This document shows positions 1-64,000 of a DNA stretch of 64,000 bases, in pieces. Numbering within the stretch: the stretch's first letter is position 1; every line of letters begins with the position of its first letter. The stretch comes from Podochytrium sp. JEL0797. Its lineage: Eukaryota > Chytridiomycota > Chytridiomycetes > Chytridiales > Chytriomycetaceae. Both the position numbers and the translations under genes were made by a program. The notes beneath the pieces were generated by a model. It was not told where the DNA came from. It worked only from the letters and a program-made list of their open reading frames with translations, and ran no database searches. Location: contig JADGJG010000009.1 in NCBI GenBank assembly GCA_027596195.1, positions 54,456 to 118,455 of the forward strand. The letters are read 5' to 3'.

Positions 1-344
1 CGCAGTCTGTGCTTATTGCACCGCAACCTCGCATTCTTGATGGGTGATGCAAAATTCTTTAGGGACTTTAAAAAATAGCTGGATCCCTTTTGGTGGGAGA
101 CAACCCGAGCGCCTTGGTGAATGGAGAACGCGTGTCGAAATTGCGAGAAAACGAGACGCGGAGTGTCGGGTGGTTGTCTCCTTTGGGAGAAGGGTGCCAA
201 GGAGTTGGTTCTTTTTTGTAAAAACGCGTTCCATCCCAAAAGATTCCTCGCAGTCGCGTTCACAAGAATGGCAGGTGAAACGCCTGGACTGCCTGCCACC
301 CTCTCGGAGGCAATCAGTAAAGACGGTAAGTAATTTTAATTTAT
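1..344. other. Left-edge stretch without a recognisable gene
   Basis: I see no convincing gene here. Open frames exist on both strands, but none gives a recognisable domain or a compositionally convincing protein. The right end is the 3' flank of the reductase gene that terminates at 345. Confidence 0.4.
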
Positions 345-2710
345 TCAGCTCCAAATTTCCTTCAAATATCTTTCGTCCGACGTCAGCTTTTTCAAATACG
401 CCTTGATTTCCTTCTCCCCACCCTCAAACCTACCCGGCCCCGCACAGATCCTGCCAACCGCAGCATGCACATCCCTCGCCATCTCCACCCCGCCACACAC
501 ATACAATCTCCCCCCAGCATCCAAAACGCGCCACACATCCTCGCCCTTCTCCTCCACAGCTTCCTGAACATACTTGACCCCCCCTTCCTCGCGACTCAAC
601 ACCTCCACGAACCGCGTCAACACACCCTGTTGCAAATACGCGTCCAACTCGGTTCCATAAATCCGATCCCCGTCGCTCAAATCCGCGAACCGTCGACCAT
701 GCAGCAACAGGGTCGTTCCAACCTTCTTGCCCGCCTGCTGCGCCTCGGCCCGGACTTGCAGGAAACTCAGGAACGGTGTGATCCCCGTTCCAGCCGCCAC
801 GAGCACGATATCCACGGCAGGATCTGCGGGGGGTGCAAACACCACGTTTGGTTTCGGGAATACGGGGACGAGTGTGTCTTTGGCTCCGGTTAGGACGAGA
901 CGTTCGAGGTACGTGCTGCAGAGTCCGACGACGGGTTGTTTTGTCACGGGGTTTTCGTATTCGACAATGTTGAAGGCCACGCTGATGGTGGTTCCGGAGA
1001 TGCGCGAGATGGAGTAGAAGCGGGGTTGCAGTCGAGTCAGGTTTTCGAGAAGGCGGTTCAGTGGAAGTTTGTCGACACTTGGGAATGTGGCGAGGAGCGA
1101 AGCAAGGGAGGGCGTGCTTTGCTTGAGAGTTTTGAACAGCGCGGCGCCTGGAAAGCATAATTAAACAGATCAATACCAACGAATAAGAATGCAAGATGGT
1201 GAGCAGGTAGAAAAACAAACCAGCAGTTGACGTCAAGTGCAGCAAAACAGCCCGCTCAGATTCCTCCGTCGCATACTCCGCCATCACCCTCAACAGCGGC
1301 TTCCTCAACGGTGGGTTAATATCCAAAAAGTATCGGAACGCCTCATACGCAGTATACGCAACATCCGTCACAAACGGCAACCCTACAATTCCAAAAAATT
1401 AATCCAACCGCTCAAACTGACAAAAACCAAAGTACAACTCACCTCCAATCCCCGTCTCCCCATTCGCCAACCCCACATCCAACACCCTTGCCGCATCCAC
1501 ACCCAACCGCTTCAACAACGGCAAGACACACTCATCCGGATTCGGGGCCACAATCCCAATCACTCCACCCGCCGGAGGCTGTTTCCACCGCATCCCCGCG
1601 ATATCAAACGTGACCTCCAACACCTTCTTGAGCGCCTTGGCACCCGTGAGGTACCGATGCCCCACGACTTTGGCACCAAACGGGTGAACCGCGGAGTATT
1701 CGAACGGGTCCATGATGGGGTCGGAGGGTTGGTGGAAGAGGTGGAAGAGGCTCTTTTGGGAAGTTGAAGTTTCGCGAGGAGGGGTGGTGGAGGAATACGA
1801 AACAGTGAGGTATTCGGTGGGAATCATGGTGGCGCCTACGACGTCTTCTGATTTTGATGGCACGGTGGTTGTGTCGAGCGGGAACTTGAATGGCACGTAG
1901 TAGGCGGGCGTGTCGACGTCCATTGGTTCTGAGACCGTTTCGGCGACGGTGGATGCGGTAGCAGTTTCTGTGTCGAGTTTCGGCTTCTGCAATTGCGAAA
2001 TTTCACGATCAGCAAAATGCATTCGCTAGCGATTGGGTTAAAACGGGGAATTCACCTTTGCCAGGATCGACGAAGCCGGTAGTGCAGCCTTGTTGGCAAA
2101 CGCGTTCGCCTTGTCCTGGTCGCAGCGCACAAGCGACGGAAGAATTCCCCACAGTTTCGCCATCCACGGATCAATCACGGCCTCGAGTCTGTTACCACAC
2201 AACTATCAGCAACTGCATCCCACAAAACCAAACACAAAAAAGCAATCACCCTGTAGCATCATCCGCCAACCCTTTCGGCAAGAAGGTCGTGGCCCCCAAC
2301 TCAATCAGCCTCCGCTCAATCCGCTTCCCCGTCTGGCAAAAGTTGGAATAGTTTGTATCTCCCAGCGCAAGCACAGTAAACTGCTTTCCCTTGAAGGCAG
2401 CCTCGAGCTCGTCCTTCTTTCCGCGGCGGGTCCATCGAAAGAACTTGGTTGTGTTGTCCGGGAAATCACCGTCACCCGTTGTCGAAATGATGATGACGAG
2501 GACGCTGGCTGCGTTCCATTCGACCTGGGTTTATTCCTATCAGTTATCAGAGTTATCCCACGCTGTGATCACCTTCTCAAAGTCGTCGAGGACAGCCACG
2601 TGCGACTCGAATCCTCGCGAGAGCGCCTCCTCGTGTGTATGTTTGGCAATCGACTCAGCGTTGCCTGTTTGTGATCCATAGAGAACTTGCACTTTCTCTA
2701 GTTGCGTCAT
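345..2710 (-). CDS. Diflavin reductase, methionine synthase reductase-like
   Basis: NADPH-dependent diflavin reductase passing electrons from NADPH through FAD and FMN to a partner. Exon 1 starts MTQLEKVQVLYGSQTGNAES, a flavodoxin-type FMN-binding loop, followed by an ISTTGDGDFPDN phosphate/flavin loop and LALGDTNYSNFCQTGKRI. Then ELGATTFLPKGLADDATGLE closely follows the MTRR consensus. The middle has the FAD motif RFYSIS, then the NADPH site GTGITPF, YVCGG and a C-terminal IWS (terminal aromatic residue stacked on FAD in this family). At least four introns are needed; donor and acceptor pairs keep frame through the flavodoxin part. MTRR reactivates B12-dependent methionine synthase, so this assignment implies cobalamin use. 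Cytochrome P450 reductase is less likely: there is no N-terminal membrane anchor and the flavodoxin half fits MTRR better. The neighbouring minus-strand gene ends 192 bp upstream. Confidence 0.8.
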
Positions 2711-2901
2711 TTTTGGCTTTTGTTTTTTTCGATTCGAATCCCCAAATTTTGGAAATCAAAAGCGGCGGATTCGCGGCGAATCGATCACCCCAAAAGATGG
2801 ACGAGAGGCTTGACCACACTTAAATAATCGACACAATCAAAAGTGAACGCGTTTCTCTTCATGAGTCCATCGCCGTTTATTTATTCCCAAAAAAACATCC
2901 C

Positions 2902-5900
2902 TCATTTCCCTGGAAACAACTCCCCCTTCAACCCCGGATACACTTTATCAATATGCTGCCACGTGATCCCCCACAAGTTGGGTTCCACCTCCTGGGCAGG
3001 CTCTCCATTCACACCTGTTTCAACGCTCGCACTCGGCTGAAACACTTTCTGCGTCGACATGACGAGAAGCATGTTCTTGAGCGACTCCAACACACCTTCC
3101 GACTTAAAAAACCAACAATCAGCAAACCGAATCTCCAGATTAAATATACACAAAACAAAGAACTCACCACAAACTCGGACCCCCCCGCATTCACATACCG
3201 ATCCATATAATCCAACACCTTCATCCAAACAGCACCCAACTCCTTGTACCGCACCAACCGATTCACATACTGCAACCAAATCTTGCACAACAACGCCGCA
3301 ACACGCATCCGCGTTTCATCCATTCCAGCGGCCGGGTAATCCGTTTCAGGTTTCAGCAATTGCTCAAGCAGTGGGAATAACACGCTTTCGAAACAGTCAA
3401 CGCCCGTTTCGAGTGTGGATGTAGTGGTCGCGTCGATTTCGCCCGTGGTTGGGTTCGGTTTCGCGAGCATGACGGTGGTTTCGAGTTCGGGGGACAGGAG
3501 GCAGCGTTGGAGGAGGGTGAGACTGGTTTGGCGGATTTCGCGGCCGGGGTTGTAGCATTGTTGGGCAAAGCCCGAGAGGAGTGGGAGCCAGAATTCGAAC
3601 CAGACTAATGGAAAAACGCTTGATTTAGCCCGATAAAAAGAAGAACAAACAATATTCAACACGCTCACTTCTCTCGCGTCCAATCCCCGCATTCAAAACC
3701 AACCCCGGAACTCTCGCATTCAACGAAAACAATTTCTCCAACGCCTTCAACGCCCGATCCGTCGCCGCTTGAACATGAAGACTACCCACACACAAACACA
3801 GACACAAAACCAAGTTAAAAACCGCTCATCGAAACAAAAAAAAACCAAACAAACCTCTTCCCCGACCCCCTCGGACTCATCCTCCCATCAGGCGACCCCG
3901 CCTCCACCCCTCCCCCCGCATTCCAAATCACACCCCCCGCCGAAGTCGCAAAACTCAACAACAAATCCACACAATCCCCAAACCGCTCCAAATCCAACGC
4001 ACTCGCCTCCCCCTCACTCACCAAAATACAAGCCGCCTCCAAACTGAACCGCGACGCGTCTATGTGCATCGATGTTCCACTCAACAGGTGCACCACGTTG
4101 TCCCAGTCTGGGTACCGTACGAGAAGTGTCGGGTCCGTTTTGATGAGTTGAACGAGCCCGGACATGAGTTGTTCGGCAACGATGGGGAGGATGTCGGCGG
4201 GGAGGGTTGTAAGGAGGTGGATGGATTCAAAGACTTGGGGGAGCATGTCGTCTTTGTGGACCATGCGGATTAAAAGGCGTAATAGGCCGACGACGGTTCG
4301 TTCCAGTAAGGCGGGTTGTTCTACAGCAGCACCGCCTTGTCCTAGAATACGGACAATCAACTCAAACGCGACTGGCCACACGACTTGCAACCGGTCGCGG
4401 TTGTGGAACGTGATGTTGACAATGAGTTCGAGATAGAACGCGATCGAGAGCGAGAAGTTTGGATTTTTGGGGAGACTCGTTGAAGCTGCGGTGGGGGTCG
4501 TTGGGGAGAGGGGTGCCTTTTCGGAAGCGGAGGAGGTCGAGTTGGTTCGGTTGGCTGGGAAGAAACTCGATTCGTCCGAGGACCGGTGATGCGACGTTTT
4601 TGGGGCCGCAAAACAGGCTTGCGTAATCACGCTGAGGAGGTATTGGAGGGACGCTTCTTCGAGGAATCTAACACACAACAATGTCAGCGCTACATCAAAG
4701 AGCCATCAAAACACAAACCGCGTCTCCAAAAACATCTCCTCCACCCGACACAACGCCACACACTCAATCGCCTTCCGCTCCGCCTCCACCTCCTCCCCCG
4801 TCGGAGGCTGCTCAAAGTCCTCATCCCCACCTCCCAAACTCAACAACTGCGTCAACGAGAAAAACAGTCCACCCCCCGACGTTTCCTTTTTGGGCGCCGG
4901 TTCCGTCTGTTTGACCACCAACCGCGGAATCGCCGCGTTGCGTCGGATAAAGTTGTCGGCAGTAAGCATCCCGACGGGGAGGAACGAGTGCAAAAAGAGG
5001 TTTCCAAGGATTTCGACAATCTAAAAATACAATTAGTTCACAGGAAACAAAACAAAATCAAACTCACATTCTTCCACCCAGCCCGCACCGTATTCCCATA
5101 CTCCGCCGCCAAATGAAACATCAATACACACGCAACCCGACCTTTATAATTCCTTCCAAACTCGACCGCCCACGCATCCACACGCGCAGCACCTTCGTTC
5201 TCCAAAGACGACTCGTCGAGTTTGCGTTCGGGCGGCAGTTTGGCATAATCCTTCAACAGCCCCGTCGTTTTGGATAAGGAAATAATAATGTTGTCAAGCA
5301 CGTCCGTGAGGTGGTACGTGTTGGCGATGGATGCGCATTGGTGGAACCCAACAACGGCTTTTTGGAGTGTGAGGGAGTCTTCGGAACTGTCGAAAGCTGA
5401 AAGCGAAATAGATCAGTTCCCACCCCAACCATACACTCCGCAAAAACAAAAAAACATACCGTAAGAAATCGCAGCAACCACCGGCGCACAAACCGCCTCA
5501 AACATATCCCTACCAAACTCCCCCCTCGGAGCCCTCATTGCGACCCTCTTACTCCCCTCCACGCGTTTCATCACCTCTTTCCACGCATACCCAAATCCGA
5601 GATCCCCCTCATGTTCCTCCGGCATCACAATCTCATTCGTCCGAATCGCATCATACATGGCCCGTAAATACTCAGGATCAAAGTCCTTCCCATTATTACA
5701 ACCCCGATTATTCCGCTGGAAATCTTCGGGCGTCATTCGACGCCGGACTTGGGGGTTGTGTTGGTCCGTGTTGAGGAGGATGATGGAAAAGGCGAGAACG
5801 AATCCGGCGGATTGGTCCGCGAGGTTGTGGTCGTGTGAATCTTCCATGGCGCGGAAGTAGCCTTCGGCAAAGTTTTCAACGACGCGTTCGATTTGTTGGG

Positions 5901-8886
5901 CTTCGCCTGGGAGGCGGAAGGATTCGAGGAGGAGGCGGAGTCCTTCGTCCAATCGTTTCTGAAGCTCTTGTTTAGCACCCCTTCTCAGCACAGAAAAAGC
6001 TCCACAGTACGACTCACCCCCTTAAAATCATACAACTTGATAAACTCCTTCAAAATCTCTTCATTCCCGCGTTTCGCAATATACTCCCCAATCAACTTCT
6101 TATTCACATCCGGCGTGGTCTTCAAATACGCCGCCACGCTCGCCGCGTCCGCCACAGGGGCCGGCAAAAGCGCGTGTTCTTGCAGGAACCGGATCCCGTC
6201 TTTAGGGTTCGCGTTGAATCGCATTGCGGATTCGGAGAGGAGTCGTTTTCGGCGTTTGACGGCGAGGAGTTGCTGGGGCGTTGGTTCTTGGTAGTCGTGG
6301 GAGTTGGGGGTGGGGGTGGTGGGTTCGGGGATTGTGGATTTGCGGTCGGAAATGTGGCGGAGGAGGAGCATGAGGCCGTCGACGCATTGGATTTGGTGGT
6401 TGATCATGGTGACGGGGCCACCGGGGGTAGCGTCGGGGAAAGCATGCTAAAGCGATATTAACAAAAAACATGAGGTTTTGCGCTAGACAACTCATGCCAC
6501 GCTATTTTGGTTCTCACCTTGCACAAAAACCGCACAACCTCCTCATACAAATTCCCTTGACACCCATCATCCCCATCGAAATTGACCCACAACTCCGTAA
6601 AGAACCCCGGGATTCGACAACACTGCACCATCGTCTCCAACAGCAATTCCCTCACTTCCGCCACAAGCACGTTGCGTCCCGCCACGTTACTATATCCCTG
6701 CTGTTGCGTGGAACTGCTGTTGTTGGTCGTGGAGCTGCGGAGCGAAGCGGCAGAGGAGGGACGCGTGCGTTCATCTCCGGGGGTGGTGGAAGTGGAGGAG
6801 TCCTTGGGCGTGTCGTTCACGTCCCAACTCACGACGCCCGTGTCGACTTTGGTCATGATCCAGTCGAGGAAGAATTCGAATTGGAATTTGAGGTAGTGGC
6901 GGGATGTGTGGAAGAGGGAGGAAAGGACGCGGAGGGTGAGGGTCAGAAGAGTCATGTTGTTGGAGGTGGGTGGAGAGTTGTACGTCATGTTTGTGTTTTG
7001 GAGGAGCTATAGTTTGGTGGTTTTTTGGTCAAAATGTGAACACCCCACAAACGAGAATAAACAATCAAAAACACGGCATATACCTGAAACAAATACTTGA
7101 TCAACTCATTCACAACCAAATCCTTCACCCCAACCGCCATCTTCTCTTCATCCGTTAAAACCGCACCACTCCCCTTCGCCTTCCTCTCCGCCTCCACCTC
7201 ATACCCCCACCCAATCCATTTTCCCAACGACCCCCCGCCAACTTCAACCCCGACATTCAACAACGTCAACGCAATCAACCGATGCGCTGTGTCCGTGTGA
7301 CTCCTGTTGCGTGGATCCATGAGCGTCACGAGGACGCGAATGAGTTCGAGGATCGCGGGGAGTCCGAAGGGTGTCAAGACGCGGTGGTGAGATTGTTGAA
7401 GTGTGGGAGACTCAGCTCGCGTTGTTGGTGCTGTTGGTTCCGTTGGAGCAGCGGAAGGAAGCTGGCTCTTCACGGCATTGTCCTCGCCCTCCTGCACGAC
7501 CACAGAATTTTGCTTCTCCAACAACGGCTGTCGATCACTTTCGGCAGCTGCTGCCGCGTCAAAAGACGCGGCAGTGGGAGACACAGTTGTGGTGGTGACA
7601 GCATGGTTTTCGTCCAACGTCCGCGGCGGTTTGGGGTCTTCGACTTCATCGTCCCCAGCGGCAGCAATAACTCCACCGACTTTGATTTCCAACTCTCCAT
7701 TGCTGTTATTCGCGTCATGGATCCCTCCGACACTAATCATTTCGGGTTCATGGTGGTTGTGGTGGTGGGATCCGGATGCGGGGTCCGCGAGAGAGATCAT
7801 CGGCGCAACGATTGCGTCGGGGGTCGGAGTGGGGCTAGGGGCGGTGAAGGGTGTTGGGGTTGGGGTGGGTTTGCGGTTGTGGTTGCTGTGGTTGGCGGCT
7901 CGTAGTCGGTCCGTGTGTTCTTTGGCTTTCATAATTTGGGCGAGACGCTCAAAGAGAGCTTGGGTGAGTACGATGAGGGTTTGTTCGGCGGCTCGTTTGA
8001 GCAGTTCTATAAGGCGAGGCAAGGAAAAGGTGAGCAAGCGGTTTCGATCAATCCGATTCCGAGCTCATTTACCACTGACGCGGCCCTGGAAACACATGCC
8101 AAAAGCGGTTTCGACCATCTCGCAGATGGCCTTGTCGTCGAGGGTCTTTTGACCCGCCTCACTCAGGACCGTCACGCGAATCAGCCTCAAAATGCGGGTC
8201 AGGACGATTTCGTCAGAAACTGCGTCGGTGGCTTCGAATTTGCAGTTGGCGACCGTGTGGGTCAGCACGGACATTGCGTGGGGCAGGGACGGGTGGTTGG
8301 GGTCTGGCGCGTGGAAGGTGAGTAAATTGGCGAGGATGTCAACGTGAGGGATTCTTACCCAGGACTCTGTACTTGATGAACTTTTCGACTGCATTCAGGG
8401 CCGTGGCAGTGATGGGGCCAGTGGTGTCGCCGCTCTTGATGACAGCGAGGAAAGGATCGAGAAGGACGATGGGATCGAGATCGCGGAGGTCTTGTAAAGT
8501 ACGAGATGGGATGAGAATGCATAGCATGAGATGGAATGAGATTCGATCAAAGAGAGTAGGCTACCTTGTACCGTGGCCATCCTCGCTTTGAGATTGGCAA
8601 AACTTGAAAGCAAAAGTGGCTCGTTTTGCAGCCCAGGCAAAGACTGCGGCGCGTCTTGAAGAAGGGCAGCGAGGCGTGAATTGGAAGCCAAGACTTTGTC
8701 TTCAAACAACGGCGACGTGGCTTCGTCGCGGCGCCTTCTTTCGCCGCCGCCTTCGGAGGAGTCGCCAGAAGAAAGAAGCCCCCACCGCGCATTGCGCCGC
8801 ATCACACAAACAACGGCGCCTACTTCACCAAACACGACGTGTTGCCATCGCACTTCAGCGTGGCCTTTGCTTCGATAGTTGTCCAT
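2902..8886 (-). CDS. Sec7-domain ARF guanine exchange factor (GBF1/Gea1/Gea2 type)
   Basis: Large exchange factor that loads GTP on ARF1-class GTPases at the Golgi to start COPI coat assembly. The N terminus (near 8886) has the DCB-type stretch GEVGAVVCVMRRNARWG. The HUS-like box NFDGDDGCQGNLYEEV lies near 6560-6610. The Sec7 domain spans roughly 5590-6290 and contains FRLPGEAQ with the catalytic glutamate finger and FSIILLNTDQHNPQVRRRM. The C terminus ends with a conserved tail including ESLKNMLLVM and WGITWQHIDKVYPG. Low-complexity His/Pro/Thr-rich inserts lie near 7400-7900. The gene is cut by many short introns. The start at 8886 is the Met directly before the DCB-like region; an upstream in-frame Met exists but would run into the divergent NIF3 gene. 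BIG1/Sec7-type factors are less likely, given the HUS box and tail. Confidence 0.85.
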
Positions 8887-8932
8887 TTGGGACAAGGTGT
8901 TTGGTAATGTGTTTTTTTTTTGTTCCAGTCCC
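8887..8932. promoter_or_regulatory. 46-bp shared start region between GBF1-like and NIF3
   Basis: The two divergent start codons (8886 minus, 8933 plus) are only 46 bp apart, so core promoter elements and 5' UTRs must overlap the opposite gene. A T-tract lies at 8912-8921. No TATA box is visible in the spacer. Confidence 0.5.
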
Positions 8933-9808
8933 ATGTCCCTCGCACAGCCCCTCCTCGCGCGCGTCTCCACCGCCCTTTTCACCAACATGGCCCCAGCCGC
9001 ATTCGCTGAATCCTGGGACAACGTGGGCCTCCTCCTCGAAGCCCCGCTTCCCCGTCCACACGCCAACAAGGTCTTTCTGACCATCGACCTGTCGCTCGAA
9101 ACCGTCCACGAAGCAATCAGCGACCCCAAAGTGGGTGTAATTGTGGCCTACCACCCACCCATCTTCTCATCCATGAAGCGTCTGACCCTCGCTGACGTGA
9201 AGCAAAAAATCATTCTCCTCTGCGCTGCCCACGGCATCTCCGTCCTCTCGCCCCACACGTCCCTCGACTCGTGTAAAGGAGGCATCAACGACTGGCTCGC
9301 CACGGGTCTCCCCCAAAACACGACAAAACCCATCCTCCCCTTCGACTCTTCGCGTGCCCAAATCGCCGCAGATCTCGGAATGACCCCCGAAACTGCTGGA
9401 ATTGGCCGTCTCGCGACCCTCGCTGAACCCGCGTCTCTCGACGACATTGTGACCCGCATCAAATCCCATTTGAATCTCCCCCACGTGAGACTCGCGACGC
9501 CTTCCTCCTCTGAGAGCCCGCGCATGATTCGAACAATTGCCATTTGCGCAGGCAGCGGACACAGCGTAGTGTCCAAGGCCAAAACGGCCGATTTGTATTG
9601 GACGGGTGAGATGGGCCATCACGAGTGTTTGGAGGCTTTGGCAAAGGGAACTGCCGTCGTGTTGTGTGAACATTCCAATACGGAACGTGGATACCTTAGC
9701 AACGTGTTGCAACCAAAGCTTTCTGCTTTGATGAATTCGGATGGAAGTGGAGTATCTGTGGATGTTGTTTGTAGTCGATTGGATGCGGATCCATTGTCAA
9801 TTGTCTGA
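8933..9808 (+). CDS. NIF3/DUF34 family metal-binding protein
   Basis: NIF3-like protein (NIF3L1/YbgI family), usually 250-380 residues with a dimetal centre, historically mislabelled GTP cyclohydrolase I type 2. This 291-residue form is a single exon. Conserved parts seen: AESWDNVGLLLE near the N terminus, VIVAYHPPIFSSMKRL with the HPP metal motif, SPHTSLDSCKGGINDWLA with another His/Asp ligand cluster, and near the C terminus CAGSGHSVVSKAK, WTGEMGHHECLEAL and LCEHSNTERGY supplying His/Glu ligands. I chose the ATG at 8933 because the NIF3 domain starts directly after it; the frame is open a little further upstream but without an ATG. The biochemical role is poorly defined across the family. 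The end of the gene and its 3' flank are duplicated downstream. Confidence 0.9.
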   Translation: MSLAQPLLARVSTALFTNMAPAAFAESWDNVGLLLEAPLPRPHANKVFLTIDLSLETVHEAISDPKVGVIVAYHPPIFSSMKRLTLADVKQKIILLCAAHGISVLSPHTSLDSCKGGINDWLATGLPQNTTKPILPFDSSRAQIAADLGMTPETAGIGRLATLAEPASLDDIVTRIKSHLNLPHVRLATPSSSESPRMIRTIAICAGSGHSVVSKAKTADLYWTGEMGHHECLEALAKGTAVVLCEHSNTERGYLSNVLQPKLSALMNSDGSGVSVDVVCSRLDADPLSIV

Positions 9809-10290
9809 TTTCTTTTTCTATTCTGGTATCAAAACGCGATCCAAAGTCGTTGTGTGTTTTTATGCATTTTATTGAATATTCAACGTTGCGTGAACATTCC
9901 AACACGGAACGTGGATACCTCAGCAACGTGTTGCAACCAAAAATCTGCTTTAATGAATGCGGATGGAAGTGGAGTATCTGTGGATGTTGTTTGTAGTCGA
10001 TTGGATGCGGATCCATTGTCAATTGTCTGATTTTCTTTTTCTATTCTGGTTTCAAAACGCGATCCAAAAGTCGTTGCACGTTTTTATTCATTTTCTGGTA
10101 TCAAAAAAACGCGTTCCAAAGTAGCACGGAACGCGGATACCTTAGCAACGTGTTTTAGCGAAAGCTTTTTGCTTTGATGAATCCGGATGGGAGTGGGGCC
10201 TCCGTGGATGTGGTTTGAAGTCGAATTGCGGGATCTGGCGTCAATTGTCTGATTTTTCTACTTCCCAGATGGTATCAAAACGCGATTATT
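9665..10290 (+). repeat. Tandem partial duplications of the NIF3 3' end
   Basis: The last ~145 bp of the NIF3 reading frame plus ~70 bp of 3' flank recur downstream. Copy 1 is the gene itself (about 9665-9885). Copy 2 (about 9885-10080) is nearly identical, with the stop codon and 3' flank. A short piece of the 3' flank follows (about 10091-10123). Copy 3 (about 10125-10290) is more diverged. Copies 2 and 3 carry frame-breaking changes and no start region, so they are decayed fragments, not genes. The increasing divergence with distance suggests separate duplication events or unequal repair. Confidence 0.85.
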
Positions 10291-10343
10291 TTTTTTATAG
10301 CCTGCAAAAAGAAATATCACCAGATATTTGGACTCAAATTGTC

Positions 10344-10489
10344 GAAAATCAATACAAAGATGAACATTCAATGAACTGAGATTAACATCTGAAGCTTAAC
10401 ACCATTTTGCAGAAAACCCAAATGGATCTAGCTGTTGAACGCTATTTTTCTTTGAGCTCCATTGAATGTTCCTCTTTGTAGTGATTTTC
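10344..10489. repeat. Imperfect inverted repeat (30-bp core arms)
   Basis: 10344-10373 and the reverse complement of 10460-10489 match at 28 of 30 positions and are separated by 86 bp. Weaker matching continues outward (a TCACCAG block and a CTCAAA block on each side), giving total arms of roughly 60-80 bp. It could be a foldback or MITE-like remnant, or a transcribed hairpin. No open frame or target-site duplication is evident. Confidence 0.6.
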
Positions 10490-11128
10490 TAGTTTTTTTG
10501 GCGTTTTGAGCCTGGTGACTCGTAATTTGCGTTCACATAACTTGTTTGCATACTATCTCAGACTATCTCTGTCTTTTTGCAGGTCACCCAAGTGGAATGG
10601 TTTGGGGTTATTTTTTTCCTGATCAGATTTTCTAGCTCATTTAGACGAGCCTGGAATTCAAATTGGAAGGGCATTGGGCGGAAAACAGATGGAGATGGTA
10701 GTAGTGGTGGAGGTGGGAAGAGTGGTGGGAACGCCATTGCATCTGTAAAGGCATTATTTTTAACCAGCCAAAAAAACTGGTGGATGAACTTTCTCACTCT
10801 AAACGTGTGGCAACAAAAATATAAAGTAAGTGGACATTAGCGATAATGCGAATGTTAATTAAGGGCAGGCCCGAGAAATCCTTGCAGCAACCCCATTAGT
10901 ACCAAACGACACGTTCAGCTTGTGTTTGCGGAACTTCGAAATTTTCTTATGCTGGCGGGTACGACTATAGGTAAGTCGTCGATTTTGAAGCGATTTAGTG
11001 GCAAGCAAGGAAAAGTCGTTCCTTTGGCCCTTTCCTTCTTCTTTTCTGCCGATTTCATTCATAAGCACTTCCAAAACAATAGCAGCTTGACATAACGTGA
11101 ACGGTAACAGGACTCTAGGTTAAATTTA
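10490..11128. other. Intergenic region without recognised gene
   Basis: AT-rich spacer between the inverted repeat and the first acyl-CoA synthetase stop codon. Short open frames near 10558-10840 show no known domain and look like chance. The last part is presumably 3' UTR of the minus-strand synthetase. Confidence 0.4.
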
Positions 11129-13027
11129 TTATAACTTTGACTCAATCTCGGGAACACGAATGCTGCCGTTTCGAACAGCATCGCGCAACACCCTTCGCAG
11201 AATTTTCCCACTCGGCGATTTCGGAATCGCGTCGACAAACACAACTCCCCCGCGAAGCCACTTGGGCGTCGACAACCGGTCCTTCACAAACTGTTCAATC
11301 TGTTTCGCCGAGCAGTGCGAGCCTGATTTCTTGACGACAAACGCGCGCGGAACTTCACCAGCAGATTCGTGCGCTACACCAATAACGGCACAATCGGCAA
11401 CCATTGGATTTTCAAGCAGGCAGGCCTCGAGTTCGGCAGGTGCAACTTGGGAGCCTTTGTACTTGATGAGCTCCTTGAGGCGGTCCACAATGTAAAACAA
11501 TCCGTTCTCATCCACGCGTGCAACGTCGCCTGCAGAAAGTTGCATGTTAGACTGGCGTTCCAGGCGGGTTTCCATAAACGAGTCTTACCAGTATGAAGCC
11601 ATCCATCCGCGTCAATGGTCTCAGCTGTGGCCTTGGCGTTGTTGTGATAGCCTTGTTTAAAGTTAGAGATTGAAAACGCGCGAAACCGGAACAAACCTTT
11701 CATCAAATTCGGGCCAGTCACCCAAAGCTCCCCCGCTTGATTGACAGCCAATTCCTTTCCAGAATCGGGATCCACAATCTTGGCTTTCATATTGGGCAAC
11801 AGCAATCCGCACGATTTCGGGTTCTCCAGTGACACTGCAAAATATACTGAAATCAGTCGACTTCCTTCAATCCATCGAACGAAAGGAATACGAAACTCGA
11901 AACTGGAATCATGAGACACAAAGGCGACGTCTCTGTCATTCCAAATCCCTGTCTCGTTCGGATCCCAAGCCGCTTGTAAACCAACGCACTCAATTCGGGT
12001 GCTAATGGCGCCGCGCCAGAAACCAGACTTCTCAACTTTGGAAACTTGAACTGATCCACCAATGGATGTTTCCCCAAGGCAATCACAATCGGAGGAACCA
12101 GATGCGCGCTCGTGACACCATATAACGCGAGGCAGCGCAACAGCTCCTTGAAGTCAAACTTGGGGAAAACGACCACCGTCAATCCGAGTCGGAACGAATG
12201 ATGCAAATGAACGATGAGCCCGTAGATATGATAGAATGGAAGCACGGCGATCCACGTGTCGCTATCGGGAACAACCTCCCTGGTGCTTTCAACGTAACCC
12301 ATGAACTGCCGCGCGTTGGCCACCGCGTTGTAATGAGTCGTCAACACGCCCTTGGGGAGTCCCGTGGTTCCAGAGCTGTAGCACAGATACGCTGGTTTCT
12401 CCGTGATCTCATCTTGAGTGAACGTCACGACCACAGGTTTCTGTCGCCTTCCTTCCTCCAAAAGCTGCGAAACAGTCTTGGCAGCCCATCCGTTCTGCCC
12501 CTCAATCGCCCCACCAGTTGCGTCACAAGCCTCATCGCCCAAGAAAACCACCCGATCCAAACTCAAACCAAGGCGCTCCACAACCTTTATCGCAACCTCC
12601 TCGCACTTTGGATGCACAAACAAGAATTTGGCTCCCGAGTCTTTGATCTGGTACGCGAGCTCTGCCACCCCATGGTTCGAGTTGGCTGGCGAAATCGTCC
12701 CACCCGCTTTCAGGACAGCGTGCACGATCACGGGGTATTCCAAGTGATTGGGGCTCACGATGGCCACGGTATCCCATTTTTGGAAGCCAAGGGACGTGTA
12801 GAGGGACGCGGAGAGGGCGTCAATGTCACTCAAAAGGCGGCGATAAGAGACGGTTTTTCCGGAAGCTGAGTCGATCAGGGCCGTGCGGGTGCTCGTGCGC
12901 AGGTACGATGGGAAGATTTCCGAATGGATATCTGATCCGTAGGTGAGTTGGGTGGTTGCGGGGCGGTTCGCAGCGCCAAACCTGTGTCGAGCGGGACGCT
13001 GATCGCAGGGAATCGGGATTCGAACAT
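11129..13027 (-). CDS. 4CL-like acyl-CoA synthetase 1, peroxisomal (SKL)
   Basis: ANL-superfamily enzyme that adenylates a carboxylic acid and transfers it to CoA. The AMP-binding P-loop [13 protein letters not shown] is present; other marks are GFGMTETSP (A5), LHTG followed after an intron by [20 protein letters not shown] (A8 hinge), and [12 protein letters not shown] with the catalytic lysine. It ends ESKL, a canonical PTS1, so import into peroxisomes is expected. Exon 1 is 12982-13027 (MFESRFPAISVPLDT), then a 50-bp intron keeps frame into DIHSEIFPSYL. Further short introns lie near 11530-11590, 11650-11695 and 11838-11920. It is the most diverged of the four paralogues, separated from the others by the DUF1003 gene. 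The substrate cannot be read from sequence; hydroxycinnamates, fatty acids or oxylipin acids are all possible for this clade. Confidence 0.88.
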
Positions 13028-13262
13028 CTTTACTTGCACACATCAAATCAAAACAAAGCTGCGTTATGACTCCATCTCCCTATCTCTCCTCAAGATGCAT
13101 GTTCGAAAAGAGAATGTCGGTGGCTTGGGATTGTTTGTTTCTGAAAGGGCGAAAAAAATTGGCAAGCCTATTCGCCCAGGCGCGTGGCTATTGCGTGGCC
13201 ATCTCTCGCCCAGGAACGGAATAAATGAAGGAAAACAAAATTGTTACAAATACTGTCTCGAC

Positions 13263-15399
13263 ATGACTCCACCGCATAGCACATCGCTGGACGTTCTGTT
13301 GTCTCCCGACAGCCTACCCACCACCTGTGGCGCCTTCGAAAACGATGATGACATCTTGCAAAGCTCCACCGTCTTCTCGGCTCCATCCGGACACCCTCAA
13401 CCAGTGGCTTCGGCTCCTATTTCTCATCTCGATGACGTGAAGCGAATCTGTGCCATTTGCGACAAACCACTGCCCTTGCCGATCGAGACCCAAACCGTCG
13501 AAATCGGCACCCTCAAGCCACGATTCCTGCGGGAGCTCCAGAAAATGTACCCCTTGCGTCAGTTGACTGGTACCCAGCGCGTGTGTTCGCGGGACTTGGC
13601 GGTGCTCATGCAGAGCCGTATCGACACGTTGATGGAGCAAGACCAGAGTGGGTTGGCGCGCCTTCAAGACGAAGCCATGAAGAATCTCGGTGAATACGAA
13701 CACAACGAGCAACACTGGCAAAGGCAGTTTGATTTGGATTTTACCTTTGGTGAACGTTGCGCAGACGTTGTGGCGCGATTTGGTGGATCGTGGAAGTTCA
13801 TTGGGATTCTTGTTTCCTTTTTGGCGGCCTGGTGTGCGACAAACGTGTAAGTACTTCCTTCTCTCTTCGCTTAGATTCTGATTTTGTTCCAAACAAAGGT
13901 TGATGGGCCAGCCATGGTCGACTGTTGCTCCTTGGGACCCTTACCCCTTCATTCTTCTCAACTTGTTCCTCTCCATGATTGCCGCTCTTCAAGCCCCCGT
14001 CATCATGATGTCCCAAAACCGTCAAGCCCAGCTCGACAAGCTCCAAAACGATCACGTCGCTACCATTATTCTCCGCTCCGAAAATCAAGTTCGCCACATC
14101 AACGCGAAGCTTGACCATTTGCTGTCCGAACAGTGGCGCCGGTTGCTCGAAATCCAGCAGACACAAACGGATTTGCTCCAAATGCTGCAATTCCGTAACA
14201 GCACCACCCACGGTCAACACGACGATTTCGCAGCTCTCATGAAAACCCCAGGCCAGTCGAAACCTGCACCACACGTGGACACGTCCCTCTTCACGATTCC
14301 CAATACCACTCCCTTGATGGGCGGAACCACTTTCCTTGCCCCGCCGGTCAATATGAGTACCCTCCCGATGCCAGCTCTCGCGTCTGACGCTTCAAAAGAG
14401 CATTGGTCCGTTGAAACGCAACCCGACGACCACATGCGCATGCTGCTCGCCCTCAAGTTTGGAATCCCCACCCCTGCCAGTCAAGCCAACCAGGGTCTTA
14501 TTTTCGCGCACTGGCACACGGATGGAGACAACTTTTTGGGATTTGTGAGAGACATCAAGATCGAACTCAAGCAGTCTTCTCCAGTGATTCGCAGAGTTGT
14601 GTATGATCTCACGTTCAACGATCCCAATGCCACTTTGGATGATGTTTTGGCTGGAGAGGGTACCGTTGAGTTGAGAAACGAGATGGACGAGGATTGCATG
14701 GAGTTGGAAGGTAATTTCATCCACCGCGATACAACAAACCTTCAATCTAAAACTATCCAATACGCAGGTCGTTACTTGCGCCTCGAAATCAGCCACAGGG
14801 GCCAAACTCCAACCGTTTTCGCGAACGGAGACCTCCCCCCACGGTACAAGTCCACCTTTGACAGCAAGCGCGAAGACAGAATCACCGATTTCTGGAAAGC
14901 CAAGCTCATCAAAATCAACTTCACCTACTCTCCACCACACCAAATTGCGCGCCTTATTCTCAAAGAGGGTCAAATCTGCGAGAACATGCGTGTCGATTTT
15001 TTCCCCGAGAACAACGTGAACCACGCCAAAGTGTTTATGCGCCGCTTCAATCTTTCCGAGTTGGAGTCGTCCGATCTTTCTTATATGAGAGAGGTGGTGG
15101 GGCCGCGTCCTTTGGACAAGAGCTGGATTCCCGTGGCCCACGCGTTGTGGCCCGAGAACTCTGTTCCTGGATCCAACTTGTTTTCAGACCCCAATGGTCC
15201 CAACTCCGGTGCTGTGGCGGGAACGGGTGGATTTGGCAGTGGAGATGATGCTATTGTTTCTGGTGGAGGTGAAGATGGGGAGATGTTAATGGAGGCTGGA
15301 CTTGTGACTGTGGATTTCAAGGAGAAACTAGTTGGGCCTGGTGCTTATGTGTTTCTGTGTGATGAAACTCGTGTGGCTTTCCGTGGAGTTATTGTCTGA
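13263..15399 (+). CDS. DUF1003-domain membrane protein with long C-terminal extension
   Basis: Two exons (13263-13846, 13899-15399) give about 694 residues. After a disordered N terminus there is a CxxC element (ICAICDKPLP). The DUF1003 core follows: FTFGERCADVVARFGGSWKF, a first membrane helix, then WDPYPFILLNLFLSMIAALQ as the second, then a QAPVIMMSQNRQAQLDK signature and a coiled segment. This closely resembles bacterial DUF1003 proteins (function unknown). A ~350-residue C-terminal part, with alternating polar/aromatic segments typical of beta-rich domains, has no family I recognise. A 57-bp in-frame stretch at 14711-14767 with GT..AG ends could be a further intron. The gene sits inside the acyl-CoA synthetase array, head-to-head with synthetase 1 and converging on synthetase 2 (97 bp between stops). 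Confidence 0.8.
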
Positions 15400-15495
15400 G
15401 GATGTGGTTGGTGTTGGTGATGCATTATAGTGGGTTGTTGGAATATATTTTTTGAGTTTCAGTTTTTCAAGAAAGCAATATTCAACAGCCAGCAT

Positions 15496-17376
15496 TCACA
15501 ACTTTGCTTTCTTCAAGTTGTCAGCATCCTGCACTCTCAACACGCGTCGCAAAATCTTGCCACTGGCCGATTTGGGAATCTCGGCAATAAACTCGACCCC
15601 ACCGCGCAGTTTCTTGTGTGGAGCCACTTTCTTGTCAATGAACGCGACCAACTCGGCTTCGGTGCATTTCACGTTCGGCTAGAGAAAAGCGAGAGCATAT
15701 CAGCAACAGAATGAAGAAAGGACGCAGGCAACACAAACGAACCTTCAACACAACAAACGCGCGAGGAACTTCACCTGAAGCCTCATGCGGTCTTCCGATA
15801 ACAGCCACATCTGCAACAGCAGGGTGCTCAATCAAATAAGCCTCCAACTCGGCCGGAGCAACTTGGAACGCGTTGTACTTGATCAACTCCTTCAACCTGT
15901 CAACGATATAAAAGAATCCGTTGGCGTCAACCTTGACAATGTCTCCGGTGTGGAAGAACCCGTCCTTGTCGATGCACTCGGCGGTGGCCTTCGCGTTGTT
16001 GTGGTAACCCTTCATGACATTGGGACCCCTGACCCAGAGCTCGCCTTCTAACCCGATGGGAACATCCTTTCCAGTTTCTGGGCTAACGATTTTCGCTTGA
16101 AGGTTGGGAAACATGAGACCGATCGACTTTGTGTTCTTCAACGCCACTATGGAATCAGGAGAATCAGTGACTCTCAATGCAAGACACAAACACAAAAATT
16201 GCTTACGCGAAACTGGCATCATGTGCGTGATCGGAGAGGTTTCAGACAGTCCGTACGCTTGAAAAGTGGGCACCCCGAGACGTTGGTGAATCTCAGAAAC
16301 AATTTCGGGAGCGAGTGGAGCGGCAGCACTCGCGAAGCTGCGCAACTTGGGAAACTGAAACTTGGTCACGATTGGGTTTTTGGCCAACGCGAGCGCGATC
16401 GGAGGAACAATGTGGGCAATCGTGACTTCGTATTTCGACAAGGACGCGAGAAAGAATTCGAGTTCAAACTTGGGGAAGACGACCAAAGCGCAACCTTGGT
16501 GCAGGCACGCGTGGTACAAAAAGAGTCCGTAGAAGTGGAAAAAGGGTAGCACCCCCGTCCACACACCGCCTGGTGAGATTTCACGCGTTTTTGAGTTGTA
16601 GAAGTCGAATTGTAGGACGTTCGCGATCACGTTGAACTGTGTCGTTTCGACACCTTTGGGGAGGCCCGTAGTTCCAGAGCTGTAGCACAAATAAGCCGGT
16701 TTTTGGGTGATTTCCTCGTGTGTAAACTTGACAACAGGGGCAGGGACTGTGTTTCGGGAGCAAATCTGGTTGAAGGTACGACGCGTCGGGCCTGGATACG
16801 TCACGCTTGCGTCGTCAAACAACACAATGCGATGCTCTGGGATTCCAGCAATCTTTGCCGCCGCGAGCGTTGTTTCGAGGAAGGCCGGATGTGCGAAAAT
16901 GTACTTGGCGCCGGAATCTTTGAGTTGGAACGCGAGTTCGTTTTGGTTGTACGTTGGATTGGCGGGGGACACGGTTCCACCAGCTTTCACAAGGGCGTGG
17001 ACTAGGACAGGGTATCTAAAATCCGAAATGAGAATTCGAAAGACACTTCGCTCTCGGATTCCTTGGCACGTGACTCAACTGCATATGGTTCGGCGAGAAC
17101 ACGGCAACCACATCCCATTTCTTGAACTTGAGCGAGCCATAGAGCGCGGCAACAAGCGAGTCAATTGACTGGATCATGCTCTTGAACGACACTTTCTCTC
17201 CGGTGACTGCATCGATCAAAGCGGTGGCGTCGCTGTGTTTCTTGTCCGCCGAGAAAATCACGCTGTGGCCGTCAACTACCGTGCTCATTTAGCGAATGCA
17301 AAGACTGTTATATCAAGCGAAACATACCTGTGTCGGGAATGGTGGCAGCTCCCCACTTGGACTCAAAAATCGTCAT
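15496..17376 (-). CDS. 4CL-like acyl-CoA synthetase 2, peroxisomal (AKL)
   Basis: Second paralogue. Exon 1 encodes [16 protein letters not shown]; a short intron follows, then a region with [19 protein letters not shown]. Core motifs: [53 protein letters not shown]. The last exon ends with [17 protein letters not shown], where AKL is a functional PTS1 variant. Hydrophobic tails in the raw frame, such as the one after FVVLKV, are read-through of short introns, not protein. It lies 118 bp upstream of the stop of synthetase 3 in the same direction. Family and ligase reaction are clear; the substrate is unknown. Confidence 0.88.
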
Positions 17377-17493
17377 TTTCGTATGATTCTTTTTCAGTGT
17401 CTTTTCCCAGTCTTTTCCAGCGAAAACTGGGCGAAGGCGGCATTGATAGACTGGAAGAAAAGAAAGGGAGATGGTACAACGTTTATTGAAAGA

Positions 17494-19424
17494 TCACAGC
17501 TTCGATTTCTTCGCGCTCGCCGCTTCCTGGGCGCGTTTCACGTTCTCTGCATCCTGCACTCTCAACACGCGACGCAAAATCTTTCCACTCGCAGCTTTGG
17601 GAATTTCAGCAACAAGCTCGACCCCACCACGAAGCTTCTTGTGCGGGGCCACCTTCGCGTCAATGAACGCGACAAGCTCGGCTTCGGTACATTTCACGTT
17701 CGGCTGTGAAGCAAAAACAAACATGTTGAATTTTAGCCGCGAGAAAACGAGATTTGTACAAACAACACGCACCTTCAACACGACAAACGCGCGTGGAACC
17801 TCCCCTCCAGCCTCATCCGCTCTCCCAATCACCGCCACATCCGCCACCGCCGCATGCTCTAACATGTACGCTTCCAACTCGGCCGGAGCGACCTGGAAAC
17901 CCTTGTACTTGATCAACTCCTTCAACCTGTCAACGATGTAAAATAATCCATTTTCATCGACCTTGGCGATGTCTCCGGTATGGAAGAACCCGTCCTTGTC
18001 GATAGAGTCAGCAGTTGCTTTCGCATTGTGGTGGTAACCCTTCATCACATTGGGACCGCGGATCCAGAGCTCGCCTTCGGACCCGAGGGGAGCGTCGGTT
18101 CCGGTTTCAGGGTCCACGAGTCGGGCTTGGATGTTGGGAAACAGAGGTCCAATAGATTTGGGGTTCTTCAACGCCACTATAAATCGCGTATGTGAGCACG
18201 CATTTCATAAACGCGTACAATTTAAAAAGTGGGTACGTACACGAACGCGGCATCAAATTCGTCACTGGAGACGTCTCAGTCAGCCCATACCCTTGATTCA
18301 CGGGCACTTTAAGGCGCTCATTCACAGCGACGACAAGGTCTGCAGCAAGAGGAGCCGCTCCGCTCATGAAACCGCGCAACTTTGGGAAAGTGTAGTTGCT
18401 CACCATCGGGTGTTTGGCCAACGCGAGCGCGATCGGGGGCACGATATGCGAAGTCGTGACTTGATATTTGGCCAAAGAAGTCAGGTAGAGTTCGAGATCA
18501 AATTTGGGGAACACAACGATGGCGCAGGATTGGTGGAACGCCATGTGGAGCGAGATCACAAGACCATAAATGTGGAAGAATGGCAACACTCCCGTCCAAA
18601 CGTCCCCTGCAGACACTTCCCTCGTCTTGCTTTGGTAAAAGTTCATTTGAAGGACGTTCGCGATCACATTGAACTGCGTTGTTTCGACACCTTTGGGGAG
18701 GCCCGTGGTTCCAGAACTGTAGCACAAGTATGCTGGTCTTCTCGTGATTTCCTCACGCGTAAAAGTGACCACTGGTGCAGGGAGAATGTTGTGTGCGCAA
18801 ATCTGGTTGACGGTGCGACGCGTCGGGCCTGGATACGTCACGTTCGCATCATTAAACAACACGATGCGGTGCTCTGGGATTCCAGCAATCTTGGCTGCTG
18901 CGAGAGTCGTGTCGAGAAAGGCTGGATGTGCGAAAACGTATTTGGCGCCGGAATCTTTGAGCTGAAAAGCGAGTTCGTTGATGTTGTACGTTGGATTGGC
19001 GGGAGACACCGTTCCGCCGGCTTTGAGGACGGCGTGGGCAACGACGGGGAATCTGAAATCGGAATATTCTTTCAGTGGACTGCTGCGGACCTCATGGGTT
19101 GCGCGCAAGGGCGGATAAACTCAACTGCAAATGATTCGGCGAGAACACGGCAACGACATCCCATTTCTTGAACTTGAGCGAGCCGTAGAGCGCAGCAACA
19201 AGCGAATCGATCGATTGGAGCAGCGCCTTGTAAGACACTTTCTCTCCGGTCACAGCATCAATCAACGCAGTGGCGTCGCTGTGTTTCTTGTCCGCCGAGA
19301 AGATCACGTTGTGAACGTCAACTGCCATCACGGATCAGCGCGTATGGGGATATGCGTAAAGAGCTAGTCAACCTGTATCAGGGATGGCGGCTGAGCCCCA
19401 CTTGGATTCGTAAATGTGGACCAT
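17494..19424 (-). CDS. 4CL-like acyl-CoA synthetase 3, peroxisomal (SKL)
   Basis: Third paralogue, very similar to synthetases 2 and 4 in sequence and intron placement. Exon 1 encodes [17 protein letters not shown]. Motifs: [66 protein letters not shown]. The C terminus is ASAKKSKL, a canonical PTS1. Only 63 bp separate its start codon from the stop codon of synthetase 4, so its promoter must lie within or at the end of that gene. This is compatible with recent tandem duplication. Confidence 0.88.
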
Positions 19425-19486
19425 TGCGGAAGGGGGGAATTTTGGGAATTTTGGATTTTTTTCGCGCCACACGAGACACCTTTTCT

Positions 19487-21493
19487 TTACAACTTCGCCT
19501 TCTTTGCATTCGCCGCTTCCTGGGCGCGCTTCACGTTCGCGGCATCCTGCACCCTTAGCACGCGACGCAAAATCTTCCCACTGGCAGCTTTAGGGATTTC
19601 AGTAACAAACTCGACCCCACCACGAAGCTTCTTGTGATGAGCCACCTTTGCGTCAATGAACGCGACAAGCTCGGCTTCGGTACATTTCACGTTCACCTTT
19701 GAAGGTGAAAAAACAAAAAACCGGAAATTACGTCAGCACTCGAACAACTTCCGAAAAGCAAAAACACGCACGCACCTTCAAAACAACAAACGCGCGAGGA
19801 ATCTCCCCTCCAGCCTCATCTACCCTCCCAATTACCGCCACATCTGCCACCGCCGGATGCTCCATCAAATAAGCTTCCAATTCGGCCGGGGCGACCTGGA
19901 AACCCTTGTACTTGATCAGTTCCTTCAACCTGTCAACGATGTAAAATAATCCGTTTTCATCGACTTTCGCAATATCTCCAGTATGGAAGAACCCGTCCTT
20001 GTCGATGCTCTCGGCCGTAGCCTTCGCATTGTTATGGTAACCCTTCATCACATTGGGACCGCGGATCCAGAGCTCGCCAGGGGATCCAGGGGTCACGTCG
20101 ACTCCGGTTTCGGGGTCCACGAGTCTCGCTTGGAGGTTGGGAAACAGGGGTCCAATAGAAGTAGGGTGTTTCAACGCGGCTGTGTGTGGAACCGGAAGAA
20201 AACGCGTTCAGTCTCCACCCAGCAAGAAAAGCAAACGAAGTGGATAAGTCACGAACCATCCATGGGAATGTAATGCGTAATCGGAGAAGTCTCCGTCAAC
20301 CCGTAACCCTGCAAAACAACGACTCCGAGTCGATCACGGACCTCGATCGCGATTTCAGCGGGAAGCGGCGCAGCGGCACTCACGAACGCGCGCAGTTTGG
20401 GATACTTGTATTTTCCCACTGCAGGATGTCTCGCCAACGCGAGCGCGATGGGCGGCACAATGTGCGACACGCACACCTGATGCAACGCGAGCGACTGCAC
20501 GTATAGCTCAATATCGAATTTGGGGAACACAACTACGGAGCAGCCTTGCATAAAGCTAAAGTGGAGGCTGACAGTCAAGCCGTAAATGTGGAAGAAGGGG
20601 AGGACGCCCGTCCACACGTCAGACGCCGAGACTTCACGCGTTTTCGTGTTGTAGTAGTTGAATTGGAGTGCGTTTGCAATGACGTTGTATTGTGTCGTTT
20701 CGACACCTGTGGAAATATGTAAGCGTTGACTGGGATATCAAAAAACAGTCATCACCTTTGGGAAGACCAGTGGTACCAGAGCTGTAGCACAAATACGCCG
20801 GCTTCTTTTTAATCTCATCCCTCGTAAATGTAATGGCAGGGGCCGCGACCGCATTGTCTCTGCAAATCTGCTCCACAGAGCGACGCGTTGGGCCAGAATA
20901 CGACACGTTCGCATCATCAAACAACACGATGCGGTGCTCTGGGATTCCAGCAATCTTGGCTGCAGCGAGGGTCGTGTTGAGGAACGCAGGGTGCGCGAAA
21001 ATGTACTTTGCGCCCGAATCTCTGAGTTGGAACGCGAGTTCGTTGATGTTGTAGTTTGGATTGGCGGGCGACACTGTCCCCCCGGCCTTGATAATGGCAT
21101 GGACGACGACAGGATATCTGATAACACGGATTAGTAATTTGGGTGGCGCGCGCACGCGTTGTAATCTCAGTAATAATCTCGCGTCAGCAAAAACTCAACT
21201 GCATGTGGTTCGGGGAAAACAGGGCGACCACGTCCCACTTCTTGAACTTGAGCGAACCGTAGAGGGCAGCAACAAGCGAATCGATGGACTGGAGCATGCT
21301 CCTGTACGACACTTTGGTGCCAGTGACTGCGTCGATGAGGGCCGTGGCGTTGCTGTTTCTCTTGTCCGCAAAGAGCACGGAATGAACGTCAACTGGCGCA
21401 AGCAGTTAGAATACTGGAGGAATGCACCAAGGAGGAGGTACCCGTGTCGGGGATGGGGGCAGAACCCCATTTGGACTCGTAAATGTGGACCAT
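19487..21493 (-). CDS. 4CL-like acyl-CoA synthetase 4, peroxisomal (AKL)
   Basis: Fourth paralogue, first in the direction of transcription. Exon 1 encodes [17 protein letters not shown], then introns as in paralogues 2 and 3, plus one inside the P-loop region near 20708-20756 that interrupts [10 protein letters not shown] immediately after the lysine-glycine. Motifs: [61 protein letters not shown]; the C terminus NAKKAKL carries an AKL PTS1. The extra intron distinguishes it from paralogues 2 and 3. It is divergent from ALG12 (188 bp between start codons). Confidence 0.87.
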
Positions 21494-21681
21494 GTGCGGA
21501 TGTTTTTTTGGCAAAGTTTTTTAGAATTAATTTCGCGTTTTGCTCCCAAGTCGGCACGCACAGCACTAATATGCACCCCTGCACGCGTTTCTTTCGCTGC
21601 TTTTCCAAGTTGGACTCTGTGATTTGATTGGGAATCATTCTGTGAGCGCGTGCCGTTTCGAAAAGAAAAATCAGGTTCCAA

Positions 21682-23863
21682 ATGGCCAAAGACAAAACCG
21701 CGAACGCAACACACCCAGTTTCCCCGGATGATGCAGCTGTGGACACAAAGCCACACGCGAATGCCTCGAAAGACGAGACCAAGCCGCAGTCCCCTGATCA
21801 TGTCTGGCAGACAACTGCCTATCCCCTCACAGACGACAGCCCCGACATCACGCAGTACGACCTGATTGCTGTTGTTCCAGGTTCGCTGTTTGGCTGTAAA
21901 TGCTGCGTTTCTAACCCCGCATTGGTTCCAAACTGCAGGCGGCTTGTACGACCTCCTGATCCTCGCGTTTATGATTTACGCCGTCTTCGCAGCGCCCTTC
22001 ACCAAAGTCGAGGAGAGCTTCAACGTCCAGGCCATCCACGACCTGATGCTGATGCCCGTGTCAAAATTGGCGGAATACGACCACATGGTAACGCACATCA
22101 TTCATTTCCAGTTTTGATTTCGCCTAACCGGGTGATACTAGTTCTTCCCGGGTGTCGTGCCACGCACTTTCCTCGGCCCTCTCCTCATCAAGCTCCTTTC
22201 CTTCCCCGCTGTCGCACTCTTCACCTCCGACGGAACATCCCGCATCCCAACCTCCACTTATCTCACCATCGCGCGTATCACTCTTGCTCTGCTCACAGTT
22301 CATTCGCTCCGCATGTTGCGCCAATCCATCGCCAGAGTGTTTGGACACACGGTGTCGGCGTTTTTCGCACTCGTTTGCGGCACGCAGTTTCATCTCGTGT
22401 TTTGGGGGTCGCGGTTTATTCCCAACACGTTTGCATTGATTGGAGTCACTTATGGGTGCGCGGCGTGGGTTGGAGGATGGAAGCCAGTGACGAGGGAGGA
22501 GGTCGTCGAACGCGTGAGGGAGCGGGAAAGAATTTTTGGCAGTTGAGTCTTCTCCAAATTTTGCGTAGAGAATTAGATTGTAACGTTGATTTCGTTAGGT
22601 CCTCCGCAGTCGTTGAATCAAGGCAAGTCGCGAAAACTGCGCCTTCCCAAACAAACCCCCGCCGATGCCCCACCACCCGCCATCACAGCCTTGTCAGTCA
22701 CATGTATTGCGTTCCTTCTCTCCACTGCGCTCATCTTCCGCCTTGAACTCCTCGCCTTTCTTGCCCCACTCCTCCTGCAAGAAATCTTTGTCTACAAACA
22801 CATCAAATTCCTCCCAGCTTTCCTGACCTGCGTCGTTGTCGGAATCGTATCCCTGGCACTCACAGTCCCCGTAGACACATTTTTCTGGAACACTTCCCCA
22901 ACCCTCATGTGGCCCGAATTCTCCGTCTTCACCTTCAACATCCTCGAAGGCCGACACGAAGAATACGGCCTCTCCCCCCCGTTAGATTACTTCACCACAC
23001 TCCTCCCCCGTATCGCACCCATCGCGATCCCACTGGCCCTCCATGCAGGGCTTACTGACGCGCGGTGCCGCCGCCTCTTGACCCCGGCCACCGTCTTTGT
23101 CGCCGTCATGAGTTGCATCGGACACAAAGAATGGCGATTCGTGTTCCCCATCGTCCCGCTCGTGAACGCCGCTGCCGCTGTGACACTCACGCGGGTGCAT
23201 CGACTTGGTCTTTCGAACCCGTTGGCGACCCCGAAGGGCACGAGGGATGTGGTTGCGGGCATGCATACGTTGTTTGCAATGGCGACTCCTGTGGCGTTGT
23301 GTGTGAGTGCGGTGTTTACGTTGGTGGGGGTGACGGTGAGTGCGTTGAATTATCCTGGTGGAGTCGCGTTGGAGGCTGTGCATCAGTTTGTGAAGGTGGG
23401 TGCGGCGGGGGAGGTGCCGAGGGTGCATTTGGATGTGTACACGTGTCAGACCGGGGCGAGTCGGTTTGGAGAGGAGAAGCGTGGGGAGGGGTGGGTGTAT
23501 AGTAAAGAGGAAGGTGTTGATGCGGAGATTGTGATGGAGAGGGGGTTCACGCATTTGTTGACTTCGACGCCGGAGGTGTATGTTGGGGCGGATTGGCAGG
23601 AAAGGAAGGAGGAAGGGGGGGAGTTGTGGGAGGTGGCTCCTGGTTATATTCATGGATTGAAGAGTGCTGGGGTGGAGTTTGGAGAGCTTGGGTTGACGGG
23701 GTGGGCGTGGGATGCAAAGCAGAAGTTGATTAAGGGGGACTTGCGGTTGAATGTCCAGCAGTTTGTGTATGGGGTCAAGTTGCCGATTGAGGTTGTGATG
23801 GAGCCGAAAATATATTTGGTGCAGAGGCGTGGGTGGGGCAAGGAGGACAATGATATGGAATAA
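21682..23863 (+). CDS. ALG12: ALG12, dolichol-P-mannose alpha-1,6-mannosyltransferase
   Basis: ER multi-pass GT-C glycosyltransferase that adds the eighth mannose (alpha-1,6) to the lipid-linked N-glycan precursor in the ER lumen. Exons 21682-21880, 21939-22087, 22142-22541 and 22599-23863 join in frame to about 670 residues. Family marks: TKVEESFNVQAIHDLM (the GT-C first-loop acidic motif), FFPGVVPRTFLGPLL directly after the second intron, and HKEWRFVFPIVPL, the conserved HKE.RF motif of ALG9/ALG12/PIG-B enzymes. VPRTF with the loop sequence distinguishes ALG12 from ALG9 and GPI mannosyltransferases. The N-terminal ~50 residues are hydrophilic and Thr/Asp-rich, longer than I would expect for the family. 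Confidence 0.9.
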
Positions 23864-24483
23864 AGGAATATTTTGAATCGGTGACGATTCGACGAGAAAC
23901 ATATTTTCTAAAGCTGTTCGTTTCTGACGGCGCAGAAAAAAAAGATTTTCAAAATCGTGACTGATCTCATCCGCAACCAAACACCCCCAAAAGCATAACA
24001 TAACAAGCAGTGAGTTCCACCCTCCATCCTTATTCCACCTCTCTTTCCCCTACCTTTCACCCGAGCAAGCGATATTGAGCGAGTGAGCGAGGGCGCGCAT
24101 GAAGGAGTGATGATTTACGCGAACACGTAATATATGTATCGCACAACTTTGCAAGAGGCACGGTCGCGTCAAAGTTTGGGTGAATATCTTCACATGGCGA
24201 TACTAGGGGAGGGGTGGGGGCCTCTCGGGGTGTGAGGAAATTTGATCATTTGGACACCTTCAGATAGTCTCCCTTCCTTCTTCAACATTTTTTCCTTTCT
24301 CTCCCGCTCTGTCTATTCTTTGAGCTCATGGAGTGGGATATCATTTTCGACGGACCTTATTTGCACACCCCTTCCCCCAAAACGAGACCCTCCTCCCTCC
24401 CCCCCTCACTCCGTCAGATGTAAATCCTTGGTAAATCCGAACACTGAAATTTTTTTGCCATTCATCCAGATCAAAACACAAAA
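23864..24483. other. Intergenic region, nothing recognised
   Basis: Between ALG12 and the small orphan gene. It is T/C-rich in the last 250 bp, which fits a fungal pyrimidine-rich promoter, but I see no RNA gene, repeat or convincing open frame. Confidence 0.4.
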
Positions 24484-24959
24484 ATGTTCTTCATGATCAC
24501 AACTTTCGTCCGCGACTTGTTCAAAGGCGCGATTGGCGCAGTGAAAGGCAAGGGCCAGGCCCTTCTGGACCTGTGCCAAACGTTGTCGCACAGAAAGAGA
24601 AAGGAACTGTTCATCGCAATTTTGACAGAGGGAATCAAGAAGGATAAATTGATTACCACGTTTGATGCTGTGTTCCTGATGAGCAAGCATGGGTTTTTAA
24701 CGGATTCCGAGTTTTGCGCGTAGTAAGATATTTTATTTTTTATTTATTTTACTGTTTTGATACTTATTTTGATGGACAGCTCCCGTAGCGTTGCCGCGAA
24801 ATTGAAGCCCGACCAGATCGACTATGTTGTGAAAACCTGGATGCCTATAGTACGATTCACTTTGAACGCGCTTCGTCAGAAATCTCGATCAAGGAACCCA
24901 TCACCAAGCTGAAGCCGTGGTGGTCCCGATTTGGCTGCTGCGGCTTTGAAGACTTGTAA
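24484..24959 (+). CDS. Small orphan protein, 124 residues
   Basis: Three exons (24484-24722, 24780-24849, 24894-24959) join in frame with canonical GT..AG introns of 57 and 44 bp. The protein begins MFFMITTFVRDLFKGAIGAV, contains a basic RKRKELFIAILTEG stretch and ends WWSRFGCCGFEDL. It looks mainly helical, with alternating hydrophobic and basic residues; the N terminus could be a weak hydrophobic anchor. I do not recognise a family. Two decayed partial copies lie within 1.8 kb downstream, showing the locus has been duplicated. The matched splice structure supports a real gene, but expression is unproven. Confidence 0.5.
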
Positions 24960-25719
24960 ATCAAGACCACGCCCTGCTACACAATTGGTCTTCCCCCCTA
25001 TCGGTCCAAAGCTGTCTCAAAATGTCTGTCAAAATGTCTTGGCCTTTTATTTCTGTTTGTTTTTGAATTGCCGCGTGAGAATGCTTGAAAATCGAAAAAG
25101 TGGCTGAAAAACGGAATGGAATTGGTGGTTCCAGCAATGAATTGGAGCGGGAAAAACGGGCTCTCTTTCTTTTTCCTCTTCACGGTATACTAATGGGCGG
25201 AAAATTAATACATGAACTGAGAAAGAGCGTTTTCGAATGGCCCTGTGTGGGTGCATTGACAGAGGAGAATTGGAGTGGAATACTTCATTTTTTAATTACT
25301 ATTTTTTTTGTTTAGAAAATTTGTAATGCATGATTAATAATTTGCCAAATGTAATAAAAAAGACTTTAGAGAACCCATCACCCAGAAACTTTTAATATCA
25401 GAAGGTGGCGTGAAAAATGGTATGATAGTTTAACGGCCATCACGCGCAAGGAGGAATTGGTGGCACACTATTGCCTTCATTATGTTTCGCCGTTACCGGG
25501 TTTGCCAGGATGCTGGATGTGGGTCAGCTGCGATATGCCGTGAAGGAGCCTGGATTTCGCTGGGTTCTTGGGAGTGCGAAATGCGAACCCCTGAAAACAA
25601 CGAATGATAATTCCATGCATTTTTGCATAGACTTTAATCCCTCTGAAAATCAGTATATAAATTATTTGCAGCGCGGTGCCACTGCCTGGCGACACTGCTT
25701 TGAACCTCCAAAACAGAAA

Positions 25720-25866
25720 AATGATCTTCATTATCTCGGCTTTCTTCCGCAACTTGTTCAAAGTCGCAATTGGCGCAGTGGAAAAGGCCACCAATAACCC
25801 ATCCCCAAGCCAAAGCCGTGGTGGTCGAGACTTTGCCGCTGTAGCCACGAGGACTTGTCAATCAAG
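25720..25866 (+). pseudogene. Decayed, internally deleted copy of the orphan gene
   Basis: Starts with ATG and matches the first ~25 codons of the 24484 gene (IGAV and FFRNLFK are recognisable). It then jumps directly to sequence matching its last exon (CCAAAGCCGTGGTGGTCGAG against the WWSR region). All of the middle, including both introns and the RKRKEL segment, is missing and the frame is shifted at the end. Clearly non-functional as a copy. Confidence 0.7.
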
Positions 25867-26194
25867 CTTTCTTCATACCACACCCTCACCTTGCTACGCC
25901 CCAGGCTCCAGCTATGAATTAGAACAAAATTTCTTTTTCCTCTTTTCATTAGTAGCGGACTAACAGTTGAATTCAGAAAGTGTTTTCGAACTGCCCTGTG
26001 TAAATTCGTTTTTCTTTTTAAATTATTTTTTTTATATTTAGAAAATTAAAAATGGACCGCAGTCCAGATTGGCTTGGACTGCAAGTGGGTGTAGCCTTGT
26101 AAGAGTTGGCCGCCTGAAGATCAGTTACACGGGATCTGCCCCCCCCCCCCCCCTTCCCCCCTTCAGTCTGATGGCAGAGCCCAGCGTCGACATT

Positions 26195-26295
26195 TTATAA
26201 GAAAGGAACTCTTTCTTGCGATTCTGAAAAAATGCCTCATGATGGACAAATTGCACTTGGGTTTTTGGCGGATTCCGATGTTTGCGCGCCGCTCG
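26195..26295 (+). pseudogene. Fragment of the orphan gene (3' part of exon 1)
   Basis: About 100 bp match the second half of exon 1 of the 24484 gene: RKELFLAIL corresponds to RKELFIAIL, and LGFLADSDVCA to HGFLTDSEFCA. There are internal deletions and no flanking start or splice donor. This is the very segment missing from the copy at 25720. Confidence 0.65.
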
Positions 26296-26675
26296 CTCTT
26301 AAATAATACGTTCAGATAAATTTAAGAAGTTTCCAAGAGGCTGTCAAGAGGCTGTCTTCTCTCTTGTCCTCAGTTTGGATCGCAGATGAGCAAGCCGCTC
26401 CGGCATCGCTAGTTACCCTTTCGGAATTTGGAGAAAAATAAACGAGTTGGTGGGAGTTTTCCTAATCTAGTGCAATTCATGTGAGCCAGTTGGCGGGATA
26501 GGATAGGATATAATGGGCAGCCTGGGTTTTGTCAGGAGGCGCGAAATTACGAACCCCTGAAAACAAAAAATGATAATTTCATGCATTGCTCGTAAGAGCT
26601 GAATCCTTCGGAAATTAGTATCTAAATTTTTAATGTGGGCTTGTGGTGGCGGCAGACGGGCAAGTGGGGGGTTTA

Positions 26676-27470
26676 AAGAAACGAATGGAGGATTTGGAGG
26701 CAGAGAAAGGTTAGTTTGGTTTTTATTCACCCCGTTGCGAGTAACTCTCTTCTCGGCCACAAAAGATGAGCTGAAACAGGCCCGCCTCTACTCGCGAGGC
26801 CAAATTGGTGACCAAAGCCGTTGTCCTTCAAGGCAAACTAGATATAGAGACAGACAATAGTAAGAAGCATTTAAGGTCTTCGCGCCGCGGTGGGAGTTCT
26901 CAGACTCGACAAAACTCGAACACTAACTGGTTCAATGGGCAAATCGACAACCTCGAGTCTGAGGTCGAACGTCTCCGTACTCACGCTCAAGTCGCTCCAG
27001 GCTGCACCTCCTGCGACCTCAAGGTGACAATTTTTCTCTCATCAAGAGTTCCAGAGTGCTAATATGGAAGAAAAGAGCAGCTCTTAGTGCACAACTCCCC
27101 TCCCGACCAAATCATCCTGGATCACGCGCAAACCAAAAACGTCGGTCTTCTCCACCTGCACTCTGTGAATATGCCGCGTGGTTGCACGCAAAAAAACGTC
27201 CTGGCCCGTTTATTGCGCCCAGGCAAACTCATTCCAAGAGGGCCGGAGGGGTTCAATGAAAACTCCCGCAAGGAATTTTTTTGGGCTGTCGTGCGTCTGT
27301 TGACTGGAAGAGCCCCCCCTCCTCTCCTTTCACTGCATGGTCATCATCTATGCAGTGCCAGTCAGCTGCATTTTTTACCTGCGCCAAACACGCGCTCAAC
27401 CACATCAAGAGTGACCTCATTGACAAGGGAACAGACGCGTGTGCAGGGTAGACAACAGTACAAATCGTGA
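26676..27470 (+). pseudogene. Broken gene for an unidentified coiled-coil protein
   Basis: Pieces join through apparent introns: KKRMEDLEAEK ends at a GT donor (26709) and continues after the acceptor near 26765 as DELKQARLYSR. The natural continuation EAKLVTKAVVLQGKLD is in another frame, as if two bases were lost near 26796. A second intron (about 27023-27071) joins CDLK to QLLVHNSPPDQIILDH, and the frame runs to a stop near 27470. Heptad-like spacing suggests a coiled coil. No family is recognised. It could be a pseudogene, a sequencing error, or a gene with an unusual splice site. Confidence 0.4.
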
Positions 27471-27600
27471 GAGGCAGAATTGATTCGGGATATTCACAGG
27501 GTATGAAAGAAGTTGTAGTCGAAAGAAAACCAGAAGTGAGGAGTGGCGCAAAAAGGGAATGCTTTTTGAAACTGTACAACTCAAATGGGGGAAAAAAAAC

Positions 27601-28948
27601 TCAAAAGTAAATTCTCATGGCTTGATCTCCTTTCCCTTCCGAAGGGCAATAAGGACACTTGAATTTGATGGCCATGTTTCCTTTGCCGAGACGCAGCAGA
27701 CTCTCTTTGCAGACAACGTGGCCACAGACCATCATCTTGGAGTAAAAACAGTTTAAAACACACGAAGGGGATCGTAAAGTTGAAAAGGACGCCACTCACC
27801 ATGGGTGGATTCTCTTTTGTACCCAGCTCCTTACTCACAGGACACGCAAATACGGAATGAAACCTCTGCCGATCCAACAACGGAATCTCAACTGGAAGTT
27901 CTCCCTGCGAACTCCATTCAAGCCCACTCTGCTCCTTCAGGATGGAAGACATTTTGATAATGGTTGGCAACGCGCTCACGCCCGCTGAGATGCAGGTGTG
28001 GAGCGGGGATTCGGCCGGGAGATTCAGGAGGAGACAAAAGTCGCGCGTGAATTGGACCGAAAGGTCTGTCCAGGCGGTGGTGTCGGTGAGATCTTTGTAG
28101 GGGGAATCGGCAATGTTCTTTGTGTAGAGAAGGCAGCACATAAGCTTTTGGATTTCTGTAGGGGGGGTTTGTTTGTTGGGTGAGACACTTTTGTGGTGGG
28201 GTGACAAGACTGACGTACCCTTCAAGTGCGAGTTTTTGAAGGGGGTGAATTTGGCCTGGGCATACTGCAGTGCGGAGTCGCGATCACCGACACAGACACC
28301 AGCGACGCCAAACAGCAGCTTCAGAAATTGAAGCCGCACCACGGCAAATTCGAGATCCGACGCGGCTTTCGCGAGTTCAGCCCTGTGGACATCGATCCAC
28401 TGCGCCAGCGGGTGCAGGTCGAATGCCTTGATGTGATCCATGATGGTGAACATTGTGTGGAACTCTGCGTCGTTTGGCATTTCTCTGCTCGCCTCGTTCG
28501 CGAAGTGGTTTGCGATTTCGAAGCGACCGTCGCGCACGAGGTGCAGTGCGATTGCGTCAGCGAGGGTGTCAGTCTTGGTGTCGAGCGCGTGTGGGTTCCA
28601 CAAGTTGTCGTGGAGTGGTTTGAAGCGTTTGTCGACGGCCTTTGCGACTTTGTTTGCGGCGCCGTGGAGCGATTTGTGCGCGTCGAGAGACGTGTTTTGG
28701 AAGGTGCGGAGGGCGCCAGGGAGAAGAGCGAGTTTGGCTGCCGCGTCTGGCAGAGTGCCTGGCAGAGTGCCTGGCATCGTGTCTGCCAGGCTGCCTGCCA
28801 GGCTGCCTGCCACGCGCCCCGCCACGAGCTGCGCGCGCACGTCCTCCAAAAGCGCAAGCACCCCGTCGAGTGCGGCTTCTGTCGTGGCTGCGCACGCCCG
28901 CTGTTTGCTCAACACTGCCGATTTGTCAAACTCGCTGAGTGTGTCCAT
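27601..28948 (-). CDS. RMND5/GID2-type subunit of the GID/CTLH E3 ubiquitin ligase
   Basis: Catalytic RING-type subunit of the GID (CTLH) complex, which in yeast degrades gluconeogenic enzymes. Exons 28219-28948, 27800-28155 and 27601-27735 join in frame to 406 residues. After an alpha-helical N terminus and an Ala/Gly/Pro-rich tandem repeat, the CTLH/CRA-like part includes FANEASREMPNDAEFHTMF and LHPLAQWIDVHRAEL. The degenerate RING near the C terminus reads FACPVSKELGT, MVCGHVVCKESLLRL and KFKCPYCPSEG; this is the incomplete zinc-ligand pattern usual for RMND5. It starts 28 bp from the divergent acyl-CoA dehydrogenase. Confidence 0.9.
28740..28806. repeat. 12-bp minisatellite with complementary halves inside the RMND5-like gene
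   Basis: Two TGGCAGAGTGCC units are followed by two CTGCCAGGCTGC units. The TGGCAG and CTGCCA cores are reverse complements, so the array can fold into a long hairpin. On the coding (minus) strand it encodes an AGSLAGSLADTMPGTLPGTLP-like low-complexity linker (first 20 residues: AGSLAGSLADTMPGTLPGTL). Length variation would keep frame, since each unit is four codons. Confidence 0.7.
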
Positions 28949-28976
28949 TTGTCTTTGAAAAAAAACAGTGCCGAAA
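28949..28976. promoter_or_regulatory. 28-bp spacer between divergent start codons
   Basis: Only 28 bp, A-rich on the plus strand, separate the RMND5-like start (28948, minus) and the acyl-CoA dehydrogenase start (28977, plus). Transcription start sites must lie in this spacer or inside the opposite coding region. No TATA box is visible. Confidence 0.5.
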
Positions 28977-30608
28977 ATGTCTGCATTCCTCCTCCTCTCC
29001 CCAAAGGTCCAAGACCTCTACACCAAGCTCAAAGACTTTGTCAACCTCGAATGCATCCCTGCAGAGAAACTCTACCATGCCCAACTCGGCGCCATCGGCT
29101 CCCCACAACGATGGTCCATCATCCCCCCCGTCATTGAAACCCTCAAGACAAAAGCCCGCGTCCTCGGCCTCTGGAACATCTTCCTCCCTCCCGTCTACGC
29201 ACAATACTCCCCCGGCTTCACGAACCTCGAATACGCGGTCCTGTGTGAACTGATGGGAAGATCCTGGCTCGCTCCGGAAGCTTGCAACTGTGCTGCCCCG
29301 GATACGGGGAATATGGAGGTATTTGCCAAGTATGGCACTCAGGCGCAAAAGGACAAGTGGCTTAAGCCGCTCATGGACGGAAAGATTCGGTCCGCGTTTG
29401 CCATGACGGAGCCTGGCGTCGCGTCTGCCGATGCCACGAATATCGAGACGAGTATTGTGAGGGATGAAAAGAGAAAAGAGTATGTGATTAACGGCAAGAA
29501 GTGGTGGATCAGTGGCGCTGGTGCGTAGTGTTCCCCGCGCTCATTTGTCAGCCTCTCTTCAATGATATGCTGACACATTTTCAATTGCCATTTGCCAGGC
29601 GACCCCAGATGCAAAGTTTACCTCTTGATGGGCAAGACAGACTTTGGTGCCAAGAAGCACTTGCAACAGAGTGTCGTGATTGTGCCAGGTCGGTCAACAA
29701 TCACGAATATGCCACACCCACGAGATCTGGTGCCACATTGAAAGGCATCGAAATGACTAACACAACTCTTCCTCCACCATTCAGCCGACGCTCCCGGAAT
29801 CCAAATCACGCGTCCCATGCTCATCTTTGGATACGACGACGCCGCGCACGGACACTGCGAGATTGTGTTCAAGGACGTGAGAATCCCGTTCGACAACATG
29901 ATTCTGGGTGAAGGCAGAGGCTTTGAGGTTGTGCAAGGAAGACTGGGACCAGGTAAAATTGCTCCTTTTTATTTTCCCGCTTTTGTTCTCGGAGGAAATT
30001 AGTGGTGACTTTTTTTAATCACTTGCGCCACAATAATATTACAGGCCGCATTCATCATTGTATGAGATCCATTGGTCTGGCAGAACGAGCTTTAGACCAC
30101 CACATCCTCCGCACAACCGACCCCACCCGCAAAACGTTCGGAAAACTCATTGCAGAGCACGATCCAACGCCCATCGCCCTCTCGCGCCTCGAAATCGACC
30201 AAGCGCGTCTCCTCGTCCTCAAAGCCGCCGACACGATCGACAAACACGGCGCCAAAGCGGCCCTCAAGGAGATTGGGATGGCCAAGATTGTGGTTCCACA
30301 GATGGCGTGTCGCGTGATTGATCGCGCGATTCAGGCGCATGGGGCCGCGGGGGTGAGTCAGGATTTCCCAATGGCGTACATGTATGCCATGATGAGAACG
30401 TTGAGGATTGCGGATGGTGAGTTGTTTTTTTTTAGTTCGTTTCAACTTCTTTACCTGGAAGAAACGCGTTAACGGCCATTTTTTGGCAGGTCCCGATGAG
30501 GTTCATATGAAACAGGTTGCTATGTATGAATTGAAACGCAGCGCGGCGCTTCGTGACCAGCACATTTTGCAATCCGAAATCGAAGCCAACTTCATGGCCA
30601 AGCTTTGA
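28977..30608 (+). CDS. Acyl-CoA dehydrogenase, ACAD10/11-like, with PTS1
   Basis: FAD-dependent enzyme that introduces the 2,3 double bond into acyl-CoA in beta-oxidation. Exons 28977-29520, 29599-29688, 29785-29952, 30045-30416 and 30490-30608 join in frame to 430 residues. Marks: [18 protein letters not shown] (flavin-binding loop), [29 protein letters not shown], and a C-terminal [18 protein letters not shown] of the ACAD10/11 type. It ends NFMAKL; AKL is a PTS1-type signal, so peroxisomal localisation is likely, as for mammalian ACAD11. It lacks the kinase-like N-terminal domain of animal ACAD10/11, as stand-alone fungal forms do. Electron acceptor and chain-length preference are unknown. 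Confidence 0.88.
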
Positions 30609-30679
30609 ACAAATTGTTGGGACAAATTTTTCCCTGTTGGAGATGACTGAGACGAGGGGCGGCGGGAATTTTTTCTATT

Positions 30680-32657
30680 TCAATCCTTCTCAATATGATC
30701 ATCTTGATGATGCAGCAGTCCTTCCTCGGCCTTATGTCCAAACACAGACACCCACGACGCCGCAAAAGGACCTCCAAGCATAATCGCCGAAACCATACAC
30801 GCAAACACGATGCGAGAGAATTTGTCCGCCTCCGTGCCTTGCAGTTTGTACTGATGCACGAGTTCGATGGTGGTGGTTGACAGAGCGGCCTTTTTGCGGA
30901 AGGGGGAGGTGGTTCGTTAATTCCTCGGACTCGTTCTTCACACGCGCTTGGTTTGGTTTTACCTGCACACTCGCCTTCCCCGCCCAAAGACCACATGTGA
31001 ACACCTGCTCATCGACCGTGAGACCTGCCAACTGGGCCGTCAAAAACGACAGGACCATGCGAACGCAAATCGACAGCAACACGCACACGAGGGAAAGCAT
31101 GAGAATCCGGGGTTCGATTTCAACAAAGCAAACGGACGCGCCGATTAGGGGGAAGAGGAACGGTTCGGCAAGGTTCCAGAGGAGTTTCAACCTTGGGGTT
31201 TTCCACGCGGGGAGATAAGGGAGAAATTTAGCACACATTTATTGCCAAAACGGACAACAAAAACAAAACTCACCGCTTATTCGACGCATCTACATGATCC
31301 TTCTCCCACACATTCCCAATCACAGCCCAACACACAATCACACAACTCGACGCCGCGCCCGGGAACCCAAAACTCTTCAACACCATCATGGCACAAGTCG
31401 AAGTCACAAAAATGAGCGTGGTTGACACGGGTTCCGCGAGTTTACGAGGCGACAGGTACGCGCCAAGAAGGCCGAATAAGAGTCCGCCCCCAATTCCGAG
31501 GAGGAGTTCTTCAATCGCGCGGGTGTACCAGGACGTGTGTTCGATGGCGGGGAGGGAGGGGTCGGTGGGGTGATCAAGTTCGTGGGCGTGGCCAAAGATG
31601 GCGGCGAGTGCGATTCCGAATCCACTAAACGCGCGCACACCAAATTAATTCTCAACTTTCATCGCAACCCCCCCATACGCGTGAACTCTCACCTCGTCGC
31701 AATCAACACATCCAGCCCCGTCGCAGCCAGCAACAACGGCGGCACACGTGAAGTCTTCCATCCCGGTCGATCGAGGAGGTTCAACAGTAGTGGTACGACA
31801 ACCCCCGGCGACACGGACGCGACGCCAAACGCGAGGGTGAAGCACCACGGGGTCGACATGTGGAACACGAGACCAACGAGACCCGCGAGGAAAAAGGATT
31901 CGAGGAGGACGGGGATCGTTCCCATGAGGAGGACGGGGTAGAAATTGGATTTGATGATCTTGGAGTTTTTGTTGAGTTTAGTGGTTCCAACTTTTGGGAG
32001 GAGTGATTACCGAGGTTTGGAGGGAAAGTCCCGCCCGCGCCGTCACAGCCGAAAGCGCCATTGTCCAAAGCGGTGTTGTCCAAGAATGCGGCAGTGGAAC
32101 GATAATACTCCGAAACAGATTCCGCAGCAACAGACCCGTGAGAAGCATTCCCAACATGGCGGGTTGCTTCAACTTCTCGGCCACACGTCCACCTAAACAA
32201 CCGCCGGTTTGTTGTTTTAGTCAACTGAGAAAGCTGTCAAACCTCCAACCACACAAACAGCTTTACCTGCAACCCCTAACGAGACCACCGCCACCAATGA
32301 AAACAAGAGCTTCAAAAACGATTGCGGCGCATTATGGTCATGCTCGTCTGTTTGTTGATGCGGGTGTTCGTGTTTGACTTCTCCTTTGGGTTCCAACGCT
32401 TCGATATGTGCGAGTTCGTGGGGACCGACACCAGCCTCAACTGGATCCGCCGGGTGTTTCTTTTGTTTTGTGTCGAGTTTGGCTTGTTCGTTTGCGGGGG
32501 GGTTGTTGTCGCGGGCGGCGAGGGGTAATCGTGCGGAGAGTGTGGTGTGGGGAATCGAAGGGAAAGAGGATGCGTCTATGGAGGGGTCTGGTAGTATTGA
32601 TGCATGCGTTGTGGAAAGCAGGGCCAGGAGAAAGACCAGGGACTGGGTTTGACGCAT
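30680..32657 (-). CDS. Na+/H+ antiporter, NHA (SLC9B/CPA2) type
   Basis: Multi-pass cation/proton antiporter. The N terminus MRQTQSLVFLLALLSTTHA is a signal peptide or first anchor, followed by an acidic, His-rich linker (EHPHQQTDEHDHN). The transporter core, split by several introns, contains KLKQPAMLGMLLTGLLLRNL, then FGVASVSPGVVVPLLLNLL, the hallmark of NHA2-like proteins, and PPLLLAATGLDVLIATR where the paired-aspartate motif is expected. It continues with hydrophobic helices to a stop at 30680. The ion-binding site has one Asp (LDV) where NHA2 has two (FDD), which may change the coupling stoichiometry. KefB-type exchangers are an alternative. It is co-oriented with the RGS gene. Confidence 0.78.
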
Positions 32658-32807
32658 CTTAAAATTGAGGGAGGGGCGTGACTCACAGACGGAATGGCCC
32701 CAACCACGGAAATAGGAGTGAACATCATTTCATACATCCATTGATCTTTGTAACCTTCTATTAAATGAATAAAAAACAAATGTCGCGTCAAAGTTTATTC
32801 CTCGTGT

Positions 32808-33674
32808 TCAAGTTTGAATAATTTCACCTAGCCGTTTTAAAGAACTTGAAGAAACTCGCGTTTCACTCACATACTTCAAAAACTTTGGAAAACTGCTGTT
32901 CTTCATCGTGAGATAAACCTCCTCCATCAATAGCTTCAACACATCCTTCTGCACATCATTTTCCTCCCTCACGCGCCGCGCAAACGTTTCATACATCTTG
33001 CTTGGGACATTGATTTCGGAGGTACTTCCTGACGTGAAAAACTTGATCAAGATGTGTTCCAGCGCTTGCCGCTTTTGATCCGCAGTGATCAATTTTTTTT
33101 TGGACGCGCCGCCGTTCGCGGAGTGAGCAGAGCCTAAAGACCAGGTCGAAAAGGTGGCCAACGAGGCCAAACTCGCTCTCGATTTCGGTGTCGCCGCCCC
33201 AAGTGGCTTTGGATTCGAAACGCGTGTGCCGGATGAAGCTCCAGTGAAATCCAAATCGGCTTCCACACTTGCCAACGAGTCTTCACTCTCGAGAAGCGAT
33301 CGGAACGAGTAGGCTTGTTTGAGACTGCTTGGGTTTCCAGAGTGTGGTTCGACGGCTAGGAGACTTTTTTGGCTCCTGTTGTTTGGTGTTCCCGTGCTCG
33401 GTGACTCGTTTTGGATTTTGGGTCCATTGTCTTCGGAGGTTGCGGCTGGTCTGAAGGCGCACGGGAGGGGAGGAAGCGCAGGCGCGTGGTCTTCGACGAA
33501 ATGCCTGCGATAGCTCACGCAGGCTTCCCAAAAGTCGAGGTTCTCGACAGAGTATTCCACCGTTGACAGATATTGCCGAAACGCGTCGAGTGAGTAGGGT
33601 GGTCCGATTTCATCGCGTAGCACGCTCACGAGGGTTGTTGGCCGGGCCGATGCCATTGTTGGAGAGATTTCCAT
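32808..33674 (-). CDS. RGS-domain protein with split RGS domain
   Basis: Regulator of G-protein signalling, a GTPase-activating protein for G-alpha subunits. Single exon, about 288 residues from the Met at 33674 (MEISPTMASARPT; a second Met lies 6 codons later). The N-terminal half of the RGS fold, LVSVLRDEIGPPYSLDAFRQ and SVENLDFWEACVSYRRHF, is separated by about 120 Ser/Pro-rich residues from the second half, QALEHILIKFFTSGSTSEIN and LKLLMEEVYLTMKNSSFPKF. Such split RGS domains occur in fungi. Further upstream in-frame Met codons exist, but the sequence there is basic and unlike the family. No membrane segment is seen. Confidence 0.8.
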   Translation of the reverse strand: MEISPTMASARPTTLVSVLRDEIGPPYSLDAFRQYLSTVEYSVENLDFWEACVSYRRHFVEDHAPALPPLPCAFRPAATSEDNGPKIQNESPSTGTPNNRSQKSLLAVEPHSGNPSSLKQAYSFRSLLESEDSLASVEADLDFTGASSGTRVSNPKPLGAATPKSRASLASLATFSTWSLGSAHSANGGASKKKLITADQKRQALEHILIKFFTSGSTSEINVPSKMYETFARRVREENDVQKDVLKLLMEEVYLTMKNSSFPKFLKYVSETRVSSSSLKRLGEIIQT

Positions 33675-33744
33675 TGATATCTCCGCTCCCCCCGTTTTTC
33701 TCGCTTTCCGTTCCCTAACATTTATTACAAACAACTATTCAACA

Positions 33745-34678
33745 TCATTCTTTTACAGATGGAGGAGTTGCCGCGGCACTTGAAACTCCAGCACTCTCCG
33801 TCCCCTCTTCCACCTCCTCCAAATCCCTTCCATTTCCAAACGACTCAAACCCCACATCCGCATCCACTATCGACTCTTCGTCATCTTCCCCATCCAAATC
33901 ATCGTCCTCCTCAAAATAAGGGTTAAACAGCCCCAACTCCTTCCGATTCCCGGAGGAATGCATAAACTGCAGAAACGTGTCCAATTCAGGCAAGACGGGA
34001 GATCTTTCGCTTGATCCATGGTGTACATTCGAATTTGATGAGGACGGGCCTCCGTGCGGTGAATGTTCTGTGTCGCTTGAAACCGCCGCGATGGGCGCAG
34101 AGTCTTCCTCCGGGATCGCGACACCACGCCTCGTCTTTCGCTTTCTTTCCTTCAAACTAGGAGACTCGAGCCCCCGTTTCGTGCGTTTCGTGGCGTTCGA
34201 GGAGCCCATGGATCCGCGGCCGTATCGCTGTTGGAGGACGGCCACACCACCGCTGCTGGCGTTCGAGTTGTCTGCTTTGAGTCGGGTGTTGTCTTCCATG
34301 AATCGGTGTTGCATCTATCATGCCAAATGGTCAAACTGTGTTCGAGTTTGGTCTTGATCGCGGAATAACACAAACCTGAGTCCATTCGTCTCGCCCCGTC
34401 CGCTTCCATCGCTCGGGATCTTCCTCCCTTAATCGCTCTCGAAGTCGTACTTCATCGTGGTGCTGAGCATGGAGGAAGGGAATGAATCAGAGGGGAGAAA
34501 AGTGGCGTATTCAAGAAGGTACCAAACTGCGCAGGAGGGAGGCCAGTGCTTTGTGTTGCGCTGCAAGAGCATTGATTTGCGCAGTGGCGTCGTCGAGAAG
34601 CTTTTCGGTGATGGCGAGAGATGCATTGGCTTCGGAGGAGGAAGGCGTGGAGAACGGGGTTGGATCGACGAGGTCCAT
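33745..34678 (-). CDS. Unknown protein with coiled-coil start and acidic tail
   Basis: Three exons join in frame: MDLVDPTPFSTPSSSEANAS with a helical AITEKLLDDATAQINALAAQ segment; HHDEVRLRERLREEDPERWK; and a long last exon from MQHRFMED to a stop at 33745. The last exon is basic near TKRTKRGLESPSLKERKRKT (a possible nuclear localisation signal), Ser-rich, then strongly acidic (FEEDDDLDGEDDEESI). I do not recognise a family; the composition suggests a nuclear or chromatin-associated protein. The gene lies 71 bp upstream of the RGS gene start on the same strand. Confidence 0.6.
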
Positions 34679-35671
34679 TTTTTCAACAAAACTCGCGACA
34701 CTTCCAACAAAATGTATGTTTTAGATGAAAATAGTAAACAGTAAAGTTAAAAATCACGCTCTCAATTTTCTGCGATACAAAAAAAACGCGTTTCCTTGGT
34801 TCCAAATGTAAAGGAAGGCGGCCCACAGTCCAGACCCCGGAGTCCTGAGTTCTGAGTTCTGACTCCGAGGTTCCACAGCTGACAACGAGGCCGATTATTG
34901 AAACAGATTATCCGACACGCTTGTCTTCAGAGCCAAATCGAAGTCGAGTTGCGCCCCGCACTCCCGCCCGCCACCACAACCAACCACCTCCAGCGAGATC
35001 CGACAAACGGCCCTGTTTCTCCTTTCCATATCCTTGCCGCAGGCCCGCTGCGTCATGTGGGGGCTCGTATTTGACCCCTGCGCGAGAGAAAGTACCCCTC
35101 AAAAATTTTGGTGCCGTACCCCAAAAGCCAAAAGTACTTGTGCTGCGGCTGGAATGAACGCACGTGAATCCCATGCGGTAGTGTCAGTAGTGTCAGACTG
35201 ACTCGTTTGTCAGACCCATTGAGCTTTCTTTTTCGCCCCTTTTCGCGTTTCTGACCGCTCCTTTTCTTTCTTCTCGAGACTAATACAGTGCTATCACAGG
35301 GCGATCCTTTATTTCACCTCGCATCCGCCACGTTCGTTCTGCCACAAAATGCCCCCACCGCACACGTCACCAGCATCTACATTTGTTTCTCGGAACGAGT
35401 GAGGGTGAGAGTGTGGAAGATGGTCCAAAGACAGTCCCAAATTCTCCACGACGTCTATATAATTGAAAAACGGAATATCCAACGAACTAATTGTATAGAG
35501 CTTTTATACACAAAAAAAAACTCAATGGAAGAAAAAAAAACAACGAGGAAAAAACAACAGAAAAAACAGAAAAAAAACACAAAAGCCAAAAACTACTCCT
35601 TCACCCCACATTCATCAAATTCCCTCCCATCCTCGCCCATCACCAGCAAAAAAAACCCTCCTCCCCATAAT
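34679..35671. other. Intergenic region with short hairpin and A-rich tract
   Basis: No gene is recognised. CGGAGTC and GACTCCG near 34837-34866 form a 7-bp stem around two tandem CTGAGTT units. An A-rich tract at 35510-35590 precedes the DEF1 stop and is probably its 3' UTR or flank. Open frames at 34921-35160 and 35288-35938 lack any domain. Confidence 0.4.
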
Positions 35672-38600
35672 TCAAGATTGTCCATTCCAGTACTGGTTGC
35701 TGCCTTGACGCCCATACCCTTGGTATCCTTGCTGCTGGTGCTGCTGGTACCCTTGGTATCCCTGGTAACCCCCCTGGTTGCCCAATCCTCCCAATTGCTG
35801 TTGCTGTTGTTGCTGGTTGTAGTACGACGACGCGTTCATGCCTCCAACAGCAGCCCCGGGGTTTCCTCCAGCCAGTTGCGATTGCTGGTTTCCGGGTCCT
35901 CCGTATCCTCCACGAGTCTGGCGGTTACCCTTAAATAAAAAGCCGTTTAGTCAACACACCCTCATCCCGTCTCAAACATCTCAAACAAACACACACAAAA
36001 ACACACACCTGAACATTCTGCTGCCCTTGCTTCGCCTGTCCCTGAACACCAGCCTGTCCCGCACCTCCCTGAGCACCAGCCTGCCCCTGCTGCACCCCAG
36101 CCTGTCCCTGAGACGCACCACCCGCCTGCGGCTGCTGCCCCTGCTGCTGCTGAGGCTGCCCTTGCTGCTGCTGTCCACCAATCCCAAACCCTTGGAACTG
36201 TTGCTGCGGCTGGAACCCGCCATACGAGTTTTTGTAATCACTCGACAACATGCCTCCAAGCCCTGGCGCCGCAGCCGTCCCCATGTCATCGTACATCCCA
36301 CTCTGGTGGTACAACTGAGGCGGCGCACCGTACGATCCGTATCCCCCCACATTCGTCTGCGCAGTCATCCCCGCAATGCTCGATGGAGACTGCTTCCCAG
36401 CCGTCGCAGCCGACGCAGCCGCAGCTCCCGCTCCAACAGTCCCAGCCGCCGCAGCCGTCGGGTTCGCAACACCTCCCGCCGAGGATCCAACCTGGTTAGG
36501 GTACGGCTGGTACACGTTCTTGTTGACAAATGGCTGGCCGTACCCAGAGTTGGGGTACCCCATGTTTTGATACTGGTTCACGTAGTACGGGTAGAATCCG
36601 TAGTGGATCGGGTATGCTCCAGCTTGTTGCTGTTGGGGCTGTTGGGGGCCCGCAGTCGGTTGGCCGGGTTGGCCGGGGGCCTGCGCAGTGCCTTGCGCAG
36701 TGGGTGGGGTTTGCACGCCGCCGGGGACAAAGTCTTGGCCGCCGTACTTTTGGGCTCCCAACATGGCTTGGCCGTACGCTGGGTCGCTGTAGTAACCCTG
36801 CGAGAGAGCGAGAAAAAAGCAATTAGTTTCCCGACTCCGTTTCGATTCCATGAATAATCTCTCACCATCATGCGCTGCTGCTCGCTTCCATACCCGTTTC
36901 CATAATCCATGGGAAGTCCTCCCAGCTGGTTCATCCCATACGCCTGCTGCATCTGCGGCGGCATCTGAGCCTGCGGCATCCTTTGCTGCAATCCAGGCGC
37001 TCCTCCCACCTGCTGCTGCTGCTGCACATGCGCAGGCTGCTGAGCCTGCGGCTGCTGAGCCTGCTGGGGAACCGAAGCAGCCACAACAGGTTTCTCCTCC
37101 TGCACTTCAACAACAGGCGCCACGGGCTCTTCGGGCGCAAATTGTCCGAACCGCAGACCGCTCGTGGTGGGGGCGGAGGTGGTTGCGCTCGGCATAATCA
37201 CAGGGACTTCCTGGTTCAATTTGCGTGCGGGGGCTGGGGTGCGCGACTTTGATGCGAGACCGGGGGGTCCCGGGGCCGCAACGGCGGGCACGGTTTCGGT
37301 GACGGATGGGATCTCGTGTTGCGGTTCGGGTTGTCGAACAGGGGACGGAGATCTCGAGCGAATGGGTTGGCGCACGGGGGAAGGGGATTTGGCGCGTGTT
37401 TGTTGTTGTTGGACAAGCGGGGATGGGTTCGCTTTGGGGGATGGGGTAGGTGCTCTGACAGGGCTCGCAGATCGTGGGGATGCGGCGGGTTTGGCGACTG
37501 GAGATGCCAAGGTGGTGGCGGCTAAAGCGTCGGTGATTTCTTTGGTTGGTGGGGTTGGTTTGAATGCAGCTTTGGGGGCGGGTTTTGGAGTTTCGACGAC
37601 AACAGGGGCAGGAGGATCCGGTCTGGGAAGCATGATCGATTAGCCAGAGCCAAAATCGAAACTAGAGAAGATATAATTACCCCTTCACGAGCTGAGCCCA
37701 TGAAGAAGCTACGAAAGGTTTGTTGGGGAGAGCCGGGGTCTTTTGCGGAGCAGCAGCCGCCTTTGGCTTTGCGGCCGGAATAGCAGCCTTCACTGGGGCT
37801 GGGCTCGCGGCGGGTGCCGCAGACGATCCCCATTCATCAGCCGGAGCGGGTGCAGACGAGCCCCACTCATCGGCGGCGACATCCGCTACAACAGGTTCAG
37901 CAGCAGCCTGGAATGATGATTCGCCCCATTTCACAACAGGAGTTTCCTCGGCAACAGGTGCAGATTCGTTTCCGTATTGAGCCCGCGGCGCACGTGGGAA
38001 AGCTAATGTGACGCACGATCAGTAGTTTCCAGAAACTCCACCGAGTACAAGAAATCCAAAATACCTCCAGCACTGGATCCTCCACGACCTCCACGACCTC
38101 CACGTCCACCTCGACGGCCAGCTGGAATGCAAAAAAATTTAATTCCCGCAGCAAGACAAAGAGGGTGGAGCACAAAAGGTTCGAGAACTAAGACTTACAT
38201 CCACGAGCATCTTCGTCATGGTTTCCAGTCTGGTATGAGTGTGGCTCGCGTGCATTTGGCACAGAAGCGTGCGAGTCGTAGGCGGTTCTCGCAGGCTTGG
38301 CGACCTTTTCCTTCTTTGTCTTTTTCTGGACAGCTCCCCACTTGGTTGCGGTGCCTGTTTGCATAAAGGTCAATATCTCCGTGAGAGTGATCTGGTTCGC
38401 AGTCCCGTACCTTCCATGATCCGGTTGATGGCCATTTCCAGGTCGCCCCGCACCTCCTCGAGATTTGTCAACAGGTCGCTCTCGGACCATTCGGCAGAGA
38501 ACAAGTCGGTGAGTGTGGCGAGCTGGTTGGAGAACTTCTTCTTGAGGGCAAGCATGGATGCATCGAGCTGCTGAGCCGGTTGGTTCTGGGCCGGGTTTGG

Positions 38601-38675
38601 TGTGGCGCCCCACTCGTCTTCGGTGTTTGTGTTTGCGCTGTACAGCTGAGCCCCTTTTGAGACGCCTCTTGACAT
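35672..38675 (-). CDS. DEF1: DEF1-like RNA polymerase II degradation factor
   Basis: Def1 promotes ubiquitylation and removal of stalled RNA polymerase II; animal relatives are UBAP2/UBAP2L. The N terminus has a CUE-like helical domain: QLATLTDLFSAEWSESDLLT and LEEVRGDLEMAINRIMEG, followed after an intron by TATKWGAV. A Gly/Arg-rich segment (RRGGRGGRGGRGG) follows, then repeated ADEWGSSA motifs, a long Pro/Ala/Ser-rich stretch and a Gln-rich C-terminal half with many QQQ and GYQGY repeats, ending QYWNGQS. The order CUE, linker, poly-Q matches yeast Def1, whose Gln-rich tail is removed by the proteasome to release the active nuclear form. At least five short introns are present. Divergent from CLEC16A, with 391 bp between starts. 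Confidence 0.85.
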
Positions 38676-39066
38676 GTTTGTATATATCTGGGTTATTTTT
38701 TAGCGGCGGAAATAAAAACAACACTGGGCTGCAGCGACACTCGCGGGAAGGGATGCACTCTGCTCTGTTCGGCAAATCCCGGGATCGCATCGGAAGGGCG
38801 TCCTGCACTCCAAGGTCCTTCCGGCAGCGTGTCCGCCAAAGCAGCTGCGTCCAAACAAACAAATCGGAAACGGACCCTGTGCTTCCCTCTCCCGGCTGGA
38901 TCTCGTGTGGGTATCTCGCTAATACTATGGGGTAGGTTTGGTGGTGTGGGCAGTTGCGTGGCGGGCGTGGCTGGGCGTGGTCCGAAGGGGGCGGCAAAGA
39001 GGCACTCACATTTCGGTAACGAAAAAGGAAAAGTTGGACAAAAGAAAACTCTCCTCCGCCAAGGAA

Positions 39067-41668
39067 ATGGACTTTGACCCTTCGAGCATCGCCATCGCGA
39101 ACAGCCTTAGTGCCAACCTGGATGAGCCGGTACTTTCTGACGAAGAACGCATCGCATCCAAGAAGCGAGCTGGAATCCTCACTTCTCGCGCATCGCACAA
39201 CTCGCTGCTGCTCTGCCAGACCCAGATCGCTGCCCTCTTCAACGACGAACGAAAGGCAAAACCACCCCGCCTGCGGAAGAACCTACGCAAACGCCAGTGG
39301 AGCCAAGTCCTGCGAGACGTCGAGAATGCCTTGCAAACCCTGGCTCAAGCCCTCGTCGAATGCGATGCTGCAGATATTGCAGAGCCCTTCGACGTCTTCT
39401 TCGAGTGCAAGACGCATCTTCTGATCCTGAGATTGATTCCGATCGACGCGACTGCAGAGTTGTTGCCGATCGTTCACCAACTGACTTCGAGCTCCCTACG
39501 CTTCTTCAACGTGGTTATCGAGAATATCGGAAAGGACTACATTCTCTTCTTGCTCTTCTCAAACAACTACATCAACGACGTGATTTCGTTTCAGAGCTGG
39601 GGGTTTCGTCTTGCTGCCACAGAGGGCGACGCCGACTTTCGCGCCGACGGTTTCAACTTTTTTGTCACTCTCCTCAAGAACCTGTCCAACAACCTCAACT
39701 CGAGCTCAATCAATTTCTTTCTGAATGAACATGTCGAAGATTTCCCGCTGTTCAACGAGGCGCTCTGTTTGTTCGAATCCGAGGAAAGGATGGTGCGAAA
39801 CTCAGCACGGATCGTGACTTTGAACGTTTTCCGACTCAACGACGCGACCTCCAACGAATATCTCGTCAAGACAATTCATGCGTTTGATCAACTCTGTGAG
39901 CCTTTGTTAGGATTCTCGATGAGTGTGCTCTCAGTTCTGATTTTTCAACTTCAGCGTTGTTGTGGGAGAAGGAGATTGTTGCCATCGATGCGCAAATCAA
40001 GTTTCGGCCGGTTTCTTTAGAATCTGGTGTTGTGATTGAAACGGCTTTGAAGGATTGCATCGACACGCTCCTATATTTCGACGATGTCTTTCAACTCGCG
40101 AATCCAACCATCAGTTCCAGTCTCGCAGCATCTTTGATGCGCGGAGTAGTATCTAAACTCGTCTCTTCCATTTCAAATAATGGAGACTTGATTTCCAAGG
40201 TTGGACTCGTGGCTTGTTAGGTGTGGAAGTTCTGCTCACCCACTTTCTCGCGTCAGGCTGTTCCCTCATTCTTACTCGATCAACTCTTCAACCATCTATC
40301 CGTTCCATCATTCTTGAATGATGTCTCCGATTCCATCCTGTCCGTATCGAACCGAGATTTGTTCCTGTCGGCGCTGGATTCCACCTCTTGGATCTCCAAA
40401 ACGGACGAGCTCATACCCTTGCATACCCCGCTGGTTCAATACATGACGCTACTCGCTTCCATGATCAACTCGAAATACACGAATCGTGAGGCTGTGATTC
40501 GTTGGATAACGGTGAAACTTGTCAGTTTGTTCCTAGCTGACTGCTGTTTATGCTGAATCCAAGACTCTCAGGAGACTTCGGCCATTGCTCCGGATATATA
40601 TTCAAGCACGGAGTTGGATTCCGAGGCAAATGCGGTGATGGATGGGAGCACACGCAACAACGAGGTTGTCGACCGCCTGATTGAGATTCTCGGGTCAACG
40701 CACGCCTCCTCCCTGCCACCTTTCTGTATCGAGCTCATTGTGTGGATACTGGAACAGGTTCTTGAATCAAAAGAAAGGGATATGGAGGGATCAACAAAGC
40801 GACACGTTGAAGCGCTGATGGTTCGTGTTCGATACCCTTTGACATTGCCCTCGCTTGAGTTTTGATCATATTTTTAGAAACTCCACGATCAATGGCAAAT
40901 ATCTATCTATACCCTGGTGAACGATGGCGTCGATATGGTCGTGGATCTTTTGGAATATGAAACCGCGCAACCACCCACAGACTTGTCACGCCTTCTCCAA
41001 GACACGCGGTTACTTGTACATCGAGCGACGAAATCAGGGGAGTCAACGAACCTGTCGACAGAGGTGTACGATATGTGCGTGTTGGTGCGCATGTGGAGGT
41101 TGGTGTCGCGGTGTTTGATCAAGTTGGGGGAGATTGGAGTCCGCGACGCTGTTCACGAGCCGGTGTCAGTGGATTTTGATGCAGATGCGAGTGAAGGTAG
41201 TTTTCTCGTAGTTCAATTTTAACATGGAGTTTATTTACGCGTCAGTTTCCAGAAACCACCCCACAACTTTCCTGCACAATCCAACGCGGCAACACCCCTC
41301 CCACAAACGGACGCTTCATCCTCCATCACAAAACAGTTCTCCTCACCTCCCCGACCTCTCCCACCCCAATCTTTTCCCACCCATCAAACCACATCACTTG
41401 CATCCTCTCCAACTCGGACCCCACGGCTCTCGAAATGCATTACCAAGGCATGACGTTTGCCGACAAGTCAACGCGGTTTACGAGTTTGTTTTCAATGTGG
41501 AACGGATATGAAGTGGCGTGGCGGGATGAATCCAAGTGGGATCGCGTGAGGGTCGAGTTTGAGAGTTTGGATGTGCGGGAGAGGATGTTTCGGTGTGTGG
41601 AGGAGGGAAAGGTGGAAGTGTTGGAAGCGCGTCGCGTGGAATGGTTGAACGTTTTAAAGAAGATATAG
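39067..41668 (+). CDS. CLEC16A/TT9-like protein (FPL domain)
   Basis: CLEC16A homologues act in endolysosomal traffic and mitophagy. Exon 1 (39067-39895) carries the FPL domain: YILFLLFSNNYINDVISF, FFVTLLKNLSNNLNSSSINF, FLNEHVEDFPLFNEAL and MVRNSARIVTLNVFRLND, all collinear with animal CLEC16A. Intron 39896-39954 keeps frame into LLWEKEIVAIDAQIKFRPV. Later exons give SSSLAASLMRGVVSKLV and an ordinary C-terminal half ending WLNVLKKI at 41668. At least five introns are needed. Fungal relatives are uncommon outside early-diverging lineages, in my knowledge. No signal peptide or C-type lectin fold is present, as in the true family. Confidence 0.85.
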
Positions 41669-42186
41669 AATGGTTTGAGTGCAATCCAAGCAACGTGTCC
41701 AAGTTTACTTCTCTTTCAGGCTTTCTTTTTTTATGGGGAAATATTGGAGAGTAATTATGAAGAGAGTCCAAATGGAATAAAATTCAGTCTTTATTTCGTC
41801 GTTTTCATAACCCACTGCGCGTTCCTCGCCTGTGGGGATAAACAAAATTGACCCTCCCTCATACTGAGGCGCCAGTCCAACCGACATTGGTCCGCCCACT
41901 AAATTTGGCTTTTCCTCATTCACCGTTATTCCTCGAAACCCTCCCGGAATGCTGGGAGCAAAACCCCCTCATGGGGTTGGGCGGTTGAATGTATCCGTAA
42001 CTCATCTCAAAACCCTTCCAACGTGTCATGTCAAGTGATATGGGACTGTTCCCATCACTGCGCATCTCCATCCTCCACCTGGCTTGTCATCCATTCCAAG
42101 AGGCCCGCGTTGAGGGAGCTGAGCTCCCTTCTCTTGCGCGCGTCTTTTTGCAGCCCTCGCTCTTGATATTTCGTGTTCTTGCCTGT
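41669..42186. other. Intergenic region, nothing recognised
   Basis: Flank between CLEC16A and the possible transposon end. A minus-strand open frame at 41705-41923 has no known domain and is probably chance. Confidence 0.35.
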
Positions 42187-42880
42187 CAGGGACGGACCGC
42201 CCCTTAGGCGAACCCAGGCGCCGCCTGGGTACTTTTTTAGAAGGTACCCTTGGGAAATAATGTCTTCGTAGTGAAGTTGGAAGAGCGTCGGCTTTACAAT
42301 TTTGATATTGATTTGGTATGTGGGATCAACTTGTCTTCGTCGAAAAATGAAACGCGAAGCATTTTTCGATTTTTTTTTACTAGCATGGCTTACATCGCAG
42401 AAGCGGCGGTCATTCGGCGATGTGCCATGTTTGTAATGAGGCAGAATTCGGAGGATCGAATGGCTACATGGTCAGCCTTTGCGACTTGCTGCCAGTGGAA
42501 CCCACTTTATCGAACAAGTAAGAACGCTTTGCAAGCTCCGTGGTTTTTTAACACCAGGTCAGAGAAGTCAATGTACCTGGTGTCCTTCCCAGAGCCATCG
42601 CTGTGCCAAAAGTACAGACGGTGATTGGCAACCTCACGGACGCGCCGCTGCAGTGCACCAGTCTTCTGCTACCATCACGACAAGAGAAAACAACCAGAAC
42701 ATCTTTGACAATACGGTTTTGGTGGTTATCAATGAGCTCAAGTTCCGTTTTCCCGACAAGTCTACTACGCTCGAAAAAAAAAAATTGACTCGTTGGAAGC
42801 AAGAGCCAATAATCTTGTAACCATCACAAGGGCGGTTGAACGCGGTTCATTTCCAACTGCAGGTTCGAAAAAAAAACAAA
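42187..42880 (+). mobile_element. Possible remnant of a hAT-like DNA transposon
   Basis: 42187 begins CAGGGACGGACCGCCCCTTA, followed by AGGCGAACCCAGGCGCCGCC, which resembles terminal sequences I know from hAT elements (CAGGG.CGGAC.G.CCC.TAGGCGAAC). It includes a near-perfect ACCCAGGCG/CGCCTGGGT palindrome and then a GGGTAC..GTACCC pair. Downstream, a short stretch reading NIFDNTVLVVINELKFRFPD recalls the late part of hAT transposases. No matching right terminus or 8-bp target duplication was found, and frames are broken. This is a tentative call resting on motif memory. Confidence 0.35.
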
Positions 42881-42885
42881 TTTCA

Positions 42886-44294
42886 TTAACCTCTTGTTAA
42901 ACTAATCTCGGTGCTCTCAAGAAACTCACATCGAGGCTCGACTTGAAACTCCCAATCAATGCGCTGAATAAACGTGCCGACCACAACCTTAAACAATCTC
43001 ATCCCGATGGAAGCAGCCGTACAACCAAACGGGGCCGTGCTTGTTTCAGTAAGCCCATCGACGAATCCGAAAGCAAAGACTTGCTTCTTGAGCTCCGGGT
43101 TGTCGAGGAAACGACGCGCATTGAACGCGTGGCTGTTCTTGAACAGGGATTCGTCGCGGTGGATCAAGGGGATATATCCGAGCAGGATTTCGCCCTTTTT
43201 GGCTGAGTAGAAGCCGTTGGAGGTGGGGATTTGCAAGTCGCGGCGAGCCTCCTTGAAGATTAACTGTTGGAAAGATGGTTAACGAATGTTGAAGGGGAAC
43301 ACAGAAGGAAGATTTTACCGTAGGACGCGCGAAGAAACGCATACACTCCCACATGAAGGAATCAAACAAGGGAAGAGTTTGGCTGTCAACAGTCGAAAAG
43401 CTGAGTTTCTGGCTGTCGATTTCCGCGCGCAACTGCTCCAAAGTGACAAAGTCCTTGCCAAGCATCGCACCAGATCCTCGGTTGGATAATTCATGTCGTT
43501 GGCCATCTTCTTGTATTCGTGGAACAGTGGCGACACGTTGACAACAGCCAGTCCTTGTTCGACACAGCACTTGATCTCCTCACTGAGATTAACACTCAGC
43601 AGCACCTCACCAAGCTTGGTGCTCAACCAGGAGCTAGGGCGTAAAGCTAAAACTGAGTTTCGTGGATACACGGACAGAGCTGTCAACGAGACTGGGCAGC
43701 ATCCCATAATCCATTCAAAGATGAACCCCCCTGCAAGACGGTGCGCCACCTCCTGCAAATTGTGAGTCAAGGGATTGTCTGTCATTGCACCCAACAGCTC
43801 AAGGAAAGAATCGTTCTGGGACTTGTTGAGGGCTGGTTGAATGGCCGTCGCGCGAGAGCGCATGATCTGGATCGTGAGTTTGCGTGCGAGTGTGTGTCCA
43901 TCGGCATCGCTGGCCACTAGAGCGGGTGTCGCGCTCTTGATGAAGAATTTGGGGATGCTGGCAGGTCCAAAGCACTTCTTGCCAGTTTGACGATCGAGAG
44001 ATGTGGATGGCGCAGCGAGGAACCATTTCCCGCTGACATGATCTGTCAAGGCGATGCAGTCAACGCCCAGCTTGACGCGGAACACGGGCTCCCCGTTTGC
44101 CACAACCTTCTTCTGGATGATGTATCCTGGACTTCAGCCAGAAATTAGACTCATTTTTCCCTCTATGATTAGACTTACACGTTCAAAAAAAACTGGATTG
44201 CATTGACGAATGGCCCAACGCTGAAAAGTCCGCCGAAGGAGATGAGCCAGTCAATAAGACTGTCAGTGCTAACAGGTCGCTTTGGGGGGGTCAT
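42886..44294 (-). CDS. CYP74-clan cytochrome P450 (AOS/HPL-like), possibly disrupted
   Basis: Resembles plant allene oxide synthase/hydroperoxide lyase rather than ordinary P450s. Exon 1 (44180-44294) starts MTPPKRPVSTDSLIDWLIS; an intron leads into PGYIIQKKVVANGEPVFRVK. CYP74-like marks: GKKCFGPASIPKFF, SDADGHTLARKLTI, LFDSFMWECMRFFARPTV (the E..R helix), GEILLGYIPLIHRDESLFKN, FNARRFLDNPELKKQVFAFG, and the heme loop TETSTAPFGCTAASIGMRLF, matching TE.PT..NKQCAGKD with Cys conserved. Near 43480-43500 the frame shifts by one base, exactly where helix I should be, and roughly 28 residues of helix I seem missing. Either a pseudogene, an assembly error or an unusual enzyme. Divergent from the lipoxygenase-like gene, with 169 bp between starts. 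Confidence 0.68.
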
Positions 44295-44463
44295 TTCTTT
44301 TCCAGCGGTTCCGTGTGGATTCGGAGGTTGAAAAAGACTTCTGGATGAGCCTCCGTGAGGAGTGCTGGGCTGGGCCGTGTGGCAGTGAAAACTGACTGTG
44401 CATTTGCAAGTGGCAGTGCACAGATTTACCCGCCCCCCAGTCAGACGCGAGAACAAAACTGAA

Positions 44464-45900
44464 ATGATCCTCCTTCTTGTCATTAAGGTGCTCCTTGAAG
44501 TCTACGGTCGCATTGTCAAGCTGTTCTTGGGTGTTTCGGACGAGGAGCTCGCACCGCAAGTCAAACATCGCTTCGAGTCGGCCGAGCCATGGTCCCTCGT
44601 GGATATGCGCGAGGATAAGAAGCAACTCCCGCTGGTCATGGCCAAACCGTCAGAAGAGGCTATGCTCTCTTTTCTCTCCCAAGAAGTCCCTCCGCTGTCC
44701 TTGGACATTCTGGGTGGAACCTTCCATGCCCTCATTCGCATGTGGAAATCCCCGCATCTCATTCACTGCGACCAAGACCACCTCGAGTTCCTGATCAACG
44801 ACACCTTCTACGGTAGTTTGTTAATGGCCGGACAAGAACCAGGCAGCTGGGAGACCGACATGAGACATCACTGCCTCCTCGAACCTCTTCCGGGCTTCTT
44901 TGCGCATGGAATCCTGGCCAAATGGCGCATGGATGAAGACTCCCGCTTCGTTCTCGAATCTATCGCCATTGACGGTCAAGTTGTGACACCAGCCAAATCG
45001 TGCTGGTCGCTGGCCCTTTTCCATTTGCTTGTGGCACACAGCAACGAGTATCTGTTCACAAGGCACGGCGCTACTCATGCGATTATGTCCAGGGTTCAAA
45101 CATGTTTGCGTAGCACAACTCTGTCCACGGACCATCCACTCAACCAATTCTTGGCGCCCCACTTTGGCCATGTGGTGGCACTTGATTTCTTTATTTTTTC
45201 CCTCGCCTCCAAACACAGCAGCCCCAGCAACCCATTCCCTTTCAAGTTGAAATCAATGACGGATCTCTTTGCCAAAGGGGTGCATGATTTTGGCCAAGTG
45301 AGTTCTCTCGCTTCATTCTACGACCAAAAAATAATTCTAATTTATTTTCAGGAACGTGCTCCGACGCGTTTCAACGAGGTGTTGGAAAATGCTCGTGCAG
45401 TTATATCGCGACATGCCGAGGACTTTGTCTCCCAGAACGGAGCCGCTTTTTGTGGGATTCAAGATTTCGCCGACGAGCTTCGCTCAACTTGCTTTCCAAG
45501 TTTGCCTCCGCGCGAGCGATTCGACACTACAGCCGCCATTGATCTACTCTCAGAGATTATATTCACAGCCACTTTTCTCGGCGCCGTTGACCACGTCGGC
45601 TTGACTGATGATGGCGTCGCCAACGGAACTTGGTTTCGCATCCGTCGCCCCTTTGACCATCGCTCCCATCGCGGTTGGGTGCCTTCGAGTGTGGATATCA
45701 AACGCATTGATATTTTGCAGAGAGTTGTGTTTACGGAGGTGTTCAGTGGTGAGAGATGCAGTTCTCTGTTGAAGAACGTGACGTATGGGAAGGGTTGCCG
45801 CCTCCACCCGACCCAATTCAAAGACGACCTTTTGGCGCTTGAGCAAGAACACCCAACCATCTTCAACTTGGACAAGATTCCGGCCTACATTCACATTTAG
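44464..45900 (+). CDS. Lipoxygenase-like protein with altered metal site
   Basis: Two exons (44464-45297, 45352-45900) give 460 residues, shorter than fungal lipoxygenases (around 600). Lipoxygenases insert O2 into polyunsaturated fatty acids. The core helix resembles the family: after SCWSLALFHLLVAHSNEYLF comes RHGATHAIMSRVQTCLRS, then DHPLNQFLAPHFGHV, matching H..TH...E....R......HP...L.PH. An H-x3-H pair, as in a manganese lipoxygenase, is present. The second metal helix reads EIIFTATFLGAVDHVGL, where FT.T.QHHALN is expected: the third-ligand His is Gly and the Asn position is His. The C terminus ends YIHI, keeping the terminal Ile ligand. The start is the first ATG after the divergent gene. 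N-terminal PLAT domain absent, as in fungal forms. Confidence 0.58.
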   Translation: MILLLVIKVLLEVYGRIVKLFLGVSDEELAPQVKHRFESAEPWSLVDMREDKKQLPLVMAKPSEEAMLSFLSQEVPPLSLDILGGTFHALIRMWKSPHLIHCDQDHLEFLINDTFYGSLLMAGQEPGSWETDMRHHCLLEPLPGFFAHGILAKWRMDEDSRFVLESIAIDGQVVTPAKSCWSLALFHLLVAHSNEYLFTRHGATHAIMSRVQTCLRSTTLSTDHPLNQFLAPHFGHVVALDFFIFSLASKHSSPSNPFPFKLKSMTDLFAKGVHDFGQVSSLASFYDQKIILIYFQERAPTRFNEVLENARAVISRHAEDFVSQNGAAFCGIQDFADELRSTCFPSLPPRERFDTTAAIDLLSEIIFTATFLGAVDHVGLTDDGVANGTWFRIRRPFDHRSHRGWVPSSVDIKRIDILQRVVFTEVFSGERCSSLLKNVTYGKGCRLHPTQFKDDLLALEQEHPTIFNLDKIPAYIHI

Positions 45901-46083
45901 TTTTTTTATTGGTGGAATCGCTAAGGGTTGCGAAAGTGGGTTTTTTTGTTTTGGTACCATGGGCGCCGTCCGTATGCAGATCTTTGAATTAAATTCCATG
46001 ATCAACCATGTTTTTTTCTTTCTTTTTTCCTCTCCTTCTTTCGAATACGCCACAAAAAAAAACTCCGACTCTCTCCCTCCCCC

Positions 46084-47082
46084 ATGGACCCGATCCTCGA
46101 AGCCGCCGCCACCGCCAACCTCTCCAATCTCCAAGAGATCCTCACCTCCGACCCAGACGCCATCCACATCCGCGACCCAACCACCAACGCTTCCCCACTC
46201 CACTTTGCCGCCCAAACCGGCTCCCTCGAATGCATCGAGCTCCTCCTCACTGCCGGCCACCCCTGGAACGAAGTCACATTCGACCACAAGACCGCTGCCG
46301 AATGGGCCGTCGAGAAGGGACACCAGGACGTATGGGATCGTTTGTTGAACGAAGGCATTCGGGTCGAAATGCTGTTGGCCATTCTGGGCAAACCCGAGTT
46401 GGATGAGGAGACGGAGCAGAAACTGCTGCCAGTCGATGCGACAGACTACTTGAACAAAAAGTTGACGTACAGCGAGGACGGCCAGAAGCTTCTCGACGCG
46501 GATGGGAATGGAGTCATGATGGGTTGGGAAGCTCCCTTGATGCTCAAACACGCCAAAGTGATTGCTCCGGTTCCTGGCAAGAACGTTTTGAACGTTGGAT
46601 TCGGACTTGGGATCATCGACACGTACTTGCAGGACTGCAAACCGGCATCACACACCATTATTGAAGCGCACCCGGACGTGTATGCTTTCATGCTCGAAAA
46701 GGGATGGGACAAGAAGCCGGGCGTCAAGATTCTGTTTGGGAGGTGGCAGGATGTGATTGATCAGTTGGAGGTGTACGACGGCATCTTTTTCGACACGTTT
46801 GGCGAGGATTACGACGCGTTGAAGGAGTTTCACGAACTGTTGCCCAATATCCTCAGCGAAGACGGCATTTATTCCTATTTCAACGGTCTCGCGGGATCCA
46901 ACCTCTTTTTCCACGACGTGTCGTGCGCGATTGCTGAATCGGATTTGATGGATATGGGCATCAGCACCAAGTTGGAAAAGATTGATATGGGAACACTGGG
47001 TGATGAGATCTGGGATGGTGTCCGACGCAAGTATTGGACTCTTCCCGTTTACAACCTTCCCACATGCAAGTTTGAATTGTAA
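46084..47082 (+). CDS. RMT2: RMT2-like protein arginine delta-N-methyltransferase
   Basis: SAM-dependent enzyme that in yeast methylates the delta nitrogen of an arginine in ribosomal protein L12. Intronless, 332 residues. The N terminus carries ankyrin-type repeats (DPTTNASPLHFAAQTGSLEC, LLTAGHPWNEVTFDHKTAAE) as in fungal RMT2. The methyltransferase part has NKKLTYSEDGQKLLDADGNG, the MGWEAPLM element, the SAM-binding motif KNVLNVGFGLGIIDTYLQ, HTIIEAHPDVYAFM, YDGIFFDTFGEDYDAL and ends in YWTLPVYNLPTCKFEL. Length and domain order fit the family. It converges on the large coiled-coil gene (59 bp between stop codons). Confidence 0.92.
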   Translation: MDPILEAAATANLSNLQEILTSDPDAIHIRDPTTNASPLHFAAQTGSLECIELLLTAGHPWNEVTFDHKTAAEWAVEKGHQDVWDRLLNEGIRVEMLLAILGKPELDEETEQKLLPVDATDYLNKKLTYSEDGQKLLDADGNGVMMGWEAPLMLKHAKVIAPVPGKNVLNVGFGLGIIDTYLQDCKPASHTIIEAHPDVYAFMLEKGWDKKPGVKILFGRWQDVIDQLEVYDGIFFDTFGEDYDALKEFHELLPNILSEDGIYSYFNGLAGSNLFFHDVSCAIAESDLMDMGISTKLEKIDMGTLGDEIWDGVRRKYWTLPVYNLPTCKFEL

Positions 47083-47141
47083 ACAGATAATAAACGCGAT
47101 GTTTCTATTTTCTCTTTCCAATAAATATAAGCGTCAGCAAC

Positions 47142-50100
47142 TCAAAAATTATCTTCACTTTCGGACAGGTGCGTCACATCGGCACGTCCAGGACTCAAAG
47201 TTGCTGCGGTCCTGATTGTCAAAAAATTCAGAAACACTCCACCCATCACAAAAACGCGTAAACAATACCTTGGCGAAACCGTGCTGACCGGACTCACAAT
47301 GTCGTCAAAAGGACTCGGCCCGTTCCCTTTCAGCGGTGTCCGAAGATCCACATTCTCCTTCTCGATATACTGAGACGACCCAATGCGCCCGATTTGGTGC
47401 AAAGAAGCAAGAGGTGTAGCCGAGTTGCGAGCATCCGGAATTTTCGACGATCGACTGGAATCGCGGCTCTCGGATGGGTCGCTCTTGCTCTTTGACGACG
47501 AGTCGTGGGACGATCCACCCGTTACAGAGCTTTTTGACAAAGCCGACACTTCATCAGACCTCAGGTCACTGCTTTCCGGGTGATTGGACGACGCAGATTT
47601 GCTTCCCGAAGTTGACAGTTCACTCCTGGACGAACTACCACCGTTGTTCGATGAATCCGCCTTCCGTATCGAAGATTGCGAAAGATGGCTGAGCTGACTA
47701 AGCACCTCGCGCGCGTCGCGAGAAGACTTTGATGAACCCGACGATTTGGAGGATTTCGAGTGATCAAAGCTCGACAGGATTTTGCTCGCTTCCTCCGACG
47801 TGAAGCTGTGGTGATCGATGGAGGAGAGGGAGTGAAGAAGGTCCATCGGGTCTCGTGAGGAATTCAACGACTTTCCACCATCGTTGGGACGGTTCGGGTT
47901 GTTGCGATCGTTGGAGACGGAATCTGATACGCTCAAAGGCTCGGAAGACTCATGACCACTTTCCGACTGTCGTTTGGAGAAACTGCTTCGATTTGAAACG
48001 GAGCTGCGGGGTGCTTCTGCCTCCATTTGATTCGCGATTCTCTCCAAACTCTCGTTGATGGACTCTGGTTTCGAGCCGACCTTCTCCTTGCTCGACGCCG
48101 GGTCGGATTCATGCAACGCTTCCGCAATGCTGTGAACAGATGATACATCTCGAGCATTCGCTTCCTCCGAAATATCATCGACCGTGGCTGTGCAGGAATC
48201 CACATCAATATCCGAGAGCAGAAAACAGTTCGAAATTTACCTTCAAACGCAGCACTCTTGATCGTCAAACTCACTTGCCCTTCCGAAACGGACATGTCGT
48301 TCAAAATCTCAACGCGCGACAACTCCCCGAAACTGCTGACTTCCCCCGCCGAGGTTTTCGAGTCCCCGGACTTGCTCGTTTTGTTTCCACTGCTTCCACT
48401 TCCATCTGCTGAATTGGAAGCGGATGCGTTTGATTGTTGATGCAGCTCTGGAACGGCGACGCGTTTCTTCCCGATTGGTTGAGCAGTTCTGTTGACTGAG
48501 GATGGCCCACCGGCCCCAAAGCCCATGGGAACTTCAACAGCGCCAGAGATGGCGTCCTTGGATGTAGCATCATCTTCGCGAGAATTGCGCATGTTCAGAG
48601 GGTTGAAGCGCCGATTGTCCACATTTGGAATAATAATTTCCCCGTCGCTAAAAACCGCCGCCGTCGAGTTTAGACACCAGGGAAAAAACTCGTATTCGCA
48701 TTACCTGTAAAAATGCGTCAACAATTCTCCTTCGGAGATCATGGACGATAGCGTGCTGATTCCAAGCGAGCTCGATTCGGCTGGTGTTTCCGTCACCGAT
48801 TCCTCCGAAGGCTCCTACACATCCCAAAACAATCAGATTTCAATGCACAGACAACCCTTCAAAATTACAAACCGTCGCCTTCTGAACATCAGCTTCCTCC
48901 AACGCCCGCTGAATCGCCTCCACCTCCCGTATCAACTCCCGCGCCTTCTCCTCTTCATCCACCCTCCGCTTCACAACCTCCTCCATCCTCTCCCGCTCCT
49001 CCGCCATCTCCTTCACCCTCCTCTCCTCCTCCTCCTCCCGCCTCTTGACCTCCTCTTCCTTCTCTCTCTCCAAAACCGCCCGCTGAATCTCCTCCCGAAC
49101 TCGGTCCTCCTGCTCCTTACCCAACCGCTGCTTCTCCTGCTCAGAACGCACTTCCTGCGCTTCCCTCATTCTCCGAAGCTCCGCCAACATCTCCATCCGA
49201 TGCGCCCGTTCTTCTTCCAACCGCGCTTTTTCCTTCTCCTCTTTCTCATCTAGACGAGCAGCGTCCATTTCATCGCCACCACTACCACCACCACCAAAGA
49301 TCCCTTTCAGCTGATTCTTCAACTCCCGGAACGTATCCGCCACTTTATCCGGCGACTCCCGACCCAAGACATCCCGCGGCGTGACAAACGTTTCCTTGGT
49401 CCCAGACTCCTGCGTAGCATCCATCTGCGCCTTAAAGAATTCAAGCGTTCCCGGCGCAGGTGCTCCACCCATCGCGTCCATCTCGCGGGCCACCGGGCTC
49501 GTCTGAATATCCACATCCCGTGGAAGCCCTGCCGGTGCAGAAGCAGAAGCAACTTGCTGGTGCAACAGACGAAGCGCGGTTCGAGAGACAGTGTACGGCG
49601 TTTTGGGGGGAGATGGGGCGAGGACGAGTTTGATGGGCGGTTCTTCAGGCGCGGGTGGTTCAGGGGCAAGGGGTGTGGGGATCGGTTGCTGTTGTTGGCG
49701 TTGGCGTTGAAGAACGCGGTTCATGATTTCGGTGCGCATCCATTCCGTGATTTCGATGGGGAGGTCGGGTTCTGGGACGTGTGAGAGTGGGATGCTGGGT
49801 GATGAATTTTTTTTGTGGCGGTTTCAGAAAATTAGACTTCAAGCGCAAGAGAGAAGGAAGGAAAAAGCGGCATACGAATGGATTCCGTGGTATCCTTTGA
49901 ACGCGTCACTCGATCTTTTGGACATGTTGCGTCCACGTTGGTCTTGCTCTCGAACGACCCGGTTGAATTCGATCCCAGCAAAGATTTCGGCACCTTCGAT
50001 GCGAGAGTTTTCGGCAGACTAATGATTTGGAAAGGGAAAAAATGTTAAAGTTTGGCTGACAAAAAGCAATCAAAATAAATGGATTACAGATTCATATGGA

Positions 50101-53100
50101 GTATGATACTGCGCCGAAGCATCTCTTGTCGGACTTTGGTACTGAGCCGACGCGTCTTTTGCTTCCGTTGGTTCCTTTCGCGGGGTTGCAACCTCAGGAA
50201 TCGCCTAATATTTGGCCGGTGAGAACAGATTCTTGGAAAATATGATCAAAAATCACCTCAACCGCAACAGAAACAGGTCCCCGAACAAGCTTCTCCTTTC
50301 CTTCTTCCGATCCGAAACTGACTTGCACACCCAAATCACTCATCATGGGCATCGTTTGCGCAAATTCGTGTTGTTGAGTAAAAGCGGCGGCGGCGGGTTT
50401 GATTTCGACCGCTGTTTTCAAAACCGAGTTTTTTTAGATTCAGATCAATAAAATGAGAAAAATAGACAATACAAACCTGGTTCAGAAATCTTCACGGGAG
50501 ACGCAGCTCGCCCCGACTTGACGGGGACTTTGGGCGGCACCCCACCAACACCACCCGGCGATGCTCTCCGCAAAGAAGGATCCTTGACCGGACTCGTCGA
50601 CCGTCGACCATCCCTCGCGAGAGAATTATCCCAATCCGGTCGACTCCCCTCCAAGAACTGCAACGACGCCGGCCGGATGCTCGTTCTCCGGAGAAATACG
50701 GGCGCGTTGGCGAGTTTGACGTTGTAAAAGTCGGGAATGGTGGTCGTAGGTGTTGTAACTCGTTTGGGAGAAGCTTCACGTCGTTCCTGGGGAGTTTCAA
50801 CCGCAGGCGTACGTGCTGCCACGGCGCGAGATTGGATCATTTTGCCGGAATGCAGGAATTTCGAAGACAAGGCCGTGACGTGGTATTTCTCAATCGAGTT
50901 TTTCATTTCGTCGAACGCGAGGGGAGTTGGTTCTTGTGCGGGGGGTGCGCGGAGGAGTCGTTTGGTAGGGCTGACACCTCGTCGTGAACCGCGTTCAGGG
51001 GATTTTGCCGGCGCAGGAAGAGGGGGCGGAGGTGCAAAGTAGGGGTGTGGTTCCGCCGCCTTGGGGAGGAGCTTTTTCGCGTCCTCTTTCCTGAAAGTTT
51101 CATTGGTTGAGTTACTCGCATCACCTGAAACCAAAAGAGTGGACTCACTTGGCCTTTTCCTGTGGCTTGGTCAATCCTGCGCGACCAAAACTGACCCCTG
51201 GCATCCGACTGATTGGCGCCGGTTTTTCCAGCGGAATATTTTTTCGTTTCGGAATCGGAATTTTGGTCATGGCTGCTACCGCAGGTTTCGCAGGAGTCAC
51301 AGAGCCGCTCAATGTCGACTTGGAAAGTTTCGGTTTCAACAGCAGAGGATCTAGTTTCGATTCCTGAACTGCGTTGTTCTTCTAATCGAGTTTTTAGACG
51401 CCACAATTACCTGCAGCAGAAGAAAAGACGAAAACAACAAACCTCTCCACCTCTCACATTCTTCTCAATCTCACCATCCACAAGCTCGCGAATCCGCTCC
51501 CCACTCAACAACTCATTCACAAACCTACTCTCCCCACCTCCTTCCAACCCCAACTCATCCACCTCATCATCTTCATCAACCATTTCCTCCTCCCCGCTCA
51601 CTTTCCTCCACTCTTTCAAACTACTCGTGGGAATCCGAAACGCATCTCCACCACCTCCAAGACCTTTCCGTCGCCCAGCAGTGGGATCCAGAACCAAGTC
51701 CTGTTTCAAACTCGCAATCACCCCGTTCTTTTTGTGAGAAAGCGCGAGAATAGAGCGTGAGAGGGTGTGGTAGATTTGCATGGGATCGCTCGCATCTTGG
51801 GTCGCTGTGGTGGACGGCGGAGCTGCGGGTTGGAGGCCGCGATGTCGGGGTTGCGAAAATGGCGGTTTTTGAGCGCTCGTGGCGTGGATTGGGATCTTTC
51901 GACGCGTTGTGGGGCCCAGGGAGGTGTCCTGCTGTTGAGGAGGTATCTGCTGTTTGTTGGGTTCAGAAGGATTTGAGGGCGGGGTGGCGCGGAGGTGGCG
52001 GTCGAGCATCTTGTCGCGGACTTGGAGGAATTGGTGGATGGTTGAGTTGATTGATTCTTGGATCTGGCAGCGGTGGTTTTTTTGAGTGTGAAGGCTTACG
52101 GATTCCTGTTTTCAACCAATTTACCTCCTTGTTGAGTTGTGATTTTTCAGGCTCGGCTTCAACTGGTTTCTCGCTCGCTGGGGCAGGCGTCACGATAGTG
52201 GCAGGCGGCTGTTCCATTTGGATCGATGGGGGATCCGTCAAAGTGGGTTGAAGAATATTTCGCAAATCCCTTTGGACGCTGTTGAGTTGCTCTTTCAAAT
52301 CTTTGAAGAGTGCGTGTTCGACGGGCGAGGAAGGCCGTGGAGTGGCGTTGGCGGACCTCAAAGAATCGCGTTTGGGGGAAACATGCAAGAGCCGAACTTT
52401 TCGAACGCGTTTCTGAATGAGAAAGTGGGGCTCAGTGAAACCGAAACAAACGATTTGTTTTGGCTACCTCGCCATGTCCAGACGCTCGCGAATCATCAAG
52501 GACAAACATGGAATCTTCGTCCTCCGATTGCTGAACACGGCTGTTCCGAATCGCTTGCACTCGTTTCATTTTGGTTTCGAGAACGGCTTGATGGTCCAAC
52601 TCTTCGGAATGCCGTTCTCGAAGTTTCTTGAGGTGATCCGCCTAACAAAACAATTAGCAAGTCATGAACTTAGGAAACCTGTTGAATGCTAATTGCTACC
52701 TGCCAAAAGCTGTGCTTCGCTTGAATCTCCTGAAAGTTTTCCATTTGCTTGACAGCCTGAATTCGACGTTAGAATTCCCAAGCATTCGGATCGCACGGCT
52801 TTATGTAGAGATACCCACATGATCATAAACCGCTTCGCGCTGCTGCCCAACCAACACGCGTTGATGATCCATGAATTTCAAGTTCAACTCGTACATTCGC
52901 GACTGAATTTCCTCCAGAGATTCCACTTGCTGTTATTTTGTGGGCAAATTGAGACGAAAAAGGCAGAGCCAATTCAAGGATTCGTAATAACCTGCTTCAT
53001 GTTTTCCATTTTCGGCTGGAATGGCTCGATGGGACGGGCAGTACGCGGTTTGGCAGGAGGTATGTTGCTCTCCGCGGATTCCTCCACCTTGGGACGAATC

Positions 53101-53783
53101 AGTTGTTTGAAGGGTGAATCCTTCTTTGGGTCTGAAGCCATAACTTTGGGGGTGAAATCCTTCGTTGGCGGTGAATCAAAACTTTGCGTTTGCGGCGGCG
53201 AATTGACGGGTTTCCGGTCCGAATTCAGCGACGCGTTAACGGGTGGGTTCACTTGGACAGAAACAATAGGACTGTTTACAATGGGAGATGTTGCAGTGTC
53301 TTTGAAGAGGGTTCTGTGCGGGCGCTTCTTTCTCGCGGTTCGCAAGGGCGTGACTTTCTCGTCGGACAAGTTTTCCAACGACAGGTTCTCATTCGATATG
53401 TTTTCGTTTTGGTTCGATGGATGGTCGACTTGGTCTTCTTCGAGAGAAGAGACACCAGGGGCGAGGATGCCCAGCAGGTCTTTGCGCATCAAATTTGCTC
53501 TGAAGGCGAGGATGGTTTCTTTTAGGATGGGTGTCTGTGTCTGTGTCTGTGTCTGTGCGGCAGAGAGCGAGTCGTCAAAGGCGGCGGGGTGGCGCTGCGG
53601 CAGCGGCAGCGGCGGTGGCGGCGGTGGCGGCGGAGCAGAGGGCGTCGCGTCGTCGGCGAAAGAGGCGTCGGCGCTGAAGTCGTCGAACACAAAAGTAGTC
53701 GCCGCATTCATTCTCGCCCGGGCAAGAAGACTCAGCGCGCGCTGTGTCCGTTGTTCGGACACACCGCTCAAGTCAGGGGCCAT
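47142..53783 (-). CDS. Large disordered coiled-coil protein, TALPID3-like candidate
   Basis: A 6.6 kb multi-exon gene. The N terminus near 53783 (MAPDLSGVSEQRTQRALSLL) leads into poly-Pro and TQTQTQ tracts, then short coiled exons (QSRMYELNLKFMDHQRVLVG, FQEIQAKHSFWQ, LKKLRERHSEELDHQAVLE). The middle is Pro/Ser-rich with regularly placed basic motifs. An exon with ITEWMRTEIMNRVLQRQR precedes a ~170-residue highly charged coiled coil (EERERMEEVVKRRVDEEEKA). The tail is very Ser-rich with acidic SEGE/SEGQ motifs and ends LSESEDNF. The W..EI..R...Q motif, SEGE motifs and overall build recall TALPID3 (KIAA0586), a basal-body protein of flagellated cells. The identity is tentative; two adjacent genes cannot be excluded. 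Confidence 0.5.
53529..53640. repeat. (GTGTCT)n and GGC-rich microsatellites in coding sequence
   Basis: A GTGTCT hexamer array (about 53529-53556) encodes a Gln-Thr repeat on the minus strand. A GGC/GGT-rich array (about 53600-53637) encodes poly-Pro. Both lie in the N-terminal exon of the large coiled-coil gene and are in frame. Confidence 0.7.
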
Positions 53784-53971
53784 TTGCGTTGCTTTTTTGG
53801 TTGCTTTGTTTTTGAGCCTTGTCAAAATACCCAAATTTGGGAAATGTGAGATTTGCCACGGTGACAGTATCGCCCACTGCGGGCGGTGGCAACCATTCCG
53901 TTGCAAAAAACGCGACCCTCAACAGTTTCCTGCGAGTACTCGAGTTGAATGTTGAGAAATACAGTAAGAAA

Positions 53972-54018
53972 TGAGTCACCCAGATTCGAATTAGATGAGT
54001 CACCCAGAAGTATAAATA
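53972..54018 (+). promoter_or_regulatory. Two TGAGTCA boxes and a TATA box
   Basis: TGAGTCA, the Gcn4/AP-1 bZIP site, occurs at 53972-53978 and 53996-54002, each within a longer shared ATGAGTCACCCAG. TATAAATA follows at 54011-54018, about 34 bp before the F-box/LRR reading frame. The sites also lie upstream of the divergent large coiled-coil gene (start 53783) and could serve either one. Confidence 0.55.
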
Positions 54019-54051
54019 GAGGCCCCCCTTTTCCCCCGCTCGAAAAAACCA

Positions 54052-55375
54052 GTGGCTCCCACAACCCGCGCCACCGCCAACCTCGAGGCCCAAGTGACCC
54101 GTCTCAAGGCTCAGGTGGCCCAGCTCGAGGCCCAGGTGGCCAGCTGCGAGACATACACGGTCGAGCTTGAGGGCATGCTCGAGACTATCTTTGCCAAGGG
54201 ACAGGAGTCCCAACAGGAGTTTTTCCCGTACAACCGCATCTCAGACACCCCTCGTATCCCAGGCACCCCGAGAAGTCTCGCCCCGCTCACGCCCGCCAAC
54301 GACGTCCCGTCTGAAATCATGTTGAAGATCATTGGAATGCTCGACCTCCCCGATTTCCACGGGTTCATTACCTATGTGCGCCCCGACATGTTCAAATTGG
54401 CTACGGGACCAGGATTTGTGCGCAAGTACTTTGAGAATCACCTCCCGCGCGACTACAACCAACAAATTGTTACCCATTTCGAACCGGATGCCGGATGAGT
54501 ATGTGTTCAACATGCACGAATCGTTCCAACTCATGTATGTGGACCTATTTTACCGCTCTCTGGAGGTGTTGAAATGGGGCAACGTACGGGCAGGGTGTTT
54601 TGAATTGGTTGGGAATCATGGACCACCCGGGCCGCAAGGGTGATCACGGTGCTTTCTATACTCAGGAGTTCTCTTTCACGCCCAAACTGTTCAGCTCGTT
54701 GGACGCGCTCAAAATATGCATCATTAGCATCAACAGCTCAGCAATGGTGGATCCGAACTTTGCCGACTGTCCGAACCTGGTCTTCCTCTCGGTCGAATTT
54801 TATCATCGCAGCACGAACCTTGTCACATGGTCAAGTGAGCTGACGTGCGAGAAGCTTGAGTACCTGTTCTTGCGCGGCGCGATCGTCACCTCCCTCTACA
54901 CTATGACATCAAGTATATCCAGTTGATGATGGGTGAAATGCAACGCTCTTTGTTCCGCAAAATCGGAGTGTATGCGGACACGTTGACGCATTTGACATTG
55001 CGGGGTATGGGTGTGTCCGTAGACGAAGTGGAGGAGGGGGAGGGGTTGCACCGCTTGGGTCGTTTGACGAAGTTGGAGGTGTTGGAATGCGTTGCCAATC
55101 ACGGTTTCAACATGACGATTCCACCTGAACTGGGTGCCTTGACGAACCTCACGCGACTCTCGACGCACAGGATGAAGTTTTTGTCTGGTGAAATCCCTCG
55201 TGAACTGGGTTTGCTCTCCAAATTGGAGTTCCTCGACCTTTCGGAAAACCACTTGCACGGACTCGTCCCGCAGGAGCTGACACTCCTTCCCGCCCTGACC
55301 AATCTCAATGTTTCCAAGAACCGCCAATTGGAGTGTAAATTGATTTTTCCTGCGAGGACTCGAGTGAAATGTTGA
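54052..55375 (+). pseudogene. F-box/leucine-rich-repeat gene, broken by frameshifts
   Basis: The protein starts with a coiled coil (LKAQVAQLEAQVASCE), then an F-box-like NDVPSEIMLKIIGMLDLPDF, a variable middle and plant-type LRRs (GEIPRELGLLSKLEFLDLSE, GLVPQELTLLPALTNL). It is in pieces. The first codon is GTG where an ATG would be expected. At 54486-54499 a 7-bp tandem duplication (CCGGATG twice) shifts the frame between HFEP and DEYVFNMHESF. Near 54594 one extra G shifts it again before LNWLGIMDHPGRKG. A third one-base shift near 54870-54890 precedes YDIKYIQLMMGEMQRSL. Three indels argue for a pseudogene. F-box/LRR proteins normally select substrates for SCF ubiquitin ligases. Confidence 0.7.
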
Positions 55376-55386
55376 AATAAACTCGT

Positions 55387-56068
55387 TTAGAAACTGGCAT
55401 AATGCCAGAAGGGATTGAGTTCCGCAGGAGTGTCCATCATCTGCATGCACTCTTTGAATCCTCCCCGGTACTGATGCAGGGGGAACGAGCCAGGTGATGT
55501 GTCTCTTCCATTCTGCGTCTGTCAATTCGTGGTCATCTTCCGAATCTCCCCGGAATGCCTCCATGAACCCATCAAGCCTGGTGTCCGTGATACTGTTTCT
55601 GAACTCTTTTGTGGCAACAGAATTCCCGGTTTCTGCCTCTTGTTCGTATAGCCACGCTTCTTGAATTCTATTCTCGCTTTTTGTCGCCTTAATCCTTTCT
55701 CGTCGCTGTCGCAGGTCAGACAAGGTTCTGGTAATCTCCGCCTTTTCCTCGACTTTCATTTTGAAATAACGCACGGTATGAGCATTATCGCCAATGTCGA
55801 ACGATTGAGAAGTTTTTCCTTCTGCATACCGTTCTAAGGAATGCATGATATATATATTCATTTGGTCGACACGTGTTTTCGGCTTATCATCGTCATGAAT
55901 GTTCTCGACGTAGAGACGGGTCACCAAGGCGGTCATCTTGGCAATATCGTTTCTTAAAAAGTGTTCGAGGGCTTCCTTGGATGACCGAACGGCCAAGATT
56001 TCAGCACGCGTTCTTGATTTCGTTCCGCCGGATTTGATCCATTCGGTTTTCACAAGCGCATATTCCAT
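55387..56068 (-). CDS. Unknown charged protein, helical
   Basis: Starts MEYALVKTEWIKSGGTKSRT and runs about 185 residues in one frame, rich in Glu, Lys and Arg. It has a helical stretch (RQRRERIKATKSENRIQEAW) and an acidic FRGDSEDDHELTDAEW. Two endings are possible. Staying in frame runs on antisense through the neighbouring pseudogene. A one-base shift after EWKRHI gives a natural-looking end (YRGGFKECMQMMDTPAELNP, then FWHYASF and stop at 55387). I took the latter as the original end, so the gene may carry a frameshift. No family recognised. Confidence 0.45.
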
Positions 56069-56108
56069 TATTTGGCGGCTACTATGACTTTTAGAAAAGA
56101 AGAAAATA

Positions 56109-57002
56109 TCACATTTCCAAGTGCGGGTTGCCATCCACACGCAGATCGCGCACCCTCTGCTGCAAATCGATACTGACACGACCTTCCAACCGATTTTTCC
56201 CCACATCCAATGATATCAAGAATGACGCGGGCGACATTGTAGGGATCAAACCCACCAATCTGTTGTTCCTCAGCATCAACAATCCCATGTTCATGTTCAT
56301 CAGCGCGCCAGGGATGTCGCCCTCGAGACGGTTGTTGGAGAGGTCGACAGAACTCAAGAGTCCCAGTTTGTCAGGGATAGAGCCAGTCAGTTTGTTGTTG
56401 CGGAGGTTGATGGAACGCATGCCCACAATTCCCAGGGAAGCTGAGATCGAACCGGTCAGCACATTGTAGCTCAAATCGAGACCCCTGAGATTCGCCAATT
56501 TCCCCAATTCGGTGGGGATTGAACCAGTCAACGCGTTATGGTCGAGGTTCAAGTGTGTGAGATTAATCAAATTTCCCAGTTCAGTAGGGATCGGACCAGA
56601 AAGACCGGTCTTGCTTAAAACGAGTCCTGTGAGGTTCACCAACTTCCCCAATTTGACGGGGATCGGGCCGGCCAGCAGGAAATGACATTGCATCCACCGC
56701 ATTCTCGCGTTGCCATCCATCTTGGCCACGGTCGGAAGCAGCATCGAGCGGTACGCCTGTGGGATGGATTTGAAGGGTCGCCTTCTACGGCGGAGTGGGG
56801 TGTTTTCGAGATAAGAAGGTTGCATAGCGAGTATGGCACAATCCTCGTAGTAACATTCGCGGAGCAAGAGGTGCTCAGCGACAGGTGGCGACGTAATGAG
56901 CGCATTGAAGGAGTGAGACAGGAGGCGGCACCGCGCAGTCTCGGAAGTATCCATGTACTTGACAATCTCAACCCACACTTCGCGGGGGAAGAAGTCTTGC
57001 AT
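56109..57002 (-). CDS. F-box/leucine-rich-repeat protein
   Basis: 297 residues in a single exon. The N terminus FPREVWVEIVKYMDTSETAR resembles an F-box. After a linker with a basic RRRRRPF stretch come seven or more LRRs of the plant-specific type: LSGPIPTELGNLINLTHLNL, ALTGSIPTELGKLANLRGLD, KLTGSIPDKLGLLSSVDLSN. It ends DLRVDGNPHLEM. It is intact, unlike the related pseudogene at 54052. Expected role: adaptor of an SCF-type ubiquitin ligase with LRRs binding the target, but the F-box match is weak. A 14-A tract lies just upstream of the start (57011-57026 region). Confidence 0.72.
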   Translation of the reverse strand: MQDFFPREVWVEIVKYMDTSETARCRLLSHSFNALITSPPVAEHLLLRECYYEDCAILAMQPSYLENTPLRRRRRPFKSIPQAYRSMLLPTVAKMDGNARMRWMQCHFLLAGPIPVKLGKLVNLTGLVLSKTGLSGPIPTELGNLINLTHLNLDHNALTGSIPTELGKLANLRGLDLSYNVLTGSISASLGIVGMRSINLRNNKLTGSIPDKLGLLSSVDLSNNRLEGDIPGALMNMNMGLLMLRNNRLVGLIPTMSPASFLISLDVGKNRLEGRVSIDLQQRVRDLRVDGNPHLEM

Positions 57003-57036
57003 TTTTTTTCTAAAAAAAAAAAAAAAGTCAGGAGTC

Positions 57037-57318
57037 TCAGGCCCAATATTCATCATCCAGATACGATTCTGTGTGGGTATCGTAAATGACGGAGTTCCGC
57101 ATCATTAAATCAGGCATCTCCTTGCGTCCCGTTCTTTCGAAATATTCTTGTTGAAACACGAGAAACCACGTTTCCCATTCCTGTTTCGCAAATGTGGAGT
57201 CGGGTGTACTCCCCTTCTCGCCTGCTACAAGATCCCACTTGGCTTGGATCCTGCGCAAGGATTCCTTATTCATTTCTTCCCATTTCTCGCGCTTCATTCT
57301 CTGGAGCAAGGTCTCCAT
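57037..57318 (-). CDS. Small unknown protein
   Basis: From the Met at 57318 it reads METLLQRMKREKWEEMNKES and continues for about 93 residues, charged and helical, ending YDTHTESYLDDEYWA. The frame is open a little further upstream, without an ATG. Trp and charged residues are frequent, as in the unknown gene at 55387, but I see no direct similarity. No family recognised; it may be partial. Confidence 0.4.
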   Translation of the reverse strand: METLLQRMKREKWEEMNKESLRRIQAKWDLVAGEKGSTPDSTFAKQEWETWFLVFQQEYFERTGRKEMPDLMMRNSVIYDTHTESYLDDEYWA

Positions 57319-57453
57319 CTCTTTGAACTCGTTGCCATGGCGTGCGCAATGCACGGGCACGATGGAGTAGGTGTGTGAAGTGCAAGATGGGTTGCATTCA
57401 CGGGGGGTTTCTTGACAGTCCTATACTTGGTTTCCTTTCTCCTGGCGATAGTG

Positions 57454-58730
57454 TATATATAGGTGGCTTTATTGGTTTGTTTGTACTATGGAGCGACGTT
57501 GAGCGTCGCGTGCAAATCAATAAAGTTTGAAGTTGCTGACAATTCGAAACGACCCGGTGAAACAAGACTTCAAGTAACGCGAAACGTAGGGTGGCTTGCC
57601 CGTAAGACCTACGGAGTAGCCGAAGAGCCCTCTGGATTCACACCTGACGCAGGCTACCGACGCGTCTGGGGCGTCCGATCGACACGTTATCCGCCCGGCC
57701 AGGAGACGCGCGACGAATGGGCCGCAAATCTGCCTGGACACACGGGACTAAACACAACGCGGTTACTCCAAGCGAGTAGATCAGTTTCGGTGAACGAACG
57801 CTATTGAAGACGCGAGCCACGCATCCCCGGAAGGGATGGTGGGCCTCAGTAAATGGCGACAAGGAAAACGCTTTCGAAAAGACGCAGAACGATGGGGTGG
57901 CTTGCCCGTAAGACCCAGTCGTGGCGGAGTAGGGGCGAAGTAACAGACGGTACCCAGCGAGGGAAAGGACACACCCCAACGGGTGTTGACCCAAACGCCC
58001 CTCTTGACGAGAAGTAACGCGGTCGCTGGACTCGCGGACGTATACGAGAGAGGGTTATCATAACGTATATGGGCCGGAGAAGTGATGGCTCGCAGGGGGA
58101 GAGAGGAATAATATCGTCGCAGAGTTCAAAGTGATCAACATATTCCGGAGAGGGCTTTAAACGCAGTTCAGATGGAATAAAAGCACTGAATAGTGGAATC
58201 GATTCAGTAAAGTTGGAGCGTTGTTGAGGCCGGATCAGGTAAGTATGAGAGTGTTTCTTTGGGTTTCTTTTAGTTGTGTTGTGCTGTTTTATTTCACCAT
58301 AGTTTCGATACACAGGACTATCAGGGACTCGCTGGCCGAGTTCCTCGCGTTTTAGACGCGCTCCCCCGTTCAATATCAGGGCTACTGGACCATTGGACGG
58401 GATCAGCAGTTTCCACACGCCCCAATCGGCCGGGTTCGACCTAGAGGAGGGCCTGGCCTTATGGCGCGTGTCACAGTTGAGACTGGCATTCACACTCGCA
58501 CCACCAACTACCCTACCCATTTGTTTTGGAACAGTCTGAGGATTCCCTGCATGGAAGAGGATCGTCACAGTCAACGAGAAACATGCATCGGGCGAGTTTC
58601 TGGGACAGTCGACCGAAGATGTTGAGCGAGTATAACATGCGTTACAGCGGAATAAAGTGAGGTTACAATGTGGGTTTTCGGGACGAGACCCCGAAATAAA
58701 GTAAAATCGAGTTGAGATGTATCCTTCCTT
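57454..58730 (+). ncRNA. Candidate spliced, structured non-coding RNA
   Basis: TATATATA lies at 57454-57461. A perfect GCGACG/CGTCGC hairpin follows at 57493-57509. Two hairpins share an identical 17-nt loop (GTGGCTTGCCCGTAAGA) on different but still paired stems: CGTAGG/CCTACG (57585-57613), and ACGATGGG with CCCA-G-TCGT (57889-57922). Both are followed by GGAGTAG and preceded by a similar ACGC..AACG. A strong intron, CAG|GTAAGTATG to CACAG (58239-58315), and AATAAA-like signals near 58652 and 58698 point to a plus-strand transcript. Plus-strand frames contain stops; a 242-codon antisense frame has no recognisable protein. The family is unknown. Confidence 0.4.
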
Positions 58731-60030
58731 TACTTTTTCATAATTCCTCCTTCCTTTTCCATCACAATGGTCATAAATTCCTGCAACCGTTCCTCATCTT
58801 GAAATTCAAGCCAAGTTTGCGCGGTTCCCTCTGCACGTGCAGGTAATAAGATCACTGCACATTCTCTTGCTTCCACTTCAAATGTTTTGTCGAGAAAGCC
58901 CATGCATTGATGCCAGAGGGAATGAGTATTTGCGTCCAATCACGATATTGCTGTAAAAAGACTTCCGTCATGACCCAATCAGTAGGAAGTCGGAGTCGCG
59001 AACGGATATAACAGGGATGTACACCCTTCAAATCCAGTTAAATAATTTGTTTCGCAAACACAACGAAAACTCACTGCCGATTTCGAATTGACGATATCAC
59101 GATTCCCTGACTTCAAATTTACAATCCTCTTTTTCGCATTTGAAGGAGGGCTGATTAATGTTCCCAAACTCTTTGCCTTGCTACTGCAGTTCAGCCAGAA
59201 TTCGAATATTCTGTCGCTCCAAGGTGGCTTGAATATCATAATAATCTATAATTCCAGAGAAACGCAATGGAAAGGATAACATGAAAATTTGTGATGGGAT
59301 CGAAAGGGAAGTGGTAAATTACCCCCCAACGCGTAGCTATCATCACTCTCATATACAATCGCCACGCGTTTCACATTCCACGTCTTCAACAGCTGAAACA
59401 CATGTTCACCATATCCGAAAGCTGGAAGAGTTTTCCAAAAGTAGGGATAATTTTGCTTGTTGGAGAGTGTTTCTGAACCAGAGGCCCCAGAACAATATGG
59501 TATCTGAGCATAGGAAAGTGCTTCTGCAGATGGGATCGCTGTTGTGCTCAACACTGTTCCAAACACGGCAATCACGTCCGTGTGTTTGTTGATGATATCG
59601 TCGGCCATGATGGAAGAGGCCCAACCACCCGACGCGCCGATGTAATCATTTTCGACTGTTGGCCACCACGGCCCGCAATCAGTGAACCGCTTGATGTTGA
59701 CATTAACTCCGGGCAAGATAGTGGAACTGTTGTTTATGATTTGAACAGCGGCCAGGCCACTCACGTCTGAGAAATATGGAAATCCGCTGTTCAAATTCAT
59801 CTGGTCGTTGGAAGCGTTCGCGTTGATCATTGCGGTAAAGTTGAGGACGAGAGATCCATTCAACTTGAGGGGAAAGTAGCAATATTGATTCACGAAACCG
59901 ATGGTGATGTTCACGGTGGAGATCGCCTGGTGGTGATTCTTATAGAAATCTTGAATCTGGATTCGGGGCGACAGGCCTGTCAGATCTAATGCACCACTCG
60001 GGCCTGTGCATATTTCCCTTCGTTGACGCG
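58730..60030 (-). pseudogene. Receptor ligand-binding (PBP1/ANF) domain gene, fragmentary
   Basis: A periplasmic-binding-protein type I domain as in class C GPCRs and receptor cyclases. The main exon (about 59246-60030) reads SGLAAVQIINNSSTILPGVN, CGPWWPTVENDYIGASGGWA, TDVIAVFGTVLSTTAIPSAE, YPYFWKTLPAFGYGEHVFQL and VKRVAIVYESDDS. Downstream pieces are recognisable in shifting frames (YYDIQATLERQNIRILAELQ with a stop right after, WVMTEVFLQQYRDWTQILIP, then LDKTFEVEAREC to a stop at 58730). No seven-helix or cyclase region is visible. Several pieces need frame changes that I could not explain by introns, so I treat it as truncated or decayed. A multi-exon soluble receptor domain is the alternative. 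Confidence 0.55.
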
Positions 60031-60478
60031 TTATTGTTTTTTTAAATTCGAAAGTTGAGGGTTGGACAAATCAAAATATGTTTAACTTTAAATTCAAAGA
60101 GAATACGACTGGCTGGCGGCTATGCGAGATGGTCAAACTACTTGCCATTCTTCTCATGATTTGGGAGCAAAAAGGGAGAGTGTGCAGCGCAAACGAGGTC
60201 GCAACACCCTCCAAATGTTTTTATTGGATGAATGATTGTGACGGAAACGAGTGAAAGGGTGACCTGGTAACGATACCCTGCAAGATGAAACTTGTCAGGA
60301 CTTTTTTCTTCATTCGTAACGTTGGATTTGGGAACTTTTATGTTGGAAGTAATCTCCAAAGTGAATCAGTCACCAGAAGAATATTGAGAGCGCCACAATT
60401 GAAATGAACTGAAGATGAGTGCTGACGGACCGAACTTGGAGGTAGACAACGGCATTGTAAAGTGCAACGTGGAACAAA
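60031..60478. other. Intergenic region before the bZIP gene
   Basis: May contain the lost 5' exon of the receptor-like gene; a minus-strand frame at 60138-60359 has a hydrophobic stretch (VTLSLVSVTIIHPI) but no clear link. A short plus-strand frame beginning MSADGPNLEVDNG at 60415 overlaps the bZIP start in another frame and could be a 5' leader peptide (upstream ORF). Confidence 0.35.
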
Positions 60479-62568
60479 ATGGAACCAAATTTTCCGCACA
60501 AACAAACATTACGTTGTCAAATGGAGATGGACCCTTTGCTCTTGTCTGTTCCGTACGGCGACGTTGGCGGGTTTGACGCAGTCTTTCCTTCTCTATTGGA
60601 CAGCACGCTTGCGCTGCAGTGCGAGGCGCTGCTTGCCGGGCCGCCAAAGAAGAAGCCTGGACGCAAACCAAAGGCGGCTGCCCTCGAAGTCAAGCGAGAG
60701 CCACAGCCACGCCTCCTAGTGCCGAAGCCGCTGTCTCCTAGTGACCCAGGGAGTGTCCCTAGTGCCGATCCCTCGTTTGCTCCTATCTCAACCAGTGCTC
60801 CCATCACCCCCCCTTCTACTGCTTCAAGTACAAGCACTTCCCAAAAGCACCACGACCGAATGATCAAAAACCGCGCTGCTGCCGACGAGTCGCGCAAAAA
60901 GCACAAGGAACATGTCGAAAACCTTGACAAAATGTGTCGCGCATTGCTCAACGAAAACCTGCAACTGCGCCAGCGTGTCAAGGATCTCGAGGCGAAGGTC
61001 GACCTGTTCCACCCATCTCCTGTCCAGAGCTCCTTTGGGAATTACGCCTTTGATTCGAGTCCCATCGACAGCTCCCCCCTTTCCTCCTCCAACTCGCAAT
61101 CACCCCTCGTCCTTGGAAACCCCATGCTCGATACTTCATCTGCCATGGTTGACGACAACCTGTTCAACCTCTTTTTCGCGAGCGATGATTTTGTCTTTGG
61201 TGGTGCCGGGGATTCCGCTTCCAGCACCAGTGATTCCGTGCTCGAGCTGGGCGTTCCGCTGAACCAGCAACCTCTGTCTCAACAGTCTGCGCGAACCCCA
61301 TTGAATCAGAACGGAAAACGGACAGCAGGGACCGTGTTTATGGTAATTGCACCGTCAGCAACTTCTAGCGGTTTCCGTATTTTTTGTTGACATTTTCCTG
61401 CGCATCACTTCAGGCCGTCCTGTTTTCTATCTCCATGCTCATTTTCCCGTCCCCACTGTTCCAACCGGCCACCCCATCAATTTCATCTGCGGCACCTTAC
61501 CACCCACAGACCCACAAATCTGAAGTACTTGCTCCACGGTAAATCACAAACTCTCTTGCTCTCTTTCCTTCTTCTCATTTCTAAGCCAAAAACCCAACCA
61601 GATCATTCCTCTCCACCCTCACCAAATACACCCCGCAAACCCTCCTCGCGTCACCCACCACTCCCAACCCACACGCCCGTCCCGAACTCGAAGGCGTTCC
61701 ACCCGTCCCGCTGATTGAATCCCAACGATGGATCAGCATGAACGGCATCGTGGGGCAATACATCCCGCCCGCGCCTTCCGCTGCGAAATCGTCGGGTGGG
61801 GAGTATTTGGAGATTCACGGACGCGTTCCGTTTTTGACGATTGAGGCACGGCGGACTGATGCGTTGGATGGTTTTGTGGTTCTTGGCGGCGATTCGAGGG
61901 CCCCCCGTCAAACGAATGGCGAATCCACGTCGATGTGCAGCATGCACGAAATTCTCGCGTTTTTGGAATCCAAAGCGACTCGGGATCCTCGAGAGGACGA
62001 TGCGCGTGAAACATCCATCACGCATTCCACTCGCTTGGCGCGTTCGCAACCGTCTTCTTCTGCAACCACGACGGCCACAGCACCACTCAAACTCCGCATC
62101 TCGCGAGACAAACTCGCGTCACTCCAATCCCTCCTCCTGAACCCAAACACCACCGCGATTTCATCATCTACCGCCGCATCCACTTCCTCCCCCATGGTCA
62201 TCCCGGCCCGCACCACCACCACCGCTACATCCACCGACGTTTCGAACCAACCCGAAGATGATGCGAGCCTCAGCGGTGATGCGGAATCCTTGATCCCGTA
62301 CTCTCCACTTCCGATCCGCACCGAATCCGACCGCGCGAGTGTTATGCGACGTAACCTTGCACGCAGCTTGTCGTCGAAATCGGATCCGTTCGTGATTTCG
62401 ACGGAATCGCGGGATTGGAAACAGGGAGAGTATTGTCGCGTGGAGGAGGGGCCTTTGTTGTCGGTTGTGGCTGAGTTGGGGGAGGAGGAAGGTGGGGAAG
62501 AGGGGTGGAGGTTGATGTTGGATGTGAAGGTTGTGGGGGCCAAATTGGTCAGGCATTTGAAGGAGTAG
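60479..62568 (+). CDS. bZIP transcription factor with putative membrane segment (ATF6/CREB3-like)
   Basis: Exons 60479-61342, 61414-61538 and 61602-62568 join in frame to 651 residues (an alternative Met lies at 60521). The N terminus is acidic, then an AT-hook-like KKKPGRKPK, then Ser/Pro-rich. The bZIP region reads MIKNRAAADESRKKHKEHVE (N-x7-R invariant pair present) followed by leucine heptads (NLDKMCRALLNENLQLRQRV). About 150 residues further, spanning the first splice junction, is GTVFMAVLFSISMLIFPSPL, a hydrophobic segment in the position of the ATF6/CREB3 transmembrane helix. The remaining ~340 residues would be lumenal or cytosolic. It is a candidate ER-stress sensor; the hydrophobic stretch is short, so soluble localisation is possible. 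Confidence 0.7.
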
Positions 62569-63427
62569 GGAAATGGGTTTTTGCAGTTTTTTGGGGTTGT
62601 GATGAAGTTGATTTGTTTTATATATACTCTTGTTTTTGTTTTTCAGTGGCCGTTTTTTGAATTCGATTTTACGTGTCACAGCGATTAAAATGTAGATTTG
62701 CTCCTGAATCACGTATGCTTTGCATATTTCGCACCCGAGTTCAGGTCGAAATCCCTGAATTGGATGCAGAACGATTCTTGGGTGGGCCAATTCAAAAAAA
62801 CCCCTCTGAAAACAACTCAAGCAGTATCAAGGACGCTACAAGGACGCTACGGCCCCCATCAATGGAATTATCGACGAAATTTGTCGGAACGAGGACACCG
62901 CGGAAGAAGGCATAGATAGACTGGTTACGAAGATATTCACCTATACTGCATCGGCCAATGATGAGACATGCATTCCACTTTGGTAGACAGTGTTCTGTGA
63001 CGAGGAGAGTCTGTCTGCTGGAATCACTGGCGATCCACAATTTGACCAATACTTAGAAAATATTACTATTTGCTCCCAAATCTCTCCAAAAACGAGATGT
63101 TGGCCTCTTGACTTCCCATTTCATAGCTCCTTGGTCCACCCTGCGACCCTGGCACATAACTGCAAGTATCTGTCTCGCGCGACCTATGGAATGGCTTTTT
63201 ACAGCCCCTTTCGCGTATCAAAGATCAATATGGAGAAATTTTGTGAATGGCCGAGAAAAGGGAGGCCGAGAAAAGGGAATAGCAATTTATGTGTGTAAGA
63301 GTTGAAGTGGAGTTCCCTGTTGGAATGAGCGCGTTTCGCCGAAAATCATTTTTTGTTTGAATTTCCAGGGGTCCGACCATTCACCAAAAAAACACGCAAG
63401 AGGCAAAAACGAGCAAAAATGACATTT
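62569..63427 (+). other. Fragmentary coding-like sequence, unknown
   Basis: A plus-strand stretch near 62830-62990 reads as INGIIDEICRNEDTAEEGID, DRLVTKIFTYTASANDE and ends at a stop near 62985. An AG acceptor-like site then precedes EESLSAGITGDPQFDQYLEN in another frame. It looks like the remains of a gene, but I recognise nothing. The rest (63050-63427) shows no convincing gene. Confidence 0.3.
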
Positions 63428-64000
63428 TCAAAAAACCACCAAAACAATCTTGGATCGTAGAGGTGCAACATTTGGCTTTATTGAAGCAAGGGCAGAAATG
63501 GGAGAGGAGAAAAGACGAGATGCTGAAATTGACACCATTAGTAATACGCAACCAGAGAACAGAGAGAAGCACGAATTACATTGTTGCTGGACATCCAATT
63601 CCGTGATTCCACCATCGGCCATGTCCTCATCCGTTGTTGATTCGTCCGCACTTTCTCGAACAAGCAAAGTTTCGCAGTCGCGTTCGCTGTCGCTTTCTAG
63701 AAAGCTTGGGGTATTAATGAACCGAATTCGACAGAGCTGATTGTCTCTTACCTTTACCAGAAATACGGAGTCTCTTTGTGGCGCCCTGCACTTGTCGTCC
63801 TGTTGGTGGTTCGTTCTCGCAGTTTTCGCCTCGTGGTTGATCGTCAGCCAATCTTGCAGGAGCTGATGAGCGGACCGGTGCGGCGTGTCGTTCGACCATG
63901 GCAGCATCCTGCGGGGATGTCAATCACAAACAACAAAGAACCGCATTCACAACTCACTTGGCAAAGCTCGTTTTCCTCATCACTCTGCCTTCTCTTCTGT
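63428..64000 (-). CDS. Acidic unknown protein, 5' part beyond right edge
   Basis: Minus-strand gene entering from the right edge. Exons in order: KRRQSDEENELCQ (about 63957-64000), DAAMVERHAAPVRSSAPARL through KRLRISGK (about 63753-63908), ESDSERDCETLLVRESADES through ELDVQQQ (about 63595-63698), and a last exon ending SKIVLVVF at 63428. Introns have GT..AG ends; one of 57 bp is in frame, so retention would also code. The composition is basic, then acidic and Ser-rich, suggesting a nuclear protein. No family recognised; incomplete. Confidence 0.45.

Follow-up and report, generated by a model that had tools for sequence, protein, structure and literature searches.

The window (the whole 64-kb stretch that was analysed) corresponds to C889:54456-118455 in the draft genome of Podochytrium sp. 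JEL0797, an assembly of 24.4 Mb in 995 contigs. Podochytrium is a genus of the Chytriomycetaceae, and the fungal genome anticipated by the original prediction is therefore that of a chytrid (Chytridiomycota); a passage of PMC10643281 records diatom parasites among other Podochytrium species. As had been proposed, two divergent genes stand head to head in this window: the ATG of a P450 gene (44294, minus strand) and that of a lipoxygenase-like gene (44464, plus strand) are 169 bp apart, and this short region may serve as a promoter common to both genes. NCBI carries the two as HDU98_011729 (P450) and HDU98_011730 (lipoxygenase-like, 460 aa). The features of the locus are as follows.

44179..44294, minus strand: P450 exon 1, made up of 38 codons and two further bases, from our own model; the splice yields FFLNVPGYIIQKK
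44132-44178, minus strand: P450 intron 1 (GT...AG), after exon 1
43466..44131, minus strand: P450 exon 2 until a lesion (GYIIQKK...MNYPTEDLV), aligning with CYP50918A1 residues 117-333
43457..43479, minus strand: the lesion, where the counterpart of CYP50918A1 residues 334-358 is absent and the frame changes, with about 70 nt net lost and no N
43319..43465, minus strand: P450 part beyond the lesion (MLGKDFVTLEQLRAE...WECMRFFARPT), with ExxR, 47% identical to P0003 residues 357-407
43264-43318, minus strand: P450 intron 2 (GT-AG), between the ExxR part and the last exon
42886..43263, minus strand: P450 last exon, carrying the ERR-triad Arg (FNARRF) together with the region around the heme Cys (FGCTAASIG), from the alignment to CYP50918A1 (PF00067, 1.6e-5)
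44295..44463, no strand: the 169 bp separating the two start codons
44464..45297, plus strand: lipoxygenase-like exon 1 (W181, Y196, H201), from the gene model and the alignment to lipoxygenases
45298..45351, plus strand: lipoxygenase-like intron of 54 nt (GTGAGT...TTTCAG), which NCBI P0001 splices out
45352..45900, plus strand: lipoxygenase-like exon 2 (H359, T363, C-terminal I460), from the gene model and the alignment to lipoxygenases
42187..42846, no strand: dispersed repeat just downstream of the P450 gene and outside the pair, with further copies on C55 (93%), C272 (85 and 93%) and C770 (80%)

Codon use was scored with a model trained on a fusion gene of contig C614, described below, and on the neighbouring gene at 46084-47082. 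The modelled frame scores above zero in all exon pieces tested from both genes, and the intron scores below zero; in each of these exon pieces, the modelled frame also outscores the other five.

The coding region of the P450 gene is interrupted, which the original prediction did not see: it can be read only with two introns and a shift of frame near 43466. Its closest known relative is CYP50918A1 of P. brassicae, which phmmer retrieved at E 1.5e-86 from 5.8 billion proteins; only two of 6091 candidates reached E<=0.01, this protein and the gene's own NCBI entry, in a search that depends on common 5-residue words, such that remoter relatives may exist. Identity to CYP50918A1 amounts to 169 of 432 aligned residues in our model (39%), runs at 38-39% across most of the length, and comes to 80/218 (37%) for exon 2 against residues 117-333 and 58/115 (50%) for the last exon. 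The ERR triad is kept in both proteins (E301, R304 and R360/R361 in the numbering of our model), and the heme ligand C391 in the same numbering aligns with the FGC of CYP50918A1. Further marks of the clan are a nine-residue insertion in the heme-binding domain and a PPV domain; over this part, the alignment comprised just two members. When CYP50918A1 was searched against the genome, this one gene scored 258 bits and all other places at most 13.2 bits, even though P450 exons are plentiful there (42 PF00067 matches). Among prokaryote genomes, a search for relatives gave 60 pattern matches, none of which was confirmed.

Among solved structures, the best relatives of the P450 are plant CYP74A allene oxide synthases (2rch, 2rcm; 2.4e-8 with the model alone and 4.2e-9 with a two-sequence profile), aligned over only about 130 residues, and the next are CYP7A1 with the model alone or prostacyclin synthase with the profile. 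Against this, CYP50918A1 alone, used as a PDB query, placed prostacyclin synthase slightly above CYP74A. In PMC10813956, a tree legend places CYP50918A1 among the members of the clan. An ordinary fungal P450, the option against which the CYP74 assignment had been set, is rejected: among the candidates, CYP50918A1 is the sole match at E<=0.01 besides the gene's own entry, CYP74A is the best solved relative, and this gene is the one place in the genome that CYP50918A1 matches above 13.2 bits. Judged by sequence, the P450 is thus a CYP74-clan relative, as had been predicted.

CYP74 enzymes are generally independent of O2 and of a reductase. CYP50918A1 turns 13-hydroperoxy-linolenic acid into bicyclic oxylipins. 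It is reportedly the hydroperoxide bicyclase of Plasmodiophora brassicae, placed in the CYP74 clan by Grechkin and colleagues in 2021, a study cited in PMC10813956 and PMC12843491. Like CYP50918A1, the chytrid P450 keeps ExxR, FNARRF, the context of the heme Cys and a FNARRFLDNP.LK.QVF.FGFV block. It differs from its rhizarian counterpart by being in a chytrid, by a much shorter N-terminal extension, by the missing I-helix segment and by the frame that is broken in the assembly. Its FGCTAAS also departs from the CYP74 family heme motif, given as ...N-K-Q-C-A-G in a passage of PMC3990721. The chytrid gene adjoins a lipoxygenase-like gene.

What does the lesion remove? After MNYPTEDL (near 43466-43470), the reading frame enters unrelated sequence and the conserved MLGKDFVTLEQLRAE resumes from 43465 in a different frame, so that five bases stand where about 75 are expected. 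The missing segment corresponds to about 25 residues of the I-helix and includes the conserved F343-N344 (CYP50918A1 numbering). Passages of PMC8124189 and PMC10813956 describe the groove of the I-helix, and the Asn in it, as indispensable for catalysis by CYP74 enzymes; the segment that would hold this hydroperoxide-binding groove, with its conserved Asn, is absent from the assembled P450. A tblastn search for the segment elsewhere in the window gave at best E 0.6 over 19 residues, antisense within the neighbour gene. Introns do not repair the gene. A 17-nt GT...AG stretch, identified by eye across the break, is too short and would leave the I-helix missing, and the longer intron drawn by NCBI takes out the ExxR exon. 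In fact, the NCBI model (P0002), which also differs from ours at its start, skirts the frame break by removing the ExxR exon as an intron and then enters the dispersed repeat, where its C-terminus maps (42058-42668); it is no usable P450 either. Since its frame is broken and the I-helix segment missing, the P450 as assembled cannot, by its predicted exons, encode a whole enzyme.

Is the lesion real? It might be an artefact of the assembly or of one allele, and the living cell would then have a whole CYP74-clan bicyclase or a related enzyme, fed by a fusion protein encoded elsewhere in the genome or by the lipoxygenase-like neighbour. In favour of this, the assembly is a draft of 995 contigs and only one lesion was seen: no further stops or frameshifts were seen in the modelled exons, which are open with coding-like codon use, and conservation with CYP50918A1 extends on either side. 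On the other hand, the lesion contains no N, and no direct repeats were found around it that could explain a collapse; the only match nearby is an imperfect inverted one of 16 nt (43445-43460 with 45414-45429, 88%), which we take as chance. NCBI's model likewise failed to yield a whole P450 from this assembly. On balance we consider an artefact unlikely, though it is the most credible of the alternatives discussed here. We favour a true loss, and a lesion that stands alone among open exons with coding-like codon use suggests that this loss is recent.

The second gene is more difficult to assign. Its spliced product of 460 residues equals HDU98_011730 (100% identity and coverage), and its frame is intact; the 54-nt intron is itself in phase and free of stops, so the frame would stay open even if the intron were retained. 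The open frame spans 503 codons without a stop. The only Pfam match is to the lipoxygenase family PF00305, at 12.9 bits (E 0.039) under a gathering cut-off of 23.6, and there is no Pfam match to a PLAT or peroxidase domain. Similarity to PF00305 is thus borderline, a sole match that stays below the cut-off, and we rejected it as proof of a lipoxygenase. In a database search, nothing but the query protein reached E<=0.01 among 5345 candidates.

The main support for lipoxygenase descent comes from a gap-tolerant profile test, a local alignment in which long gaps are cheap, with gap costs of our own choosing and the protein itself left out of the profiles. Against 300 shuffles, this test gave z 8.0 with a profile of 11 lipoxygenases and z 8.8 with 6 chytrid ones, while five controls (the reversed protein, two P450s and the N-termini of P0004 and P0009; 100 shuffles each) stayed within |z| 1.8. 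The alignment to lipoxygenases is also colinear through to the C-terminus, with 27% identity (117/430) to the lipoxygenase of the same genome; the values are 22-25% for five further chytrid lipoxygenases and lowest, at 18-20%, for three from plants.

Could this likeness be due to chance, the gene being unrelated to lipoxygenases? Several results lean that way. A plant-only profile reached just z 2.3 in the gap-tolerant test, and plain HMMER profiles were weak: one of three scored above every shuffle (5.9 bits against a best shuffle of 3.1), and the chytrid-only (2.6 bits) and plant-only (0.5 bits) profiles were outscored by best shuffles of 5.8 and 5.3 (2000 shuffles made, 784-873 scored per profile). 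Moreover, hhalign of the 460-residue protein against a lipoxygenase alignment gave 0.99% probability in the wrong place, with one of ten shuffles higher, and the PF00305 score is under its cut-off. Yet z values of 8.0-8.8 with controls within 1.8, a sole Pfam match that is a lipoxygenase and colinearity to the C-terminus speak against coincidence. In a search of solved structures (with the intron left in the query), four of five matches were likewise lipoxygenases over the same stretch, at E 0.55-0.74, none of them significant. We therefore hold chance resemblance to be very improbable. AlphaFold2 models were too poor to count as evidence (pLDDT 35 alone; pLDDT 43 and pTM 0.41 with 9 lipoxygenases aligned); Foldseek put lipoxygenases first with both models (E 0.011, circular; E 0.18, probability 0.06), and 3dy5 was present among its matches. 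Mainly because of the gap-tolerant z values and the colinear alignment, we conclude that the gene is probably of lipoxygenase descent, a relation that is statistically supported and not certain. The lipoxygenase assignment of the original prediction is accordingly upheld as probable ancestry (z 8.0-8.8) and fails as a Pfam-level identification (12.9 bits, below 23.6).

Lipoxygenases bind their metal through three His, an Asn that is variable and the C-terminal Ile. In the chytrid protein, Y196 replaces the first iron-binding His, which is His in 9/9 aligned lipoxygenases. H201 and H359 are retained at positions that are both His in 9/9; the assignment of H359 as a ligand is uncertain because a 4-residue insertion precedes it. 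T363 takes the place of the Asn that 8/9 have (the ninth has Gly), and I460 at the C-terminus matches the Ile that ends 5/9. The EP motif that follows the second His, conserved in 9/9 of the others, is lost at both positions (E>S209, P>R210). The full ligand set of a lipoxygenase is therefore not present. In a tree of 10 lipoxygenases, the protein remains unplaced (supports 27-35), on a branch of near 3.9 substitutions per site. A neutral relic so diverged should have accumulated many stops; as none occurs in 503 codons, we read the protein as constrained and apparently departed from ordinary lipoxygenase chemistry.

One might object that the protein retains dioxygenase activity at a metal site that includes a Tyr, in which case half of a separate oxylipin route would work. 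An open frame of 460 residues, two His and the C-terminal Ile would all fit such an enzyme; the loss of a first ligand that is otherwise invariant in 9/9, the vanished EP motif, the insertion ahead of the third His and the branch of near 3.9 substitutions per site do not, and we regard this proposal as very doubtful. The original prediction had envisaged a working route to oxylipins encoded by separate lipoxygenase and CYP74 genes. Its calls on ancestry were largely right. The working route itself is not borne out, because both genes as assembled are without a catalytic essential: the P450 is without its I-helix segment, and the first metal-binding His of the lipoxygenase-like protein is a Tyr.

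Does the fungus have another source of hydroperoxides? Canonical lipoxygenase exons exist elsewhere in the genome, on C614 and C556, so the pair is unnecessary as a source. The C614 protein, named 'Hydroperoxide isomerase aloxe3' by NCBI, combines in 1216 residues a Peroxidase_2 domain (3.1e-42, in one exon), a PLAT domain (2.4e-6) and a lipoxygenase domain. Full-length Peroxidase_2-lipoxygenase relatives, 41-50% identical, are present in Physocladia obscura (3), Chytriomyces confervae and Chytriomyces sp. MP71; among these chytrid fusion proteins, a PLAT match is listed only for P0004, the C614 protein. The PCP and EHD motifs, which we take to be those of heme-thiolate peroxidases, are kept in 5/6 fusion proteins and neither is found in P0010. 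Two Peroxidase_2 places were found in the genome, C614 and C969, both of the fusion type; the C969 protein (P0009) is partial, stopping at the contig end ahead of any lipoxygenase domain. PF03098 (heme dioxygenase/peroxidase) matches at three places, C258, C112 and C94. If the peroxidase acted on the hydroperoxide that the attached lipoxygenase half produces, the fusion would be the fungal counterpart of the coral allene oxide synthase-lipoxygenase. The lipoxygenase-like protein of the pair aligns with the lipoxygenase part of the chytrid peroxidase-lipoxygenase fusions (P0004-P0008, P0010) as far as the C-terminus, at 22-27% identity. Unlike them, it has no peroxidase or PLAT match, a Tyr for the first iron His, no EP motif and several shortened segments.

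How might these genes have come to be? We lean, with some reserve, towards the view that the pair is a remnant of oxylipin-pathway genes, or a repurposed one, in which the pathway has ceased to be intact. The P450 would descend from a CYP74-clan enzyme resembling the hydroperoxide bicyclase CYP50918A1, and would have been disabled in the assembled genome, probably recently, by the loss of the I-helix segment and a frameshift. The lipoxygenase-like gene would be a fast-evolving relative of the chytrid lipoxygenase that is devoid of peroxidase and PLAT domains. It has maintained an open frame and lost one iron-binding His, and most likely no longer produces hydroperoxides in the usual manner; these would more likely come from the peroxidase-PLAT-lipoxygenase fusion. 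That the two genes were once partners in a pathway is suggested by their adjacency in one genome. As for the present function of the pair, we infer that the lipoxygenase-like protein may now be either non-catalytic or using an altered metal site. A fungus that has gained or retained a CYP74-clan bicyclase, whole in the living cell and sharing its promoter with a rebuilt lipoxygenase-derived partner, would possess a separately encoded route beside the fused peroxidase-PLAT-lipoxygenase route; we think this quite unlikely here, less so than an active dioxygenase and more so than an artefact at the lesion.

Fungal Ppo/DOX-CYP fusions likewise couple the dioxygenation of fatty acids with a heme-thiolate step. 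Unlike the pair described here, they join a heme dioxygenase to other P450 families in one polypeptide. In the chytrid Rhizoclosmatium, DOX-like genes without a P450 domain are mentioned in a passage of PMC9579011, and a passage of PMC9410191 states that no CYP74 or LOX genes were retrieved for Agaricus bisporus. Among the open-literature matches listed, judged by title or abstract start and with subscription papers mostly outside the scope, neither a chytrid CYP74-clan gene nor a chytrid lipoxygenase-peroxidase fusion is described, and no study of chytrid oxylipin chemistry was found in the open literature searched.

According to a passage of PMC8124189, the CYP74 clan has described members in plants and in some bacteria, algae and animals. 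One rhizarian also has such an enzyme. Within the clan, the Podochytrium P450 is an unusual outlier from a fungus, adjoining an altered lipoxygenase. Even if disabled, a chytrid member extends the CYP74 clan to fungi; such a distribution suggests either transfer of the gene or its ancient loss in other lineages. Together, the pair and the fusion in one genome suggest that chytrids, several of which dwell on diatoms, have their own oxylipin chemistry.

In Chytridiales, lipoxygenase is found as a fusion protein, with the domain order peroxidase, middle stretch, PLAT and lipoxygenase (P0004-P0008 and P0010), and is found in Podochytrium, Physocladia (three) and Chytriomyces (two). In the Podochytrium assembly, the gene and a possible second one lie at:

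L010 (contig C614), 3988-8223, minus strand: fusion lipoxygenase gene
End of contig C969: second peroxidase half, P0009 (partial), broken off at the contig end
End of contig C556: lipoxygenase half, broken off at the contig end

The peroxidase part is a heme peroxidase of the chloroperoxidase/UPO type (PF01328), the middle stretch has no Pfam match, and PLAT is scored, among these six proteins, only in P0004. In the fusion paralogue P0010, from Physocladia obscura, neither the PCP nor the EHD motif of the peroxidase is present and the last residue is Arg, not Ile; this protein is possibly another decayed chytrid lipoxygenase. Because the C969 and C556 halves both break at contig ends and both contigs carry stretches akin to the N-terminal part of P0009, they may be a single gene divided by the assembly.

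Two further features lie in the window:

42187-42846: dispersed repeat directly downstream of the P450 gene
About 11853-19108, minus strand: three tandem open frames that carry the AMP-binding enzyme motif [10 protein letters not shown]

Other copies of the repeat occur on C55, C272 and C770 (80-93% identity). By eye, the tandem frames resemble 4-coumarate-CoA ligase-like AMP-binding enzymes.

A lipoxygenase-peroxidase that is complete in itself would be an unusual pairing of enzymes.
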